Below are positions 1 to 64,000 of a stretch of DNA of 64,000 nt, piece by piece. Position numbers and translations under genes: made by a program. Within the stretch, counting starts at the first letter, position 1. Every line of letters starts with the position of its first letter. The notes beneath the pieces were generated by a model, which saw nothing but the letters and a program-made list of their open reading frames with translations, was not told where the DNA came from and ran no database searches. This DNA comes from Novosphingobium sp. FSW06-99. GTDB taxonomy: Bacteria > Pseudomonadota > Alphaproteobacteria > Sphingomonadales > Sphingomonadaceae. The DNA lies in contig NZ_KQ954255.1 in assembly GCF_001519065.1 (NCBI RefSeq), positions 6,782 through 70,781 of the forward strand. Reading direction: 5' to 3'.

Positions 1-244
1 CTTTGACGGCATGGCGCTGATTTCGGACATCCGCCTGATCTATGACAACTATCACTATCAGACGCAGATCCTGGTCGCCTCGATCCGCCATGGCATCCAT
101 GTGCTGGAATCCGCGCGCATCGGCGCCGATGTGATCACCGCGCCGCCCGCCGTGATCAAGGGGCTGTTCCGCCACGTGCTGACCGAAAAGGGCATCGAAG
201 GGTTCCTTGCGGATTGGGCCAAGACGGGGCAGAGCATTGGCTGA
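1..244 (+). CDS. Transaldolase / fructose-6-phosphate aldolase-like protein, C-terminal end (partial)
   Basis: The reading frame is open from base 2 and stops at 242-244, so only about the last 80 residues are present. The visible tail has the SIR(x)n-IGAD-TxPP-K sequence and the FLADWAKTG ending typical of the small transaldolase family (TalB subfamily 3/FSA-like), which works in the non-oxidative pentose phosphate pathway in the cytoplasm. The Schiff-base lysine region lies upstream of the window and cannot be checked. An internal ATG at base 11 is not a credible start because the preceding codons (F-D-G) continue the family sequence. The next gene, cobT, begins 31 bases later on the same strand. 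Confidence 0.85.
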
Positions 245-275
245 TATCCGCCCAATTCAGGGATGACCAACTGCC

Positions 276-2090
276 TTGCGTGATGAATCGCCTCTGGACC
301 AGTTCCGTGCCGCGCTGACCGGCACGGCACGGGCGCTTGCCGAAGAACCCGAGATCGAGGTTGCCTGGACTGCCGATGCGGCGGGACAGGCCGGCACCGC
401 CTTGCGCGTGCCGATGCCGCCGCGCGCGCTGCCTGCCGCGCAAGTGGCCGAAGCGCGCGGCTTTGCCGATTCGATGGCGCTGAAGCTGCGGCTGCACAAC
501 GCGGCGCTGCATCAGGCGCGCGCACCGGGTGAACCGGTGGCACGCGCGGTCTATGATGCGATCGAACAAGTCCGCTACGAAGCGTTGGGGTCGGACGGCT
601 ATGCCGGGATTCGCGGCAACATCGGCGCGGCGACCGATGTGCGCATGCTCAGCGATCCGATCGCGCGCGCCGCGCGGGCCGAAGACGTGCCCCTGCAAAG
701 CGCGGTGTCGCTGCTGCTGCGTGAGGCGCTGACCGGCCAGCCGGTGCCCGAAACGGCGCGGCTGGGCACCGATCTGGTGCGAAGCTGGATCACCGCCAAG
801 GCGGGCGACGACTTTGCCGCGCTGGCCGATGCGCTCGACAATCAAAAGGCGTTTCAGCAGCTTGCGCTCGATCTGCTGGGCCATCTCGAACTGACTCAGC
901 CGAGCGACGCGCCCCCCACCGACAGCGAGGACGACGAAGGCGAAGACCTCGACGATGGCGAGGAACAGCCCGACGAAGGCGAAGACGCGTCCGACCAGTC
1001 GCCCAGCGAAATGGCCGGCGACACCAGCGAGGGCGGCGAAGACGGCGATCAGGACCAGGAACCGAGCGAAGCCGAAGACAGCGCCGATGCCGATATTGCC
1101 GACGATGGCGAAGAAGGCATGCTGCCGACGCGGCCCAACCGGCCCTGGACCGACTTGCCCGACGGTTTCGACTACAAGGCCTATACCGAAAGCTATGACG
1201 AAGTCGTCGCCGCCACCGATCTGTGCGACGAGGAAGAGCTGACCCGGCTGCGCGCCTATCTCGATGCGCAGATGAAGGGGCTGCAATCGGTCGTGACGCG
1301 GCTGGCCAACCGGTTGCAGCGGCGCCTGATGGCGCAGCAGAACCGGTCGTGGGATTTCGACCAGGAAGAAGGCCTGCTCGATGCGGCGCGGCTGGCGCGG
1401 GTGGTCATCTCGCCGGGCCATTCGCTCAGTTACAAAGTCGAACGCGATGTCGAATTCAAGGACACCGTGGTTACGTTGCTGATCGACAATTCGGGGTCGA
1501 TGCGTGGACGGCCGATCTCGATCGCGGCGATCAGCGCCGACATTCTGGCACGCACGCTCGAACGCTGCGGGGTCAAGACCGAAGTGCTGGGCTTTACCAC
1601 CCGCGCGTGGAAGGGCGGGCAGTCGCGCGAGGCATGGCTGACCGGCGGCAAGCAGGCCAATCCGGGCCGTCTCAACGATTTGCGCCACATTGTTTACAAA
1701 AAGGCCGATGAACCCTGGCGCCGCGCGCGCAAGAACCTGGGCCTGATGATGCGCGAAGGCCTGCTGAAGGAAAACATCGATGGCGAGGCGCTGTTGTGGG
1801 CGCACACCCGCCTGCTGGCGCGGCAAGAGGATCGCCGCATCCTGATGGTGATTTCCGACGGTGCACCGGTCGATGATTCGACGCTGTCGGTCAACAGCGC
1901 GGGCTATCTCGAACAGCATTTGCGCAAAGTGATCGACTGGATTGAAAAGCAGTCGCCGGTGCAACTGGTGGCGATCGGCATCGGCCACGATGTCACCCGC
2001 TATTACCGCCGCGCGGTGACGATCATGGATGTCGAACAGTTGGGCGGCACGATCGTGGAACAGTTGGCGGACTTGTTCGAGGACGATTGA
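276..2090 (+). CDS. cobT: Cobaltochelatase subunit CobT (aerobic cobalamin pathway)
   Basis: CobT is the VWA-type partner of the AAA+ protein CobS; the CobST chaperone acts with CobN to insert cobalt into hydrogenobyrinic acid diamide. The 604-residue product has the family layout: an N-terminal helical part (about 1-200), a very acidic low-complexity linker (about 205-290, rich in D/E/G), and a C-terminal VWA domain (about 390-600) with the MIDAS motif DNSGSM near residue 403. The start is taken as TTG at 276, because a stop at 264-266 closes the frame just upstream and AGGGATG at 259-265 gives a ribosome binding site. The ATG at 263 is out of frame and stops after six codons. No cobS or cobN is in view. 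Some CobT-like proteins are annotated only as VWA proteins, but length and linker fit CobT well. Confidence 0.9.
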
Positions 2091-2122
2091 CGCGCACCGT
2101 TTAACCGGTCACTTAAACGTCC

Positions 2123-2830
2123 ATGACCGAGCCCGCATCGCCATCCGTTTCCGCCGCCGTTGCCAGTCGCCGCTCGATTCGCCGGTTTCTGTCCGATCCG
2201 GTCGATCCCCAAGTTCTGCGCAGCGTGCTGGAAAAGGCGCAGCGCGCGCCGTCGGGCGGCAATGTGCAGCCCTGGAATGCCCATGTGCTGACCGGCGAAC
2301 CGCTGGCGCGCCTGCTGGCGACGGTGGCGGCGGTGCTGCCGCAGGGGCGCGCGGCGCATGCCCCGGAATATGCGGTCTATCCGTCCGAACTGGCGGGCGC
2401 CTATGCCGACCGGCGGTATGGCGTGGGCGAGGCGATGTATGCCGCGCTGAACATTCCGCGCGACGACAAGGCCGGGCGACTGGCGCAATTTGCCGCCAAT
2501 TTCCGGGGCTTTGGCGCGCCGGTGCTGATGCTGGTGCACATGCCGCGCTATATGGGCCCGCCGCAATGGTCGGACGTGGGCATGTGGTTGCAGACGGTGA
2601 TGCTGCTGCTGCGCGAGGCGGGGCTCGATTCATGCGCGCAGGAAGCCTGGGCGGTGTTCCAGGCGCAGATCCGCAGCGTGGTGCCGATCCCCGATGATCA
2701 CATCTTTTTCTGCGGCCTGGCGATCGGCCACCGCGATCCAGATGCACCGATCAACCGGTTTCCGGTGGCGCGGGCCGCGCTGGATGAAGTCGTGACCTGG
2801 GTGGGATTTCCCCAAGAAACAAATTCTTAA
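2123..2830 (+). CDS. Nitroreductase family protein
   Basis: A 235-residue FMN-dependent oxidoreductase of the nitroreductase superfamily. The N-terminal SRRSIRRF motif (residues about 14-21) and RAPSGGNVQPW (about 39-50) form the FMN phosphate site. The C-terminal part carries the usual second FMN segment around GLAIGHRD. The enzyme should reduce nitro, quinone or enone substrates with NAD(P)H; the natural substrate cannot be read from the sequence. It lies 32 bases downstream of cobT and could be co-transcribed. BluB, the cobalamin-pathway flavin enzyme, was considered, but the sequence looks more like the PnbA/NfnB group. No convincing Shine-Dalgarno precedes the ATG. A large palindrome directly after the stop probably ends the transcript. 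Confidence 0.85.
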   Translation: MTEPASPSVSAAVASRRSIRRFLSDPVDPQVLRSVLEKAQRAPSGGNVQPWNAHVLTGEPLARLLATVAAVLPQGRAAHAPEYAVYPSELAGAYADRRYGVGEAMYAALNIPRDDKAGRLAQFAANFRGFGAPVLMLVHMPRYMGPPQWSDVGMWLQTVMLLLREAGLDSCAQEAWAVFQAQIRSVVPIPDDHIFFCGLAIGHRDPDAPINRFPVARAALDEVVTWVGFPQETNS

Positions 2831-2921
2831 CAACCCCCGTTCGTGCTGAGCCTGTCGAAGCACGCGCGCCAACATTCGCCTCACACGCGTGCTTCGACAG
2901 GCTCAGCACGAACGGGGGTTG
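2831..2921. repeat. Perfect palindrome, 36-bp arms, 19-nt loop
   Basis: Arm 2831-2866 is the exact reverse complement of 2886-2921; the loop is 2867-2885. The core, CTTCGACAGGCTCAGCACGA, resembles a dispersed GC-rich palindromic element that I recall from many sphingomonad genomes. It begins one base after the nitroreductase stop codon and ends 61 bases before cysS. It has no T-tract, so it is more a repeat element that may also stabilise or terminate RNA than a standard intrinsic terminator. Confidence 0.9.
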
Positions 2922-2982
2922 GGGCATGGGGTGGATCGGGCAGGCTTGACGGTCCGTTCCTGTCCGGGGCAAGGCCGACGCC

Positions 2983-4440
2983 ATGATCAATCCCCGTCCG
3001 CTCGTGCTGTTCAACAGCCTGACTCGCCAGCCGGAGCCGTTCAGCCCCGTTCACCCGGGCGAGGCGCGCGTCTATTCGTGCGGGCCGACGGTCTACAACT
3101 ATCCGCATATCGGCAATATGCGCGCCTATGTGTTTGCCGATGTGCTGGGACGCACGCTGTCATACAAGGGCTATGCGCTGACTCACGTGATCAACATCAC
3201 CGATGTCGGCCATCTGACCGACGATGCCGATGCGGGCGAAGACAAGATGGAAGCCGCCGCCGCCGCGCGTGCGCAATCGATCTGGGATATCGCGCGCCAC
3301 TATACCGAGGCCTATTGGGCCGATATTGCCGCGCTGAATATCCGCGCGCCCGCGCAATGGTCGATTGCCACGCATTATGTGCCGCAGATGATCGAATTCG
3401 CCAAGACGATTGCCGAGCGGCACTGCTATGAATTGCCCACCGGGCTCTATTTCGATGTCGGTTCGGTGGCCGATTACGGGCGGCTGGCGCGCGCGCAGAC
3501 GGACGAGGGCGAGGGGCGCATCGAGGAAGTGGAGGGCAAGCGCCACGCCGCCGACTTTGCCATCTGGCGCAAGACCCCGCCGGGCGAAACGCGGCAGATG
3601 GAATGGGATTCGCCGTGGGGCCGGGGCGCGCCCGGCTGGCACCTGGAATGTTCTGTGATGAGCGGCGCGCTGCTTGGTTTTCCGTTCGACATTCACACCG
3701 GCGGGATCGACCATCGCGAAATCCACCATCCCAACGAAATCGCGCAGAATCAGGCGTTTTGCTGCACCGGCAGCCTGACCGACCCGGCCAATTCGGGCGC
3801 GCGGGTGTGGATGCACAACAATTTCCTGGTCGAACGGTCGGGCAAGATGTCGAAAAGTTCGGGCGAGTTCCTGCGCCTGCAACTGCTGATTGATCGCGGC
3901 TATCACCCGCTGGCCTATCGCCTGATGTGCCTGCAGGCGCATTATCGCAGCGAACTGGAGTTTTCATGGGAAGGGCTGGGCGCGGCGTTGACCCGGCTGA
4001 AACGGCTGGTTCTGGCGATCGCGCAGTTGCGCGATCGCGCGGGCGAGGCGGATGCGACGCCGGGGCCCAAGTTTGCCGATCTGCTCGACCGCTTCGATGC
4101 AGCGATCAGCGAAGACCTCAACACCCCGCTGGCGCTGACCGTGCTGGATGAGATCGTCGCGCTGAAAAAGGTCGATCCGGCCGAAAAGCTGGGCGCGATT
4201 GCCAACGTGGACAGCGTGCTCGGCCTCAATCTGCTGACGCTGAGCCGTACCGAATTGCGCATCCGGCCCATGGCCGCGGTGATCGATGAACAGACCATCG
4301 GCGAAGTGTTGGACGACCGCCGCGCCGCGCGCGCCGACAAGGATTTCGCCCGATCCGACGCCCTGCGCGATGAATTGGCCGCCGCGGGGGTCGAGGTGAT
4401 GGATGGCGACCCGCTCGGCTGGGACTGGCGCGTGCCATAA
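2983..4440 (+). CDS. cysS: Cysteinyl-tRNA synthetase
   Basis: Class I aminoacyl-tRNA synthetase that charges tRNA-Cys in the cytoplasm. The 485-residue protein has the zinc-ligand cysteine in SCGPTVYN (C33), the HIGH-box variant HIGN (42-45) and the KMSKS loop (about 287-291) followed by SSGEF. Zinc ligands further on appear in the WHLECS and GGIDHREIHHPNE segments. The C-terminal region ends with the usual anticodon-binding DALR-like helices. Length is slightly above the common 460-470. The ATG at 2983 has AAGG about 8 bases upstream. It is a single-gene unit, preceded by the large palindrome and followed by a short hairpin shared with the convergent secretin gene. Confidence 0.97.
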   Translation: MINPRPLVLFNSLTRQPEPFSPVHPGEARVYSCGPTVYNYPHIGNMRAYVFADVLGRTLSYKGYALTHVINITDVGHLTDDADAGEDKMEAAAAARAQSIWDIARHYTEAYWADIAALNIRAPAQWSIATHYVPQMIEFAKTIAERHCYELPTGLYFDVGSVADYGRLARAQTDEGEGRIEEVEGKRHAADFAIWRKTPPGETRQMEWDSPWGRGAPGWHLECSVMSGALLGFPFDIHTGGIDHREIHHPNEIAQNQAFCCTGSLTDPANSGARVWMHNNFLVERSGKMSKSSGEFLRLQLLIDRGYHPLAYRLMCLQAHYRSELEFSWEGLGAALTRLKRLVLAIAQLRDRAGEADATPGPKFADLLDRFDAAISEDLNTPLALTVLDEIVALKKVDPAEKLGAIANVDSVLGLNLLTLSRTELRIRPMAAVIDEQTIGEVLDDRRAARADKDFARSDALRDELAAAGVEVMDGDPLGWDWRVP

Positions 4441-4461
4441 TCCTCTCCGGCACGGGGAGGA
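4441..4461. repeat. Small palindrome between convergent genes (TCCTC-CC...GGGGAGGA type)
   Basis: Bases 4441-4448 pair with 4454-4461 (one T-G wobble), filling the whole gap between the cysS stop and the secretin stop. Related TCCTCCCC/GGGGAGGA palindromes occur at 10319-10342, 27980-28000 and 32371-32398, each at gene 3' ends. It may act as a bidirectional terminator or transcript-end stabiliser. Confidence 0.6.
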
Positions 4462-5946
4462 TCAGGGCCGTTGGGCGTGCAGGATGTGCGGGGTGACGAC
4501 GATATAGAGGTCGGTATTCTGCCGCGTGTGCGATGTGTTGCGGAACGCCTGGCCCAACAGCGGAATATCGCCCAACAGCGGGATCTTGCTGCTGTTGTCG
4601 AGCACCGTGTCCTGCATCAGCCCGCCGATCACAAAGCTTTCACCGTCACGCACCATTGCCACGGTCTCTGCCTCGCGCTGCGAAATGGTGGGATAGCCTT
4701 GGGCATAGCCGGTCACGCTCGACACCACGCAGAACACGTGGCTGGTCACCACGCCGTCGTCGGCCACGCGGGGCGCGATCTGCAAGGTCACGCCGACATT
4801 CACATATTGCACTTGTTGCGACACGCCGTTGACCCCCGACAGCGTGATCGAGGTCAGGATCGGCAGCGCGTCGCCGGTGATGATCTTGGCCGTGCTGCCC
4901 GACAGCGCTGCGATGCGCGGGCGCGACACGATCTTGCCATTGCCTTTGCTGATCTGCGCCGAGATCGCCGCCTGCAACTGCCCGCTGGTCAGCACGCCGC
5001 CGCCGTTGGGGCTGAAGCCCGATGGCACATATTGCCCCGATTGCACCGAAAACAGCGCAATCTGGCCATTGGCATTGGTGAAATCGATGCCCACCGTTTT
5101 TGCCCCGCTTTCGGTCAGTTCGACCAGTTCGGTTTCGAACAGCACGCTGTCGAGCGGCACATCGATGCGCGCGATCTGCGCCTTGAGCCGGGCCAGCCGT
5201 TCGGGTGATCCGTGCAGCCAGATCGCGTTGAGCCGCCGATCGACCGCGATCGTGCCGGTGGCATCGACCGCTTCGCCCAGCGGCTGGTCGGGCGCCTCGG
5301 TAATGCCCGAACTTTGCGCGGCATAAGTCCCGCCGGTGAGGCTGGTCGAGCCAAAGCCGGGTTCGCGCGGGGTGAAATGGTCGTTGGGCTTGATCGTCGC
5401 GCCGGGGCTGATCAGCCCGACCACTTCGCTGACATCGGCGTATTTCAGCATGACCAGTTCGCTGATCGCATCGCTGTCATCGGCGGGGGTGCCATGCATG
5501 GGGGCGGGATCGGCGGCGGGGCGGGCGAGCGGGTGCACGGTGATCTCGATTGCGCTGGGGCTGATCGCGCGGGCCTCGGCGCGGGCCGGGGCCAGGCTGG
5601 CGAAATGGACGATCAGCACGCTGTCGGCCTGTTCAAAGCTGATCGAGCGGACAAATCCGTCTAGCCGCGCCTGCAGGCTGGCGCTGCTGGCGCGCGTGGT
5701 CAGCGCAAAGGCCAGCGCCGCGCGCCCGGCCGTGGCGGGGGTTTCGGCCAGGGCGGCAAAGCCATTGGCACGCGGTGCAAAATCCAGCCGGAACCGCGTT
5801 TCGGTGGCACCTTGCGCGATTGGCTGAATCGCGGTCAGCACGGCAGGGGCAACATCGGTCCGCATGTCGGCGATTTGGGCGCGCACCGGCATGGCCAGCA
5901 TCAGTACGGTGATGCACAGGCCCGCAACGGCGGCACGCAGGGTCAC
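4462..5946 (-). CDS. Secretin (type II/III secretion system outer-membrane channel family), orphan
   Basis: A 494-residue secreted protein with a clear signal peptide (hydrophobic stretch at 8-19, likely cleavage after ARA, residue 23). A secretin N-type short domain (about 165-275, with IAVDRRLNAIW) is followed by the C-terminal secretin homology domain (about 300-490). That domain has the family signature IPLLGDIPLLG at 455-465 and the closing DLYIVVTPHIL. Secretins form large gated outer-membrane rings for type II, type III or type IV pilus systems. There is only one N-domain, and no GspC, E, F or G-like gene is nearby, so the system it serves is not evident. Its start ATG overlaps the stop of the upstream S53 peptidase gene by 4 bases, implying translational coupling. 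It could be a T2SS GspD relative, a CpaC-like secretin or a self-standing channel. Confidence 0.85.
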   Translation of the reverse strand: MTLRAAVAGLCITVLMLAMPVRAQIADMRTDVAPAVLTAIQPIAQGATETRFRLDFAPRANGFAALAETPATAGRAALAFALTTRASSASLQARLDGFVRSISFEQADSVLIVHFASLAPARAEARAISPSAIEITVHPLARPAADPAPMHGTPADDSDAISELVMLKYADVSEVVGLISPGATIKPNDHFTPREPGFGSTSLTGGTYAAQSSGITEAPDQPLGEAVDATGTIAVDRRLNAIWLHGSPERLARLKAQIARIDVPLDSVLFETELVELTESGAKTVGIDFTNANGQIALFSVQSGQYVPSGFSPNGGGVLTSGQLQAAISAQISKGNGKIVSRPRIAALSGSTAKIITGDALPILTSITLSGVNGVSQQVQYVNVGVTLQIAPRVADDGVVTSHVFCVVSSVTGYAQGYPTISQREAETVAMVRDGESFVIGGLMQDTVLDNSSKIPLLGDIPLLGQAFRNTSHTRQNTDLYIVVTPHILHAQRP

Positions 5947-7160
5947 AATCCCGCCTTGCCTTTGGGCGTGCCATTGCCCGATGGCCCGTCATAGCCCGGT
6001 TCCGCCTCGCAGAAATAGGTTGCGCCACAGGCGCCGTCGCTGCCCTTGATCACATCGTAAAGCTCTGCCGTGTGGCGCCACAGCGATCGGGCCCCGGTCG
6101 GCTTTGCGCCATAGGCGGCAAAGATCGCCGCGATCATCGGCGCGCCGACGCTGGTGCCGCCGAACACCATCCAGCCCGAAGTGTTGCCGGGGCCAAGCGG
6201 GCCATACGTCGCAACCCCGGTGCCGGGGGCGGCCACCACTGCAACATCGTTCATCATGCGTTTGGTGCACAAAGGGTCGGTCTGCCACACGGGTTTGTCA
6301 TACATTGCCGAACACCCGCTGCCGGTGCCCGACCACACCGTTTCGGACCAGCCGCGCGCGTTGGTGGCATTGGCCACCAGCCGCGTGCCGCCCACCGCGA
6401 TGGTCAACGGCGCGCTCGCGGGAAATTCGGCGCCATAGCCGCTGTCGCCCGCGCTGGCGGTGACGGCGATCCCCGGCAGGTGATAGGCATGCGCGAACGG
6501 GCGCGTGCCATCTTCGGCACCGCCATAGCTGTTGGAAATCGCGATCGCCCCGCGCGAGGCGGCCATGGCCACGGCGGCGGCCAGATTGGCCTCGCTGTCG
6601 TCATCGGCTTCGACCAGCAGGATGCGGCAGGCCGGGCATATCGCGCTGGCCATTTCGATATCGAGCGCCTGTTCCTGCGACCAGCCGGTGTCGGTAACAG
6701 GCAGGGTGGTGCCCCCGCGCTGGTTGATCCGCGTCAGGCATCCGCTCGCCACGGTACACTGCGGCAGGCCGAATTGCGCGCGATAGGTCGCCAGATCGCT
6801 TTCCGCCCTGGGATAGCCATAGGCATCGACAATCGCGATCACCGTGGCGTTGCTGCCGGTCAACGTCAGGTGATAGGCGTTGCGCAGATCGGCGGGGGAC
6901 AGGCCTGAGGGCGGGCTGGCGCTGACCGCCGCCTTGCCGCCAAGCGGGGTGCCGTCGGCACGCACCACGACATGGGCGTGGCAATGCATGTGCAGGGGCC
7001 GCGCATCGCGCGCGCAGACCGCGCGGTGCAATACCACCCGCCCGCCCGCAATATCCGGCACGATCGGCCCGGGATGTGACACAGCATGTGCCGCACCGGG
7101 CGCGCAGGCCAGCACCAGCATGGCCAGATGCGCCAGCAACGGCTTGATGAATTGCGGCAT
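5943..7160 (-). CDS. S53 family (sedolisin/kumamolisin-type) serine-carboxyl peptidase, no prodomain
   Basis: A 405-residue exported peptidase. Residues 1-26 form a signal peptide ending AHA. The catalytic set of the sedolisin family is complete: Glu163 and Asp167 in SQEQALDIE, oxyanion Asp239 in SAGDSG, and nucleophile Ser337 in GGTSVGAP. The calcium site is seen as DVIKGSDG plus GYDGPSGNGTP near the C-terminus. Family members are usually made with a large pro-kumamolisin domain; here only about 90 residues precede the catalytic fold, so a normal prodomain is absent. Several Cys residues (49, 60, 135, 141, 175, 178 and others) suggest disulfides in the periplasm or outside the cell. The 4-base overlap with the downstream secretin gene suggests a shared function, perhaps export of this enzyme or processing at the channel. 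Confidence 0.9.
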   Translation of the reverse strand: MPQFIKPLLAHLAMLVLACAPGAAHAVSHPGPIVPDIAGGRVVLHRAVCARDARPLHMHCHAHVVVRADGTPLGGKAAVSASPPSGLSPADLRNAYHLTLTGSNATVIAIVDAYGYPRAESDLATYRAQFGLPQCTVASGCLTRINQRGGTTLPVTDTGWSQEQALDIEMASAICPACRILLVEADDDSEANLAAAVAMAASRGAIAISNSYGGAEDGTRPFAHAYHLPGIAVTASAGDSGYGAEFPASAPLTIAVGGTRLVANATNARGWSETVWSGTGSGCSAMYDKPVWQTDPLCTKRMMNDVAVVAAPGTGVATYGPLGPGNTSGWMVFGGTSVGAPMIAAIFAAYGAKPTGARSLWRHTAELYDVIKGSDGACGATYFCEAEPGYDGPSGNGTPKGKAGL

Positions 7161-7255
7161 GGTCCCTCCCTTTGCGCTTGTCGCCCGTCGCGTTACGGGT
7201 AAGCCTTCGCCGACGGGTGCGGGTGGCCAATCACCTCCGAACCCGAGGGAAATCG

Positions 7256-8278
7256 ATGCTCCGCGTCCGAAAACAGATGCTGGCCGGGGCGATGCAGATC
7301 GATCGAAGCGGGAGCAGAAGCGTGGGTGAAGGCTCGGAAAAAACCATTGTCGTGGTCAATGCGCTGGCGGCGCCGCTGTTGGCGGGGCGCGTGCCCGATT
7401 GGGTCGATCTGCGCGGCTTTACCTCGACCGAAGAGCTGATGACGCTGGCACCGCTGGCCGAGATCGGCTGGTTCGATTTGCACAAGCCCGCGCCGATGGC
7501 GGCGGCGATCGCGCTGGCGACGCGGCTGCACTGGCTCAATTCGATCTATGCCGGGGTTGACGCGTTTCCGCTGCCGCTGCTGGCCGAACGTGGTGTCACG
7601 CTGACCAACGGCGCGGGGATCAACGCCATCACCATCGCCGAATATGTGGTGATGGGCATGCTGACGATGGCCAAGGGCTATGCGCAAGTCGTGCGCGCCC
7701 AGGATCGCCAGGAATGGCTGCAGGAATCGCCGGGCAAACAGGAATTGCATGGCAGCCGTGCGCTGATTCTGGGCGGCGGCGAAATCGGCGGGCGCGTGGC
7801 GCGGATGCTGGCCGGGTTTGATGTCGCGGTCACCACCGTGCGTCGGCGCCCTGCCGAAGGCGCCATCGGCCCCGATGCCTGGCGCGCGCGGCTGGCCGAA
7901 TTCGACTGGGTGATCATCGCGGTGCCGGCCACGCCCGAAACGGTGGGCCTGATCGGCGCCGCCGAGATTGCCGCGATGAAGCCGGGCGCCGCGCTGATCA
8001 ATGTCGCGCGTGGCACCGTGATCGATCAGGATGCCCTGATCGCGGCGCTGGACAGCGGGCATCTGGGCGGCGCATTTCTCGATGTGTGCACGCCAGAGCC
8101 GCTACCCCCGGGGCACCCGCTGTGGCGCGTGCCCAATGCCCATATCACCATGCATCTGTCGGGCCGCGCGCAGGACAAGATGTTTGCGCGCGCGGTCGAC
8201 CGGTTCCTGGTCAATCTCGACCGCTGGCATCGCGGCGAACCGGTCGCGCCGCAAGTCGATCTGGTGGCGGGTTACTGA
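7256..8278 (+). CDS. D-isomer specific 2-hydroxyacid dehydrogenase
   Basis: NAD(P)-dependent oxidoreductase of the D-2-hydroxyacid dehydrogenase family. The Rossmann glycine motif is GGGEIGGRVA, followed by the IIAVPATPET segment and NVARGTVIDQDAL. The last contains the active-site Arg, and a Glu lies near CTPEPLPPGHPLW. The usual catalytic His near the C-terminus seems replaced: the segment reads MHLSGRAQD, where HxS(A/G) is still recognisable. The ATG at 7256 has GAGGGA 6 bases upstream. GTG 7322, with GGGAG upstream, would remove 22 residues and start right at the conserved domain, and is a real alternative. An in-frame ATG at 7172 is unlikely. The gene is divergent from the S53 peptidase and convergent with the unknown gene at 8272. 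The substrate is unknown. Confidence 0.82.
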   Translation: MLRVRKQMLAGAMQIDRSGSRSVGEGSEKTIVVVNALAAPLLAGRVPDWVDLRGFTSTEELMTLAPLAEIGWFDLHKPAPMAAAIALATRLHWLNSIYAGVDAFPLPLLAERGVTLTNGAGINAITIAEYVVMGMLTMAKGYAQVVRAQDRQEWLQESPGKQELHGSRALILGGGEIGGRVARMLAGFDVAVTTVRRRPAEGAIGPDAWRARLAEFDWVIIAVPATPETVGLIGAAEIAAMKPGAALINVARGTVIDQDALIAALDSGHLGGAFLDVCTPEPLPPGHPLWRVPNAHITMHLSGRAQDKMFARAVDRFLVNLDRWHRGEPVAPQVDLVAGY

Positions 8279-8829
8279 TCGAGCAGCAGTGCGCTGACCT
8301 CGATTTCCGCCTGGGGATGCGGCAGCAGTGTCTGGGTAAAGCGTGTGACGGTGATTTCGGCGATCAGCGCGCCCTGGATGGCGATATCGGCATCGCCGAT
8401 CGCGATGGTCAGCGCTTCGGCAGCCTCGACCGCTTCGGCGCTCTCAAAGCGCAGCACGAAAGTGTGTCGCGATCCGGTGAATGTGGCGCTGGCCCATTGG
8501 GTTTCGCCGTGGCGGGCCAGGCGGGCCAGCGGTCCGGCGCGATCGAACAGCGCCTGGGCCAGACGTTGCCCGGTGGTGATGCGCGGGCGATGGCCGGAAT
8601 GGGTGCGGGCCGGGCGGGCGGCGGGGCGGGGGGTGTCGGTGTTGCGCCACATGGTCGTGCTCCGGGTTGCAGTGTTCATGAAATGTTCCACCCGTGGTTG
8701 CAGGGCAGCGGCACAAGTGCGCCATGCCCTGGGAAAGATTGGATCGCGGCGCGACGCGCCGTACCCGGCGAGTTGTGGCACGGGGCCGACCAGGTCGGCG
8801 AAAGCGGTGATGAGAGTGGCAAGGCGCAT
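8272..8829 (-). CDS. Hypothetical protein divergent from an S24-type regulator
   Basis: I do not recognise this 185-residue product. The N-terminal part (MRLATLITAFADLVGPVP...) is followed by an arginine- and proline-rich stretch (about 60-85) and then a well-conserved-looking alpha/beta segment (about 110-185) ending in EVSALLLDQ. There is no convincing signal peptide or membrane segment. The ATG at 8829 has AAGGAA about 9 bases upstream. A second candidate start is at 8679 (MNTATR), giving 135 residues, with GGTGGAA upstream. Its 5' end faces the S24 regulator gene across a 103-base gap that contains inverted and direct repeats, so it is a likely target of that regulator. It overlaps the dehydrogenase stop by 7 bases in convergent orientation. 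Confidence 0.55.
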   Translation of the reverse strand: MRLATLITAFADLVGPVPQLAGYGASRRDPIFPRAWRTCAAALQPRVEHFMNTATRSTTMWRNTDTPRPAARPARTHSGHRPRITTGQRLAQALFDRAGPLARLARHGETQWASATFTGSRHTFVLRFESAEAVEAAEALTIAIGDADIAIQGALIAEITVTRFTQTLLPHPQAEIEVSALLLDQ

Positions 8830-8859
8830 CGTCTGTTTCCTTCGAGTCGGCGTAATATA

Positions 8860-8907
8860 TTTCCTAGATTGACAGGAAAAATCTTTCGGTCTAGGAAAAA
8901 TCCTTCG
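8860..8907. promoter_or_regulatory. Candidate operator: inverted repeat plus direct repeat in a divergent gap
   Basis: TTTCCTAGA at 8860-8868 is the exact inverse of TCTAGGAAA at 8890-8898. In addition AGGAAAAATCTTTCG (8874-8888) is repeated with one change at 8893-8907, a 19-base period. The block is AT-rich against its surroundings and lies midway between the divergent starts at 8829 and 8933. Such layouts are usual for autoregulated LexA/CI-like repressors. The assignment to the adjacent S24 protein is inference. Confidence 0.6.
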
Positions 8908-8932
8908 AAATTGGGGTAAGGACTCGCCAACC

Positions 8933-9601
8933 ATGCCGATGGACCTGCCTGATGACAGCAATGCCCGCACCCGTCTGATGGAGCTGGCGCGCGCGCGCGG
9001 CGTCAGTCTGGCCGCGCTGTCGGCAATGATCGGGCGCAATGCCGCCTATCTGCAGCAATTTGTGCGCAAGGGCAGCCCGCGCAAGCTGGAGGAAAACGAC
9101 CGCCGCGCGCTGGCGATGTTTTTCGGCGTGGACGAAGGCGAACTGGGCGCGGTGGTCGCACCGGGCGTTATGGTGTCGGCGCCGCGCGCGGGGCGGTCGG
9201 AATGGGTCGATATTCCCCGCCTGGCGCTGGGCGCGTCGGCCGGGCCGGGGGCGCTGGCCGCCGACGAGGTGGCCGATGACCGCTTGCGGTTCAGCCAGCG
9301 CTGGTTGCGCACGCTGGGGCTCGATCCCGCGCATCTGTCGGTGATCGAGGTGGCGGGCGATTCAATGGAGCCGACTTTGCGCGATGGCGACGAGATTCTG
9401 GTCGACCGGTCGACCCGTGGCTGGCGCGAGGGCATTCATGTGGTGCGGATCGACGACGTGCTGCTGGTCAAGCGGCTGGCGCAAGGGTCGGCCGGGACGA
9501 TCCGCGTGATCAGCGACAACCCGGCCTATGCCACTGTCGAACGCGTGCTGGGCGATGTGGCGATCGTCGGGCGGGTGGTGTGGAAAGGCGGGCGGATTTG
9601 A
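8933..9601 (+). CDS. XRE/S24 family transcriptional regulator (LexA/CI-like autopeptidase)
   Basis: A 222-residue protein with an N-terminal helix-turn-helix (about 12-65; the LAALSAMIGRNAAYLQQFV segment is the recognition region). The C-terminal S24 peptidase-like domain (about 95-222) has the nucleophile Ser in GDSMEPTL and the partner Lys in LLVKRL. S24 proteins such as LexA, CI and RdgC-type repressors cleave themselves when RecA filaments form, relieving repression. A canonical Ala-Gly cleavage site is not obvious; candidates are in the Ala/Gly-rich stretch ALGASAGPGALAA, about residues 99-111. The divergent unknown gene and the repeats between them suggest a self-contained regulatory pair. 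It is not the housekeeping LexA, which has a different winged helix. GGGGTAAGG lies upstream of the start. Confidence 0.85.
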   Translation: MPMDLPDDSNARTRLMELARARGVSLAALSAMIGRNAAYLQQFVRKGSPRKLEENDRRALAMFFGVDEGELGAVVAPGVMVSAPRAGRSEWVDIPRLALGASAGPGALAADEVADDRLRFSQRWLRTLGLDPAHLSVIEVAGDSMEPTLRDGDEILVDRSTRGWREGIHVVRIDDVLLVKRLAQGSAGTIRVISDNPAYATVERVLGDVAIVGRVVWKGGRI

Positions 9602-9643
9602 GGGGGTTGCGCTTGGGCGGCCATCGCATCATCTTGTAACGCG

Positions 9644-10318
9644 ATGACCGAACCCGCCACTCCGCCCGCGCCGCCGCTGAAAGTGGCGATCATTCCCGTC
9701 ACCCCCTTGCAGCAGAATTGCACGCTGGTGTGGTGCACCAAAACCATGCGCGGCGCGTTCATCGATGCCGGGGGGGATCTGGCGCTGTTGCGTCAGGCGA
9801 TCGCCAAGACCGGGGTGACCATCGAAAAGCTGCTCGTCACCCACGGCCATATCGACCATTGCGGTGCGACCGGCGCCTTTGCGCGCGAACTGGGCGTGCC
9901 GATCGAAGGGCCGGAAGAGGCGGACCGGTTCTGGATCGCCCGACTCGATGAAGATGGCCGCAAATATGGCATCGACGGGCAGGTGTTCGAACCGACGCGC
10001 TGGCTGCACGATGGCGATACCGTCACGATTGGCGAATGCACGCTCGATGTGGTGCACTGTCCGGGCCATACCCCGGGGCACGTGGTGTTTTTCCACGCGG
10101 CGTCGCGTTTTGCCATTGTCGGTGACGTGCTGTTTCAGGGCTCGATCGGGCGCACCGACTTCCCGTTGGGCAATCATCAGCAACTGATCGATTCGATCAC
10201 GCAAAAGCTGTGGCCGCTGGGCAACGACGTGACATTCGTGCCAGGCCATGGCCCGGTCAGCACGTTTGGCCGCGAACGGCAGACCAATTCCTATGTCAGC
10301 GACTATATGCTGGCGTGA
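9644..10318 (+). CDS. MBL-fold metallo-hydrolase (glyoxalase II-like)
   Basis: A 224-residue cytoplasmic metallo-beta-lactamase fold enzyme. It has the metal-binding motif THGHIDHCGA (His67, His69, Asp71, His72), a later His in CPGHTPGHVVF and an Asp in VGDVLF. The C-terminal FVPGHGP supplies the last His. The size and the GSIGRTDFP segment match the YcbL-type group of small glyoxalase II-like hydrolases that act on thioesters. The exact substrate is not known. It follows the S24 regulator by 42 bases on the same strand and faces the MAPEG gene across a short palindrome. Confidence 0.85.
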   Translation: MTEPATPPAPPLKVAIIPVTPLQQNCTLVWCTKTMRGAFIDAGGDLALLRQAIAKTGVTIEKLLVTHGHIDHCGATGAFARELGVPIEGPEEADRFWIARLDEDGRKYGIDGQVFEPTRWLHDGDTVTIGECTLDVVHCPGHTPGHVVFFHAASRFAIVGDVLFQGSIGRTDFPLGNHQQLIDSITQKLWPLGNDVTFVPGHGPVSTFGRERQTNSYVSDYMLA

Positions 10319-10342
10319 TCCCGCCCCGTTGCCGGGGAGGGA
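10319..10342. repeat. Small palindrome after the MBL hydrolase gene
   Basis: TCCCGCCCC at 10319-10327 pairs with GGGGAGGGA at 10334-10342 with one mismatch. It starts directly after the stop codon and sits between two convergent genes. It belongs with the other TCCTCCCC-type palindromes of this window. Confidence 0.5.
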
Positions 10343-10348
10343 TGGGCC

Positions 10349-10738
10349 TTACATATCAAGTGCGATGGTGGCGGCCCAGATGCCCAGGCCGATCAGGCTG
10401 ACCATGGTGATCAGCGTGCCGACCGAGCGGCCTGCCTTGAACACCCCGCCATCCATGCCCACGCCATGCGCGATCCGGCCCAGCGCATAGAGCGCGGCCA
10501 CCCCGGCCAGCCAGAGGTTGCCCGGCCGCGACAGTTCGATCACCGCGATCATGATCAGCATGATCGGAGTGTTCTCGATGAAATTGGCTTGCGCGCGCAT
10601 ACGACGGATCAGTTCGTCGTCGCCGCCGTCGCCCACCGAGATCTTCTTGGCAGAGCGCACCATGCCGATGCGCATGGTCAACCATATGTTGGTAAAGGCG
10701 GCGGCCGCGACCGACGCCAGGCTGATGGGCAGATACAT
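10349..10738 (-). CDS. MAPEG family membrane protein
   Basis: A 129-residue integral membrane protein with four predicted membrane helices (about 2-22, 55-72, 76-95, 107-127). It has the ERAQANFxEN-like signature of the MAPEG superfamily, seen here as MRAQANFIENTP (about 46-57). Eukaryotic MAPEG members act in eicosanoid and glutathione metabolism; the role of the bacterial proteins is mostly undefined. The start at 10738 is chosen because AGGAG lies about 12 bases upstream and the homologous region begins there; the frame stays open further upstream. The gene is convergent with the MBL hydrolase and divergent from rpmF. Confidence 0.82.
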   Translation of the reverse strand: MYLPISLASVAAAAFTNIWLTMRIGMVRSAKKISVGDGGDDELIRRMRAQANFIENTPIMLIMIAVIELSRPGNLWLAGVAALYALGRIAHGVGMDGGVFKAGRSVGTLITMVSLIGLGIWAATIALDM

Positions 10739-10805
10739 CCTCTCGTGAACTCCTGTGGTGGCCGGGTTGTTTTTTTGGCCCGACGCATGGCTAGCCCAGC
10801 ATGGC

Positions 10806-10833
10806 TTGCAAATCATCCGAAAATGCGTATAGG
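10806..10833 (+). promoter_or_regulatory. Possible sigma-70-type promoter for rpmF
   Basis: TTGCAA at 10806-10811 and TATAGG at 10828-10833 are separated by 16 bases. They lie about 155 bases upstream of rpmF in the 250-base gap between the MAPEG gene and rpmF. This is a motif match only; nothing else was recognised in this gap. Confidence 0.3.
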
Positions 10834-10988
10834 CGCCCCTTCGCCCGCGAGCGGCAAGTTTCGTCCAGCCCCATCCCTGGTCTTGTGCATGTTGCATGCA
10901 TGATGCGCCTTTGGGGGTTGTCTGGTCGCAGGTTCTTGCCTATCGCGCCCGTGACACAGACATCAGATTATCAGGAACAGGTGCCGAA

Positions 10989-11168
10989 ATGGCCGTCCCA
11001 AAACGCAAAACATCGCCTTCTCGTCGTGGCATGCGCCGTAGCCACGATGCGCTGAAACCCGAAGCATTCCATGAATGCTCGAACTGCGGTGAACTGAAGC
11101 GTCCGCACATGCTGTGCAACGCTTGCGGCCATTACAACGGTCGCGAAGTGATCGCAGTCGGTAGCTGA
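10989..11168 (+). CDS. rpmF: 50S ribosomal protein L32
   Basis: A 59-residue basic protein beginning [22 protein letters not shown], the standard L32 N-terminus. A zinc-ribbon-like set of four cysteines (CSNCGELK...HMLCNACG) classes it as a C+ form of L32. It is part of the large ribosomal subunit near the peptidyl-transferase exit region. The gene is followed by plsX, fabH, ihfA and a merR-type gene, an order common in alphaproteobacteria that links ribosome and membrane lipid synthesis. The ATG at 10989 is fixed by the conserved N-terminus. Confidence 0.97.
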
Positions 11169-11334
11169 ATTGAGGCATCGCGCGCCGGATCGCCAAGGCG
11201 AATCAGCGCGTGCATGACCGGGCCACGACACCACCGGTAACCGGTGCATGGCGTCGGGCCCGGCCGCGGCTGGCCCGATATTTTGCGGGCAGTGCGCGGG
11301 AAACAGCAAACGCGCAAAAGGGGACCACCACACC

Positions 11335-12426
11335 ATGATGCTGCCGCGTATCGCAATCGACGCGATGGGCGGTGACGAAGGCGTGCGTGTGATGGTTGCC
11401 GGCGCCGCGCTCGCGCAGACGCGCAACCCCCAGCTCAATTTTCTGATGGTTGGCGACGAGGCGCAAGTCACCGCCGCCATTGCCGCCCATCCCGGCCTCG
11501 CCGCGTGTTGCGAAGTGCGCCACGCGCCCGACGTGGTCGCGGGCGACGAACGCCCGACTCAGGCATTGCGCCGGGCCCGCACGACATCGATGGGCCTGGC
11601 GATCGACGCGGTCAAACAGGGCGATGCCGGCGCCGCGGTCAGCGCGGGCAACACCGGCGCGCTGATGGCGATGGCCAAGCTGTCGTTGCGCATGCTGCCG
11701 GGTATCGACCGCCCCGCGCTGGCTGCGCTGCTGCCGACCTTGGGCGATCACGATCTGGTCATGCTCGACCTTGGCGCCAACACCGCCTGCGATGCGCGCA
11801 ATCTGGTGCAATTTGCGATCATGGGCGCGGCCTATGCGCGGATCGTCAACGGGTTGGCCAGCCCGCGCGTGCGGCTGCTCAACATCGGCAGCGAAGAAAC
11901 CAAGGGCACCGACGATTTGCGCGATGCCGCCGCCATGCTCAAACAGGCCGGTGGCGCGCTGGCGTTCACCTTCGACGGCTTTACCGAGGCCGACAAGCTG
12001 AGCCGGGGCGATGTCGATGTGGTCGTCACCGACGGCTTTTCCGGCAATATCGCGTTGAAGGCGATGGAGGGGGCGGCTCGCTTTGTCGCCGATCTGCTGC
12101 GGCGCAGCTTTTCCAGTTCGCTGCGGTCGAAATTCGGCTTTCTGATTTCGCGCCCGGCCACGCAATTGCTGCGCGACCATCTCGACCCCAACAACCACAA
12201 CGGCGCGCTGTTTGTCGGGCTCAACGGCGTTGTCGTCAAAAGTCACGGTGGCGCCACGGCGCTGGGCGTGGCGCATGCCATCGAGATCACTGCCCGCCTG
12301 CTGGAGGAAAATCTGACCACGCGTATTGCTGCCGACCTTGCCGATGTCGGTACCGAAACGATCCAGCAACCCGTGCGAAGCGGCTTGCGTGGTTCCGACC
12401 AGCCCGCCACGGAGCATAAGTCATGA
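11335..12426 (+). CDS. plsX: Phosphate acyltransferase PlsX
   Basis: PlsX converts acyl-ACP and phosphate to acyl-phosphate, the donor for PlsY in the first step of phospholipid synthesis; it acts at the cytoplasmic face of the membrane. The 363-residue product starts [16 protein letters not shown], the family N-terminal signature. It contains SAGNTGALM (about 105-113), the LDLGAN segment and the [10 protein letters not shown] motif. Tandem ATGs at 11335 and 11338 make the first residue uncertain; AAAGGGG lies about 13 bases upstream. The stop overlaps the fabH start by 4 bases, so the two are translationally coupled. Confidence 0.96.
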
Positions 12427-13409
12427 CCGCGGCAGTGCGTCGGTCGGTCATTCGCGGCAGCGGATCGGCCCTGCCCGAACGGTGCGTCACCAACGCCGAA
12501 ATGGCGACGATGGTCGACACCACCGACGAATGGATTGTCGAGCGCACGGGCATTCGCGCGCGCTATCTGGCGGGCGAGGGGGAAACCACCGGTTCGCTGG
12601 CCACGCTGGCCGCGCGCCGTGCGCTCGATGCGGCGGGCTGGGATGCGGCGTCGATCGATTGCATCGTGCTGGCGACCGCCACGCCCGACCAGACTTTTCC
12701 CGCGACGGCGACCATCGTGCAGAACAATCTGGGCTGTCGCGGGGGGATCGCGTTTGATCTGGCGGCGGTCTGTTCGGGCTTTCTCTATGCGCTGACAACG
12801 GCCGATGCGCTGCTGCGTGCGGGCAATGTCCGTCGCGCGCTGGTGATCGGCGCCGAAACGTTCAGCCGTATCCTCGATTGGGAAGACCGCACGACTTGCG
12901 TGCTGTTCGGCGACGGGGCCGGGGCGGTTGTGCTCGAAGCGGTCGAGGTCGACCCTGCCGATCCGCTTGCGCCGGGTATCATCGCCAGCCGCCTGCATGC
13001 CGATGGCGCCTATAACGATTTGCTCTATGTCGATGGCGGGCCGTCGACCACGCAGACCGTGGGCAAATTGCGCATGAAGGGCCGCGAGGTGTTCCGTCAT
13101 GCGGTGGTCAACCTGGCGGGCGTGCTGGAAGAAGTGCTGGCCGAGGCAGGGCTGACCGCGACGCAGATCGACTGGGTGGTGCCGCATCAGGCCAATTTGC
13201 GCATTCTCGACGCGACTGCGCGCAAATTGTCGTTGCCGTCGGAAAAAGTGATCGTGACCGTCGACCATCACGCCAACACCAGCGCCGCATCGGTGCCGCT
13301 CGCCTTTGACGAGGCCGTGCGCGACGGGCGAATCAAACCGGGTGACCTGGTGATGTTCGAAGCGATGGGCGGTGGCTTCACCTGGGGTGCCGCGCTCGCG
13401 CGAATCTGA
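12423..13409 (+). CDS. fabH: Beta-ketoacyl-ACP synthase III
   Basis: FabH condenses acetyl-CoA (or another acyl-CoA primer) with malonyl-ACP to start fatty acid synthesis. The 328-residue protein has the complete catalytic triad: Cys117 in AAVCSGF, His255 in PHQANLR and Asn285 in HHANTSAAS. The N-terminal [15 protein letters not shown] is typical. It sits in the plsX-fabH coupled pair and is followed after 143 bases by ihfA. Confidence 0.97.
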
Positions 13410-13480
13410 GACTTAGACCAAAGTCGGCTTGCCGGACCCCGCCAGCGCCCCAAAATGGCCCATATAAATCCCGTAACGCA

Positions 13481-13508
13481 TTGCGTTGGGACGAAAACCC
13501 GTTATCTT
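13481..13508 (+). promoter_or_regulatory. Possible promoter for ihfA
   Basis: TTGCGT at 13481-13486 and TATCTT at 13503-13508, spaced by 16 bases, lie 45 bases upstream of the ihfA start. This is a weak motif match. It suggests that ihfA and the merR-type gene can be transcribed apart from rpmF-plsX-fabH. Confidence 0.25.
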
Positions 13509-13552
13509 TGCAGATGGGTAGTGGGCAATTGTTTCAATTGGGGGAAAATAAG

Positions 13553-13852
13553 ATGCGTTCTGTTGGCACTTTGACGCGGGCGGATCTCGCGGAAAGCATC
13601 AATCGCCGTGTCGGATTGTCGCGTGCTGAATCGCTCGAAATGGTCGAGTCCATTCTCAACCATGTCTGCGATGCCCTGGCAGAGGGTGAAAATGTCAAGA
13701 TTTCGGGCTTTGGCACATTTCTGCTGCGCGACAAGGCAGAGCGGATCGGTCGCAACCCCAAGACCGGGGTCGAGGTGCCGATCACACCGCGCCGCGTGCT
13801 GACGTTTCGCGCCAGCCAGATGCTGAAGGACCGCATCTGCGCGGGCGATTGA
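13553..13852 (+). CDS. ihfA: Integration host factor subunit alpha
   Basis: IHF alpha pairs with IHF beta to bend DNA in replication, recombination and sigma-54 transcription. The 99-residue product shows the whole HU/IHF fold. [10 protein letters not shown] lies at the N-terminus. The body has [24 protein letters not shown] and the arm carries [16 protein letters not shown]. The RIGRNPKTG motif and the arm proline are those of IHF alpha rather than HU. The ATG at 13553 is preceded by GGGGAAAATAAG. The merR-type gene begins 10 bases after the stop. Confidence 0.95.
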
Positions 13853-13862
13853 GCCTTTGGCA

Positions 13863-14429
13863 GTGAGCGGGACATCCCCCGCCACGCCAAAACCCGGGCG
13901 GACACCCCGGGTGCGCAACGGTTTGGCCACAAAACGCGCACCGGCGATACGCGATGACAATGCCCTGTTTCGGGACGGGGACTTGTTTCGCGACGGCAAG
14001 GAAGCCGACGCGTTGCGGACCATTGGCGAAGTGGCTCAGGCGCTCGGGCTGCGCCAGCATGTCCTGCGATATTGGGAAGACCAATTCCCCATGTTGCGGC
14101 CGCTGACGCGCGCGGGCGGACGACGCTATTACCGTCCCGAGGATATCCGGCTGGTGATCGATATCGACCGCTTGCTGCACCGCGAGGGCTATACCATTCG
14201 CGGTGCGCGCCGGGCGCTCGACCGTCCGCCGGTGCGGCGAGTGGTCGCCGCGCCAGCACGCGAATCGCACGCGCCGCTGATCGATGCGATCAATCGCCAG
14301 ACTGCGGTGGCCGCAGGCGCAGACCGCGATGCCGATCCCGAGCAGACGCTGGTGGCCGCGCTGAGCGTGTTGCGCCAGCATCTTGAAGCGATCCGCAACC
14401 GGCTGGCGCGCGAATTGGCTAGCACTTAG
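13863..14429 (+). CDS. MerR family transcriptional regulator
   Basis: A cytoplasmic DNA-binding protein of about 188 residues. After a basic 50-residue N-terminal tail comes a MerR winged helix (about 50-120): LRTIGEVAQALGLRQHVLRYWEDQFP, then RAGGRRYYRPEDI. The C-terminal part (about 150-188) is a short coiled coil of the kind used for dimerisation. Metal-binding cysteines of the MerR/CueR type are absent. This regulator regularly follows ihfA in alphaproteobacteria; its targets are unclear to me. GTG 13863 is used, but TTG 13857 is also possible, and no strong Shine-Dalgarno decides it. Two palindromes follow the stop. Confidence 0.88.
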   Translation: MSGTSPATPKPGRTPRVRNGLATKRAPAIRDDNALFRDGDLFRDGKEADALRTIGEVAQALGLRQHVLRYWEDQFPMLRPLTRAGGRRYYRPEDIRLVIDIDRLLHREGYTIRGARRALDRPPVRRVVAAPARESHAPLIDAINRQTAVAAGADRDADPEQTLVAALSVLRQHLEAIRNRLARELAST

Positions 14430-14475
14430 AGCATCGTGCAAAAAGTGGGTACCGGTTTTTTGCAATAAACGATGT
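14430..14475. repeat. Compound palindromic repeat with GGTACC centre
   Basis: GCAAAAAGTGGGTACCGGTTTTTTGC forms a near-perfect palindrome around GGTACC. It is enclosed by CATCGT (from 14432) and ACGATG (ending at 14474), so an outer stem can also form. It resembles dispersed palindromic elements known from alphaproteobacteria. Because it sits between convergent genes and carries a T-run, it may also end transcription of the merR-type gene. Confidence 0.6.
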
Positions 14476-14489
14476 GAAAACAAAGACTC

Positions 14490-14531
14490 CTAAAGCATAC
14501 TGCGTTTCAGATTAAACGCAGTATGCTTTAG
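14490..14531. terminator. Perfect 18-bp hairpin between convergent genes, overlapping the sixA stop codon
   Basis: Arm 14490-14507 is the exact reverse complement of 14514-14531, with a 6-base loop. The sixA stop codon (complement of 14528-14530) lies inside the second arm. It probably works as a bidirectional terminator or mRNA end, together with the palindrome just before it. Confidence 0.6.
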
Positions 14532-15073
14532 CCGGGCAATTCCGGGCCCAAAGTCGGATCGAGATCGCGCGGCCTGACCAGTTCGGTCAGGCGCGCACAA
14601 CCGATATCGATATCCGCCCAGCGATCGATTGCGCATTCGAGCACGGCAAACGTCGCGGTCGGAAATTTCTGTTCGACCAGCGTGCGCAAGGGGCTGGTGC
14701 CGTCTTCGGGCACAAGGTCGAAAATCAGGTCTTCCAGGCCCGGATTGTGGCCGACCATCAGCAGGCTGGCGGGATCGCCATCGATATCGCGCAACAAGTC
14801 GATCAACGTGGCCGAACTGGCCAGATAGATGCGCCGGTCCCATTCGATCGGCAGGGTGCGGCACCACGCGCGGCTGGCAATCTCGATGGTTTCGGTCACG
14901 CGCACGGCGGGCGAGGCGATCACCCGGTCGAATCGCCGCCCGCTGGCGCACACATGGCGGCCCATCGCGGCGGCCCCGCGTTGGCCGCGCGCGTTGAGCG
15001 GGCGATCAAAATCGCGTGCACGCGCATCGGACCAGTCGGACTTGGCGTGGCGAAACAGGCAAAGCGTCTTCAC
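14528..15073 (-). CDS. sixA: Phosphohistidine phosphatase SixA-like (histidine phosphatase family)
   Basis: A 181-residue enzyme of the histidine phosphatase superfamily. The RHAKSDW motif contains the phospho-accepting His9, MVGHNPGLEDL supplies the second catalytic His, and a conserved Arg lies in DRVIASPAVRVTET. SixA removes phosphate from histidine phosphotransfer domains or phosphotransferase proteins; the partner here is unknown. The gene overlaps the end of the upstream helicase gene by 4 bases and is probably translated from the same mRNA. Confidence 0.85.
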   Translation of the reverse strand: MKTLCLFRHAKSDWSDARARDFDRPLNARGQRGAAAMGRHVCASGRRFDRVIASPAVRVTETIEIASRAWCRTLPIEWDRRIYLASSATLIDLLRDIDGDPASLLMVGHNPGLEDLIFDLVPEDGTSPLRTLVEQKFPTATFAVLECAIDRWADIDIGCARLTELVRPRDLDPTLGPELPG

Positions 15074-17814
15074 GCGGGGTTTCCGGTGGTTATCGAGGCG
15101 GTCGCGCCAGAAACACTGCCCGCGATGCTTTGTAAAGCGACATCGAGTGTCACCCGCCGCACCGGTGTGCCGACCGGAAAGGCCCCGATCAGCCGCGACG
15201 GAAATGCCGCCGACAGCACCACAAACGCGCCGCGATCGGTGCCCGAACGGATCAGCCGTCCAAACGCCTGCGCCAGCCGTGCGCGGATGATGGCATCGTC
15301 ATGGGCCTGTCCGCCCCCGGCCAGCCGCCGAGCGCGGTGCAGGATCGACGGTTTGGGCCAGGGCACTTGTTCCATCACCACCAGCCGCAGCGAAACGCCA
15401 GGTACATCGACCCCGTCGCGCAAGGCATCGGTGCCGATCAGCGAGGCGCGCGGATCGTCGCGAAAGATATCGACCAGCGTGCCGGTATCGATCGGATCGA
15501 CATGCTGGGCATAGAGCGGCAGGCCCGCGCGGGCGAGCCGGTCGACAATCCGCCCGTGCACCGCGCGCATCCGCCGGATCGCGGTGAACAGCCCCAGTGC
15601 GCCGCCGCCAGCCGCCTCGATCAGGCGTGCATAGGCCGCTGCCAGGGCGCCGATATCGCCGCGCGGCACATCGGTGACGATCAGCACTTCGGCCTGCGCC
15701 GCATAGTCAAACGGGCTGTCGACCGCGAACAGGCGCGGCGCCACGCCCAGGTGCCGCACCCCGCTGCGCACGATCGCGGATTCCCAGTCGGGCACCCCGG
15801 CCAGACGGTCGCACAGCGTCGCGCTGGTCATCAGCACGCCGTGCGCGGGCGCCAGTACGGTGGCTGCAAACGGCTTCATCGGGTCGAGATAGCGGCGGTG
15901 CAGGCCGATATCCCATTCGCGGCCTTCGGAGCGATCGACCGCCAGCCAGTCGACAAAATCGGGATCGGCAGGGCCGCCCAGCCGTGCCAGCAGCGCGATC
16001 CACCCGGCCAGCAGATCACACCGCCACTGGATCGACCCGCGCGCGCCTTCAATGCGCGCGCGCGCCGCCCCATCGAGCCAGTCAGGCGGATCGCCCAGGA
16101 TGGCATCGAGCCGTGCACCCAGCCGGACGAGCGGCTGGCGCAAAGCCTCCAGCGCGTCCTCGGCCTCTCCGGCGACGGCGATATAGGCGCCGTCGAGCCC
16201 GGCCACTTCGGTTTCGAGGCCATAGCCGGCGTCCTGCCCGCCGCTTTCATCGCGCGCATGGACCAGCGCGCGGGTGGCGCTCAGCAGCGCTTCGACCGGG
16301 CCGGACGGCGCATTTTCGGCAATGCGGGCCAGCCAGCCTTCGCCCGGCAGGGCTTCGGCGGCTTCGCGCGCGCGGGTGATCGCGCGTCCGCCTTCCTCGT
16401 CATAGCTGGCGACATCGGCCAGGCGTGCGGCCAGACCCCGGCGGCGGCCGCGGGATTTGCCTTCGGGCCCGACTACCCAGCGACGCAATTCGATGGTTTC
16501 GGCGCCGGTCAGCGCGGCGGCAAACGTCGCATCGGCGGCGTCGAACACGTGGTGGCCTTCGTCGAGCACGATGCGTGTCGGCACGCCGCCATTTTCGCGC
16601 CCGCGTGCCGCATTGATCATCACCAGCGCATGGTTGGCGATCACCAGATCGGCCTCTGCCGAGGCGCGCGTAGCGCGTTCGATGAAGCATTTGCGGTAAT
16701 GCGGGCAGGCGGCATAGATGCATTCGCCGCGCTGGTCGGTCAGCGCGGTGATCCCCCGGCGGCGGAACAGCGTGCCCAGCCAGCCGGGCAGATCGCCGCC
16801 GATCATGTCGCCATCCTGGCTATAGGCCGCCCAACGCGCGACCAGTTGCGCCAGGATCGCCGCGCGGCCCTGAAACCCGCCCTGCAACGCGTCTTCGAGA
16901 TTGAGCAGGCACAGATAGTTCTCGCGCCCTTTGCGCACCACCACGTTGGGGCGTTCGCCTGCCTGACGGTCGGCAAAGGCGCGGCGGCTTTCGCGGCGCA
17001 ACTGGCGTTGCAGCGCCTTGGTATACGTCGAAACCCATACCGTTCCGCCGGTCAGCGCGCTCCACAGCGAGGCCGGGGCGAGATAGCCCAGCGTTTTGCC
17101 GGTGCCGGTGCCCGCTTGCGCCAGCACCACGTGCGGCACGCGCGCAGTGCCGCGCGGGCTGAACGCATGGCCCGCCTCGCGCGCGAAATCGCGTTGGGCG
17201 GGGCGCTCTTCGGCTCCGGCACCGGCAATCGTCGCCAGGCGGGTGGCGATCGCCGCCTCGTCGAGCACGACTTGCGCGGGCTGGGGGCGGGGGGCGGCCT
17301 CTTCCCATTCGGGCAGGCGCGCAAACAGCCAGCGTTCGGCGCGATCGGGGCGGCGGATAGTGTCGGTCAACAGCGGCGCCCAGGGCCAGCGCAACCGCAC
17401 CATGGTTTGCAACTGGGTCCACGCGCCTTCGCGTTCGGGCCAGTCGTCGCGCGCGGTCTGCGCGATCAGCCCGGCCGCCGCCAGACGCAGAAACGACGCC
17501 ACCGCCGCATCGCCGACCGGTTCGGGCAGATCGAGTGCATGGGCCAGCCCGCGTGGTGTGGGAACCATGAAACGTGCCGGAAAAACAAAGGCATATAGTT
17601 CCAGCAGATCGAGCCCCGACAAGTCGGGATAGCCCAGGCGGCTGGCCACCAGCGGCGCGCCGAGCACGATCAGCGCGGTATCGGCGGCTGCCACGATGGC
17701 ATCGCCCTTGCTGATTTCGCGCGGGCCCCGGGCATCGTCGATCCAGCATCCGCCGTGGCTGGCATGCAGCGCCGCAATCGGCAGGGGTTGCAGGGTGGCA
17801 GGCGGCGAATCCAT
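15070..17814 (-). CDS. DinG-family ATP-dependent DNA helicase (XPD/Rad3-like)
   Basis: A 914-residue superfamily 2 helicase. Walker A is AGTGTGKT (Lys near 240) and the DEAH-type box is VLDEGH. Four cysteines between them (one in NYLCLL, then ECIYAACPHYRKC) probably hold an iron-sulfur cluster, as in DinG and XPD. The C-terminal half has the second RecA-like domain with a motif VI-like segment AQAFGRLIRSGTDRG. About 200 residues before Walker A form an N-terminal extension that I cannot assign. The role is likely unwinding of R-loops, forks or damaged DNA. ATG 17814 is chosen because GAGGGGCA stands directly upstream; ATGs at 17889 and 17952 are in frame but have poor binding sites. The gene is divergent from the flagellin gene and coupled to sixA. 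Confidence 0.88.
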   Translation of the reverse strand: MDSPPATLQPLPIAALHASHGGCWIDDARGPREISKGDAIVAAADTALIVLGAPLVASRLGYPDLSGLDLLELYAFVFPARFMVPTPRGLAHALDLPEPVGDAAVASFLRLAAAGLIAQTARDDWPEREGAWTQLQTMVRLRWPWAPLLTDTIRRPDRAERWLFARLPEWEEAAPRPQPAQVVLDEAAIATRLATIAGAGAEERPAQRDFAREAGHAFSPRGTARVPHVVLAQAGTGTGKTLGYLAPASLWSALTGGTVWVSTYTKALQRQLRRESRRAFADRQAGERPNVVVRKGRENYLCLLNLEDALQGGFQGRAAILAQLVARWAAYSQDGDMIGGDLPGWLGTLFRRRGITALTDQRGECIYAACPHYRKCFIERATRASAEADLVIANHALVMINAARGRENGGVPTRIVLDEGHHVFDAADATFAAALTGAETIELRRWVVGPEGKSRGRRRGLAARLADVASYDEEGGRAITRAREAAEALPGEGWLARIAENAPSGPVEALLSATRALVHARDESGGQDAGYGLETEVAGLDGAYIAVAGEAEDALEALRQPLVRLGARLDAILGDPPDWLDGAARARIEGARGSIQWRCDLLAGWIALLARLGGPADPDFVDWLAVDRSEGREWDIGLHRRYLDPMKPFAATVLAPAHGVLMTSATLCDRLAGVPDWESAIVRSGVRHLGVAPRLFAVDSPFDYAAQAEVLIVTDVPRGDIGALAAAYARLIEAAGGGALGLFTAIRRMRAVHGRIVDRLARAGLPLYAQHVDPIDTGTLVDIFRDDPRASLIGTDALRDGVDVPGVSLRLVVMEQVPWPKPSILHRARRLAGGGQAHDDAIIRARLAQAFGRLIRSGTDRGAFVVLSAAFPSRLIGAFPVGTPVRRVTLDVALQSIAGSVSGATASITTGNPA

Positions 17815-18005
17815 TGCCCCTCGTGTGGCGGGCGCGGGGGCGAAAGTAAACGGGCCCGCGCCGCCGCGCCGGTATTCGTTGCGCAACATGCTTAATTGTT
17901 CGTGGCGTCGGTCGTTCTGTGGCTTTGGGAACCATTCGGACCGGGTGTGCAACAGCCCCGCCTATCCGGTCCGGACGGTTCTCGCCCATAGTGGAGAATG
18001 GGATC

Positions 18006-18911
18006 ATGACCGTAATCAACACCAACATCTCTGCGATGGAGGCGTCGAACGCTTCGAACTCCGCGCAGTCCATGACTTCGCAGGCGATGGAACAGCTTTC
18101 CACCGGCCTGCAAATCAACAGCGCAGCCGACAATGCCGCGGGTCTTGCCATCAGCAACACGATGACATCGCAGATCGATGGCATGACTCAGGCCGTGTCG
18201 AATGCCAATGACGGCGTCTCGCTGGCGCAAACCGCCGGCGGTGCGTTGACCGAAGTGACCAACATGCTGCAACGCATCCGCGAACTGGCGGTGCAGTCGA
18301 GTTCGGGCACGTATCAGTCGTCCGATCGCGCCTCGATGCAGACCGAAGTTGCCAACCTGACCGACCAGATCAGCTCGATCCTCGACAGCACAACGTTCAA
18401 CGGCGTGAACGTGTTTGCCGTCACTTCGGGCGCACCGGCCGCCAATGGCAGCAACGATATCAAGACGACGATCCAGACCGGCGCCAACAACGGCAACAAC
18501 GTGGTGATCGACAGCCCGGCGTTCAACGGCTCCGAAATCTTCGGCACCAATGCCAGCGGGCAGGGTTTGACGGCCTTCAGCAGCGCATCGGGGGTCACGC
18601 TGGCACTCGATGTGTCGACCCAGGCTGCCGCTGCGACGACGATCAGCAATGTCGATGCCTCGATCGCGGAAGTGAACGCCAACCAGTCTGCGCTCGGTGC
18701 GGCGCAGAACCGGCTGACCTCGGTGGTGGAGAATCTCAACACCGATATCACCAACCTGACGTCGGCGCGCAGCCAGATCCAGGACACCAATTATTCGTCT
18801 GCCACCACCAATCTGGCCAAGGCGCAGATCCTGTCGCAGGCCTCGACCGCGATGATCGCGCAGGCCAACCAGAGCCAGCAGAATGTGCTGTCACTGCTCA
18901 AGAGCGGTTGA
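18006..18911 (+). CDS. fliC: Flagellin
   Basis: Flagellar filament subunit of 301 residues. The conserved D0/D1 N-terminus ([19 protein letters not shown]..., with [21 protein letters not shown]) and C-terminus ([21 protein letters not shown] through [11 protein letters not shown]) are both complete. The central variable part (about 140-220) is short, a compact flagellin. The protein is secreted through the flagellar type III apparatus and has no signal peptide. The ATG at 18006 has GGAGAATGGGATC upstream. No other flagellar gene is nearby, so it is an outlying filament gene. I could not find a convincing flagellar sigma-factor promoter by eye. A stem-loop follows. Confidence 0.95.
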
Positions 18912-18938
18912 AGGCTTCGATCCATTCTCCCGCCATGG

Positions 18939-18967
18939 CGGGGCCGGGCGCATGCCTGGCCCCGTTT
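18939..18967 (+). terminator. Likely intrinsic terminator of the flagellin gene
   Basis: An 11-bp stem, 18939-18949 with 18954-18964 (one G-T pair) and a GCAT loop, is followed by TTTGTGGTGTTT. It begins 27 bases after the flagellin stop codon. Confidence 0.6.
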
Positions 18968-18999
18968 GTGGTGTTTACGCGCGGCCCCTGTGCGCATAG

Positions 19000-19581
19000 A
19001 TGCGACGAATGGAAAACGCTGCGACCGCCATCGAGAAAACCTGGCTCACCGCCGATCGCCTGCTGGAGGATTCGTTCCGGCTGGGCAATGCCATCGTCGA
19101 TTCGGGGTTTCGCCCCACGCATATCGTCGGCATCTGGCGCGGTGGCGCGCCGGTCGGCATCGCGGTGCAGGAATTGCTGGAATATCGCGGGATCGAAACC
19201 GATCACATCGCCATCCGCACCAAATCCTATGCCGGGATCGACCAACAGCACAGCGAAGTCAGGGTCTATTCGCTGGGTTATCTGATCGACACGCTGAACC
19301 CCGAAGACCGGCTGGTGGTGGTCGATGACGTGTTCGATTCGGGCCGCTCGATCGAGGCGACGCTGCGCGAACTGCGCACCCGGTGCCGCCATAACACCCC
19401 GCGCGAAATCCGCATCGCCACGGTCTACTGGAAACCCACCCGCAACAAGACCACCATGCGGCCCGATTATTACGTGCACGAAACCGACGAATGGCTGGTG
19501 TTTCCCCATGAAATCTGCGGCCTGACCGAGGCCGAAATCCGCGCGCACAAGCCGCAGGCGAGCCTGATTCTCAGAGATTGA
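19000..19581 (+). CDS. Phosphoribosyltransferase (xanthine/hypoxanthine-guanine type)
   Basis: A 193-residue type I phosphoribosyltransferase. The PRPP-binding motif is RLVVVDDVFDSGRSIEA (about 106-122). The IVGIWRGGAPVG segment near residue 43 forms the PPi loop. The C-terminal YYVHETDEWLVFPHE matches hood regions of purine PRTases of the xanthine-guanine type. It probably salvages a purine base with PRPP; the base cannot be decided from sequence alone. ATG 19000 and ATG 19009 are both possible starts with no strong binding site. A cluster of three palindromes follows. Confidence 0.83.
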   Translation: MRRMENAATAIEKTWLTADRLLEDSFRLGNAIVDSGFRPTHIVGIWRGGAPVGIAVQELLEYRGIETDHIAIRTKSYAGIDQQHSEVRVYSLGYLIDTLNPEDRLVVVDDVFDSGRSIEATLRELRTRCRHNTPREIRIATVYWKPTRNKTTMRPDYYVHETDEWLVFPHEICGLTEAEIRAHKPQASLILRD

Positions 19582-19584
19582 TTG

Positions 19585-19726
19585 AAAATTCGCGGAACGC
19601 GCGAATTTTGAAGTCGGCACCGGCCCGCTCCCCCGCCCGACCACCCAACAATAGTACCCTATGGGTGGTCGGGCGGGGGAGCGGGCCGGTGCCGACTTCC
19701 TGGAATTCCGGCAACGCCGGAATTCC
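19585..19726. repeat. Three stacked palindromes (10-, 38- and 11-bp arms)
   Basis: Hairpin 1: 19585-19594 with 19600-19609, loop 5. Hairpin 2: 19610-19647 with 19662-19699, perfect 38-bp arms, loop 14. Hairpin 3: 19702-19712 with 19716-19726, loop 3. All arms are exact. They follow one another with gaps of 0 and 2 bases and fill most of the space between the phosphoribosyltransferase gene and lysS. No coding potential is seen. The block will end or block transcripts and could be a composite repeat element. Confidence 0.9.
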
Positions 19727-19788
19727 CTATCAGGCGTCAGGGATTGAGGCTTGCCAAACACGGCATAATCGCGAATGGCCGCACGGCT

Positions 19789-21432
19789 ATGACCGATATT
19801 GCCCAAATCTCACCCGCCCCTGTCGATGATGCCGTGTTCGCCGCCGCCCAGGTGTCGAAATCGTGGCCGTTCGAAGAGGCGCGCAAGCTGGTCAAACGTT
19901 TCCCCGGCGGCAAGCGCGATGCGGCGGGCGATCTGGTGCCGGTGCTGTTCGAAACCGGCTATGGCCCGTCGGGCCTGCCGCATATCGGCACGTTTCAGGA
20001 AGTGTTGCGCACCACGCTGGTGCGCCGCGCCTATCAGGCGATGACCGGCGGCCATCCGACCCGGCTGGTGGCGTTTTCCGACGATATGGACGGCTTGCGC
20101 AAAGTGCCCGACAACGTGCCCAACAAGGACGTGCTGACGGCCAATCTGGGCAAGCCCCTGTCGCGCATTCCCGATCCGTTCGGCACGCACGACAGCTTTG
20201 CCGCGCACAACAATGCCAGCTTGCGCGAATTTCTCGACCGGTTCGGGTTCGATTACGAATTCGTCTCGTCGTCGGATCGCTACAATTCGGGCGCGTTCGA
20301 CGCGGCGCTGATCAATGTCCTGCGCCATTATGACGCGATCCAGGCGATCATGCTGCCGACCTTGCGCGAAGAACGGCGGCAGACGTATTCGCCGGTGCTG
20401 CCGGTGTCACCTTCCACCGGGGTGGTGCTTCAAGTGGCGATCGAGGTGGTCGATGCCGAGGCCGGGATCGTGCGCTTTGCCGACAGCGACGGCAGCCTGG
20501 TTGAACAGACCGTGCTGGGCGGCCAGGCCAAGTTGCAATGGAAGGTCGACTGGGCGATGCGCTGGGTCGCGCTGGGCGTCGATTATGAAATGTGCGGCAA
20601 GGACCTGACCGATAGCCACCTGCAATCGGGTCGCATCGCGCACGTGCTGGGCGGGCGCCGTCCCGAGGGGCTGATCTATGAGCTGTTCCTCGATGAAAAG
20701 GGCGAAAAGATCTCGAAATCGAAGGGCAACGGCCTGACGATCGAGCAATGGCTGGATTATGGCAGCGAGGAATCGCTGGGCTTCTATCTGTTCCGTGAGC
20801 CAAAGAGCGCCAAGTCGCTGCATCCCGGCATCATCCCGCGCGCGGTCGACGAATATTGGCAGTTCCGCGAAAAGCTGGCCACGCAGCCGGTGGAACAGCA
20901 ACTGGGCAATCCGGTGTGGCACTTGCTGCGCGCCAATGGCTATCACGGCGGCGATGGCGACAAGTTGCCGGTGACTTATGGTCTGCTGCTCAATCTGGTC
21001 GGGGTGCTGGGCGCGGGCGCCAGCCGCGAGCAAGTGTGGTCTTATCTGGGCAACTATGTGATCAATGCCGACCCCGCCGCGCATCCGGCGCTCGACACGC
21101 TGGTGACGTGCGCGCTGGCTTATAACCGCGATTTTGTCGCGCCCACGCTGCAACGCCGGGCCCCATTGGCCAATGAAGCCGCAGCGCTGACGGCGCTTGA
21201 TGCGGCGCTGGCAGGAATGACTGCCGATGCCGGGGCAGAGGCGTTTCAGACCGTGGTCTATGAAGTGGGCAAAGAGCCGGATTTCGGGTTCGAATCGCTG
21301 CGCGACTGGTTCAAGGCGCTGTATGAAACGCTGCTCGGATCGTCGGCGGGGCCGCGCATGGGCAGCTTTATCGCGCTCTATGGCCTGGCCAACACCCGCG
21401 CATTGATTGCCGAGGCGCTGGCGGGGGCCTGA
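19789..21432 (+). CDS. lysS: Lysyl-tRNA synthetase, class I
   Basis: Class I LysRS charges tRNA-Lys; it is the form used by archaea and many alphaproteobacteria instead of the class II enzyme. The 547-residue protein has the HIGH motif in LPHIGTF (65-67), the KMSKS loop as EKISKSKGN (about 304-311), and the class I LysRS segments FSDDMDGLRKVPDNVP and YEMCGKDLTDSH. The start ATG at 19789 fits the N-terminus of homologs; a longer frame from 19744 reaches into the palindrome region and is less likely. The 3' end overlaps the convergent DUF885 gene by 55 bases. Confidence 0.96.
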   Translation: MTDIAQISPAPVDDAVFAAAQVSKSWPFEEARKLVKRFPGGKRDAAGDLVPVLFETGYGPSGLPHIGTFQEVLRTTLVRRAYQAMTGGHPTRLVAFSDDMDGLRKVPDNVPNKDVLTANLGKPLSRIPDPFGTHDSFAAHNNASLREFLDRFGFDYEFVSSSDRYNSGAFDAALINVLRHYDAIQAIMLPTLREERRQTYSPVLPVSPSTGVVLQVAIEVVDAEAGIVRFADSDGSLVEQTVLGGQAKLQWKVDWAMRWVALGVDYEMCGKDLTDSHLQSGRIAHVLGGRRPEGLIYELFLDEKGEKISKSKGNGLTIEQWLDYGSEESLGFYLFREPKSAKSLHPGIIPRAVDEYWQFREKLATQPVEQQLGNPVWHLLRANGYHGGDGDKLPVTYGLLLNLVGVLGAGASREQVWSYLGNYVINADPAAHPALDTLVTCALAYNRDFVAPTLQRRAPLANEAAALTALDAALAGMTADAGAEAFQTVVYEVGKEPDFGFESLRDWFKALYETLLGSSAGPRMGSFIALYGLANTRALIAEALAGA

Positions 21433-23306
21433 TCCGCGATCCACTGGTGGATCTTGGCCTCCAGCACTGGCAGCGGCAATGCGCCGCTGCCGAGCACCTG
21501 ATCGTGGAATTCGCGGATGTCGAAGCGCGCGCCCAGCGCATCGCGGGCTTCGTCGCGTAGCCGCTGGATGGTCATCGCGCCGACTTTGTAGGCCAGCGCC
21601 TGTCCCGGATTGGCGATATAGCGATCGACTTCGGCGGCGGCGTCGATCCGCCCGATGCCCGAATTGTCGAGCATATAGGCAATTGCCTGATCGCGGGTCC
21701 AGCCGCGCGTGTGTAGCCCGGTATCGACCACCAGCCGCATCGCCCGCAGCATTTCATCGTCGAGCGTGCCCCAGTGCTGCAGCGGATCGCGATAGAGCCC
21801 CATGTCATAGCCCAGCGTTTCGGCATAGAGCGCCCAGCCTTCGACATAGGCCGGGTTGCCGCCAAACCGCTGAAAATCGGGCAAGCTGTCGTTTTCCTGG
21901 GCAAGGCTGATCTGGAAATGATGCCCCGGCGCGCCTTCGTGCAGATAGAGCGTGGTGATCCCGGTCATGAACCGGTGCGGCCAGTCATAGGTGTTGTACC
22001 AGAACACGCCGGGACGGCTGCCATCGGGCAGGCCCTCGCTATAGCTGCCGCCTGCTTCAAACCGCGCGCGGTATTCGGGATAGGGGCGGATTGCCAGCGG
22101 CGTGCGCGGCAGATGCAGGAAATAGCGCGGCGCCAGCCGGGTTACCTTTGCGCCGACGCCGCGAAACCCCTGGCCAAGCTGTTCGGCACTGGTGGGGTGA
22201 AACCGGCGATCGGTGCGGATCACGTCGAAAAAGGTGTGCAGCGGCATGGTATAGCCCAGCTCGCCTTCGACACCCTGCATGGCGCGCTGGATTCGCGCGA
22301 CTTCGTCCAGCCCGGTCTGGTGGACCACATCGGGATCGAGCGACAGCGTGGTGTTTTCGCGCACCAGCAGGCGATAGAGCCCAGCGCCGCCGGGCAGCGC
22401 CGACAACCCGACCGAATCGCGCGCGGCGGGCAGGTAGGTTTCGGCCAGAAACCGGCGCAACCGAGCATAGGCGGGATAGACTGCCTCGGTGGTGGTGGCC
22501 AGAAACGCGCGTTCGATCCGCCGCCGCCGGGCCTGGGGGGTGCCGGGGGGCAGGTGACGTACGGGCACCATGAACAACGAGGTTCCGGGCGGGCGCGCCA
22601 GGATCGCGTCGATTTCGGCAATCATCGCGACCACGGTCAGGCGCGGTTCGACCACGCCGCTGGCGATGCCTTCGCGAAAGCGCGCCTCGGCGTTGGCGAA
22701 CACCAGCGGCAGGCCGCGCTCAAGCGCCAGCCGTGCCTCGATTTCGCCCAGCGTGCGCAGCGATCCGCCTTCGCCGGTGGCCGCCATTTCGGGAAACTCG
22801 ACCGGAAAGCCCATGAAATGGTTGAACGGCTGCACCCCCAGCAGGGCCTGCGCGGCGGGATCGAGCAGCGCATGCTGGTCGTTCAGGGTCTGGCGAAACA
22901 CCGCGTAGGACAGGCGGTGTGGCGGATCGAGCGCGGCCGGGTCGATGCGATCGAGTTGCGTCAGCGTGTGTTCGATCACCGCGCGTTGCCGCGCGGCCAG
23001 TTCTGGCGTGAACACCAGCGCCAGCAGATCGTGCGGCACCGCTTCGCCGCGCGCCATCGCGCCCAGCGGATCGAGCGCCTGTTCGGCGCGGCTGTCTTCG
23101 GCAAACAGGCGGTCGAGCCGGTCGGCCATCGATCCGGTGCCGTCCGCGTCGGCGGCTGGCGGTGCGGGCGGCGGACGCAGGGCAGCGGGCTGGGTGTCGA
23201 GCGTGGCCGGCGCAGGCAGGTCGACGGGTGGCGGGGGCGCGGGGCGGGGCGGCTGGCCGGCGCAGGCGCCAAGCGCCAGCAGGGCCAGTGCCCAGCCTCG
23301 TTTCAC
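21378..23306 (-). CDS. DUF885 family lipoprotein (putative metallopeptidase-like)
   Basis: A 642-residue predicted lipoprotein. The signal peptide MKRGWALALLALGAC ends in a lipobox with Cys15, followed by a proline-rich linker to about residue 60. The DUF885 body contains LHEGAPGHHFQ near residue 459, an HExxxxHH-like metal-binding motif typical of this family, and WALYAETLGYDMGLY downstream with further candidate ligands. Members are thought to be peptidases, but activity is unproven for most. The chosen GTG start at 23306 overlaps the stop of the upstream oxygenase gene (GTGA); GTG 23312 is an alternative two codons earlier. The 3' end runs 55 bases into lysS on the other strand. Confidence 0.83.
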   Translation of the reverse strand: MKRGWALALLALGACAGQPPRPAPPPPVDLPAPATLDTQPAALRPPPAPPAADADGTGSMADRLDRLFAEDSRAEQALDPLGAMARGEAVPHDLLALVFTPELAARQRAVIEHTLTQLDRIDPAALDPPHRLSYAVFRQTLNDQHALLDPAAQALLGVQPFNHFMGFPVEFPEMAATGEGGSLRTLGEIEARLALERGLPLVFANAEARFREGIASGVVEPRLTVVAMIAEIDAILARPPGTSLFMVPVRHLPPGTPQARRRRIERAFLATTTEAVYPAYARLRRFLAETYLPAARDSVGLSALPGGAGLYRLLVRENTTLSLDPDVVHQTGLDEVARIQRAMQGVEGELGYTMPLHTFFDVIRTDRRFHPTSAEQLGQGFRGVGAKVTRLAPRYFLHLPRTPLAIRPYPEYRARFEAGGSYSEGLPDGSRPGVFWYNTYDWPHRFMTGITTLYLHEGAPGHHFQISLAQENDSLPDFQRFGGNPAYVEGWALYAETLGYDMGLYRDPLQHWGTLDDEMLRAMRLVVDTGLHTRGWTRDQAIAYMLDNSGIGRIDAAAEVDRYIANPGQALAYKVGAMTIQRLRDEARDALGARFDIREFHDQVLGSGALPLPVLEAKIHQWIADQAPASASAINARVLARP

Positions 23307-23980
23307 GACCACGGACGCGCCCGATACCACTTGGTCAGGACATATTTGACCCCGCGCAGGACCGGCGCCCCGGCGTGGATCGTGCGCGGATTGGGTCGCC
23401 CGTCGGGCAGCATGTTGTTCCACATCAGCAGCACCCCGGCCTGCGGCGGGATCGACAGGCTGATCTTGGGAAAATCGGTGGCGCCGCCTTCCTCGACCGC
23501 GTTGAGATAGCCCATCGCGGTCCAACTGCGCTGGCCACCGCGTTTGCGTTCATCATCCCAATATTCGTGTTTGGCGACGAAGTAGTCGTAGTGGTGCTTG
23601 AATTCCTGACCCACGGCATAGCGCTGGCCCTGCAGGGTTTCGCCCAGCGCCGGGTCCATGCCGAGCAAGTCGTCGATCCGCCGTTGCAGCATGCCGATGA
23701 ACGGATCGCGCGGGTCGACATCGCCGGTATAGCTGGTGCGGCCACCGTCGGTGTTGTTGTTGTAGGTGGGCGATGGGCGGGCCACGGTGTCGATCACCGC
23801 GATCAGTCGCCGGCAATCGGCAGCGGACAGAAAATCGGCCACCGCATAGATCTCGACGCCTTCGACCGGCAGGCGATAGGCTGACGGGTCGGCATCGAGT
23901 CTGGCCCGCACGGTTTCTCCGATGCGGGCCAGATCGGCGCGGTCGGGGTGGCGATTGGCGGAATTGAAGGAAAAAACCAT
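23303..23980 (-). CDS. 2-oxoglutarate/Fe(II)-dependent oxygenase (prolyl 4-hydroxylase-like)
   Basis: A 225-residue dioxygenase. The iron triad is visible as His130 and Asp132 in KHHYDYF and His202 in TIHAGAP. Lys212, ten residues on, takes the place that binds the 2-oxoglutarate carboxylate. The double-stranded beta-helix lies between about 115 and 220. Related proteins hydroxylate prolyl residues or small molecules. Translation is coupled to the downstream DUF885 lipoprotein gene, but no functional link is obvious. Confidence 0.87.
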   Translation of the reverse strand: MVFSFNSANRHPDRADLARIGETVRARLDADPSAYRLPVEGVEIYAVADFLSAADCRRLIAVIDTVARPSPTYNNNTDGGRTSYTGDVDPRDPFIGMLQRRIDDLLGMDPALGETLQGQRYAVGQEFKHHYDYFVAKHEYWDDERKRGGQRSWTAMGYLNAVEEGGATDFPKISLSIPPQAGVLLMWNNMLPDGRPNPRTIHAGAPVLRGVKYVLTKWYRARPWS

Positions 23981-24293
23981 GATTGCGCAGGTTCATGGAG
24001 CAAGGTGACGCGGACGGCAAGAGGGGGTGGCGCCGCCCGGCAAAGCGGCACCATGCACGTTATAGCGGCTGGTTTTAGTCCATTCTGGACAAAACTCATT
24101 GCAAAAACAGCAAAAATCTCGTGTGACGGTGGTTAATACGGGGATACCGGAAGTATCCGAACCGAAGCGGGACGCGCGATTCTCGTTCATGTCATGTTGG
24201 TCACTGGGCCAACAGTTGAACCGGACAATCTGGATTTGTCCCGCTGTTCTGATCGGTTGATGGTTGGCAACCCGTTTGACGGAGACGACAGAC
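23981..24293. other. Non-coding gap with two short operator-like palindromes
   Basis: This 313-base gap between the oxygenase gene (minus) and the winged-helix gene (plus) has no credible gene. It is AT-richer than its flanks. GTCCA TTC TGGAC at 24078-24090 and GGATAC N5 GTATCC at 24142-24158 are small inverted repeats that may bind a regulator. Promoters for both flanking genes should be here, but I could not pick convincing -35/-10 pairs. Confidence 0.5.
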
Positions 24294-24656
24294 TTGGACG
24301 TCCGTGTGGATAACGATAGTCGGTATTTGCGTCGTGCAAAGATGGCCTATGAGGCACGGCGTCGGCGGGACGCGGCAGCGGGAATGGGGGGCCTGTTCGG
24401 GGAACCGGCATGGGATATCCTGCTCGACGTGTTCATCGCCCAGCGCAGCCGCCGCGAGATCCAGGTGTCGAGCGTGTGCATCGAGGCCGGTGTACCCTCG
24501 ACCACGATCTTGCGCTGGCTGGCCCGGTTGGAACAGGAAGGGCTGATTTATCGCGCGTCCGACAATGTCGACGGGCGCCGCCGCTATGTGCGCCTGACCG
24601 AGGCGGGTGACGCGCTGATGATCCGCGTGCTCGATGCGATCAGGATCGGTGATTGA
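24294..24656 (+). CDS. Winged-helix (MarR-like) DNA-binding protein
   Basis: A small regulator of about 120 residues. The N-terminal 35 residues are basic. The winged helix covers about 45-115: a helix in AWDILLDVFIAQ, the recognition helix region VPSTTILRWLARLEQEGLI, and the wing YRASDNVDGRRRYVRLTEAG. This wing with DGRRR is typical of MarR-like proteins. The start is uncertain: TTG 24294 has GGAGACGAC upstream and is preferred; TTG 24264 would add 10 residues. The operator-like palindromes in the preceding gap could be autoregulatory. The target is unknown. The stop codon falls inside a 23-bp tandem duplication shared with the next gene. Confidence 0.75.
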   Translation: MDVRVDNDSRYLRRAKMAYEARRRRDAAAGMGGLFGEPAWDILLDVFIAQRSRREIQVSSVCIEAGVPSTTILRWLARLEQEGLIYRASDNVDGRRRYVRLTEAGDALMIRVLDAIRIGD

Positions 24657-24699
24657 TCGCCGCGCGTCACAGCAAATGATCGCCGCGCGTCACAGGAAA
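24654..24699. repeat. 23-bp tandem duplication across two convergent stop codons
   Basis: TGATCGCCGCGCGTCACAGC (plus AAA) at 24654-24676 is repeated at 24677-24699 with one base changed. Copy 1 contains the stop codon of the winged-helix gene; copy 2 contains the complement of the RcnB-like stop codon. A recent slippage or duplication event at the gene junction is the simplest reading. Confidence 0.85.
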
Positions 24700-25304
24700 A
24701 TGGCGCGCACCACGTCGATGACCTGCCCGGTGTCGATATCGACCAGCAGCGCGTCGTTGTAATAGCGCACCCAGCGATAGGGGCCCCAGACCGGGGGCAA
24801 GTGATAGATCGACGGATCGGCGATCCAGAACTGTTCGGCCATGAACGCGGCATCGAGCGGCGTATCATTGCCGACCGGCGCATAGGCATAATCGCCCAAG
24901 GGCGGATAATAATAGCCCAGCCGATAGGTTTCACGGTGGCTGGCGCGCCAGCCGGCCCAGTCATACCGGCTTTCACCGTGCCACCCGCGATTCCATCGCT
25001 GGGCACCCACCGGCGCGGCATAGGCTGCCACACGGGCCCGCGGTGGCTCTGCATCGGCGGCGGCGACCTGGGCCTGTGCAGCCGTGTGCCGTGATGGAGC
25101 GCTGGCGGCGTGCGCGGCGATATGACGTGGGACCGGGCTTGCGACCGGTGCGTGCCGAGGTGCGATGCGGGTCGGCAAGGCCGGCGCGGCAGCGACCGGC
25201 GTGCTGGCGGCATGCGTAGCCGCGGCGCGGGTGGTGGCCATCGCGACGTCCGGCGCGGTGGCCAGCAGCATCAGCTTGCGATGGTCGCGTCGCGCCATGG
25301 CCAA
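24690..25304 (-). CDS. RcnB family protein
   Basis: A 204-residue protein. The last 50 residues match the RcnB/DUF group: HLPPVWGPYRWVRYYNDALLVDIDTG..VIDVV is the core of this family, whose E. coli founder is a periplasmic protein for nickel and cobalt homeostasis. The first 95 residues are rich in Ala, Pro, Arg and His and could be an unusual leader plus a disordered linker. A classical signal peptide is weak (RRDHRKLMLLATAPDVAMA). His-rich segments may bind metal. The start at 25304 or 25298 is equally possible. The nearby ettA gene reads in the same direction 117 bases upstream; the gap between holds a GC-rich hairpin. Confidence 0.75.
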   Translation of the reverse strand: MAMARRDHRKLMLLATAPDVAMATTRAAATHAASTPVAAAPALPTRIAPRHAPVASPVPRHIAAHAASAPSRHTAAQAQVAAADAEPPRARVAAYAAPVGAQRWNRGWHGESRYDWAGWRASHRETYRLGYYYPPLGDYAYAPVGNDTPLDAAFMAEQFWIADPSIYHLPPVWGPYRWVRYYNDALLVDIDTGQVIDVVRAIFL

Positions 25305-25389
25305 TCTCCTGGCCCGACGCGCAAAGTGCGAATCGCCGGGCGATCAGGGTTATTCCGCATGACCGGTGGATAAAGTCTCAACATTCCGC

Positions 25390-25417
25390 ATGGCGGGGGC
25401 TTGGTCGCCCCCGCCAT
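25390..25417 (-). terminator. GC-rich hairpin after ettA
   Basis: An 11-bp perfect stem, 25390-25400 with 25407-25417 and a 6-base loop, starts 5 bases after the ettA stop. A T-run is lacking on the minus strand, so its strength as an intrinsic terminator is uncertain. Confidence 0.5.
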
Positions 25418-25421
25418 CGGT

Positions 25422-27101
25422 TCAGCGTGACAGCTTCTTGTACGCCAGCGGCGTCGGCCGGTCGGCGGCATCGCCCAGACGGCGGCGCTTGTCCTCTTCA
25501 TAAGCGGCGAAGTTGCCTTCGAACCATTCGACGTGGCTGTTGCCTTCGAAGGCCAGGATATGCGTGGCCAGACGATCGAGGAAGAACCGGTCGTGGCTGA
25601 TCACCACCGCGCAACCGGCAAAGTTTTCGATCGCTTCTTCCAGTGCGCCCAGCGTTTCGACATCGAGGTCGTTGGTCGGTTCGTCGAGCAGCAGCACGTT
25701 GCCGCCCTGTTTCAGCATCTTGGCCATGTGCACGCGGTTGCGTTCACCGCCCGACAGCTTGCCGACGTTTTTCTGCTGATCCTGGCCCTTGAAGTTGAAC
25801 GCGCCGACATAGGCACGGGTCGACGTGTCGAACCCGTTGACTTTCATGTAGTCGTGCCCGCCGGAGATTTCCTCCCACACGTTCTTGGTCGGATCGAGCG
25901 CGTCGCGGCTTTGATCGACATAGCCCAGCCGTACGGTCGAGCCGATGTCGATGGTTCCTTCATCGGGCTGTTCCTGCCCGGTGATCAGCTTGAACAGGGT
26001 CGATTTGCCCGCGCCGTTGGGGCCGATCACCCCGACGATGCCGCCCGGCGGCAACAGGAACGACAAGTCCTCGAACAACAGCTTGTCGCCATAGGCCTTG
26101 GTCAGGCCCTTGGCCTCGATCACTTTGCCGCCCAGACGTTCGGGCACCTGGATGACGATCTGCGCCTTGCCCGGGCTGCGGTTGTTCTGGCTGGCGACCA
26201 GTTCCTCGAACTTCTTGATACGCGATTTGGACTTGGTCTGGCGACCCTTGGTCCCGGCGCGGATCCATTCGAGTTCGTCGTTGATGGCCTTTTGCCGACC
26301 GGTCGCTTCGCGATCTTCCTGTTCGAGCCGCTTGGACTTCTTTTCCAGGTAGGTCGAATAATTGCCTTCGTAGGGGAAGTATTTGCCCCGGTCGAGTTCA
26401 AGGATCCAGCCGACCACGTTGTCGAGGAAATAGCGGTCGTGGGTGATCATCAGCACCGCGCCGGCATATTCCTTGAGATGGTTTTCCAGCCATTCGACGG
26501 ATTCGGCATCGAGGTGGTTGGTCGGTTCGTCGAGCAGCAGGATCGACGGCTTCTGGATCAGCAGGCGCGTCAGCGCGATGCGGCGGCGTTCGCCGCCCGA
26601 CAGGTTTTCGACCGACCAGTCCGACGGCGGACAGCGCAGCGCTTCCATCGCGATTTCAAGCTGGTTGTCGAGCGTCCAGCCATCGACCGCATCGATCTTG
26701 CCCTGCAGGTCGCCCATTTCGTCCATCAGCGCGTCGAAATCGACGTCTTCCGGCGGATCGGCCATCAGGTTGGAAATCTCGTTGAAACGGTCGACCAGAT
26801 CGGCCACTTCACGCGCGCCGTCCTTGACGTTTTCAAGCACTGTCTTGTTGGGATCGAGCTGGGGTTCCTGCGCCAGATAGCCCACGGTGATATATTCACC
26901 CGGCCAGGCTTCGCCGGTGAAATCCTTGTCGATCCCGGCCATGATCTTCATCAGGGTCGACTTGCCGGCACCGTTGGGGCCGACGATGCCGATCTTTGCA
27001 CCCTGATAGAACTGCAGGTTGATATCGCTGAGCACCGGCTTTTGCGCGCCGGGAAAAGTCTTCGTCATGTTCTTCATGACGTAGGCGTACTGGGCGGCCA
27101 T
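25422..27101 (-). CDS. ettA: Energy-dependent translational throttle protein EttA (ABC-F ATPase)
   Basis: A 559-residue ABC-F protein with two ATPase domains and no membrane part. The first Walker A is GPNGAGKST (Lys47), with its signature LSGGERRR and LLLDEPTNHLD. The second Walker A is again GPNGAGKST, with LSGGERNR and LLLDEPTNDLD. Between them the linker (KSKRLEQEDREATGRQKAINDELEWIR) is the P-site tRNA interaction motif. The length and the YVMKNMTKTFPG N-terminus fit EttA, which binds the ribosomal E site and gates elongation by ATP/ADP ratio. The ATG at 27101 is set by the conserved N-terminus although the frame stays open upstream. Confidence 0.95.
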   Translation of the reverse strand: MAAQYAYVMKNMTKTFPGAQKPVLSDINLQFYQGAKIGIVGPNGAGKSTLMKIMAGIDKDFTGEAWPGEYITVGYLAQEPQLDPNKTVLENVKDGAREVADLVDRFNEISNLMADPPEDVDFDALMDEMGDLQGKIDAVDGWTLDNQLEIAMEALRCPPSDWSVENLSGGERRRIALTRLLIQKPSILLLDEPTNHLDAESVEWLENHLKEYAGAVLMITHDRYFLDNVVGWILELDRGKYFPYEGNYSTYLEKKSKRLEQEDREATGRQKAINDELEWIRAGTKGRQTKSKSRIKKFEELVASQNNRSPGKAQIVIQVPERLGGKVIEAKGLTKAYGDKLLFEDLSFLLPPGGIVGVIGPNGAGKSTLFKLITGQEQPDEGTIDIGSTVRLGYVDQSRDALDPTKNVWEEISGGHDYMKVNGFDTSTRAYVGAFNFKGQDQQKNVGKLSGGERNRVHMAKMLKQGGNVLLLDEPTNDLDVETLGALEEAIENFAGCAVVISHDRFFLDRLATHILAFEGNSHVEWFEGNFAAYEEDKRRRLGDAADRPTPLAYKKLSR

Positions 27102-27148
27102 GGTCGTCCTTTGGCAATGCGCGTGAACTGTCGTCTCGCGGCGCTCTA

Positions 27149-27961
27149 CTAGGCGGGCGCGGTGCCTGCAAGCGGGGCGGTCGCTTCGCGGAAAAATCCG
27201 ATCACTTCTGCCTCTACCGATCGTGTCGTGCTGCCTGGCTGGTCGATCACGTGCCAGGTCAGCACCGAATGCGGATCGAACGGCGTATCGGGGTTGGCAT
27301 CGGCATCGTCCAGCTCGATCGCGCGAAACCGGTCGCCAAAGCGGTCTTTCAGCATGGCAAAGCGCGCAGCCGGCACCAGCTTGTCCGATTTGAAACGCAG
27401 GCCCAGCATCGACAGGTCTTCGGCGGCCAACCGTGAGCCGGCGCAGGCCAGTTCGGCCTCGCTGGCATCGATCATCGCGGCGCCCTTTTTGCTGATCGGC
27501 AGTGAGGGCTGCGACAGCACAGGGGCGACCACCGACGGTTCGGTCATCATCGCCAGCGCAAACCCGCCGGTAAAGCACATGCCAACCGCGCCCACACCGC
27601 GTCCGCCGCATTCGTCATGGGCATGGCGCGCCAGCGCGCGCAACCAGTCGACGATCGCGCTCGACTTGCCATTGGCCCAGGCGTTGAATTCGCGCCGCAC
27701 GCACAAAGTCCAGATCGCCTGCGCCATCATGTACCGCTTGCTTGGCACGCGTCCGTCCTCGCCAAACAGGCTGGGGCAGAACACCGTCATGCCGGCCGCC
27801 GCCACGCGGTCGGCAAAGCGCAGCACCAGCGGGTGCAAGTTGGGCATTTCGTGCATCACGATCACCGCCGGACCGGTCCCCTTGCGCCAGACTTTGCGCG
27901 TATAGGGACCGGCGGTGAAATCGAATGCGGTATATTCGGCAAAGGCATCAACGTTGCGCAT
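27149..27961 (-). CDS. Dienelactone hydrolase family protein
   Basis: A 270-residue alpha/beta hydrolase. The nucleophile elbow is VGMCFTGGFAL, with Cys as in dienelactone hydrolase. The early VMHEMPNLHPLVLRFADRVAAAG segment is typical of the family. A C-terminal histidine candidate lies in SVLTWHVID. Dienelactone hydrolases open cyclic esters in chlorocatechol breakdown, but many homologs have other ester substrates. The ATG at 27961 has AGAGGGG about 6 bases upstream. It is followed 47 bases on by ettA and preceded by the thiolase gene with a palindrome between, so it may be its own unit. Confidence 0.85.
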   Translation of the reverse strand: MRNVDAFAEYTAFDFTAGPYTRKVWRKGTGPAVIVMHEMPNLHPLVLRFADRVAAAGMTVFCPSLFGEDGRVPSKRYMMAQAIWTLCVRREFNAWANGKSSAIVDWLRALARHAHDECGGRGVGAVGMCFTGGFALAMMTEPSVVAPVLSQPSLPISKKGAAMIDASEAELACAGSRLAAEDLSMLGLRFKSDKLVPAARFAMLKDRFGDRFRAIELDDADANPDTPFDPHSVLTWHVIDQPGSTTRSVEAEVIGFFREATAPLAGTAPA

Positions 27962-27979
27962 GGTCACCCCTCTACCAAA

Positions 27980-28000
27980 TCCTCCCCGCGCCGGGGAGGA
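27980..28000. repeat. Small perfect palindrome after the thiolase gene
   Basis: TCCTCCCCG at 27980-27988 and CGGGGAGGA at 27992-28000 are exact inverses around CGC. It lies between the thiolase stop (28005) and the hydrolase start (27961), both on the minus strand. It is one of four related palindromes in the window. Confidence 0.65.
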
Positions 28001-28004
28001 CAGT

Positions 28005-29252
28005 TCAGAGGCGCTCGATGATGATGGCCGGGGCCATGCCGCCCGCCGCGCACATCGTGACCAGGCCATAACGCCCGCCGGTGCGTTCGAGTTCGTCGAG
28101 CACGGTGCCGATCAGGATCGAGCCGGTGGCGCCGATCGGGTGGCCCAGCGCCATCGCCCCGCCATTGACGTTGACCTTGGCGCGGTCGAGATGAAGATCG
28201 CGGATGAACTTTTCGGCAACCACCGCAAAGGCCTCGTTGATCTCCCACAAGTCGATGTCTTCAACGGTCAGTCCTGCCTTCGCCAGCACCTTTTTGGCGG
28301 CCGGAACCGGGGCGTTGAGCATCAGCGTCGGGTCATCGCCCTGGTTGGCATAGGCGACCACGCGCGCGCGGGGCTTCAGCCCGTGTTTTTCGGCATAGGC
28401 GGGGCTGGTGATGAGGATCGCCGCCGCGCCATCGACCACGCCCGACGAATTGCCGGCATGATGCACGCCCTTCCATTCCAGATCGGGATAGCGGCGCTTG
28501 ATCTGCTGACGGAAAGTCGTGCCGCCCAGGTCGAAATCGGCGACCCCGTCAAAGCTGGCCTTGAGCGAAGACAGCCCTTCGATCGTGGTCTCGGGACGCG
28601 GAAATTCCTCGCGATCGAGCGCGACGGTGCCGTCGTCGTTATAGACCGGCACCACTGACTTGGCGAAGCGCCCTTCGGCAATCGCCACGGCGGCGCGCTT
28701 CTGGCTGACCAGCGCCAGCGCGTCGAGCGCCTCGCGGCCGATGCCTTCCTTGGCGGCAATCGCATCGCCGCACACGCCCTGGTGCGATTGCGGGTGGATC
28801 GCATCGAGCGCGGCATTGCCCGAACCCATGCCCAGCGGTTTGATCCCGGCATTGGCCTGTTCGGCGCCGTGCGCTGCGGTAAAGCTCATCATTTCGGTGC
28901 CGCCTGCGATCACGCAGTCTTCCATCCCCGACATCACGCTGGCAGTGGCCAGGTTGACCGAAGTGATCCCGCCGCCGCAGAACCGGTCGAGCGTGGTGCC
29001 GCTGGCCGAAATGTCATAGCCCGCCGCCAGCGCGGCCATGCGGCCCAGATCGCCACCCTGCTTGCCATATTGGGATGACGTCGACCAGATCACGTCATCG
29101 ACCGTGCTGGTGTCGAGATGGTTGCGATCCTTGATCGCCTTGAGCACGGTGGCGGCCAGTTGCTGGGGGTGCAGATGTGACAGCGCACCTTTGCCCGGCT
29201 TGCCGATCCCGCGCGGGGTGCGAACGGCGTCGATGATATAGGCTTCGGCCAT
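28005..29252 (-). CDS. Acetyl-CoA C-acyltransferase (thiolase)
   Basis: A 415-residue thiolase that either cleaves 3-ketoacyl-CoA in beta-oxidation or condenses acetyl-CoA. The nucleophile Cys is in [10 protein letters not shown] (about 93), GGTEMMS follows, the first active-site His is in [24 protein letters not shown], and the second Cys is in VTMCAAGGM. The CGGG in place of the common CGSG at the nucleophile is a mild variant. The start is firm: GGAGGAA lies 8 bases upstream. It is divergent from the M20 amidohydrolase, with direct repeats in the gap. Beta-oxidation partners such as fadB are not in the window. Confidence 0.92.
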
Positions 29253-29268
29253 GACAGGGTTCCTCCAA

Positions 29269-29290
29269 AACGTTTAACCGAACGATTAAA
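29269..29290. promoter_or_regulatory. Possible operator between divergent thiolase and amidohydrolase genes
   Basis: AACGTTTAA and AACGATTAA occur 12 bases apart, and TTTAA (29273-29277) is inverse to TTAAA (29286-29290). This AT-rich block is the only one in the 89-base divergent gap. A fatty-acid-responsive regulator would be a reasonable guess, but no known box is matched. Confidence 0.3.
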
Positions 29291-29341
29291 GGCTTTGCGG
29301 CAGCCGCGCAAGCGTTAAGGTGGGGCCAAGGAGACCCCGCC

Positions 29342-30547
29342 ATGCTGCACACCGAGATCCTCGACACCGCCCGTGGTTTTGCCGACCGGATCGTCGCCTT
29401 GCGCCGGGCGATCCATGCCGAACCCGAACTGGGCCTCGACAATCCGCGTACCCGCGACAAGCTGCGCGCGGCACTCGCGCACTTGCCGCTGGAATGGCGC
29501 GAAGGGCCTTCGACCACCGGGCTGGTGGCGCGGCTGGTCGGCACGGCGCCTGCCACCGGGCCGTTGCGCCGGGTGGTTTTGCGCGGCGACACCGATGCCC
29601 TGCCGATGGACGAGGAAACCGGGCTGCCGTTTGCCAGCCAGGTGCCCGGCGCGATGCATTCGTGCGGGCATGATACCCATGCGGCGATGCTGGCGGGCGC
29701 GGTCGATGTGCTGTGCGCGCGGCGCGACCGGTTTGCGGGCGAAGTGCTGTTCATGTTCCAGCCCGGCGAGGAAGGATTTCATGGTGCGCGGTTCATGCTC
29801 GACGATGGCTTGCTCGATCCGCTGCCCGATGCGGCCTTTGCGCTGCACGTGATGCCCGACAGCGGGCATGGCGTGGTCGCGGGGCGCGCCGGTGCGCTGT
29901 TGGCCTCGGCCGACCGGTTCGAGATCACCGTCGAGGGGCGCGGCGGCCATGCCTCGATGCCGCACCAGACGCTCGATCCGATGCCGATTGCCTGTGAAAT
30001 CGTCACAGCGCTCCAGACGATGGTCACGCGCCGCTTTCCGGTGGCCGATCCGGTGGTGGTGACCGTGTCGCAGATCCATGCGGGCACCGCGCACAATGTG
30101 ATCCCTGATCGCGCGGTGCTGAAGGGCACCATCCGCACGCTGTCGCCGCACAACCGCGTGGCGGTGCATGAACAGTTGATCACGCTGGCAACCGGCATCG
30201 CCGCCGCGCATGGCCTGTCGGCCAGCGCCGAGGTGTTCGAGGGGTTTCCGGTGACATTGTGCGATGCGCGCGCGGTCGATCTGGGCGAAGCGGTGGCACA
30301 CGAGATCGGCGCGCCCTTGCGCTTTCACCGGCTGTCGCATCCGATCATGGGCGCCGAAGACTTTGCCTATGTGCTGGAAAAAGTGCCTGGCGCGATGTTC
30401 TTTCTGGGGGTCGCGGCGCCCGAGGCTGATCTGCGCCAGTGCCGGGGCATCCATTCGCCGCGCATGGTGGTCGATGAAGGCGCCCTGCCGCTGGGCACCG
30501 CACTGCTGGCCGGGTGCGCCGAGCGGTTTCTCGCACAGGGTTTTTAA
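29342..30547 (+). CDS. M20 family amidohydrolase / peptidase
   Basis: A 401-residue zinc-dependent amidohydrolase of the M20D group (hippurate hydrolase or N-acyl-amino acid hydrolase type). Metal-binding motifs are GDTDALPMDEETG (about 81-93) and HSCGHDTHAAML (about 105-116). PGEEGFHGARFMLDDGL carries the catalytic Glu, and a late His is in HPIMGAEDFAYV. The lid domain lies between about 185 and 300. It probably hydrolyses N-acylated amino acids in the cytoplasm. AAGGAG precedes the ATG at the right distance. The phosphatase gene starts 30 bases later. Confidence 0.9.
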   Translation: MLHTEILDTARGFADRIVALRRAIHAEPELGLDNPRTRDKLRAALAHLPLEWREGPSTTGLVARLVGTAPATGPLRRVVLRGDTDALPMDEETGLPFASQVPGAMHSCGHDTHAAMLAGAVDVLCARRDRFAGEVLFMFQPGEEGFHGARFMLDDGLLDPLPDAAFALHVMPDSGHGVVAGRAGALLASADRFEITVEGRGGHASMPHQTLDPMPIACEIVTALQTMVTRRFPVADPVVVTVSQIHAGTAHNVIPDRAVLKGTIRTLSPHNRVAVHEQLITLATGIAAAHGLSASAEVFEGFPVTLCDARAVDLGEAVAHEIGAPLRFHRLSHPIMGAEDFAYVLEKVPGAMFFLGVAAPEADLRQCRGIHSPRMVVDEGALPLGTALLAGCAERFLAQGF

Positions 30548-30577
30548 ACCGTCATCTGGCGACGGCATACGGGAACA

Positions 30578-31354
30578 ATGATGAACGAGCGCGTCCTGCA
30601 CTTTGAAGGCATTCACAATTTTCGCGATTATGGGGGGTATCAGGCGCGCGCCGGGCGGCTGGTGCGCGGGCGGCTGTGGCGATCGGGGCAACATGCCACC
30701 GCAACGCCTGACGATCTGCAACGGGTGCGCGATCTGGGCATTGCCACGGTGATCGACTTGCGCGGCGACAGCGAACGCGCAGCGTTTCCGTGCCTGCGGC
30801 ATGAAGATTTTGCGGGCGACGTGCTGTTCGTCCCCGGCGAAACCGCCAGCATGCAGGGCCAGGCCGCACACGCCGAAGCCGCCGACCGGATCCGTACACC
30901 CGGCGACGCGCGCGACCGGATGATCCGGCTTTACGAAGGCATGGCGTTTCGCGGCGTGTTGACCGGCACCTGGCGCCTTTATGGGCAGGCGCTGGCCACC
31001 CGCGAAGGCGCCAGCCTGCTGCACTGTCTGGCAGGCAAGGACCGCACCGGGCTGGGCGTGGCGCTGATCCACCATCTGCTGGGCGTTCATTACGACGATA
31101 TTGTCGAGGATTACCTGCTGACCAACACCGCCGGGAATATCGAGGCGCGGATCGCCTCGCAAAGCCATTCGCTGGCCGACATGGGGCTGGACGAGGCCAC
31201 CATGCGCGTGGTGCTGGGGGTGGAGGCGGTCTATCTCGACACCGCCTTCGCCGCGATTCGCGACCAGTGCGGCAGCATCGAAGCCTATGCGCGCGATGTG
31301 CTGGGGATCGGTCCGGCACAGATTGTCATGATCGAAGCCCGTCTGGTCGATTGA
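30578..31354 (+). CDS. Tyrosine-protein phosphatase (IphP-like, atypical dual specificity)
   Basis: A 258-residue phosphatase with the P-loop HCLAGKDRTG (nucleophile Cys150, Arg156), which matches bacterial IphP-like and lipid phosphatases that carry the AGKDRTG form. The N-terminal GIHNFRDYGG and RLWRSGQ segments are also family hallmarks. A signal peptide is absent, so a cytoplasmic role is likely. Substrates could be phosphotyrosine proteins or phosphoinositides. A tyrosine kinase (BY-kinase) is encoded 10 kb away in the exosortase locus; a link is only a possibility. Two ATGs, 30578 and 30581, are adjacent. Confidence 0.85.
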   Translation: MMNERVLHFEGIHNFRDYGGYQARAGRLVRGRLWRSGQHATATPDDLQRVRDLGIATVIDLRGDSERAAFPCLRHEDFAGDVLFVPGETASMQGQAAHAEAADRIRTPGDARDRMIRLYEGMAFRGVLTGTWRLYGQALATREGASLLHCLAGKDRTGLGVALIHHLLGVHYDDIVEDYLLTNTAGNIEARIASQSHSLADMGLDEATMRVVLGVEAVYLDTAFAAIRDQCGSIEAYARDVLGIGPAQIVMIEARLVD

Positions 31355-31400
31355 CTCCGCGGCCCGCGTGCTTATCTCGCGGGCGTAAACGGAGACAGCG

Positions 31401-32363
31401 ATGACGACCACGCACAAGACCCGCATGCTTATCGTCGGTTCGGGCCCGGCCGGGCTGACCGCTGCGATCTATGGCGCGCGCGCGGGGATGCAGCCGATCG
31501 TGGTGCAGGGGTTGCAGCCGGGTGGCCAATTGACCATCACCACCGATGTCGAAAACTATCCCGGCTTTCGCGATGTGATCCAGGGCCCCTGGCTGGTGCA
31601 GGAAATGCAGGCGCAGGCCGAACATGTCGGCACGCGGATGATCTGGGACACGATCACCGATATCAGCCTCGACGGATCGCCGTTCCGCGCGGTGGGCGAC
31701 AGCGGCGATATCTATGAAGGCGATTGCCTGGTGATCGCCACCGGCGCGCAGGCACGCTGGCTGGGCGCGCCGGGCGAGGCGGAACTGGGCGGCAAGGGCG
31801 TATCGGCCTGCGCCACGTGCGACGGCTTTTTCTATCGCGGCAAGAAAGTCGTGGTGATCGGCGGCGGCAACACGGCGGTCGAAGAGGCGTTGTACCTGAC
31901 CAACCATGCCAGCGAAGTCGTGCTGATCCACCGCCGCGATACCTTGCGCGCCGAACGCATCTTGCAGGACCGGCTGTTTGCCCATCCCAAGATCAGCGTG
32001 CTGTGGAACAAGGCGGTCGATCGCTTCGTGGGTGAAAACGGGCTGACCGGGGTGGCGCTGACCGACACGGTGACCGGTGAATTCCACGAAGTGACGACCG
32101 ATGGCGCGTTCGTGGCGATCGGCCATGCGCCCGCGACCGACTTGTTCCGGGGCAAGCTGGAACTCGATGCCAATGGCTATATCGTGGTCGAACCGGGCAC
32201 GCCCAAGACCGCCATCCCCGGCGTGTTTGCCTGCGGCGATGTGATGGACCACACCTATCGCCAGGCGGTAACGGCGGCGGGCACCGGCTGCATGGCCGCG
32301 CTCGATGCCGAACGCTTTCTGGCCGAACGCGATTTTGCCCTGCTCAGCCAGGCCGCCGAATAG
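31401..32363 (+). CDS. trxB: Thioredoxin-disulfide reductase
   Basis: A 320-residue flavoprotein that reduces thioredoxin with NADPH. It has the FAD-binding GSGPAGLTAAIY (about 13-24), the redox pair Cys137/Cys140 in CATCDGFF, the NADPH-binding GGGNTAVEEAL, and the C-terminal FACGDVMD FAD motif. Length and motifs are those of the classical low-molecular-weight enzyme. GGAGACAGCG precedes the ATG. A TCCTCCCC-type palindrome follows the stop before the convergent exosortase-locus hydrolase. Confidence 0.96.
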   Translation: MTTTHKTRMLIVGSGPAGLTAAIYGARAGMQPIVVQGLQPGGQLTITTDVENYPGFRDVIQGPWLVQEMQAQAEHVGTRMIWDTITDISLDGSPFRAVGDSGDIYEGDCLVIATGAQARWLGAPGEAELGGKGVSACATCDGFFYRGKKVVVIGGGNTAVEEALYLTNHASEVVLIHRRDTLRAERILQDRLFAHPKISVLWNKAVDRFVGENGLTGVALTDTVTGEFHEVTTDGAFVAIGHAPATDLFRGKLELDANGYIVVEPGTPKTAIPGVFACGDVMDHTYRQAVTAAGTGCMAALDAERFLAERDFALLSQAAE

Positions 32364-32370
32364 ATCGCGA

Positions 32371-32398
32371 TCCTCCCCAGCATGGGGAGGGGGAGGAT
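32371..32398. repeat. Small palindrome after trxB
   Basis: TCCTCCCC at 32371-32378 pairs with GGGGAGG at 32384-32390, and a further GGGAGGA begins at 32391. It lies between convergent trxB and the exosortase-associated hydrolase gene and may terminate both. Confidence 0.5.
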
Positions 32399-32400
32399 TT

Positions 32401-33204
32401 TCAGTGTCTTGAGGCGGTCGCCTCAACCAGTCTGTCAAACAGCCAGGCGCAAGCATCGGGATCGTCGGTAAAGCTGTGGCTGTGGCCGGGATGGATCACC
32501 AGTCTGGGGTCATCGCCGGGCCACACCGCGCAAAATTGCGCGCCGACGCGGTCGCCCGCCGCAGCCAGCAGTGTGACGGGCCCCTCATAGCGCGCCAGCC
32601 CGGCCTGCAATTGCGCGATCAGCGGGGATGCGGCCGGTTCGCGCCGCGTTGCCCGGCCCAGCCCGCGCAGCAGCCGCAACAGATTGACCTGTCCGCTGAC
32701 CAGCCGCCCCCACGCGCGCGGATCGATCAGGTTTGCGCCATAGCGCCGTCGCAGCGCGCCGGGGCTGTGGCCCTGGTCATCGCCGTCGAGCATCCACGGA
32801 TTGGCGAGCACCAGCGCATCGAAGCCATGATCGCCCAGCGTCGCTGCGTGCAGCATCAATGCGCTGGCCGCATCGCACAGGCCATAGCCGACCACCCGGC
32901 GCATGCCCGGCATGGCCGCGCGGAACGTGCCCAGCGCGGCGGCGATATCATCGCGCGCGCCTTGCCAGCCGGGATCGTTGCCTTCGCTGTCGCCGATCCC
33001 GCGCCGGTCAAACCGGAACACCGGCACGCCTGCGGTATCGGCCAGACGCGCGGCCATGTCCGCCTGGCCGGCAAAGGCCCCGGCACGCACTTCGGTGCCG
33101 CCCGACACGATCATCAGGCCGGTCTGGCCATGCAGATTGCCGCAATCGAGCATGCCCGACAGTCGCGCGCCGCCGCACGGAAAGGTGACCGGGCGCCGGG
33201 TCAT
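32401..33204 (-). CDS. Exosortase A system-associated hydrolase 1
   Basis: A 267-residue alpha/beta hydrolase of the group that accompanies exosortase A loci. The glycine-rich oxyanion area is VSGGTEVRAG, followed by RFDRRGIGDSEG. The nucleophile elbow reads GYGLCDAASAL, with Cys where most esterases have Ser. A likely acid is in AAAGDRVG and the His is in HPGHSHSF. Its place beside the acyl carrier protein, an acyl ligase and a PLP decarboxylase suggests work on a small acylated precursor; the true substrate is unknown. It overlaps the next gene by 4 bases and closes the minus-strand arm of the locus. Confidence 0.85.
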   Translation of the reverse strand: MTRRPVTFPCGGARLSGMLDCGNLHGQTGLMIVSGGTEVRAGAFAGQADMAARLADTAGVPVFRFDRRGIGDSEGNDPGWQGARDDIAAALGTFRAAMPGMRRVVGYGLCDAASALMLHAATLGDHGFDALVLANPWMLDGDDQGHSPGALRRRYGANLIDPRAWGRLVSGQVNLLRLLRGLGRATRREPAASPLIAQLQAGLARYEGPVTLLAAAGDRVGAQFCAVWPGDDPRLVIHPGHSHSFTDDPDACAWLFDRLVEATASRH

Positions 33205-33860
33205 GCGGCGATCCCGGAGGCGATGATCGCCGCCAGCCGCGCCGATTGCGCCGGATCATGCCCGGGCTCGGCCCGCAGCCACAGCGCCGGGCCGCCAAGT
33301 TCGGACTGGCGGATCTCGCGCTGGCCTTCATCGAGCGGGCGCGCGCTTTCCAGCCCGGCGATCAGCGCCGGGCCGAGGTCGTACCCGGCCAGCCGCAGCC
33401 CTTCGGTGCGTCCGGTTTCCAGCAAGTCGGCGCTGTCGACGTATTCGCCCGTCTCACGCGCGGCCAGCACCGCTGCGCGCAGCATCTGGCGCAACAGGCT
33501 GGCCCCGCCGACCGGTTCGAGCACCCAGCCGGGCAGTGCGTTGGGAAATACCAGCACACCGCCACGCAGAGCCAGCACATGGGTCGCGGCAAAATGGCGC
33601 GCCGCGCGCGCCATGGCAGTGCGCCAACTGTGCAGGCTTTGGCTGGCGAGCGGTTGCAGGCTTTCGTTGGTGCCAGGCAAGTCGGGCAGAAAACTGTCGA
33701 TCCCCGCACTGTCGAGCGCGCGCATGGTGTCGATCGCAAAGCGCCGGGTGCGGTTCATTTCGGCGAACAGCGGCGGCACGATCAGCAGCCGGTGGCGCCG
33801 GTCGCGGTCGAACACCGCGGCGAATTCATCGCCGCCCGAACAAGGCCAGGCCACGATCAC
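33201..33860 (-). CDS. Exosortase A system-associated hydrolase 2
   Basis: A 219-residue protein matching the second hydrolase of exosortase A loci. The PPLFAEMNRTRRF segment (about 29-41) and the DLPGTNES stretch are characteristic. The usual Gly-x-Ser-x-Gly elbow is replaced by ALRGGVLVF, so a catalytic nucleophile is not evident and the protein may have lost hydrolase activity. Both ends overlap neighbouring genes by 4 bases, so the arm is tightly coupled. It probably works together with hydrolase 1 and the acyl carrier protein. Confidence 0.83.
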   Translation of the reverse strand: MIVAWPCSGGDEFAAVFDRDRRHRLLIVPPLFAEMNRTRRFAIDTMRALDSAGIDSFLPDLPGTNESLQPLASQSLHSWRTAMARAARHFAATHVLALRGGVLVFPNALPGWVLEPVGGASLLRQMLRAAVLAARETGEYVDSADLLETGRTEGLRLAGYDLGPALIAGLESARPLDEGQREIRQSELGGPALWLRAEPGHDPAQSARLAAIIASGIAA

Positions 33861-34117
33861 CCGGCGCGCTTTGCCTGCACCAGCGCGGCCAGCGTGCCAA
33901 AGGTCGCCAGCGTGTCACCGGTCAGTTCGGCATCGTCGAAGATCACCCCGAAATGATCCTCCAGCGCGCCGAACAGCGTGGCGATCGCCATTGAATCGAG
34001 TTCGGGCAGCGCGCCCAGCAACGGCGTGGGCGCGGTCATCGCCGCCAGCCGGGCCGGGCTTAACCCCAGCACCTGGCCCAGCACGTCGCGCAAACCGGCA
34101 TCGGTGTGTTCGTTCAT
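33857..34117 (-). CDS. Acyl carrier protein of the exosortase A locus
   Basis: An 86-residue carrier protein with the phosphopantetheine attachment Ser in LPELDSMAIATL (about residue 42), in place of the common DSL. The helical fold fits the ACP family (LSPARLAAMTAPTPLLGALPELDS). It should carry an acyl group activated by the acyl-CoA ligase encoded in the divergent arm. The gene overlaps both neighbours by 4 bases, which implies stoichiometric translation with the GNAT protein before it and hydrolase 2 after it. Confidence 0.88.
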   Translation of the reverse strand: MNEHTDAGLRDVLGQVLGLSPARLAAMTAPTPLLGALPELDSMAIATLFGALEDHFGVIFDDAELTGDTLATFGTLAALVQAKRAG

Positions 34118-35133
34118 CGCGTCGCCTTATCATCCGCATCGCCACGGGCAAGGTGCAGCGCCCGTTTCGCCACCATCCGCCCCAGCGCGGGCCAGTGCCG
34201 CACCGCGCGCGGGTGATAGGCCTCCAGCCGGTGGCGCACGGTCGCGGTTTCCATCCAGTCGCGTTTGTAGGCATCATCGCCAGTGCCGAAATCGATCGTA
34301 TCGACACGGTCCTCGTCGAACGCCATGGCAAACAGCGCATGGCTGAGCACCGTGCCGGGCGAATGCACCGCCGCTGCCGGATCGTGGGCCAGCTTGTGGA
34401 TGAACGCGGTGCCTGCCTCGACAGTCCAGAACTGCGCGGCGACCGGTGTGCCGTCGACCGTGGCCAGCCCGAGCCGCAGGCGCCCGGCGTTGCCCTCCGC
34501 CTGGGCAAAGCGGCGCAGAAACGCGGGCGAACCTTCGGCGGGTTTCCAGCTTTTGCCATAGATCGCTTCATAGGTGGCCCAGATGTCGGGATCGAAGGCG
34601 TGGCCGATGTGCACGGACACTTTGCCGCGCTTGCGCCGTACGGTTTCGCGCAACTGGCCGGGTCGGGTTGCCCACCATGTCGCGAAATCGCGCCCGGCGG
34701 GGTGCAATCTGTGGTTGCGATGATCGGGCGCCAGCAAACCGATCCACCCGGCCTGCCGCACCGCGGCCAGCATCACATCGGCCTCGGCGGTGGGTAGCGG
34801 CGCCAGGTGCAACGCGCCGCGCGGCGACAGGCTGCGGATCAGGGCGGGTAACAGGCGCGCACCCTGGGCGGCAAAGCGGGGGCGGGCGATGAAACTGTAC
34901 CAGTTGGCCAGCGGGGCATAGCCTGCGCGCGTGGCGCACAAGGGCAATGCGGCGATCGCATCGCCTTCGCGCGCCACCGCGATCAGGCATTGTGCCGGAT
35001 GCAGGCATTCCTCGGCCATCAGCCGCAGCCAATCCAGCCGGTCGAACGGTGTCACGCCCGGGCCCTGCGCGAACAGCGCGGCCAGCGCCGGGTCTGCTTG
35101 CGCTTCGTAAAGGTCTGCGTGATAGACTTTCAT
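34114..35133 (-). CDS. GNAT family N-acyltransferase (BioF2/FemAB-like), exosortase locus
   Basis: A 339-residue protein of the GNAT/FemAB fold. The C-terminal half holds the acyltransferase core: RKRGKVSVHIG, WKPAEGSPAF, then VAAQFWTVEAGTAFIHKLAHDP and IDFGTGDDAYKRDW. The last is a recognised end motif of such proteins (compare the second FemAB-like protein of the locus at 45210). It likely transfers an acyl group from the adjacent carrier protein to a sugar or amino acid. Its start codon ATG (35133-35131) shares bases with the ATG of the divergent ligase gene, so no intergenic space is left for promoters. Confidence 0.82.
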   Translation of the reverse strand: MKVYHADLYEAQADPALAALFAQGPGVTPFDRLDWLRLMAEECLHPAQCLIAVAREGDAIAALPLCATRAGYAPLANWYSFIARPRFAAQGARLLPALIRSLSPRGALHLAPLPTAEADVMLAAVRQAGWIGLLAPDHRNHRLHPAGRDFATWWATRPGQLRETVRRKRGKVSVHIGHAFDPDIWATYEAIYGKSWKPAEGSPAFLRRFAQAEGNAGRLRLGLATVDGTPVAAQFWTVEAGTAFIHKLAHDPAAAVHSPGTVLSHALFAMAFDEDRVDTIDFGTGDDAYKRDWMETATVRHRLEAYHPRAVRHWPALGRMVAKRALHLARGDADDKATR

Positions 35134-36652
35134 GGTGACCGCGACTGCTGCATCCCCTTCCGATCCGGTGGCCCGCCCGCTCGATCATCTGCCGTTGCGG
35201 GGCGCGCCCCATGCCCCGGCGCTGATCCTGGGTGACCGGATCATGGACTATGCCGCGTTAAATCGGCGTATAGGCCAGCTTGCGGCATGGTTGGCAAGCC
35301 ATGCCGCGCCGGGGGCACGCGTGGCAAGCTGGTTGCCCAAGGCGGAACTGGCATGTCTGATGCCGCTGGCCTGCGCGCGCGCCGGGCTGGTACATGTGCC
35401 GGTCAATCCCGTGCTCAAACGCGCGCAAGTCGCGCATATCCTGGCGGACAGCGGTGCCGCGCTGCTGATCGCCAATGCCGAACGGCTGGCCACGATCGAT
35501 GTGGCGGGCGTGCCCGATACGGCGTTGCTGTGCGCGCTCGATGCGTGCGATCCGCTGCCCGCGTCGCAGGCCGATCCCGGGACGCTGGCCGCGTTGCTCT
35601 ATACCAGCGGTTCGACCGGGGCGCCCAAGGGCGTGATGCTCAGCCATGCCAATCTGTGGCTCGGGGCGACCGGCGTGGCCCATTATCTGCGGCTGGCGCC
35701 CGACGATCGCGTGCTGGCGGTGCTGCCGCTGGCGTTCGATTACGGGCAGAATCAGCTTCTTTCGGCATGGGCGGCGGGGGCCAGCGTGGTGCCGCACGAC
35801 TATTTGCTGGCGCGCGACGTGCTGCGCGCGGTTGCGCGCCACGGCATCACCACGCTGGCGGGCGTGCCGCCACTGTGGCGCCAATTGGCCGCGCTCGACT
35901 GGCCGCCGACAGGTTTGCGGCGGATGACCAACAGCGGCGGTGCGCTCGATGCCGCGCTGGTGCGGCGGTTGCGCGCCCTGGCGCCGCAGGCTGATCTCTA
36001 TGCGATGTATGGCCTGACCGAGGCGTTCCGTTCGACTTTTCTCGATCCCGCGCTGATCGATGCGCACCCCACCGCGATCGGCACGGCAATCCCCCATGCC
36101 GAAGTCCTGGTGGTGCGCGACGACGGCACCGAGGCGGGCGTCGATGAGGAAGGCGAGCTGGTCCATGCCGGGCCGCTGGTGGCGCAGGGCTATTGGCGCG
36201 ATGCAGAACGCACTGCCGAACGCTTTCGTCCGGCGCCCGCGTTTTCGCGGCTGGGCGGCATGGCGGTGTGGTCGGGCGACCGGGTGCGGCGCGATGCGGC
36301 GGGGCTGCTGCACTTTGTCGGGCGTCGCGACGCGATGATCAAGACCGCCGGCACCCGCGTCAGCCCGCAAGAGATCGAGGACGCGGCGCTGGCCACCGGG
36401 CTGGTGCACGAGGTGGTTGCGCTGGGTCTTCCCCATGCCGACCTGGGCCAGGCCATCGCGCTGGTGGCGGTCGGCGTGCCGGGGGCCGACCGTGCCGCGC
36501 TGATCCCCGCACTGGTGCGCGAATTGCCCGCCTTCATGATCCCGCGCGTGCTCGACTGGCGCGATGCCTTGCCGCAGACAGCCAATGGCAAGCTTGATCG
36601 TGCGGGCCTTTACCGGGAATTATCGGCTTTGGCGGATAAGCCTGCGGCATGA
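35132..36652 (+). CDS. Acyl-CoA ligase (AMP-forming), exosortase A system-associated
   Basis: A 506-residue adenylate-forming enzyme. The P-loop is LLYTSGSTGAPKGVMLSH (about 156-173), the A5 motif is YAMYGLTEAFRSTFL, the A8 hinge region is RRDAMIKTAGTRVSPQEIE, and the A10 Lys is in PQTANGKLDR. These enzymes activate a carboxylic acid to an acyl-AMP and then acylate CoA or a carrier protein; here the likely acceptor is the ACP encoded in the divergent arm. ATG 35132 overlaps the divergent start. GTG 35168 would start at the homologous region and leave room for a promoter. The stop overlaps the next gene by 4 bases. Confidence 0.88.
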   Translation: MVTATAASPSDPVARPLDHLPLRGAPHAPALILGDRIMDYAALNRRIGQLAAWLASHAAPGARVASWLPKAELACLMPLACARAGLVHVPVNPVLKRAQVAHILADSGAALLIANAERLATIDVAGVPDTALLCALDACDPLPASQADPGTLAALLYTSGSTGAPKGVMLSHANLWLGATGVAHYLRLAPDDRVLAVLPLAFDYGQNQLLSAWAAGASVVPHDYLLARDVLRAVARHGITTLAGVPPLWRQLAALDWPPTGLRRMTNSGGALDAALVRRLRALAPQADLYAMYGLTEAFRSTFLDPALIDAHPTAIGTAIPHAEVLVVRDDGTEAGVDEEGELVHAGPLVAQGYWRDAERTAERFRPAPAFSRLGGMAVWSGDRVRRDAAGLLHFVGRRDAMIKTAGTRVSPQEIEDAALATGLVHEVVALGLPHADLGQAIALVAVGVPGADRAALIPALVRELPAFMIPRVLDWRDALPQTANGKLDRAGLYRELSALADKPAA

Positions 36653-37896
36653 CACTTGTTGCCAGACCGATGGGGCCGGTGCCGCCGGGCTTTGCCGCGA
36701 TCGACGGCGAACTGGCGATCGGTGGCGCGCGCGCGCGCGATCTGGTGGCACGCGCGGGTGGCGCGCCGCTGTTTGTCTATGATGCGGGGATGATCGCGGC
36801 GCGGATTGCCGCTTGGCGGCAGGCAATGCCCACAGGACTGGGGCTGCATTATGCGGTCAAGGCCAATCCGTTTGCGCCGCTGCTGGCGTTCATGGCGGCG
36901 CGGGTCGATGGTTTCGACATTGCCTCGGGCGGTGAACTGGCGGCGGTGCTGGCGGCGGGTGTGGCCGGGCCGCGCATCGGCTTTGCCGGGCCGGGCAAGC
37001 GCGGTGCGGATATTGTCGCCGCGATTGCCGCCGGGGCCACGCTTCATGTCGAATCCGTGCATGAGGCCGATCGCGCGCTGGCGGCGGGCGAGGCGGCGGG
37101 GATCGCGCCGCGCCTCGCGATCCGGGTCAATCCCGATTTCGAACTGGCGGGCGCGGGCATGCGCATGGGCGGCGGCGCGCGGCCCTTTGGGGTCGATGCC
37201 GAACAGGTGCCCGCGCTGGCGCGGCGGCTGGTCGCGGCGGGCGCGGACTGGCGCGGGTTTCATGTCTATGCAGGCAGCCAGTCGCTCGATGCCCGGGCGA
37301 TCATCGCCAGCCAGGCCGCGACCCTCGATCTGGTCGCGCGGTTGGCCGATACGGCGGGAGTTGGCGTGCCGCTGTGCAATCTGGGCGGGGGGTTCGGCGT
37401 GCCTTATGTTCATGGCCAGGTGCCGCTCGATGTCGGGGCGGTCGGCGCCGGGCTGGGCGAGGCGCTCGACCGCCGCGCAGGGGTGCTCGGCGATACGCGG
37501 TTCGTGCTCGAACTCGGGCGCTGGCTGGTTGCCGAGGCGGGGGTCTATCTGGCCGAAGTGATCGACCGCAAGCACAGCCGGGGCGAGACCTTTCTGGTGA
37601 TCGACGGCGGATTGCATCACCAACTGGCGGCCAGCGGCAATTTCGGCAGCGTGATCCGCCGCAACTATCCGTGCGCCATTGCCACGCGGTTTGCCGCGCC
37701 CGTCGACGATGTGGCGCATGTCGTGGGGTGCCTGTGCACCCCGCTCGACCGCATCGGCGATGCGCTGGCGCTGCCCCGGGCAGAGCCCGGCGATCTGGTC
37801 GCGGTGTTCTGCGCCGGGGCCTATGGCGCCAGCGCCAGCCCGGCGGCATTTCTGGGCCATGGACCGGCGCGTGAAGTCCTGATCGGGCAGGATTAA
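36649..37896 (+). CDS. PLP-dependent decarboxylase, exosortase A system-associated
   Basis: A 415-residue enzyme of the alanine racemase-like fold III family related to diaminopimelate decarboxylase. The PLP lysine is Lys71 in HYAVKANP. The HVYAGSQ segment, the phosphate-binding NLGGGFGVPY, and GCLCTPLDR (active-site Cys in DAP decarboxylases) are present. The substrate may be an amino acid joined to the pathway's carrier protein, but this is not known. It is coupled to the ligase by ATGA. A stem-loop with a T-run follows, so the ligase-decarboxylase pair can be its own transcript. Confidence 0.88.
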   Translation: MTLVARPMGPVPPGFAAIDGELAIGGARARDLVARAGGAPLFVYDAGMIAARIAAWRQAMPTGLGLHYAVKANPFAPLLAFMAARVDGFDIASGGELAAVLAAGVAGPRIGFAGPGKRGADIVAAIAAGATLHVESVHEADRALAAGEAAGIAPRLAIRVNPDFELAGAGMRMGGGARPFGVDAEQVPALARRLVAAGADWRGFHVYAGSQSLDARAIIASQAATLDLVARLADTAGVGVPLCNLGGGFGVPYVHGQVPLDVGAVGAGLGEALDRRAGVLGDTRFVLELGRWLVAEAGVYLAEVIDRKHSRGETFLVIDGGLHHQLAASGNFGSVIRRNYPCAIATRFAAPVDDVAHVVGCLCTPLDRIGDALALPRAEPGDLVAVFCAGAYGASASPAAFLGHGPAREVLIGQD

Positions 37897-37938
37897 CCCG
37901 GACGCCCGGCACTGTCCCGAGACGGGACGCGCCTGCCC

Positions 37939-37973
37939 AAGGGTAAAGCACTAACGGTATCTTTACCCTTTTT
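37939..37973 (+). terminator. Intrinsic terminator after the decarboxylase gene
   Basis: AAGGGTAAAG at 37939-37948 and CTTTACCCTT at 37961-37970 form a perfect 10-bp stem with a 12-base loop, and five T's follow at 37969-37973. A smaller hairpin, GTCCCG (37914-37919) with CGGGAC (37923-37928), lies just before it. Confidence 0.75.
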
Positions 37974-38057
37974 GGCCATAGCCATGGCTTGAAAATGCGC
38001 CCTGGTGTCCCCCCTGGAGACAGCCGGGACAGCCGGTCTGCCCGATAAGGATGGTTC

Positions 38058-38729
38058 ATGCCAAACGACGCCTTGCCCGCCTTCATGCACCGTCCGGTCA
38101 GTCGGCGTGCGGCCATGGCCTTTGCCGGGCTGGCGGTGGCAGGCCTGTCGGGATGCGCCAACGGCGGCGGGGCGCAATTGCCCCCGGCCGCGTTCGTGTC
38201 GCTGCAGGAAGGGCCGGGCGAAGATTATATCATCGGTCCGCTCGACCAGTTGACGATCTTTGTCTGGCGCAATCCCGAACTGGGCGCGCAAGTGCAAGTG
38301 CGGCCCGACGGGCGGATCACCACGCCGCTGATCACTGACATGCCGGCGGTGGGCAAGACCCCGTCGATGCTGGCCGAAGATATCAAGCTGCAACTGTCGC
38401 AATATATCGAGGAACCGATCGTTTCGGTGATCGTCAACAAGTTTTCCGGCACGTACAGCCAGCAAGTGCGCGTGGTGGGGGCGACCGAAAAGCCCGCATC
38501 CTTGTCATATCGCGCCAACATGACGCTGCTCGATGCGATGATCGCGGTGGGAGGGCTGTCGGAATATGCCGCGGGCAACCGCGCGCGGCTGGTGCGGTTT
38601 GACAAACAGACCGGCAAACAAAAGGAATATGCGCTGCGCATCAATGACTTGCTGCGCAAGGGTGACACCCGTGCGAATGTGATGCTGATGCCGGGCGATG
38701 TGATCATCATCCCCGAAAGCGCGTTCTGA
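38058..38729 (+). CDS. XrtA-system polysaccharide export lipoprotein (Wza-like, EpsA/GumB type)
   Basis: A 223-residue outer-membrane export protein. An N-terminal twin-arginine-like SRRAAMAFAGLAVAGLSGC region leads to a lipobox Cys near residue 32. The poly-export domain (about 55-140) has the YIIGPLDQLTIFVWRNPELG motif, and an SLBB-type beta-grasp domain follows (LSYRANMTLLDAMIAVGGLSEYAAGN). Wza-like proteins form the outer-membrane channel for polysaccharides. The gene heads the second plus-strand run of the exosortase locus; the chain-length gene begins 16 bases after it. GGATGGTTC precedes the start. Confidence 0.92.
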   Translation: MPNDALPAFMHRPVSRRAAMAFAGLAVAGLSGCANGGGAQLPPAAFVSLQEGPGEDYIIGPLDQLTIFVWRNPELGAQVQVRPDGRITTPLITDMPAVGKTPSMLAEDIKLQLSQYIEEPIVSVIVNKFSGTYSQQVRVVGATEKPASLSYRANMTLLDAMIAVGGLSEYAAGNRARLVRFDKQTGKQKEYALRINDLLRKGDTRANVMLMPGDVIIIPESAF

Positions 38730-38745
38730 GCGGCGGGCGCGGGGG

Positions 38746-40269
38746 ATGAGCGGACTTGTCGATCAGATCCGGGCGGGGCTTTACACCATCTGGAACCGGC
38801 GCTGGATTGCGCTGGGGGTGGCGTGGCTGGTGTGCCTGGCCGGATGGCTGGCGGTGGCCGCGATCCCCAACAAATATGAATCGCACGCGCGCATCTTCGT
38901 GCGCATCGACGATGTGCTGTCCGACCAGATCGGGCTGGGCGCCGATCGTCATCGCGATATCGACCGGGTGCGCGAAACGCTGACCAGCGCGGTCAATCTG
39001 GAAAAAGTCGTGCGTGCCACGCGGCTGGGCGAAAAAGTCACCAGCGACAAGGCGATGGAAGGTGCGGTTGCCGCGCTCGCCAATTCGATCAAGGTGACCA
39101 ACAGCCAGGAAAATCTGTTCGAGATTGCCGCCACTTCAGGCCGCAGCGGCTATACCGATGCCGAAAACGCGAAACTGGCGCAGGATATCGCGCAAAAGAT
39201 GATCGACATCTTTCGCGAGGAAAACCTGTCGGGCGGGCGCGGCGAAATGAGCGACACGCTCGCCTTCATGGACCAGCAATTGTCCGACCGGCAAAAAGAC
39301 CTCGAAGCCGCCGAGCAGAAGCGCGAGGCGTTCGAGGCCAAGAATGCCGGGATGATGCCGGGTACCGGCGCGGCGACGGCGCGTATCGAAGGGGCCCGGT
39401 CCGAATTGCGCGGGGTCGAATCCGACCTGCTGGCGGCGCAAAGCGCGCTCGCCTCGATCAACGGGCAACTGGCCGGCACCCCGCCGACGATCAGCGTGCC
39501 GGGCACCGCGGGCGGTGCCAAGGGCGCCCTGGCGCAGGCGCAAAGCGATCTGGCCGCGATGCACGCGCGTGGCCTGACCGACAGCCATCCCGATGTGATC
39601 GCGCAACGCGCGCAAATCGCGCAACTGGCGCGCGCCGCCGCCAGCGAAGGCGGCCATGGTGGCGGGGGCACGCCCAATCCGGCCTATGCCTCGTTGCAAT
39701 CGATCAAGGCCGACCGCGAGGCGAGCATGGTCGCGCTGCAATCGCGCAAGGCCGGGTTGCAGGCCGACATCGCGCAATTGACCACGCAGCAATATGGCGA
39801 ACCGGCGGTCGCCGCCGAAGCCGCGCGGATCAACCGCGATTACGACGTGCTGAAGGAACAATATGACAAGCTGTTGCGCGACCGCGAGGCGCTGCGGCTG
39901 CGCGGCCAGGTCGAAAACGAACACAACGCGGTAAAATTCGAAGTGATCGATCCGCCGACCACCCCGCGCGAACCGGCGGCGCCCAATCGCCCGTTGATGC
40001 TGGCCGGCGTGCTGATCGCCGGGCTGGGCGCAGGGTTTGGCGCAGCTTTCGCGTTGGGCCGTCTGCGGGGCACGTTTGCCACCACGGCAGAGCTTGAACG
40101 CGCGCTGGGCCTGCCGGTGCTGGGTGCGGTCACTTTGGCCCTGACGCACAGCGCACTCGCCGAGCGGCGCCGCCAGATCAAGCTGTTTGGCGGCGGTCTG
40201 GCCGGGCTGGTGGTGGTGTTGCTGGCGCTGCTGGCGCTGGAATTCATGAAACGCCGGTTGGTGGCCTAG
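38746..40269 (+). CDS. XrtA-system polysaccharide chain-length determinant protein (Wzz/GumC-like)
   Basis: A 507-residue inner-membrane copolymerase. A membrane segment at about 20-40 is followed by a Wzz domain (IPNKYESHARIFV). A long periplasmic coiled-coil stretch covers about 150-400 (LSDRQKDLEAAEQKREAFEAK). The GNVR-like turn is AARINRDYDVLKEQYDKLLRDRE. Further membrane segments lie at about 418-440 and 484-502. It regulates polymer length and pairs with the BY-kinase encoded 21 bases downstream. Two hydrophobic C-terminal segments rather than one are typical of the exosortase-associated subgroup. Confidence 0.92.
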   Translation: MSGLVDQIRAGLYTIWNRRWIALGVAWLVCLAGWLAVAAIPNKYESHARIFVRIDDVLSDQIGLGADRHRDIDRVRETLTSAVNLEKVVRATRLGEKVTSDKAMEGAVAALANSIKVTNSQENLFEIAATSGRSGYTDAENAKLAQDIAQKMIDIFREENLSGGRGEMSDTLAFMDQQLSDRQKDLEAAEQKREAFEAKNAGMMPGTGAATARIEGARSELRGVESDLLAAQSALASINGQLAGTPPTISVPGTAGGAKGALAQAQSDLAAMHARGLTDSHPDVIAQRAQIAQLARAAASEGGHGGGGTPNPAYASLQSIKADREASMVALQSRKAGLQADIAQLTTQQYGEPAVAAEAARINRDYDVLKEQYDKLLRDREALRLRGQVENEHNAVKFEVIDPPTTPREPAAPNRPLMLAGVLIAGLGAGFGAAFALGRLRGTFATTAELERALGLPVLGAVTLALTHSALAERRRQIKLFGGGLAGLVVVLLALLALEFMKRRLVA

Positions 40270-40290
40270 GCAGATGGAAGGACGCAACAG

Positions 40291-41325
40291 ATGACCGACC
40301 ACCGCCGCTTTCCCCCGACCGGGCCCGATGCGGCCCCGCCGCGGCGGGGCAAACGCGCCTCGTTGATCGAACGCGCGGGCGGCAGCGATGACTGGCGTCG
40401 GCTGGTCGCGCCGCCAGTCGACGCGCCGCCTGCCGAACCTGTCGCGGTTGCGCCCGTCGCCGAAGCGGGCGTGCCGGTGTCGTTCGCGGCGCCCGCGTTC
40501 GATACCGCCGCACTGCCTGCTGCGCGCGACTTTGGCGCAGTGGCCTCCGCGCCCCGGTTCGACGGATTGCCCGCGGGACAGACCTTTCGTGGCACATTCC
40601 ACCTGATCGATCGCAAGCACTTGCGCGAACAGGGGCTGATCGAGCCCGAAGGCCCGGTGACCGCGCTGCTGGAGGAATTTCGCATCATCAAGCGGCAATT
40701 GCTGCTGACCGCCGCGGACAGCCAGGCTGGGCGCGCCGCGCGCCATGGCGAACGCATTCTGGTCTGTTCGGCGCTGCCTGGCGAGGGCAAGACATTCTGT
40801 TCGGTCAATCTGGCGCTGTCGCTGGCGGCGGAAAAGGACACCGAAGTGCTGCTGGTCGATGCCGACTTTGCCAAGCCTTCGGTGCTGTCCACACTGGGTC
40901 TGCCGGGCGGGCCGGGTCTGCTCGATGCGCTCGCCGATCCGCGCGTGGCGGTCGAAGATTGCATTCTGGGCACCGACATTCCGGGCCTGTTTGTGCTGCC
41001 CGCAGGCAATGCATCGGGCGCCGATACCGAATTGCTCGCCTCTGCACGCACGGTGCAGGTGCTCGACCGGCTGACCGCCAACACGCGCGGACGGATCGTC
41101 ATTTTCGACAGTTCACCGGTGCTGGCGGCCTCTCCGGCCAGCGCGCTGGCGCTGCATGTCGGGCAGGCGGTGGTGGTGGTGCGCGCCGACATGACCAGCG
41201 AGGCCGCATTGCGCGATGCGGTCGGGCTGTTGTCGGGGTGCGAGGATATCAAGCTGTTGCTCAACGCCGCGCATTTCTCACCCAGCGGGCGCCGGTTCGG
41301 CACCTATTACGGGTACAAGGAGTAA
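40291..41325 (+). CDS. XrtA-associated tyrosine autokinase (BY-kinase)
   Basis: A 344-residue cytoplasmic tyrosine kinase of the CpsD/Wzc type. The Walker A is CSALPGEGKTFCSVN (Lys167), the Walker A-prime is VLLVDADFAKPS, and the Walker B-like stretch is IVIFDSSPVL. The first 100 residues are a Pro/Ala-rich tail. The C-terminus RRFGTYYGYKE carries three tyrosines, a short form of the tyrosine cluster that is autophosphorylated in BY-kinases. It should act with the membrane chain-length protein to control export. AAGGA lies about 11 bases upstream. Confidence 0.92.
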   Translation: MTDHRRFPPTGPDAAPPRRGKRASLIERAGGSDDWRRLVAPPVDAPPAEPVAVAPVAEAGVPVSFAAPAFDTAALPAARDFGAVASAPRFDGLPAGQTFRGTFHLIDRKHLREQGLIEPEGPVTALLEEFRIIKRQLLLTAADSQAGRAARHGERILVCSALPGEGKTFCSVNLALSLAAEKDTEVLLVDADFAKPSVLSTLGLPGGPGLLDALADPRVAVEDCILGTDIPGLFVLPAGNASGADTELLASARTVQVLDRLTANTRGRIVIFDSSPVLAASPASALALHVGQAVVVVRADMTSEAALRDAVGLLSGCEDIKLLLNAAHFSPSGRRFGTYYGYKE

Positions 41326-41331
41326 GACCGC

Positions 41332-43128
41332 ATGACCGGGGTCTGGCACACTGCCGCCAGCGCACTCGCGCTGATCGCGGCCTGGAACGGGGGGGACGCC
41401 GCGCTGGCACAAAGCGCGGGTGCCACGCCGCCGCTTGCCTATGGCAATGCCGATGCGGCCGACAGCGCCGCCACCGCGCCCGATGGCACGACCGCCAATG
41501 CCGCCGACAACACTGTGAGTGGTGGCGATTCCGACGGCAACCTGGCCGATGCCCACGGTCCGGCCAGCGGCACCGCTGCGGTTAAACCGCGCAAGCGCAC
41601 GCGCATCGTGCCCTATCTCGAAGTCGACCAGACGATTTATGACCAGACCGCGCCCGAACAGCAGACGGTGACTTATACCACGCTGGCGGCGGGCGCCGAC
41701 ATGCTGATCAACAGCCACAGCACCACCGGCGTGGCGACGATCCGCTATGAACACCACTTTTCCGAAACGAAAGCGCAGGGCAGTTCCGACACGTTCACCG
41801 GGATTGCGCGCACCCAGACGCAGATCATCCCGCACACCTTGCAGTTTGATTTCGGCGGTCTGGCCACGCACACCGCGATCGCCGCCAATGGCAGCACGTA
41901 TCTCAACCCGGTCGACAATGTCGGATCGATCTATCAGATCTGGTCGCTCTATGGCGGACCGTCGCTGCAGACCCATGCCGGGATCGTCGGGATCAAGGCG
42001 GCCTATGACGTGGGCTACAACGAGATCGACCAGATTCGCAGCTATGTTCCCAGCGGCGGGGGCGCGCCGGTCGACATCTTTGGCCATTCGCTGACCCAGC
42101 AGGGCACCGCCACAGTGGGCGTGCGGCCGGGCGAAGTGGCGCCGTTCGGACTGGCGCTGCTGGGCAATTATCTGCGCGAAGACATTTCCAACCTTGATCA
42201 ACGCCTGATCGATGCGCGGCTGGGCGGGCAGATCACCCAGCCGATCACGCGCGATCTGGCGCTGGTCGGCGATCTGGGCTGGGAAAAAGTCCAGGTGTCG
42301 CAGCGCAATGCCGAACTCGATGCCAACGGCAACCCGATCGTTGGCAGCAACGGCCAATATGTCACCAATCCAAACAGCCCGCGCCAGCTTGCCTATCAGA
42401 CCGACGGTCTGACCTGGGATGTGGGGGTGGTGTGGAAACCGAGCAAGCGCACGATGGCGGCGGCCTATGTCGGCCAACGCTATGACAGCACGACCTATTA
42501 CGGATCGTTCTATCACGCGCCCAACAGCCGCTCGACGCTGAACGTGACGGTGTTTGACGGGGTCTACGGCTTCGGTTCGGGCCTGATGAGCACGTTGCAG
42601 GCGCTGCCGACCGATTTTTCGGTAACCCGCGATCCGTTCAGCGGCAATGTCGGCGGGTGTTATCTCGGTTCGACCGGGGGCAGTTGCACGACCGGCGCGC
42701 TGGGGTCGGCCAATGCCTTCATCTATCGCGCGCGCGGGGTGAACGCGGCCTATGCGCTGACACTGGGGCGGATGAATTTCAGCGTCGGCACCGGCTATGT
42801 CACGCGCCGCTTCATCACCGCCGACAATTCCGTGCTGGCCGCCGACAACGGCCTGCTCGATCGCACCTGGTATATCGATTCCAGCCTGTCGGGGCAGATC
42901 GATCGCCAGACCCGGTTTGTGATCAGTGGCTTTGCCTCGCTCTATCGCACCGACGAACCGGGATTTGCCGATTCGGGTGACTGGGGGCTAAACGGGATGC
43001 TGGTCCACCACCTGACCGACCACCTGGTCGGCACGGCGGCGGTCGAAGTGCTGGGGATCAAGCAGCAATTGACACCCGAACAGCTTGAAACGCTGGGCCA
43101 GCTCGGGCTGCGCTACAATTTCCGATAA
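41332..43128 (+). CDS. Exosortase-system outer-membrane beta-barrel protein (TIGR03016 type)
   Basis: A 598-residue exported protein. A signal peptide ends in AALA about residue 26, followed by an acidic Ala/Asp-rich linker. The rest has alternating hydrophobic residues with many Tyr/Phe/Gly turns and closes with ...LGLRYNFR, the usual C-terminal aromatic end of outer-membrane barrels. Two cysteines near 443-450 (GGCYLGSTGGSCTTG) could form a disulfide. Such proteins occur regularly in exosortase A loci and may help export or anchor the glycan. AAGGAGT overlaps the kinase stop codon and serves as the binding site. Confidence 0.88.
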   Translation: MTGVWHTAASALALIAAWNGGDAALAQSAGATPPLAYGNADAADSAATAPDGTTANAADNTVSGGDSDGNLADAHGPASGTAAVKPRKRTRIVPYLEVDQTIYDQTAPEQQTVTYTTLAAGADMLINSHSTTGVATIRYEHHFSETKAQGSSDTFTGIARTQTQIIPHTLQFDFGGLATHTAIAANGSTYLNPVDNVGSIYQIWSLYGGPSLQTHAGIVGIKAAYDVGYNEIDQIRSYVPSGGGAPVDIFGHSLTQQGTATVGVRPGEVAPFGLALLGNYLREDISNLDQRLIDARLGGQITQPITRDLALVGDLGWEKVQVSQRNAELDANGNPIVGSNGQYVTNPNSPRQLAYQTDGLTWDVGVVWKPSKRTMAAAYVGQRYDSTTYYGSFYHAPNSRSTLNVTVFDGVYGFGSGLMSTLQALPTDFSVTRDPFSGNVGGCYLGSTGGSCTTGALGSANAFIYRARGVNAAYALTLGRMNFSVGTGYVTRRFITADNSVLAADNGLLDRTWYIDSSLSGQIDRQTRFVISGFASLYRTDEPGFADSGDWGLNGMLVHHLTDHLVGTAAVEVLGIKQQLTPEQLETLGQLGLRYNFR

Positions 43129-43141
43129 GGAACGGACACCG

Positions 43142-44350
43142 ATGTACGATCAGTTCTATGGGTTCAGCGCTCGCCCGTTCCAGCTTGCCCCCGATCCCGA
43201 ATTCTATTTTGAAAGCCTGACGCATCGCAAGGCGCTGTCCTATCTCGGCTATGGCCTGTCGCAGGGTGAGGGCTTCATCGTCATCACCGGCGAAGTGGGC
43301 GCGGGCAAATCGACGCTGGCAGCGCATCTGGTCGCCTCGATCGATCGCCAGCGGCTGACCGTGGGCCAGATCGTCACCAGCCGGCTCGATGCGGGCGAAC
43401 TGGTGCGGCTGGCGGCGCAGGCATTCGGTATCGCCTTGCCGGTGGGTGGCGCGCCCGACAAGGCGGCGGCGTTGGGCGCGCTGGAGATGTTTCTGCAGGA
43501 AGAGGCGCGCGCCGGGCGGCGTTGTCTGCTGATCGTCGATGAAGCGCAGAACCTGGCGGTCACCGCGCTCGAAGAATTGCGCATGCTGTCGAATTTCCAA
43601 CTTGGCGCGCATCCGCTGTTGCAGATCCTCTTGCTGGGACAGCCCGAATTTCGCACCACGCTCAACATGCCCGTGCTCGAACAGTTGCGCCAGCGGGTGA
43701 TCGCGACGCACCATCTCGACGCGATGGAGCCTGAAGAAGTCGGCGCCTATGTCGAACATCGGCTGCGCCATGTCGGCTGGACCGGCAATCCGGTGTTCGG
43801 TCCCGGCGTGTTCGCGCGGCTGGCCGAAGCCAGCGGCTGTGTGCCGCGCCGTATCAACCTCCTGGCCAACCGGTTGTTGCTCCATGGCTCGGTTGAGCAG
43901 GCCCGCCTGCTGGATGAAGCGATGCTGGATGACGTGATTGCCGATCTGGCGGACGATGTTGAACAACCCGAAGCGCCCGAGCCGGTCGCCACCGTCGCGC
44001 CTGCGCCCGCGCCAGAGCCCGTGCCTGGTGTGGAAAGCGCCGCGCCCGCGCCGATGGCCGAACAGACCGCGATCATGGCCGATCTGGCGCGCGAAGTGGC
44101 CAAACGCGACGAACAGATTGCCGAACTGCAACAGGCGGTGATGGAACTGGCCGAAATGCGGGGGCCGGGCGTGGTGGTTCAGCCGCCCGAACCCGATCTG
44201 GAACCGCTGTTGAGCGCGATTGTCGATCTGACGCGGCGGATCGAAACGCTCGAAATCCGCACCGGCGATCAGAACGAGGCGATCCGCCACGTGCTGACCA
44301 TGCTGATCGAATGGCTGGAGGCCGAAAACGCCGCCGTGCGCGCGGCCTGA
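43142..44350 (+). CDS. XrtA-associated AAA ATPase (TIGR03015, ExeA/GspA-like)
   Basis: A 402-residue ATPase. The N-terminal MYDQFYGFSARPFQLAPDPEFYF is typical of ExeA-like proteins. The Walker A is GEVGAGKST (Lys56), the Walker B is CLLIVDEAQNL, and sensor-like LGQPEFR follows. The AAA domain ends near 265. A Pro/Ala/Glu-rich linker then leads to a coiled-coil tail (about 320-400). The role in the exosortase system is thought to be assembly or energising of the export machinery, but no mechanism is established. ATG 43142 follows AAGGAACGG. The deacetylase gene starts 8 bases after the stop. Confidence 0.9.
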   Translation: MYDQFYGFSARPFQLAPDPEFYFESLTHRKALSYLGYGLSQGEGFIVITGEVGAGKSTLAAHLVASIDRQRLTVGQIVTSRLDAGELVRLAAQAFGIALPVGGAPDKAAALGALEMFLQEEARAGRRCLLIVDEAQNLAVTALEELRMLSNFQLGAHPLLQILLLGQPEFRTTLNMPVLEQLRQRVIATHHLDAMEPEEVGAYVEHRLRHVGWTGNPVFGPGVFARLAEASGCVPRRINLLANRLLLHGSVEQARLLDEAMLDDVIADLADDVEQPEAPEPVATVAPAPAPEPVPGVESAAPAPMAEQTAIMADLAREVAKRDEQIAELQQAVMELAEMRGPGVVVQPPEPDLEPLLSAIVDLTRRIETLEIRTGDQNEAIRHVLTMLIEWLEAENAAVRAA

Positions 44351-44358
44351 GCAGCGCC

Positions 44359-45213
44359 ATGCAACCGGTCAACGGGCTATCTGTCGATGTCGAGGACTGG
44401 TTTCAGGTCGGCGCGTTCGAACGGGTGATCGACCGCCAGAGCTGGGACACGCTGGACTTGCGCGTAGAGCGCAATTGCGACGCGATCCTGACGCTGTTTG
44501 CCGATGCCGGGGTTGTGGGCACGTTTTTCACGCTGGGCTGGGTGGCACAGCGCTGCCCGGCGATGATGCGCCGGATCGTCGATGCGGGGCATGAAGTGGC
44601 CAGCCATGGCTGGGACCATGCGCGGGTGTTCACGCTCGACCGCGCCGGGTTTGCTGCCGATCTGGCGCGGGCGCGCGCCGTGCTCGAAGACGTGACGGGA
44701 CAGCCGGTCACCGGCTATCGCGCGCCCAGCTTCTCGATCGATGCGCGCAACCCCTGGGCGCACGATGTGCTGGCCGAGGCGGGCTATAACTATTCATCGA
44801 GTGTCGCGCCGATCGTGCACGACCATTATGGCTGGCGCGAGGCACCCCGGTTTGCCTTTCGCCCGGTGGCAGGCGCCGATCTGATCGAAATTCCGGTGAC
44901 CACGGTCGAATGGGCCGGGCGGCGCATGGCGGCGGGCGGGGGCGGGTTTTTCCGGCTGTTTCCTTATGCTGTGTCGCGCTGGGCGGTATCGCGGGTCAAC
45001 ACGCACGATGCGCGGCCCGCGCTGACGTATTTTCATCCCTGGGAGATCGATCCCGATCAGCCGCGCGTGGCCGCCGCGCCATGGCGTTCACGCCTGCGCC
45101 ATTACAGCCGGCTGGGCGCGATGGCGGGCAAAGTGCGGCGCCTGCTCGATGATTTTGCCTGGGGGCGGATGGACGCCCTGGCCCGGGCGGAAGCGCAGCG
45201 GGTGCCGCGATGA
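44359..45213 (+). CDS. XrtA-system polysaccharide deacetylase (DUF3473 type)
   Basis: A 284-residue carbohydrate esterase family 4 protein. The catalytic Asp and metal Asp are in LSVDVEDWF (Asp10, Asp13). The metal histidines are in HEVASHGWDH (His83, His87), and a further motif is GYRAPSFSI. The C-terminal DUF3473-like part has TYFHPWEID. It probably removes N-acetyl groups from the polysaccharide or its precursor, in the cytoplasm or at the membrane, as no signal peptide is seen. The start at 44359 matches the family; a longer frame from 44311 overlaps the ATPase gene. The stop overlaps the FemAB-like gene. Confidence 0.93.
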   Translation: MQPVNGLSVDVEDWFQVGAFERVIDRQSWDTLDLRVERNCDAILTLFADAGVVGTFFTLGWVAQRCPAMMRRIVDAGHEVASHGWDHARVFTLDRAGFAADLARARAVLEDVTGQPVTGYRAPSFSIDARNPWAHDVLAEAGYNYSSSVAPIVHDHYGWREAPRFAFRPVAGADLIEIPVTTVEWAGRRMAAGGGGFFRLFPYAVSRWAVSRVNTHDARPALTYFHPWEIDPDQPRVAAAPWRSRLRHYSRLGAMAGKVRRLLDDFAWGRMDALARAEAQRVPR

Positions 45214-46262
45214 AGCCAGTGACGCTGACCCGCGTGCGGCTGGCCGGGGCTGACGATGCGTCTGCGATCGCGCGCTTTGTGGCCGATGCGCCCGATGCCA
45301 GCGTGTTTCATCGCCCCGAATGGCTGGGCGCGGTGGCACATGCCAGCGGGCACACGGCGCATGTGCTGATCGCCGAGGCGGACGGGGTGCCTGCCGCACT
45401 GTTGCCGCTGCACGCGGTGCATTCGCCCTTGTTCGGGCGCGCGCTGGTGTCGACCGGGTTTGCCGTCGACGGCGGGGTAATCGGCGATGGCGCGCATTGC
45501 GGTGCGCTGGCCGAGGCGGCGACGCGGCTGGCCGCGCGGCTGTCATGCGGCACGGTCGAACTGCGCGGCGGGCCTTTGCCGCAGGCGCCGGGCTGGCACA
45601 TCAAGACCGACAGCCACGCCGGGTTCGTCGCGCCGCTGGCCGCCGATGACGAGGCGCAATTGACCGCGATCCCGCGCAAGCAGCGCGCCGAAGTGCGCAA
45701 GGGGCTGGCCCAGGCGATGACCATGCGCATCGGCACCACAGCCTCCGATCGCAAAATGCACTATGCGGTCTATGCGCAATCGGTGCGCAATCTGGGCACG
45801 CCGGTGTTTCCGCGTGCGCTGTTCGATGCGGTGCTCGATGCCTTTGGCGATGATGCCGATATCCTGACCGTGCTGCACGGGGACGAACCGGTGGCATCGG
45901 TGCTCAACCTCTATCATCGCGGCGCGGTCATGCCCTATTGGGGCGGCGGGGTGTTCGCCGCCCGCGCGTTGAGGGCCAACGATGTGATGTATTACCGGCT
46001 GATGTGCCATGCGCGCACGCGCGGCTGCGACCGGTTCGATTTCGGACGCTCCAAAGTCGATACCGGGGCCTATCATTTCAAGCGCAACTGGGGTTTTGCG
46101 CCGCAACCGCTGGCTTATGCAAGCTGGGCCGCTGATGGCATGGCGCCACGCGATATCAACCCGCTCAGCCCGAAATACCGCGCGCGGATCGCGCTGTGGC
46201 AGAAACTGCCGCTGGCAATCGCCAACCGGATCGGGCCGCTGATCGCCAACGGTCTGGCCTGA
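45210..46262 (+). CDS. FemAB-like protein, XrtA/PEP-CTERM system-associated
   Basis: A 350-residue protein of the GNAT/FemAB fold. Internal marks are RKQRAEVRKGLAQAM (about 163-177) and the final FDFGRSKVDTGAYHFKRNWGF. FemAB proteins add amino acids from tRNA to peptidoglycan, whereas the exosortase-linked group may modify the polysaccharide. It overlaps the deacetylase gene by 4 bases, and the glycosyltransferase begins 3 bases after it. The minus-arm protein at 34114 has a similar GTGDDAYKRDW end, so the locus holds two diverged members of this superfamily. Confidence 0.9.
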   Translation: MKPVTLTRVRLAGADDASAIARFVADAPDASVFHRPEWLGAVAHASGHTAHVLIAEADGVPAALLPLHAVHSPLFGRALVSTGFAVDGGVIGDGAHCGALAEAATRLAARLSCGTVELRGGPLPQAPGWHIKTDSHAGFVAPLAADDEAQLTAIPRKQRAEVRKGLAQAMTMRIGTTASDRKMHYAVYAQSVRNLGTPVFPRALFDAVLDAFGDDADILTVLHGDEPVASVLNLYHRGAVMPYWGGGVFAARALRANDVMYYRLMCHARTRGCDRFDFGRSKVDTGAYHFKRNWGFAPQPLAYASWAADGMAPRDINPLSPKYRARIALWQKLPLAIANRIGPLIANGLA

Positions 46263-46265
46263 ACG

Positions 46266-47486
46266 ATGCCCGGTCCCGCCGACGAGGTGCTGTTCCTCGC
46301 CCATCGCATCCCCTGGCCACCCGATCGGGGGGATCGCATCCGGTCGTGGCATCTGTTGCGTGCGCTGGCGGCGCGGGCGAAAGTCCATTGCGGCTGTCTG
46401 GTCGAAGGCAAAGTCCTGCCCGGCCAGGTCGAGGCGATTGCGGGCCTGGCCGAAAACTGGTGTCTGGCGCGGCGTTCGCCTTCGCTCGGGCTGGCGGCGG
46501 TGGCGGCGCTGGCAACCGGTCGTCCGATCAGCGTGGCGGCGTTTTCGTCGTTCCAGTTGCGGCAATGGGTGCGCGAAATGCTCGACACCGGGCGGATCGG
46601 CACGATTTTCGCGTTTTCGGGGCAGATGGCGCAATATGTGCCCGATGATTTTGCCGGGCGCGTGGTGATGGATTTCGTCGATGTCGATTCGGCCAAGTTC
46701 GCCGCTTATGCGGACACGGCGCGGTCGTGGATGGTGCGCGCGGTCCATGCGCGCGAGGCGCGCGTGCTGTCGCAATTCGAACAGCGCGCCGCGCATCGCG
46801 CCGACGTGTCGCTGCTGGTGACGCCGCAGGAACGCGATTTGTTCGTATCACGGATGGTCGATCCCGGCCGATGCGCGGTGGTGGCGCTGGGCAACGGCAT
46901 CGATGCCGATCACTTTTCGCCCGATGCCGTCAAGCCCGACGTGCGCGGCGGGCGCCCGCTGATCGTGTTCACCGGGCAGATGGACTATGCCCCCAATGTC
47001 GCCGCGGTGATCCTGTTTGCACGTGAGGTGATGCCGGTGATCCGTGCGCACCATCCGCAGGCCGGGTTCGCCATTGTCGGCCGCGCGCCCTCGGCCGAGG
47101 TGCGCGCGCTCGATGGTGTCGACGGCACTTTGGTGACCGGCGAAGTGGCCGATGTGCGCCCGTGGTTGGCGGCGGCCGATGTGGTCTGCGCGCCGTTGCA
47201 GATTGCACGCGGGGTGCAGAACAAAGTGCTCGAAGCGATGGCGATGGCGCGCCCGGTGGTGCTGACCGGCGCGGCGGCGACCGGGATCGATGCCACCGAT
47301 GGCGACCATTTCGCGATTGCCGAAGGGGCAGAAGCCTTGGCCGCGCGGGTGCTGGCGCTGATCGCGGATCGCGAAAATGCCCGGGCGATGGGCACGGCGG
47401 CGCGGCGCTGGGTGCTGGCGCATGCGGGATGGGACCAGGTACTGGCGCCCTTGCCGATGATAATGGGCTGGGCCGATGCAGCCTGA
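46266..47486 (+). CDS. XrtA/PEP-CTERM system glycosyltransferase (TIGR03087 type, GT4-like)
   Basis: A 406-residue GT-B glycosyltransferase. The N-terminal LAHRIPWPPDRGDRIRSWHLLRALA is a signature of this subfamily. The C-terminal donor domain has VFTGQMDYAPNV, and VVCAPLQIARGVQNKVLEAMAMARPVV as the family EX7E-like segment. It should transfer a sugar from a nucleotide or lipid donor during assembly of the locus polysaccharide. It is the only sugar transferase in the locus as seen here, so the remaining glycosyltransferases must lie elsewhere. The 3' end overlaps the exosortase start by 11 bases. Confidence 0.92.
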   Translation: MPGPADEVLFLAHRIPWPPDRGDRIRSWHLLRALAARAKVHCGCLVEGKVLPGQVEAIAGLAENWCLARRSPSLGLAAVAALATGRPISVAAFSSFQLRQWVREMLDTGRIGTIFAFSGQMAQYVPDDFAGRVVMDFVDVDSAKFAAYADTARSWMVRAVHAREARVLSQFEQRAAHRADVSLLVTPQERDLFVSRMVDPGRCAVVALGNGIDADHFSPDAVKPDVRGGRPLIVFTGQMDYAPNVAAVILFAREVMPVIRAHHPQAGFAIVGRAPSAEVRALDGVDGTLVTGEVADVRPWLAAADVVCAPLQIARGVQNKVLEAMAMARPVVLTGAAATGIDATDGDHFAIAEGAEALAARVLALIADRENARAMGTAARRWVLAHAGWDQVLAPLPMIMGWADAA

Positions 47487-49038
47487 TGCCATGATCGCCG
47501 AACGCGATGGGGCGCTGCGCGTGTCTGCGCCATGGCGTTCGGCACTGCTTGCGCTGGCGCTTGTATGGCTGGCGCTGATCGGGCTGTTGTTTGCCGATTG
47601 GCGCGCGATGGCAGGGCAGTGGTGGAACAGTTCGACGTATAACCACATCCTGCTGATCCCGCCGATCATCGGCTGGCTGGTGTCGCAACGCCATCATGAC
47701 GTGCTGCGGCTGACACCGCGCGGCTGGTGGCCGGGGCTGGTGCTGTTTGCGGGCGCCGGGCTGGTGTGGGTGCTGGGCGATCTGGCGGGTCTGGCGGTGC
47801 TGCGCCAACTCGCGGTGGTGCTGATGGCGCAGGCCGGGCTGGCCGTGGTGATGGGCCCGGAAGTGGTCGTCGGGCTGGCGTTCCCGTTGTTCTACATGCT
47901 GTTTCTGGTGCCGCTGGGCGATGAGCTGATCCCCGGTCTGCAAACGCTGACCGCACGGCTGACCATGGTGTTTCTGGCGCTGGCGCATATCCGTGCGACC
48001 ATCAACGGCGTGTTCATCACCACCCCTGCGGGCTATTTCGAGGTGGCCGAGGCCTGTTCGGGGATCAAGTTCCTCATCGCGATGGTTGCCTATGGCGCGC
48101 TGGTCGCCAATGTCTGTTTTCTGCGCTGGACCCGGCGCGCCGCGTTCATGGCGATGTCGGTGGTCGTGCCGATCATTGCCAACGGCTTGCGCGCGTTCGG
48201 TACGATCTGGATCGCGGGCTGGTATGGCATCCGCTTTGCCAGCAGTTTCGACCATGTGGTCTATGGCTGGGTGTTCTTTGCGCTGGTGATGGCGCTGTGC
48301 ATGGCGGTGGGCTGGCGTTTTTTTGACCGACCGGTCGATCGGGCGATGATCGATCCCGATGCCATCGTGGCCAATCCGGTGGTGCGCTGGCTGGCGGCAT
48401 GGCGCCTGTCGCCCATGGTCGGCCTGCCGCTGATGCTGGCGATCACGCTGGGATGCATCGCCTGGGGCGGGGCGGCGCAATCGTTGACGGCACCTTTGCC
48501 GCAACAGGTACGGGCGCCCGTGGCGCCGGGCTGGACAGCGGTCGCCACCAACGAAGGCATGGCCTGGGTGCCGCTGCACGGCGGCGCGGACCGGCAGTTC
48601 CATGTTCGTCTGCGCGATGCCGCGGGCGCCACCGTTGACGTCTCGCTGGCGATCTATGCCAACCAGGGCACCGGGCGCGAGGCGGGCGGGTTTGGGCAGG
48701 GTGCCCTGCCGCTGGGATCGCGATGGGCATGGGAACGCGCCGGGCCCACAATGGGTGTGGCCAAAAGCGACGTGATCCAGGCGCCGAGTGCGGGGCCATT
48801 GCCCGAACGGCGGCTGTGCCTGACATGGTATCGCAGCGGCGGTTTGCTTACCGGCAGCAATCTGGCGCTGCGGCTGCATGTAATGGGGGATCATCTGGCA
48901 CTGCGACGGCAGGTGACGGCGGTGCTGATCGTGTCGGCATCAGACCGGTTCAACCGCGATCCGGCGGCGGCGTTGGCGGCGTTTCTGGCTGCTGTCGGCC
49001 CGGTCGGCCGCTGGATCGATGGCGTGACCGGGGGATAG
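47476..49038 (+). CDS. xrtA: Exosortase A fused to an EpsI domain
   Basis: A 520-residue membrane protein. Residues about 1-295 hold some eight membrane helices and the exosortase catalytic set: Cys194 in EACSGIKF, Arg239 in NGLRAF and His260 in FDHVVYGW. Exosortases cut and sort proteins with a C-terminal PEP-CTERM signal, by analogy with archaeosortase and sortase. Residues about 300-520 have one more membrane segment (about 313-332) and an EpsI (DUF3485) domain that faces the periplasm. This fused form is usual in sphingomonads. ATG 47476 and ATG 47491 are both possible starts. The gene lies between the glycosyltransferase and the amidotransferase. Confidence 0.95.
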   Translation: MQPDAMIAERDGALRVSAPWRSALLALALVWLALIGLLFADWRAMAGQWWNSSTYNHILLIPPIIGWLVSQRHHDVLRLTPRGWWPGLVLFAGAGLVWVLGDLAGLAVLRQLAVVLMAQAGLAVVMGPEVVVGLAFPLFYMLFLVPLGDELIPGLQTLTARLTMVFLALAHIRATINGVFITTPAGYFEVAEACSGIKFLIAMVAYGALVANVCFLRWTRRAAFMAMSVVVPIIANGLRAFGTIWIAGWYGIRFASSFDHVVYGWVFFALVMALCMAVGWRFFDRPVDRAMIDPDAIVANPVVRWLAAWRLSPMVGLPLMLAITLGCIAWGGAAQSLTAPLPQQVRAPVAPGWTAVATNEGMAWVPLHGGADRQFHVRLRDAAGATVDVSLAIYANQGTGREAGGFGQGALPLGSRWAWERAGPTMGVAKSDVIQAPSAGPLPERRLCLTWYRSGGLLTGSNLALRLHVMGDHLALRRQVTAVLIVSASDRFNRDPAAALAAFLAAVGPVGRWIDGVTGG

Positions 49039-49043
49039 GCGCG

Positions 49044-50939
49044 ATGTGCGGAATTGCCGGGATCTTTGATACGCGCGGGCTGGGTCCGGTCGATCCGGCG
49101 CGGATCGAGGCCATGCTGGCCGCCGCGCCACACCGGGGCCCCGACGGGCGCGGCACGTGGACCGCGCCGGGAGTGGGGCTGGGCCATTTGCGGCTGGCGA
49201 TCATCGACATTGCCGGTTCGCCGCAGCCGATGGCATCGAGCGATGGCCAGGTCATGCTGGTGTTCAACGGCGAGATCTACAATTTCCGCGAACTGCGGCG
49301 CGAATTGCGCGCGGGCGGCGCGGTGTTCCACACCGACGGCGACAGCGAGGTGATCATTGCCGCGTGGCAGCGCTGGGGCATCGATTGCCTGCCGCGCCTG
49401 CACGGCATGTTCGCCTTTGCGCTCTATGACTTGCGTCAGCGCACCCTGTTGCTGGCGCGCGACCGGTTGGGGGTAAAGCCGCTGATCATGGCGACGCTGG
49501 CCGATGGCAGCGTGCTGTTCGCGTCTGAACTCAAACAATTGCTGGTGCACCCCGGCCTGTCGCGTGCGATCGACCCGCTGGCGGTCGAGGATTTCATGGC
49601 CTGGGGCTATGTGCCCGACACGCGTTCGCTGCTGCGCGGGGTGGAAAAGCTGCCGGCCGGGCATTATCGGCTGTTGCGCCACGGCGCGCCGCCGGCTGCA
49701 CCGGTGGCCTGGTGGGATATCAGCTTTGCCGACCGGGCCACCGGGTCAGAGGCCGCGCTGGGCGAGGAATTGCTGCATCGCCTGCACGAAGCGGTCACCT
49801 CGCGGATGACCGCCGATGTGCCGCTGGGCGCGTTCCTGTCAGGCGGGGTCGACAGTTCGACGGTGGTGGCGATGATGGCCGGGGCGAGCGCCGATCCGGT
49901 CAAGACCTGTTCAATCGGGTTCGATGTCGCCGCGCTGGATGAAACCGCCTATGCCGACCGCATCGCCGCGCAGTTTCACACCGAACATTACCGGCGCACG
50001 GTGGGATCGGACGATTTCGCCGCCGTCGACACGCTGGTCGCTATGTTTGATGAACCGTTTGCCGATGCCTCGGCGCTGCCGACCTGGCGGGTGTGCCAGT
50101 TGGCGCGCGAACACGTCACCGTGGCCCTTTCGGGCGATGGCGCGGACGAGGCGTTTGCGGGCTATCGGCGGCTGACCTTCCATCACCGCGAGGATCAGGC
50201 GCGCGCGCGCCTGCCACGCGGGTTGCGGCGCACGCTGTTTGGCGGGCTGGGGGCGATCTATCCGGCACTGGGCTGGGCGCCGCGTCCGCTGCGCGCGCGC
50301 GCGACGCTGCAAAGCCTCGCGCTCGACAGTGAAGAGGCCTATGCGCGCAGCGTCTCGGTCACTCGCGCAGAGGCACGCAATGCGCTCTATTCGGCCACCT
50401 TCAAACGATTGCGTGGCGACTACCGGGCTGAGACGCCGATGATCGACCTGATGCGCCAGGCGCCCGCGCGCAGCGGCCTCGATCGGGCGCAATATGCTGA
50501 TCTGAAACGCTATTTGCCCGGTGATATCCTGACCAAGGTCGATCGGGCGAGCATGGCGGTCAGCCTTGAGGCGCGCGAGCCCTTGCTCGACCACCGCCTG
50601 ATCGAATTTGCCGCGCGGCTGCCCGAAACCATGCGCGTACGCGGCACCACGGGCAAATGGCTGATGAAGGAGGTGATGCGCCCGACACTGCCCGACGATG
50701 TGCTGTTCCGTCCCAAAATGGGCTTTGTCACACCGATTGCCGCGTGGTTTCGCGGGCCATTGGCCGATGCGGCGCGTGGATTGACCGATCGTGGCACACT
50801 GGCTGCCACCGGTTGGTTCGAACCGGCACAGATCGCCGCGCTGGTCGACGCGCATCTGACCGGCCGCGCCGATACCAGCCGCACGCTGTGGCAACTGCTG
50901 ATGCTTGAAAAAAGCCTGTCGCACCTCACCGGTGGCTGA
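49044..50939 (+). CDS. XrtA/PEP-CTERM system amidotransferase (asparagine synthase type)
   Basis: A 631-residue class II glutamine amidotransferase. MCGIAG gives the N-terminal nucleophile Cys2 after Met removal. The glutaminase domain (about 1-200) has FNGEIYNFRELR and VFASELKQLL. The synthetase domain has the PP-loop FLSGGVDSSTV (about 270-280), ALSGDGADEAFAGY and LTKVDRASMAVSLEAREP. It resembles asparagine synthetase B, but in exosortase loci it is thought to amidate a sugar acid or a linked substrate. It follows exosortase with a 5-base gap and ends the locus. A 10-bp inverted repeat lies downstream. Confidence 0.93.
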   Translation: MCGIAGIFDTRGLGPVDPARIEAMLAAAPHRGPDGRGTWTAPGVGLGHLRLAIIDIAGSPQPMASSDGQVMLVFNGEIYNFRELRRELRAGGAVFHTDGDSEVIIAAWQRWGIDCLPRLHGMFAFALYDLRQRTLLLARDRLGVKPLIMATLADGSVLFASELKQLLVHPGLSRAIDPLAVEDFMAWGYVPDTRSLLRGVEKLPAGHYRLLRHGAPPAAPVAWWDISFADRATGSEAALGEELLHRLHEAVTSRMTADVPLGAFLSGGVDSSTVVAMMAGASADPVKTCSIGFDVAALDETAYADRIAAQFHTEHYRRTVGSDDFAAVDTLVAMFDEPFADASALPTWRVCQLAREHVTVALSGDGADEAFAGYRRLTFHHREDQARARLPRGLRRTLFGGLGAIYPALGWAPRPLRARATLQSLALDSEEAYARSVSVTRAEARNALYSATFKRLRGDYRAETPMIDLMRQAPARSGLDRAQYADLKRYLPGDILTKVDRASMAVSLEAREPLLDHRLIEFAARLPETMRVRGTTGKWLMKEVMRPTLPDDVLFRPKMGFVTPIAAWFRGPLADAARGLTDRGTLAATGWFEPAQIAALVDAHLTGRADTSRTLWQLLMLEKSLSHLTGG

Positions 50940-50991
50940 CCCGTCTGGCGCCGACCGGGTATCCCATTGTATAGAATCCGCAGACGTTTGC

Positions 50992-51033
50992 TTGGTTGAC
51001 AACTCGTAACCGAAGTAACCCAATGTCAACCAA
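50992..51033. promoter_or_regulatory. Inverted repeat before the CHASE2-EAL gene
   Basis: TTGGTTGACA at 50992-51001 and TGTCAACCAA at 51024-51033 are exact inverses with 22 bases between. The left arm contains the perfect -35 hexamer TTGACA, though a good -10 at the right distance is not clear. There is no T-run, so an operator seems more likely than a terminator. Confidence 0.5.
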
Positions 51034-51076
51034 TTCGGACTAATTTTGCGATGGGTTCCCACGGTGCCAAGGAAAA

Positions 51077-53332
51077 ATGCGTAGACTCCTGCGATCTCCG
51101 CTAGTGCTCGCGCTGCTGATCGGGCTGATCGACATGGTCAGCCAGTTCAGCGAACCCGTGGCTCATGTGTACTGGAACGTAGCCTACAATCTTTGGCAAC
51201 GTCCTGCGCCGCCGAACGTCGTGGTCGTCAACAGTCAGGATATCAGCGACCTTGGCGGGGCAGGGGCGGCACACCTGATCGATCTCGTGCGCACCAGCAA
51301 TCCCCAGCGCCTGTACCTCGACACACCTTTGCAGTTTGGTGAGAAACCAGCAGACGATGCGAAAATGCGGGTGGCTTTGTCGCGGCTGGGAGATAATGCT
51401 GCGTTCGTGATACGACCAAATCTGGCGTGGCATTCGCGACAAGACAATTTCAACGTTCCCGATCCCACGCTTGCTCACAACCATCGGTTGGTCGTTTCTT
51501 CGTGGAAAACTGATTTCCTGCGGTTCGTGGAAATCGGATCCTATAAAGTCGAAATCGACGGGGTAAATTATCCAACTTTTAGCGCAGATATAGCGCACAG
51601 GTACTCTGGGATTCAATCTTGGTATTATCCAGATTTCTCGATAGATCCTGCAAGTATACCCACGTTGTCAGCACGATCTTTGATCAGTGGTCGCACCGAT
51701 CGTGCTGCATTGACCGGTCGAACCGTGGTCATCTCGTCTGAAGACGAGCGCTCGTTGGGGAGCTACTTCGGTCATCCGCCGGATGTTGCACCCGTGGCAT
51801 TGGATATTGCTGGCGCGGCTGCGTTGGATCGACCTTTTAATGTTGATCTGACTGGTTTGGCAATTTTGGCTTTGGTGCTTGGTCTACTGAATGTCGGCCA
51901 TCACGCAGTCAGTCGGCGGATCAAATGGACGGCTTACGGTTTGGTGCCATTGGCGGTTTTGCCGCTTCCTGTGTTGCTTCGCAGCGTGGGAATAGTTGCC
52001 TATCCCGATGCCGCTATGGTTAGCGTCACGGTTTTTGCGGCAATCCGCCTGTGGCAAAAGCGCATTCGCCGCGTGCAGCACACCAGCTCTTCGGGTCTGC
52101 CCAACATGTTGGCGCTGTCCAACAGCGTTCTGCCGGTCGGCTGCGATGTGGTGGTTGCCACGATCGCGCGTTATGAGGAAATCCTCGCCACGCTGCCGCA
52201 GGATCTGCATGGCGAATGCGCGCGCCAGATTGCCCGCCGCATCGCGGTCGGTTGCGGTGCAGGCGAAATCTATCACTCCGATGGCGGTCACTTTGCCTGG
52301 GTTGAAGAGGCGCGTCCGCTCGATATGCAATTGAGCCATCTCGAAGGGCTGCGCGCGCTGTTCGCCGCGCCCCTGCAAGTCGGGCCGCACACTTTCGACA
52401 CCAACATCCACTTCGGGCTGGATCGCAACGAAGGGGTCGAAACCGCCACGCGCGTCAATTCCGCGTTGGCCAGCGCCAACGAGGCCTTGTCGAGCGGCCG
52501 CGTGATCGAACTGTTCGAGGCGCAGCGGCTGGCCGAGGCGCCGTGGGAACTGTCGCTCCACGCGCGCATCGACGAAGGCTTGCGCAACGGCGACATCTGG
52601 CTGGCGTTCCAGTCGCAATGGGACATTGCCAGCAACCGCATCTGCGGCGCCGAAGCGCTGATCCGCTGGAATCACCCGACGCGCGGACCGATCGCGCCCA
52701 ATGCCTTTATCCTCCAGGCCGAACGCGCCGGCCGCATCGATGCCTTGACTTATTGGGTGCTCGATCAGGCGATCGTGGCCGCGCTGGCGATCAATGCGCG
52801 CGGCGAACGCTTTCAGATGAGCGTCAACTTGTCGGGCCAGATGGTCGACAAGCCCGACCTGGTCAAGAATTTCGCCGACATCGCCCTGCGGCGCGGGATC
52901 GATCCCGGCCTGATCACCATCGAAGTGACCGAAACCAGCAGCGTCGGCAATCGCCCGGCCGCCGTCCACAACCTGACCCGGTTGCGCCAGATCGGGTTTC
53001 GCCTGTCGATCGACGATTTCGGGACAGGCGAAGCCTCGCTGACGTATCTGGCCGACTTGCCCAGCGACGAGTTGAAACTCGACCGCCGGTTTGTTTCGCG
53101 CATCACCGACAGCCATCGTGAACGCGCGATCGTCGCCAGCACGATCGGGCTGGCGCATGCGCTGGGACAGACTGTGGTGGCCGAAGGGATCGAGGACGCG
53201 GCCACGCTGGCGCTGCTGCGCGACATGGGCTGCGACCATGCGCAAGGTTTCTACCTGGGGCGGCCCCAGCCGTTCGCCGTGTTCGAGCGCGAGTACGAGG
53301 CGCGCTACCACCGGGAGTTCGGTCGCGTTTAG
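51077..53332 (+). CDS. CHASE2-type sensor protein with degenerate GGDEF and EAL domain (c-di-GMP phosphodiesterase)
   Basis: A 751-residue membrane protein. A first membrane segment (about 6-22) leads to an extracytoplasmic CHASE2-like sensor (about 30-255, with VVVVNSQDISDLGG), then three membrane helices (about 258-330). Next is a GGDEF-like region (about 350-490) that lacks a GGDEF motif, and a complete EAL domain (about 505-745) with GAEALIRWNHP, NLSG, EVTE, DDFGTG, KLDRRF and EGIED. It should hydrolyse c-di-GMP in response to an outside signal and may control polymer output of the preceding locus; that link is inference. The first kilobase is clearly AT-richer than the rest (25 of 60 G/C at 51541-51600, 36 of 60 at 53041-53100), so the gene looks mosaic. 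The start is ATG 51077, with AAGGA nearby upstream. Confidence 0.88.
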   Translation: MRRLLRSPLVLALLIGLIDMVSQFSEPVAHVYWNVAYNLWQRPAPPNVVVVNSQDISDLGGAGAAHLIDLVRTSNPQRLYLDTPLQFGEKPADDAKMRVALSRLGDNAAFVIRPNLAWHSRQDNFNVPDPTLAHNHRLVVSSWKTDFLRFVEIGSYKVEIDGVNYPTFSADIAHRYSGIQSWYYPDFSIDPASIPTLSARSLISGRTDRAALTGRTVVISSEDERSLGSYFGHPPDVAPVALDIAGAAALDRPFNVDLTGLAILALVLGLLNVGHHAVSRRIKWTAYGLVPLAVLPLPVLLRSVGIVAYPDAAMVSVTVFAAIRLWQKRIRRVQHTSSSGLPNMLALSNSVLPVGCDVVVATIARYEEILATLPQDLHGECARQIARRIAVGCGAGEIYHSDGGHFAWVEEARPLDMQLSHLEGLRALFAAPLQVGPHTFDTNIHFGLDRNEGVETATRVNSALASANEALSSGRVIELFEAQRLAEAPWELSLHARIDEGLRNGDIWLAFQSQWDIASNRICGAEALIRWNHPTRGPIAPNAFILQAERAGRIDALTYWVLDQAIVAALAINARGERFQMSVNLSGQMVDKPDLVKNFADIALRRGIDPGLITIEVTETSSVGNRPAAVHNLTRLRQIGFRLSIDDFGTGEASLTYLADLPSDELKLDRRFVSRITDSHRERAIVASTIGLAHALGQTVVAEGIEDAATLALLRDMGCDHAQGFYLGRPQPFAVFEREYEARYHREFGRV

Positions 53333-53364
53333 AACTTGTTAACCACTTCATTGAATGGTAAATA

Positions 53365-53391
53365 ATGTCCTCCACCGTGGATGGAGGACAT
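53365..53391 (+). promoter_or_regulatory. Hairpin covering the ribosome binding site of a micro-ORF
   Basis: ATGTCCTCCA at 53365-53374 is the exact reverse complement of TGGAGGACAT at 53382-53391, with a 7-base loop. The second arm contains the GGAGGA that would be the Shine-Dalgarno for the ATG at 53395. In RNA the hairpin would hide that site, so translation may be conditional. Confidence 0.6.
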
Positions 53392-53394
53392 AAC

Positions 53395-53457
53395 ATGAAG
53401 AAGAAACCGCAGACTCGCGGAAGCCTTTGGGGCTGGCTGCTCGGCACCAACCCCTAA
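53395..53457 (+). CDS. Micro-ORF, 20-residue peptide
   Basis: A short reading frame encoding MKKKPQTRGSLWGWLLGTNP with a strong GGAGGACATAAC binding site. The peptide is basic at the start and has a hydrophobic, tryptophan-rich half. An in-frame ATG at 53365 would extend it to 30 residues (SSTVDGGHN inserted after Met), but it has no good binding site. A strong terminator stands 69 bases after the stop, so a short transcript seems designed around it. I do not recognise the peptide. It could be a leader, a membrane-active peptide, a small regulatory protein or chance. Confidence 0.4.
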   Translation: MKKKPQTRGSLWGWLLGTNP

Positions 53458-53692
53458 GCTTTTGGCTCTGCTGCCACACAAATTGCCCGGTTTCCGTGGC
53501 GTTTGAGTGCAGCGAAAAAGTTGGGAAAGCCCGCGCTTCGCGCGGGCTTTTTCGTTTGTGCGGCCTGAGGGTCGCGAATCACGGTTAACGAAATGAACGC
53601 GGGTGGCCGATCACGAATCGACCTGACCTCGATCCTCGTCTCATTTCGGGACTGTGAAATGCGGCCAACCGGGCAACGTTAACCCGTTGCGA
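53458..53692. other. Non-coding stretch after the micro-ORF
   Basis: Apart from the terminator at 53526-53552 I see no gene in this stretch, which lies before the 3' end of zapE on the other strand. Together with the micro-ORF it makes a 360-base spacer between the EAL gene and zapE. Confidence 0.6.
53526..53552 (+). terminator. Strong intrinsic terminator
   Basis: AAAGCCCGCGC (53526-53536) and GCGCGGGCTTT (53540-53550) form a perfect 11-bp stem with a TTC loop, followed by a T-run to 53552. The A-run before the stem also lets it act on the minus strand for zapE. Confidence 0.9.
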
Positions 53693-54823
53693 TCAATCGT
53701 CGCCGTGGCCCAGTGCCAGATAATCGCGCGATTGCATTTCCATCAGTCGGCTGACCGTGCGATCAAACGCAAAGCGGGCTTCGTCATCGCCGCCCCGGCT
53801 GGTGTCGTAGAGCGCGGCGGGCTCGGCCGCCGCCGTCGCGATCAGCTTGACCTTGTGTTCGTACAGCGCGTCGATCAGCGTGATGAAACGCATCGTCTCG
53901 TTGCGTCGTTCGGGCCCCAGCAGCGGGATCGCGACCAGGATCACGGTGTGGTATTTGCGCGCGATCGCCAGATAGTCGGGCGTGCCGCGTGCCTCGACAC
54001 ACAGCCGCTTGAAACTGAACACCGCCACGCCCTTCAGGCTCTTTGGTACATGCAGCGTGCGTCCGACCCCGACATCGAGTTCGGCCGAGGGCACATTGGC
54101 GCTGTCTTCGGGGGGGTAATCGGTCAGGCGGAAAAACGCCTCGCGCACTTGCGCGGTGGCGGCATCGCCCACCGGGGTATGCCAGGTGCCGACGCCCTGC
54201 ATGCGGTCCATGCGATAATCGGTCGGGCCGTTGAGCCCCAGCACATCGAGCCGGTCCTTGATCAGCGCGATGAACGGCAGGAAGTGTTCGCGGTTCAACC
54301 CGTCCTTGTACAAGTCGGTCGGCGCGCGGTTCGACGTGGTAACGATGACCACGCTGTGGCGTTCGATCAGCGCGGTGAACAGCCGGCTCATGATCATCGC
54401 ATCGGCGCTGTTGTTGACGACCATCTCGTCGAACGCCAGCACCCGCGCGTCTGCCGCCAGCGCGGCGGCCACCGGCAGGATCGGATCGCCGACTTCCTTC
54501 TTGCGCTCTTCGTGCAGGCGCGCATGCACATCGAGCATGAATTCGTGGAAATGCACCCGGCGCTTGGCGGTGATCGCCAGATTGTCGTGGAACAGGTCCA
54601 TCAGCATCGATTTGCCGCGCCCGACACTGCCCCACAGATAGACTCCGCGCGGGGGCGGGGCGGCCTTGCGTGAAAACAGTCGCCCGACCAGGCTCATCGC
54701 CGGGACGGGATGTTCCAGCTCCTGCTGCAAGCGGTCGAGCCGCGCGGCAGCGGCGGCCTGTTCGGGATCGGGGCGCAATTCGCCCGCCGCAACGAGCTGC
54801 GCATAACGATCGCTGACCCGCAT
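53693..54823 (-). CDS. zapE: Cell division protein ZapE (AFG1-like ATPase)
   Basis: A 376-residue P-loop ATPase of the AFG1 family. The Walker A is LWGSVGRGKSMLMDLF (Lys near 74) and the Walker B is VLAFDEMVVNN. Family segments GVYLWG and HFHEFMLDVHARLH are present. ZapE in E. coli acts at the division site and modulates FtsZ under low oxygen or high temperature; the mitochondrial relative AFG1/LACE1 is linked to respiratory complex turnover. Its start directly abuts the thioesterase stop (TGAATG), and sdhB lies upstream in the same run, which suits a role tied to respiratory complexes. Confidence 0.93.
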   Translation of the reverse strand: MRVSDRYAQLVAAGELRPDPEQAAAAARLDRLQQELEHPVPAMSLVGRLFSRKAAPPPRGVYLWGSVGRGKSMLMDLFHDNLAITAKRRVHFHEFMLDVHARLHEERKKEVGDPILPVAAALAADARVLAFDEMVVNNSADAMIMSRLFTALIERHSVVIVTTSNRAPTDLYKDGLNREHFLPFIALIKDRLDVLGLNGPTDYRMDRMQGVGTWHTPVGDAATAQVREAFFRLTDYPPEDSANVPSAELDVGVGRTLHVPKSLKGVAVFSFKRLCVEARGTPDYLAIARKYHTVILVAIPLLGPERRNETMRFITLIDALYEHKVKLIATAAAEPAALYDTSRGGDDEARFAFDRTVSRLMEMQSRDYLALGHGDD

Positions 54824-55294
54824 TCAGCGTGCCGAAGGTTTGCGCACGGTGCCGTTGTAGGCGGCGACAAGATGGCCGTCCTGTTCGACCGTGCCGCGCA
54901 GGAACACCAGCCGCCGTGTTTCGCGCAGCACTTCGCACACGGCATCGAGCGGTTGGCCGATCCGGCCCGCGCCGATGAACTGGGTCGACAGATCGAGCGT
55001 CACCGATCCGCCCGCATCGCCATCGAGCAGCAGGCGGATCGCGGCAAACAGCGATATGTCGATCAACGCCAGCGTGACCCCACCATGCACCGCATCGAGC
55101 AGATTGCTGTGCTGCACCGCCGGAAACATCCGCAACCGCGCCTGGCGCGCGCCGCCCGGTGCGGTCTCTTCACGCACCAGCAGCCGACCCATCGTCTGCG
55201 CGTTGAAACGGGTCTGGTCGGCCAGATCCCAGCTATCCCAGCCGGGATGATCTGCCGCCGGCCGGCGCACGAAATCGGGCGTTGATTCTGTCAC
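54824..55294 (-). CDS. PaaI family thioesterase (hotdog fold)
   Basis: A 156-residue hotdog-fold thioesterase. The catalytic loop reads NLLDAVHGGVTLALIDIS (HGG motif near residues 76-78) and the long beta strand is VTLDLSTQFIGAGRIGQPLDA. It should hydrolyse acyl-CoA or aryl-CoA thioesters. The GTG at 55294 is the best start: it lies 17 bases after the sdhB stop, and the upstream extension of the frame would run inside sdhB. Its binding site is weak, so translation may depend on reading of sdhB. ZapE follows with no gap. Confidence 0.82.
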   Translation of the reverse strand: MTESTPDFVRRPAADHPGWDSWDLADQTRFNAQTMGRLLVREETAPGGARQARLRMFPAVQHSNLLDAVHGGVTLALIDISLFAAIRLLLDGDAGGSVTLDLSTQFIGAGRIGQPLDAVCEVLRETRRLVFLRGTVEQDGHLVAAYNGTVRKPSAR

Positions 55295-55310
55295 GATCGT
55301 GGCGCCGCGA

Positions 55311-56093
55311 TCAGATCGCGCGTTCGGCCTGCATTTTCTTGATTTCGCCGATCGCATGCGCCGGTGACAGCCCCTTGGGGCAGACATTGGCGCAGTTCAT
55401 GATCGTGTGGCAGCGATAGAGCCGGAACGGATCTTCCAGTTCGTCGAGCCGTTCGCCGGTCATTTCGTCGCGGCTGTCGGCCAGCCAGCGATAGGCCTGC
55501 AGCAGGATCGCCGGGCCGAGGAACTTGTCCGAATTCCACCAGTAGCTGGGGCACGAGGTCGAACAGCACGCGCACAGGATGCATTCGTACAACCCGTCAA
55601 GCTTTTCGCGCTGTTCGGGACTTTGCAGCCGTTCTTTGCCCGATGGCGTGGGCGAAACCGTCTGCAGCCAGGGGCGAATCGAGGCGTATTGCGCATAGAA
55701 ATGGGTGAAATCGGGGACCAGGTCCTTGATCACTTCCATATGCGGCAGCGGCGTGATGCGCACTTCGCCCTTCAGATCCTCGATCGCGGTGGTGCAGGCC
55801 AGGCCGTTGCGACCGTTGATGTTCATCGCGCACGATCCGCAGATGCCTTCGCGGCACGACCGGCGGAACGTCAGCGTGGGGTCCTGATCCGATTTCATTT
55901 TGATCAGCGCGTCGAGCACCATCGGACCGCACTGGTCGAGATCGATGTCGAAGGTGTCATAGCGCGGGTTTTCGCCGCTGTCGGGGTCATAGCGATAGAC
56001 CTTGAACTTCCGCACCCGGCCACTCGTCGGCGCGGCGTGATGCCGGGCCTTGCCCGTGATCGTGGAATTCTTCGGAAGACTGAAAGTCGCCAT
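55311..56093 (-). CDS. sdhB: Succinate dehydrogenase iron-sulfur subunit
   Basis: SdhB passes electrons from the FAD subunit to the membrane quinone site in complex II. The 260-residue protein has the [2Fe-2S] set [21 protein letters not shown], the [4Fe-4S] set [16 protein letters not shown] and the [3Fe-4S] set [18 protein letters not shown] 56093 begins the usual [10 protein letters not shown] leader. The sdhC, sdhD and sdhA genes are absent upstream, where a nitrilase gene stands instead, so sdhB is separated from the rest of complex II in this genome, or the others are outside the window. Confidence 0.97.
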
Positions 56094-56204
56094 GACCAAA
56101 CCCTTTTGCGATGCGGCCTTTCGCCCGATGCCTTGCCGCACGTGCGAACGTTTGAATGTGTCCTTAGCGCAACCGGCGCAAGGGGCAAGCGTCTGATCGT
56201 GCAA

Positions 56205-57014
56205 TCAGCCTGGCAGGTGTGGCGCCGACCAGCGCAATTCGTCGAGGAAAGGCGAATGCGCGCGCGCGGCCGCCCGCGCATCGGGATCTAGCGTGGCCAG
56301 CAGCAGCGACTCGTCATGTTCCGCCCGCGCACGCACCACCCCGTCGGGCCCGACGATCGCCGAGCGTCCGTCAAAGCGATAGCCGTGTTCGGTGCCGGAC
56401 CGGTTGGCAAAGGCCAGCCACACCCCGTTTTCGAGCGCGCGCACGCGAATCACCGCTTCGGCCACCAGCGGAAATTCATCGCCCGCGGCGGTCGGCGCCA
56501 GCACCAGATCGGCGCCGCGCAGCGCCAGATCGCGCACGGTTTCGGGAAATTCGGTGTCGTAACAGATTGAAAATCCGATCCGCCAGCCGCGATATTCGGC
56601 AATCGCGCTGGGCATGGTTCCGGCGGCGAATAGCGCGCGTTCGTAATCGGACCAGAGATTGACCTTGCGATAGGTCAGCAGGGTGGTGCCATCGGGCGCG
56701 ATCAGCCGCACGGTGTTAAACCGCTGCCCTTCGGCCAGTTCCGGATATCCATAGGCAATCGCCAGGCCGTGCCGCCGGGCCAGTGCGGCGATCCGGTTTT
56801 GCCGATCACCATCGGCCTGATCGCTGGCGTCGGCCACCGCACTGGCATCGAAATAGCCACTGGTCCACAATTCGGGCAGCACCAGCAGATCGGCCTGCGC
56901 CAGCGCGCCGCTGTCGAGCAGCGCGGCCAGGCGGTCGATCATGGCATCGGGCTGGCCGCAGGCGCCGGGCTGTTGCCACAAGGCAAGGCGAAGTGGGGGT
57001 TTGGAGTAGGTCAT
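56205..57014 (-). CDS. Carbon-nitrogen hydrolase (nitrilase superfamily)
   Basis: A 269-residue amidase of the nitrilase superfamily with the catalytic triad Glu48 (LPELW), Lys117 (YRKVNLW) and Cys151 (SICYDTEFPE). The layout and length fit single-domain C-N hydrolases such as omega-amidases or carbamoyl-putrescine hydrolases; the substrate is not decided. The gene is 111 bases upstream of sdhB on the same strand and 71 bases downstream of rne. It may be an independent unit. Confidence 0.88.
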   Translation of the reverse strand: MTYSKPPLRLALWQQPGACGQPDAMIDRLAALLDSGALAQADLLVLPELWTSGYFDASAVADASDQADGDRQNRIAALARRHGLAIAYGYPELAEGQRFNTVRLIAPDGTTLLTYRKVNLWSDYERALFAAGTMPSAIAEYRGWRIGFSICYDTEFPETVRDLALRGADLVLAPTAAGDEFPLVAEAVIRVRALENGVWLAFANRSGTEHGYRFDGRSAIVGPDGVVRARAEHDESLLLATLDPDARAAARAHSPFLDELRWSAPHLPG

Positions 57015-57085
57015 CGTTCAATCACCGGGCGTCCGCCCGATCGTCCACCCGGCGAGGGCTGAACGATCGGGCAGATGGCTCCTGG

Positions 57086-59875
57086 TCACTCGCCGAAGGT
57101 GCGCTGCCACCAGCCGCGCCGGGGCGAGGCGGGTGCATCGACCGGTGCGGTTTCGCCGTCGCTTGCCGGTTCGGATTCGGCAGCAGGCTCGACGGCGGTT
57201 TCGGTCACGATTTCAACGACTGCTTCGGCCGGCGCGGCGTCGGCTTTCTTGCGGCGCGCGCGCTTGGGCTTGGCCGGGGCCTCGACCTCAGCTTCAACGA
57301 CGGCAGCTTCAACCACGACGTCAACCGGCGCAGACGCTTCGGCCTGTTCGATGTCGGCTTTCTTGCGACGGCCACGCTTGGGCTTGGCCGGTGCTTCGGC
57401 TTCGACCGGGGCTTCTGCTTCGACCACGACTTCGATCGGGGCAGGGGCCTCGATCACCGCTTCGGGTGCGACCGCGTCGGCCTTTTTGCGACGGCTGCGC
57501 TTGGGCTTGGCCGGCGCCTCGGGCAATGCTTCGGCAGCGACCGGTTCGGCTTCGACAGCGACAGGCGCCGCTTCGTCACCGCTTGCCGTATCGGCCTGCG
57601 CGTCATCACCGTCATCCGCTTCGTCAGCCGATTCATCGCCCTGCGCGTCACCAACCGGCGACCCGTCGCGATTGCGACGGCGCCGATTGCGGCGACGCCG
57701 CTTGCGACGGCCTTCACCGCCAGCCTCATCACCGTTTTCGACCGCAGTTGCGGCTGCGCCCTCGCTGGCCGGCTCGTCCTCGTCGGCTTCGTCACCGCCC
57801 TCTTCGCCGCTGCCGGCTTCGCGGGGGGTGTCGCCATCTTCGCGACGGTCGCGGTTGCGGCCACGACGGCGGCGACGGCGCTTGCGACGGCTGGCGTCGC
57901 CTGCGCTTTCGCCGCCTTCACGCGGGGTGTCGCGATCGGTGTCGTCTTCGGCTTCGTCCTCTTCGTCCTCTTCCTCGTCCTCGATCAGGTCGTCTTCGAC
58001 GGGTTCGAGGATCGGTTCGAAGCGCGGTGTGAACTCGGGCCGGGGCCCGCGCGAGGCGACGCGCATCTTGGCGCCTTCGTTCTCGCCTTCGGGGATCACT
58101 TCAACCGTGACGCCATAGCGCGCCTCGATCTCGGCCAGATCGCCGCGCTTGGCGTTGAGCACGTAGATCGCCGCTTCCTGGCTGGCATAGAGCGTGATGA
58201 CGTTGCCCTTGCCCTTGGCGGCTTCGTCCTCGATCATGCGCAGCGCCGACAGCCCGGCCGACGAGGCGGTGCGAACCAGCCCCGACCCGTCGCAGTGCGG
58301 GCAGCCGCGGGTGGTCGCTTCGAGCACGCCGGTGCGCAACCGCTGGCGGCTCATTTCCATGAGGCCAAAGCCCGAAATGCGCCCGACCTGGATGCGCGCC
58401 CGATCGTCCTTGAGCGCGTCCTTCATCGCCTTTTCGACTTTGCGGACGTTCGATCCGTATTCCATGTCGATAAAGTCGATCACGACCAGCCCGGCCATGT
58501 CGCGCAGGCGCAATTGGCGGGCGATTTCGCGCGCGGCTTCGAGGTTGGTCGACACCGCGGTCGCCTCGATGCCGTGTTCCTTGGTCGAACGGCCCGAGTT
58601 GATGTCGATCGATACCAGTGCTTCGGTAGGGTTGATCACCAGATAGCCGCCGCTGCGCAATTGCACCACGGGGTCATACATCGCGGTCAACTGGTCCTCG
58701 GCGCCATAGCGCTGGAACAGCGGGACGGGATCGGCATATGGCCGCACGCGCTTGGCGTGGCTGGGCATCAGCAGCTTCATGAAGTCCTTGGCGGCGCGAT
58801 AGCCGCCTTCGCCTTCGACCACGACTTCTTCGATGTCGCGGTTATAGATGTCGCGGATCGCGCGCTTGATCAGGTCGCTGTCCGAATGGATCAGCGCCGG
58901 GGCGACCGAACGGATGGTGTTTTCGCGAATCTCGTCCCACAGCCGCGCCAGATAGTCGAAATCGCGCTTGATCTCGGTCTTGGTGCGTTGCAGCCCCGCG
59001 GTGCGCACGATGCAGCTCATCGTTTTGGGCAGCGCCAGTTCGGCAATGATCGATTTCAGCCGCTTGCGGTCGGATGCCGAATTGATCTTGCGGCTGATCC
59101 CGCCGCCATGGCTGGAATTGGGCATGAGCACGCAATAACGACCGGCCAGGCTGAGATAAGTGGTCAGCGCCGCGCCCTTGTTGCCCCGTTCTTCCTTGAC
59201 CACCTGGACCAGCAGCACCTGGCGGCGCTGGATCACATCCTGGATCTTGTAACGGCGGCGCAGCGCCAGGCGGCGCGCGCGCAGCTCATCGGCTTCCTTG
59301 GCCTGGCCACGGCTCTGGCGACGGCGGCCACGGCCCCGGCGCTGACCATTTTCGGCCTCGCCTTCGCCATGATCGCCATGCGCGGTGTCATGCTGATCGC
59401 CGTCTTCGCTGTCGTGGTCGAATTCGTTGTCGATCACCCCGCCTTCGATCGTCGAGACCTGGTGCTTGTCGCCGTTGTCGACTTCGGTCACGCCCTCTTC
59501 GAACGAATCCGGCCCGTCAAAGCCGCCTTCGCCATAGTCTTCGTCGTCATCCTCGTCGGCGGCGCGCAGCGCGGCCTCTTCTTCGGCGTGACGCGCTTCT
59601 TCGGCGAGCAGGGCTTCGCGATCCTCCTTGGGGATCTGATAGTAATCCGGATGGATTTCGCTGAAGGCCAGAAAACCGTGGCGATTGCCACCAAAATCAA
59701 CAAAAGCTGCCTGCAACGAGGGTTCGACCCGCGTTACTTTGGCAAGATAGATATTGCCCTTGATTTGCTTGTGGTCGGCAGATTCGAAATCGAATTCTTC
59801 AATCCGGTTGCCTTTGAGCACCGCCACCCGGGTTTCTTCGGGGTGGCGCGCATCGATAAGCATGCGCGTTGTCAT
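57086..59875 (-). CDS. rne: Ribonuclease E
   Basis: Endonuclease that starts mRNA decay and matures rRNA and tRNA. In the 929-residue protein the S1 RNA-binding domain (about 36-210) is split by a long acidic insert (about 95-185, DEDDDEDYGEGG...) as in other alphaproteobacteria. The DNase I-like part has the metal residues in SIDINSGR and VVIDFIDME. The zinc-link is GCPHCDG near residue 525. The C-terminal half (about 620-929) is disordered, with acid and arginine-rich blocks. It includes the motif PAKPKRxRRKKAD three times, and ends GWWQRTFGE; such tails hold RNA and degradosome partners. ATG 59875 begins the conserved MTTRMLIDARHPEETRVAV. Confidence 0.96.
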   Translation of the reverse strand: MTTRMLIDARHPEETRVAVLKGNRIEEFDFESADHKQIKGNIYLAKVTRVEPSLQAAFVDFGGNRHGFLAFSEIHPDYYQIPKEDREALLAEEARHAEEEAALRAADEDDDEDYGEGGFDGPDSFEEGVTEVDNGDKHQVSTIEGGVIDNEFDHDSEDGDQHDTAHGDHGEGEAENGQRRGRGRRRQSRGQAKEADELRARRLALRRRYKIQDVIQRRQVLLVQVVKEERGNKGAALTTYLSLAGRYCVLMPNSSHGGGISRKINSASDRKRLKSIIAELALPKTMSCIVRTAGLQRTKTEIKRDFDYLARLWDEIRENTIRSVAPALIHSDSDLIKRAIRDIYNRDIEEVVVEGEGGYRAAKDFMKLLMPSHAKRVRPYADPVPLFQRYGAEDQLTAMYDPVVQLRSGGYLVINPTEALVSIDINSGRSTKEHGIEATAVSTNLEAAREIARQLRLRDMAGLVVIDFIDMEYGSNVRKVEKAMKDALKDDRARIQVGRISGFGLMEMSRQRLRTGVLEATTRGCPHCDGSGLVRTASSAGLSALRMIEDEAAKGKGNVITLYASQEAAIYVLNAKRGDLAEIEARYGVTVEVIPEGENEGAKMRVASRGPRPEFTPRFEPILEPVEDDLIEDEEEDEEDEAEDDTDRDTPREGGESAGDASRRKRRRRRRGRNRDRREDGDTPREAGSGEEGGDEADEDEPASEGAAATAVENGDEAGGEGRRKRRRRNRRRRNRDGSPVGDAQGDESADEADDGDDAQADTASGDEAAPVAVEAEPVAAEALPEAPAKPKRSRRKKADAVAPEAVIEAPAPIEVVVEAEAPVEAEAPAKPKRGRRKKADIEQAEASAPVDVVVEAAVVEAEVEAPAKPKRARRKKADAAPAEAVVEIVTETAVEPAAESEPASDGETAPVDAPASPRRGWWQRTFGE

Positions 59876-60555
59876 CAAATAATCTCCAGCCGCGCGGCCG
59901 CGGGACGTATCCCGGGATCTGGGCGCGGTATATTGCTGAGGCGCGACCGCGCGTGCCGAACAAGGTTGTTCCGGCGTGGCGGTTCGCGAATGCGGGTTTG
60001 CCGGTTCGGAGCGCGGGCACAGGCCCGTTGTGCTCGCCGCCCGGCGGCGGTTGGTGTGCATCTGCTGAAACAACGCTGCGCGGCGACAGGCGCGCAAGCC
60101 AGGCTTTGCCATTATCCGGCGTCATGTCGAACATCGGCAAACCGCCGCAGATCGGCAAAACGCCGAAATTCCAACCGCGAAGGGCCCCCGTGGGGCGCTT
60201 CGTCAGGCTGGAAATACGGCTCGTCATTTCGGCATCAACCTTTGGCGCAGGCAAGGGGCACGCCAATCCGTGCCTTTTTCCCGCGCATTCACAACCGGTT
60301 CATCCTGCCAACGGACTTCTCTCGCCACATTTGCCCGAACAGGGCGTCATATGTGGCTGGTTCCGATGCGGGCATTCCCCGGTATTGGGCTTGCTAGCAC
60401 TGCAAATGCAAAGCAGCAATTAAAACTCGCGCGCGACTGTAACCGGACCGGCGCCTTTTTTGTGCCGGATCAGTCGAAGGACTGCATTGCGCTGCTGTCA
60501 CGCTTGCCGCAAAGGAACTTTCGGGCAAAGGGCGCGTGGGACATACGGTTGCCGG
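59876..60555. other. 680-base intergenic region: rne leader and amidase promoter region
   Basis: No gene is recognised on either strand. The minus-strand part must hold the rne promoter and a long 5' leader, which in other bacteria takes part in autoregulation. TTGCTG and TAGCAA, 17 bases apart on the minus strand near 60390-60425, are a possible promoter. CCGGC and GCCGG around a T-run (about 60448-60470) form a small stem-loop on the plus strand before the amidase gene. Confidence 0.5.
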
Positions 60556-61485
60556 ATGGGCGTGTCAGGGTCAGATTTCAGGCCGAATTTGCGGGGCAGC
60601 GGGCTGCGCGGACGGATGGCGATCGGCGCGATCGCGGCCGGCTTTGTCGTGCCTCTGCTGGTGCTGGGTCTGTGGTTGCACCACGCCATGACCGGGCGCA
60701 CCGCGATGCCGGCCTATGTCGTGCGGTTGACCCTGCCCGACGGAGCGCGGCCGATCGGGTTGCCGCCGATCGAGGGCCCGGCCGATGCCAGCCGTCCGCT
60801 GGTGGTGATCGATGCCGGGCATGGCGGGCGTGATCCGGGCGCCGGCGGGCCGGGTGGGGCGCATGAAAAGACGCTGGCCCTGGCGCTGGCGCTGGCGGTG
60901 CGCGATGCGCTGCTGGCCGACGGTCGGGTGCGTGTGGCCCTGACCCGGTCGGATGATCGGTATCTGGTCTTGCCCGAACGCTCGGGCATCGCGCAACGGT
61001 TGCACGCCGATCTGTTCCTGTCGATCCACGCCGATGCGGTCGATGGCGCCGATGCCACCGGGGCGACCGTCTATACGCTGTCCGACAAAGGCTCCGACGC
61101 GCTGGCCGATGCGGCGGCGGCACACGAAAACCGGGTCGATACCGTCAACGGCGTGGCGCTGGGCGGACAGAACGACGCGGTCTCGCAATTCCTGGTCGAT
61201 CTTTCGCAACAGCGCATGCGCACGCAAAGCCTGGCGTTCGCCGCGCTGATCCGGCGCGAGGGTGACGGGCATTTCCGGTTTCGCCAGCAACCGCTGCAAC
61301 AGGCGGCCTTCGTGGTGCTCAAATCGCTCGATCTGCCCTCGGTGCTGCTTGAGGCCGGCTATATCAGCAGCCCCGAAGACGTGCGCGAGATGCAGTCGCG
61401 CGCCTGGCGCGACGAATTCGGCAAGGCGGTGGCACACGCGATCGAGATTTTCCTCGCCAGCCAGGCCACGGCCCCGAGCGGATGA
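60556..61485 (+). CDS. N-acetylmuramoyl-L-alanine amidase (Amidase_3, AmiC-type)
   Basis: A 309-residue peptidoglycan hydrolase that cuts between muramic acid and the stem peptide. An N-terminal membrane segment (about 23-43) anchors it or serves as a signal. The zinc site is VIDAGHGGRDPG (first His), then HEKT (Glu), DLFLSIHAD (second His) and the catalytic Glu in VLLEAGYIS. An AMIN domain is missing, so it lacks the usual septal targeting part. ATG 60556 is used; ATG 60616 would start just before the membrane segment. It is followed 98 bases later by a class A PBP gene, a common pairing in this group. Confidence 0.9.
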   Translation: MGVSGSDFRPNLRGSGLRGRMAIGAIAAGFVVPLLVLGLWLHHAMTGRTAMPAYVVRLTLPDGARPIGLPPIEGPADASRPLVVIDAGHGGRDPGAGGPGGAHEKTLALALALAVRDALLADGRVRVALTRSDDRYLVLPERSGIAQRLHADLFLSIHADAVDGADATGATVYTLSDKGSDALADAAAAHENRVDTVNGVALGGQNDAVSQFLVDLSQQRMRTQSLAFAALIRREGDGHFRFRQQPLQQAAFVVLKSLDLPSVLLEAGYISSPEDVREMQSRAWRDEFGKAVAHAIEIFLASQATAPSG

Positions 61486-61583
61486 TGGCGCACCGTCCGT
61501 TCCGCCCGCGCGCCGGTAAACGTTGTGCGCACCCGTCAGTGCCATTTTGCAAATCGCCGAACCTGCTTTAAAGCCCCGCGACG

Positions 61584-64000
61584 ATGGCCAACGATACCCC
61601 GCCCGACGACACCCCGCCGCAAGACCCGACCGAGCCCGGTCCCGTGTCCTTTCGCCTGCGCCGCCATGGTTCGGGCTGGATCAGGCGTGTGTGGCACGGG
61701 GTTGGCGGGCGGCGCTGGTCGCGCTGGCTGGCGGTTTCGGTGCTGGTGCTGGCGCTGCTTTACGGGGCGCTGTGGGTGCTGGTCCTGCGCAGTCTGCCCA
61801 GCGCCGACAAGTTGCTGACCTATCAGCCGCCGTTGCCGACAATGGTGCGCGGCAACGATGGTGAAATCGTCTCGTCCTATGCGCGCGAACGGCGTGTCGA
61901 GCTGCGCTTTGTCGATTTTCCCCAACCGCTGATCGGGGCGTTCCTGTCGGCGGAAGACAAGTCGTTCTTTTCGCACCACGGCGTCGATATCACCGGTCTG
62001 GCCGGGGCGGCGATCGACTATGCGACCAAGCTCGGCACCGGTGCACGGTCGCGCGGCGGGTCGACGATCACCCAGCAGGTGGCCAAGAACCTGTTGATCG
62101 GCAATGAATATTCGTTTGGGCGCAAGTTCAAGGAGATGCTCCTGGCGTTGCGCATCGAATCGCTGCTGACCAAACAGCAGATCCTCGAACTCTATCTCAA
62201 CGAAATCGCGCTCGGGCGGCAGAGCTTTGGCGTGCAGGCAGCGGCGCGCGCCTATTTCGACAAGGACGTCGGCGATCTCAACCTGCAGCAAGTGGCGTTT
62301 CTGGCCATCCTGCCCAAGGCACCCGAGGATTACGGACGCGCCAAATCGGCCGACAAGGCGATGGCGCGGCGCAACTGGGTGCTCGATCAGATGGTCAAGA
62401 ATGGCTATGTCTCTCGCATCCAGGCCGATGCGGCCAAGGCGCAACCGCTCGGGCTGGTGCCGCGCCATGCCGACAACTACACCAATGACGCGGGCTATTT
62501 CCTTGAAGAAGTGCGCCGCCAACTGATCGACCAGTTCGGTGAAAACGCCGATGACGGCCCCAACAGCGTCTATGCCGGCGGGCTGTGGGTGCGCACTTCG
62601 CTCGATCCGAAACTGCAGACCGCCGCGCAGGATTCGCTGCGCGCCGGGCTGTTGCGCTATGCTGCCGGGCACGGCTGGCACGGCCCGATCGCCACGGTCG
62701 ATCCGGCGCACTGGCAGGGCGAACTGATCGGCAGCAACATTTCGATCCGCTATCTCGACTGGCGCGTAGGGGTCATCCTGGAACGCGCGGGCTCGGCCGG
62801 GCGGATCGGTTTTGCCGATGGCAGCACGGGCGATGTGTCGGGGCTGTTCGACACGATCAGACCTGGCGACGTGGTTGCGGTGGCCCCCAACGGCGGGGAT
62901 TGGGCGCTGCGCATCATTCCCGAAGTATCGGGCGGGATGGTCGTGCAGGATCCTGAAAATGGCCGGGTGCTGGCAATGCAGGGCGGGTTCGACGCGCATC
63001 TGGGCTCGTTCAACCGTGCGACCCAGGCCAATCGCCAGCCCGGTTCGGCGATCAAGCCGTTTGTCTATGCGACCGCGCTCGACAATGGCATGACCCCGGC
63101 CTCGATCGTGCTCGACGGCACGTTCTGCGTCTATCAGGGGGCCGCGCTGGGACAGAAATGCTTCAAGAACTTTGGCGATGAAGGCGGCGGTGGCAGCCAC
63201 ACCATGCGCTGGGGGCTGGAACAGTCGCGCAACCTGATGACCGTGCGCATCGCCAACGATATCGGCATGGAAAAAGTCGTGCGCACGATCAAGGCGGTCG
63301 GCATTGGCAATTATGCGCCTTATCTGTCGATGGCGCTGGGCGCGGGCGACACCACGGTGGCGCGCATGGTCAATGCTTATGGCGCGCTGGCCGATCATGG
63401 CCGCCTGCACGACCAGACGCTGGTCGATTATGTGCAGGATCGCAACGGCAAGGTGATCTGGCGCGCCGACAAGCGCGCCTGCGACACCTGCAACATGGCG
63501 CAGTGGGACGGGCGGGCGATGCCCCGGTTCAAGCCGACCGGGCGCCAGGCGATCGATCCGCGCACGGCCTATCAGGTGGTGCATATGCTAGAAGGGGTGA
63601 TCGTGCGCGGCACGGCGGCATCCTTGCGCGATCTCGATCTGCCGCTGTTCGGCAAGACCGGTACGACCACCGGGCCGACCAACGTGTGGTTCGTCGGCGG
63701 ATCGCCGCGCATCATCGCCGGAATCTATCTGGGTTATGATCAGCCGCGCAGCCTGGGCGGCTATGCCCAGGGCGGGCGCGTGGCCGCACCGGTGTTCAGG
63801 CAATTCGTGCAGGAAACGCGCGATCAGTGGCATCCGATCCCGTTTGTTGCCCCCGAAGGCGTGCGGATGGCCAAGATCGACCGGGTTTCGGGCAAGCACG
63901 TGTTCGAAGGCACCCCCGATGATCGCGACCCCAAGGCAGCGGTGATCTGGGAGGCGTTCAAGCCCGACAGCGAGCCGCGCCGTACCAGCCGCGATCTGCA
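61584..64000 (+). CDS. Penicillin-binding protein 1A family (transglycosylase/transpeptidase), 3' end missing
   Basis: Bifunctional class A PBP that polymerises and cross-links peptidoglycan. The frame is open from ATG 61584 to the window end, giving 805 residues without a stop. A cytoplasmic Pro/Asp-rich head leads to a membrane helix (about 52-75). The GT51 glycosyltransferase domain has EDKSFFSHHGVD near 124 and the RGGSTITQQVAKNLL motif. The transpeptidase domain has the SxxK motif SAIK (near 488), and KTGTTTGP near 690. The middle holds an OB-like region. GACG upstream of the ATG is a poor binding site. Confidence 0.95.
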   Translation, partial: MANDTPPDDTPPQDPTEPGPVSFRLRRHGSGWIRRVWHGVGGRRWSRWLAVSVLVLALLYGALWVLVLRSLPSADKLLTYQPPLPTMVRGNDGEIVSSYARERRVELRFVDFPQPLIGAFLSAEDKSFFSHHGVDITGLAGAAIDYATKLGTGARSRGGSTITQQVAKNLLIGNEYSFGRKFKEMLLALRIESLLTKQQILELYLNEIALGRQSFGVQAAARAYFDKDVGDLNLQQVAFLAILPKAPEDYGRAKSADKAMARRNWVLDQMVKNGYVSRIQADAAKAQPLGLVPRHADNYTNDAGYFLEEVRRQLIDQFGENADDGPNSVYAGGLWVRTSLDPKLQTAAQDSLRAGLLRYAAGHGWHGPIATVDPAHWQGELIGSNISIRYLDWRVGVILERAGSAGRIGFADGSTGDVSGLFDTIRPGDVVAVAPNGGDWALRIIPEVSGGMVVQDPENGRVLAMQGGFDAHLGSFNRATQANRQPGSAIKPFVYATALDNGMTPASIVLDGTFCVYQGAALGQKCFKNFGDEGGGGSHTMRWGLEQSRNLMTVRIANDIGMEKVVRTIKAVGIGNYAPYLSMALGAGDTTVARMVNAYGALADHGRLHDQTLVDYVQDRNGKVIWRADKRACDTCNMAQWDGRAMPRFKPTGRQAIDPRTAYQVVHMLEGVIVRGTAASLRDLDLPLFGKTGTTTGPTNVWFVGGSPRIIAGIYLGYDQPRSLGGYAQGGRVAAPVFRQFVQETRDQWHPIPFVAPEGVRMAKIDRVSGKHVFEGTPDDRDPKAAVIWEAFKPDSEPRRTSRDL

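Follow-up and report, generated by a model that had tools for sequence, protein, structure and literature searches.

An orphan secretin linked to an S53 peptidase in Novosphingobium: a possible two-gene export module

Secretins that export proteins work, to our knowledge, together with an inner-membrane motor, and the N0 domain of a secretin is its contact to the inner-membrane platform. Two departures from the standard arrangement are established: the filamentous phage protein pIV is a secretin that needs no type II secretion system (T2SS), and XqhA of Pseudomonas is an orphan secretin that serves an unlinked T2SS. Among sedolisins (family S53), a PF09286 prodomain is usual, but not required. 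The parts of the locus described here are of known kinds; among the matches listed in open-access literature, we found neither the combination of a stand-alone secretin with an enzyme, nor any study of this secretin family, nor one of an orphan secretin adjacent to a peptidase gene.

The window (the whole stretch of DNA analysed, 64,000 nucleotides from Novosphingobium sp. FSW06-99) contains such a pair, encoded on the minus strand. The original prediction that the peptidase and secretin genes overlap by 4 bases was correct in coordinates, strand, and overlap. The features are as follows, the signal peptides being putative assignments made by eye.

5943-7160, minus strand: S53 (sedolisin-type) peptidase, 405 aa (kumamolisin alignment and catalytic set; putative signal peptide)
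4462-5946, minus strand: orphan secretin, 494 aa, GTG start (PF00263 and PF03958; putative signal peptide)
5943-5946, minus strand: overlap of 4 bases, shared by the end of the peptidase gene and the beginning of the secretin gene (gene coordinates)
5524-5853, minus strand: part of the secretin gene coding for the AMIN-like domain (fold comparison of the model)
Secretin residues about 32-141: AMIN-like domain (AlphaFold2 model, fold comparison)
Secretin residues about 157-264: N1-type domain (PF03958 and model fold)
Secretin residues about 265-490: pore domain (PF00263)

The overlap is not a general property of such pairs. In our own gene models, the gap from an S53 gene to its secretin ranges from -4 to 150 bp and is negative in 2 of 22 pairs, and the gap from a secretin to a paired S8 peptidase gene (see below) ranges from 150 to 405 bp. 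Scans of positions 4300-7500 returned no promoter-like site and a single terminator-like site, which is on the plus strand, shuffled sequences giving more; a PADLOC search gave no match at E <= 0.01.

The pore domain matches PF00263 at E 4.7e-43 (147.2 bits against a cut-off of 27.5), which places the protein in the secretin superfamily, and PF00263 is likewise matched by all 20 aligned members of the orphan-secretin family. The NCBIfam cut-offs were not reached for GspD (TIGR02517; 164.7 of 351.35 bits) or PilQ (TIGR02515; 155.7 of 284.35 bits), and the scores for SctC and MshL were also well under theirs. PHROG 1012 matches at E 8.2e-47 over the N1 and pore domains, as it may do for other secretins. 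The secretin had been described as having one N-domain; a single PF03958 domain is indeed present, but the AMIN-like domain at the N-terminus (about residues 32-141) had been missed. That domain was recognized in an AlphaFold2 model with a mean pLDDT of 64, of which only the N-terminal and N1 domains were used (pLDDT 78 to 92 in blocks between residues 31 and 140; low confidence in the pore part). Residues 157-494 of the model match GspD, InvG, and PilQ, with Z up to 13.7. Residues 32-142 match 5h3k (Z 11.4), AmiC 4bin (Z 11.1 over 104 residues), PilQ 3jc8 (Z 10.4), and PilQ B2 4aqz (Z 8.3), in stretches that we take to be AMIN domains, with parts outside 157-493 thinly tested by the fold list. 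Pfam reported no AMIN domain in 20 family members, so this assignment is one of fold; nor did it report in them an N0 domain or, at E <= 1, PF13629, the N-terminal domain of Tad CpaC.

By PF00263, the genome encodes two secretins, the window secretin and a CpaC on another contig. The latter is part of a Tad cluster that also encodes CpaB, CpaD, and two T2SSF-domain proteins; this CpaC contains PF13629 and matches the window secretin at 38% over 154 residues. The PF00437 matches of this genome are all on other contigs and a PF08334 search of it gave no match; the prediction that the secretin stands without other secretion genes nearby thus holds for PF00263, PF00437, and PF08334, the three families searched. 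We extended the search to 22 genomes, hand-chosen for completeness and spread. A GspE-type ATPase (E <= 1e-130) and GspG were found in the same eight, and neither in the other 14, which include our own; a CpaF-like PF00437 match, judged by position and E-value, was present in all 22. When the orphan secretins were placed in a tree with other secretins, they formed one clade (support 98, or 99 without the outlier L160) and our own CpaC fell in another. This tree comprised 14 of 24 other secretin loci (ten were missed in extraction), two of them on very long branches, plus the CpaC of our genome and 20 of the 80 orphan secretins. Judged by sequence, the window secretin is a member of a discrete family apart from its own genome's Tad secretin. 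As far as these searches reach, it does not group with a secretion system encoded elsewhere in that genome, where of the T2SS markers searched for (GspE and GspG) neither was found.

These results bear on the reading that the secretin is an accessory pore docking to a trans-acting machine, the Tad pilus or a T2SS in hosts that have one, with that machine exporting the partner. In its favor, a CpaF-like match is present in 22 of 22 genomes, and XqhA offers a precedent; however, GspE and GspG are missing from 14 of those genomes, the Tad cluster already has a CpaC of its own, and the orphan family lacks PF13629 in the 20 members scanned and forms its own clade. We consider this reading unlikely. 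Since 14 of the 22 host genomes carry neither marker, we favor the view that any export through the orphan secretin would proceed without T2SS platform, ATPase, or pseudopilus.

The family is discrete: the secretin is matched in 7 of 119 genomes of a family sample (own included) at E <= 1e-120, the next match being at 1e-30; in 16 of 149 genomes of a genus sample (own included) at E <= 1e-50; and in 3 of 385 genomes of a class sample at E <= 1e-80, namely our own genome plus two from a single other family. Plasmids gave no secretin match at E <= 1e-40. A scan of named genomes with two peptide patterns, which may miss distant members, yielded 76 secretin loci (own record excluded), mostly from Sphingomonadales or Caulobacterales, with some titled only Alphaproteobacteria, Proteobacteria, or Pseudomonadota; L160 is an outlier of the family, at 36% identity. 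With our own locus and those of G111, G002, and G211, 80 loci were available, and genes in them were called with a codon-score routine of our own rather than a published program.

In 55 of these 80 loci, the gene next to the secretin on the same strand is for a peptidase: an S53 peptidase upstream of the secretin in 22, an S8 peptidase downstream in 29, and a metzincin-like protein alone in four. (L107, with S8 downstream and a metzincin-like gene upstream, is counted under S8.) The adjacent pair is thus not unique to our genome, and the prediction that it is a real unit is supported, the S53 pair recurring in 16 flank contexts and the S8 pair in 10, where contexts are defined by shared flanking genes of at least 50% identity within the flank available. 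Homologues of the three peptidase types number 57 in the 80 loci and all lie on the secretin strand, 55 of them directly beside the secretin (offset +1 or -1) and the remaining two at offset 2, while the 513 genes lying three or more positions away include none; the peptidase clusters were picked for adjacency, and these counts therefore show positional sharpness, not an unbiased rate. Of the two at offset 2, one is a tandem copy (L112) and the other a gene-calling fault, really at +1 (L134).

The S8 partners (n = 28) keep the catalytic Asp and His in all 28 and the Ser in 27. The metzincin-like proteins match the Pfam M12B/M10 models below cut-off, and five of six contain the motif QExxHxxGxxH, the sixth having no such motif. 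In L107 and L112, the latter with a tandem pair, Gln thereby replaces the first zinc-binding His, and activity is doubtful. In L110 and L117, a gene of an M28-peptidase cluster (Pfam run on the copy in L075), the secretin, and a downstream S8 gene follow one another on one strand.

Partners other than these peptidases were also found beside the secretin:

3 loci, including L131: tandem CrtC lipocalins, two genes
3 loci, including L143 and L148: Phi_1 cluster (Pfam run on two)
3 loci (L138, L139, L147): c80 proteins, family not recognized (HExxE by eye)
2 loci, including L153: c163 proteins
L132: GH11 xylanase (Pfam E 9.1e-66)

Pfam yielded nothing usable for the c80 proteins, and the same held for a PDB search with L138. 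Labels of GH11 (L145) and GH16 (L142) assigned by eye were not confirmed by Pfam or PDB sequence search and were set aside as evidence. In L143, a phospholipase C gene (PF04185; 7599-9707) lies directly downstream of the secretin, with the Phi_1 gene upstream. Eleven of the 80 loci have no recognized partner; in three of these (L088, L152, L157) the locus starts at the edge of a contig, and one (L141) has a PEP-CTERM protein gene upstream. Two metagenome-assembled genomes contain two secretins each, one beside S53 (L113) and one beside the Phi_1 cluster (L144) in the first, and beside S53 (L116) and c163 (L153) in the second; these could be mixed bins.

Partner type tracks the secretin tree, which was built from 79 of the 80 rows (L157 was too short) by a quick method without bootstrap. 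It requires two changes among S8, S53, and metzincin-like partners, or 15 when all labels including 'none' are used, and the S8-type secretins form one clade of 29 rows (support 99). The distances of partners and secretins correlate, with r 0.60 for 21 S53 pairs and r 0.82 for 28 S8 pairs (0 of 999 permutations as high), a result expected from joint inheritance as well as from joint function; one S53 pair (L159, leaving 21 of 22) and one S8 pair with a short model (leaving 28 of 29) were dropped. The clpB site had appeared to hold a fixed secretin with a swapped enzyme; since the tree separates the S53-, metzincin-, and S8-type secretins found there into different lineages, this reading was dropped.

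Neither gene is confined to the pair. S8 genes occur without an adjacent secretin in 19 of the 25 genus genomes carrying such an S8 and in 11 of 14 family genomes, and in 16 such loci that were read (nine genus, seven family) a secretin was found in none; by labels assigned by eye, the clpB site accounts for six of them and the rimP-nusA site for two, both being places where other genomes hold the pair. In an order sample of 396 genomes, nine S53 loci were found in eight genomes, and the secretin adjoins six of the nine and not the other three. In G207, a genome of the genus sample, two S53 genes are present but the secretin is not matched; G256 has kept the secretin with no enzyme neighbor. 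In the genus loci L162-L166 and L168, the S8 gene lies between clpB and an M16-like peptidase gene, with no orphan secretin (labels by eye), and L162 and L163 have an added M28-peptidase-cluster gene at this S8/clpB locus.

That enzymes and secretins each also occur alone is what would be seen if the linkage involved no joint function, the two genes merely traveling together in small islands. We regard this as rather improbable, as order and strand are fixed over 16 (S53) and 10 (S8) contexts and this position is taken repeatedly by several partner families that are unrelated. Still, the occurrence of S8 genes and some S53 genes without a secretin, and of 11 of 80 secretins without a recognized partner, counts against an export function of the pair.

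The window peptidase aligns to kumamolisin at E 4.4e-17, and the predicted full sedolisin set is borne out: E163, D167, D239, and S337 align to the kumamolisin positions that we take to be catalytic, and each of the 21 paired S53 peptidases scored, out of 21, retains all four. (An AlphaFold2 model of the peptidase, with a mean pLDDT of 49, was too poor for use.) Two further S53 genes are of note in their own right. One of the G207 copies (L084, 9058-10263) has Glu at the catalytic Asp167, where the other seven aligned S53 peptidases have Asp, and in G265 (L159/L068) the S53 gene runs across two reading frames, through either sequencing error or decay, next to a secretin gene that is open.

Pfam reported no pro-kumamolisin domain (PF09286) in the window peptidase, as predicted, nor in the four other paired S53 peptidases scanned; as a control, the same library detects PF09286 in another S53 peptidase (L044). 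The original prediction had linked the missing prodomain to the channel, and this link is not supported. The window peptidase has plasmid-encoded relatives in Streptomyces and Streptantibioticus (42-48% identity over 78-92% of its length), with more distant ones in Nonomuraea and Arthrobacter; PF09286 is also absent from three scanned relatives from Streptomyces and Streptantibioticus, which have no outer membrane, and both of two S8 partners scanned contain an I9-like stretch, below cut-off. Because these hosts without an outer membrane share it, absence of the prodomain is a trait of this type of S53 peptidase, and is therefore not what the secretin channel compensates for. One of the Streptomyces plasmid relatives (L201, 706-2880) has carboxypeptidase-regulatory-like domains behind its catalytic part.

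What, then, might the pair do? Judged by eye from their N-termini, the partners appear to be exported. They are alike in this and not in activity, and the linkage holds across contexts, which argues that the secretin would be its partner's exit. We give even odds to the interpretation that the pair is a two-gene module, in which the secretin would be a dedicated outer-membrane export channel for the neighboring enzyme, independent of a T2SS. Guided by its signal peptide, the peptidase would cross the inner membrane and then fold in the periplasm; the secretin would form a gated ring in the outer membrane that lets the neighboring enzyme out of the cell, with its periplasmic part perhaps selecting the cargo. 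The AMIN domains of PilQ bind peptidoglycan in a pulldown (PMC5285504). The AMIN-like domain may similarly hold the secretin to peptidoglycan, in place of an N0 contact to an inner-membrane platform. Neither an energy source nor a shared cargo signal was found.

Close linkage, and an AMIN-like domain that would put the secretin at the peptidoglycan, would also suit a peptidase that is not cargo, acting in the periplasm on the secretin or the cell wall in the assembly, gating, or turnover of the channel. The xylanase, Phi_1, and lipocalin partners, however, share no such activity, and some secretins have no peptidase partner; since non-peptidase partners occur, a role as a general export channel is the better fit, and we consider channel processing improbable. 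The predominance of degradative enzymes among the recognized partners raises another alternative, namely that the enzyme digests polymers outside the cell and the secretin admits the large products. No third gene cluster accompanies the pair over its contexts, so that no linked uptake partner is seen, and uptake would leave the enzyme's own way out of the cell unexplained; we judge it the least probable of these readings.

Returning to export, a more specific and more tentative form, to which we give somewhat less than an even chance, is that a single dedicated, neighbor-encoded enzyme leaves the cell in two steps, (i) by Sec and (ii) through a peptidoglycan-anchored, stand-alone secretin that operates without ATPase, pseudopilus, or inner-membrane platform, and that lineages took up different cargo (S53, S8, metzincin-like, Phi_1, or xylanase). 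The pair may be a very small secretion system, kept in many related bacteria that often lack the usual machinery. With a secretin family that is maintained in the absence of the T2SS motor, and whose lineages stand beside different enzymes, it would become directly testable whether a secretin can gate and export a folded protein by itself, and what selects the cargo. If the reading is true, the pair would offer a minimal export module for engineering.

Among known systems, GspD of the T2SS (XcpQ, EpsD, PulD) shares the N1-type domain and pore with the window secretin, and its job, the export of folded enzymes, is the one also proposed here. The window secretin differs in having one N1-type domain, no reported N0, and an AMIN-like fold in front, in scoring below the GspD cut-off, and in the absence of GspE and GspG from 14 of 22 host genomes. 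PilQ has the same order of parts, with AMIN-like domain followed by N1-type domain and pore; in contrast, the window secretin has one AMIN-like copy and no reported N0, scores below the PilQ cut-off, and belongs to a family for which 14 of 22 host genomes have no full-length PilB/GspE-type ATPase match. The Tad secretin CpaC/RcpA is the only other secretin type in our genome and is similar over the 154 residues noted above (38%), but PF13629, present in our own CpaC, is not reported in 20 orphan-family members, and the two fall in separate clades. On the peptidase side, the S53 enzymes of Streptomyces and Streptantibioticus are prodomain-less like the window peptidase, while their hosts, with one membrane, need no outer-membrane channel. 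Phage pIV is a secretin that works without a T2SS, as proposed here for the window secretin, which has the PHROG 1012 match over its N1 and pore domains that other secretins may also give; the window secretin is set apart from pIV by its AMIN-like fold and its enzyme partner.
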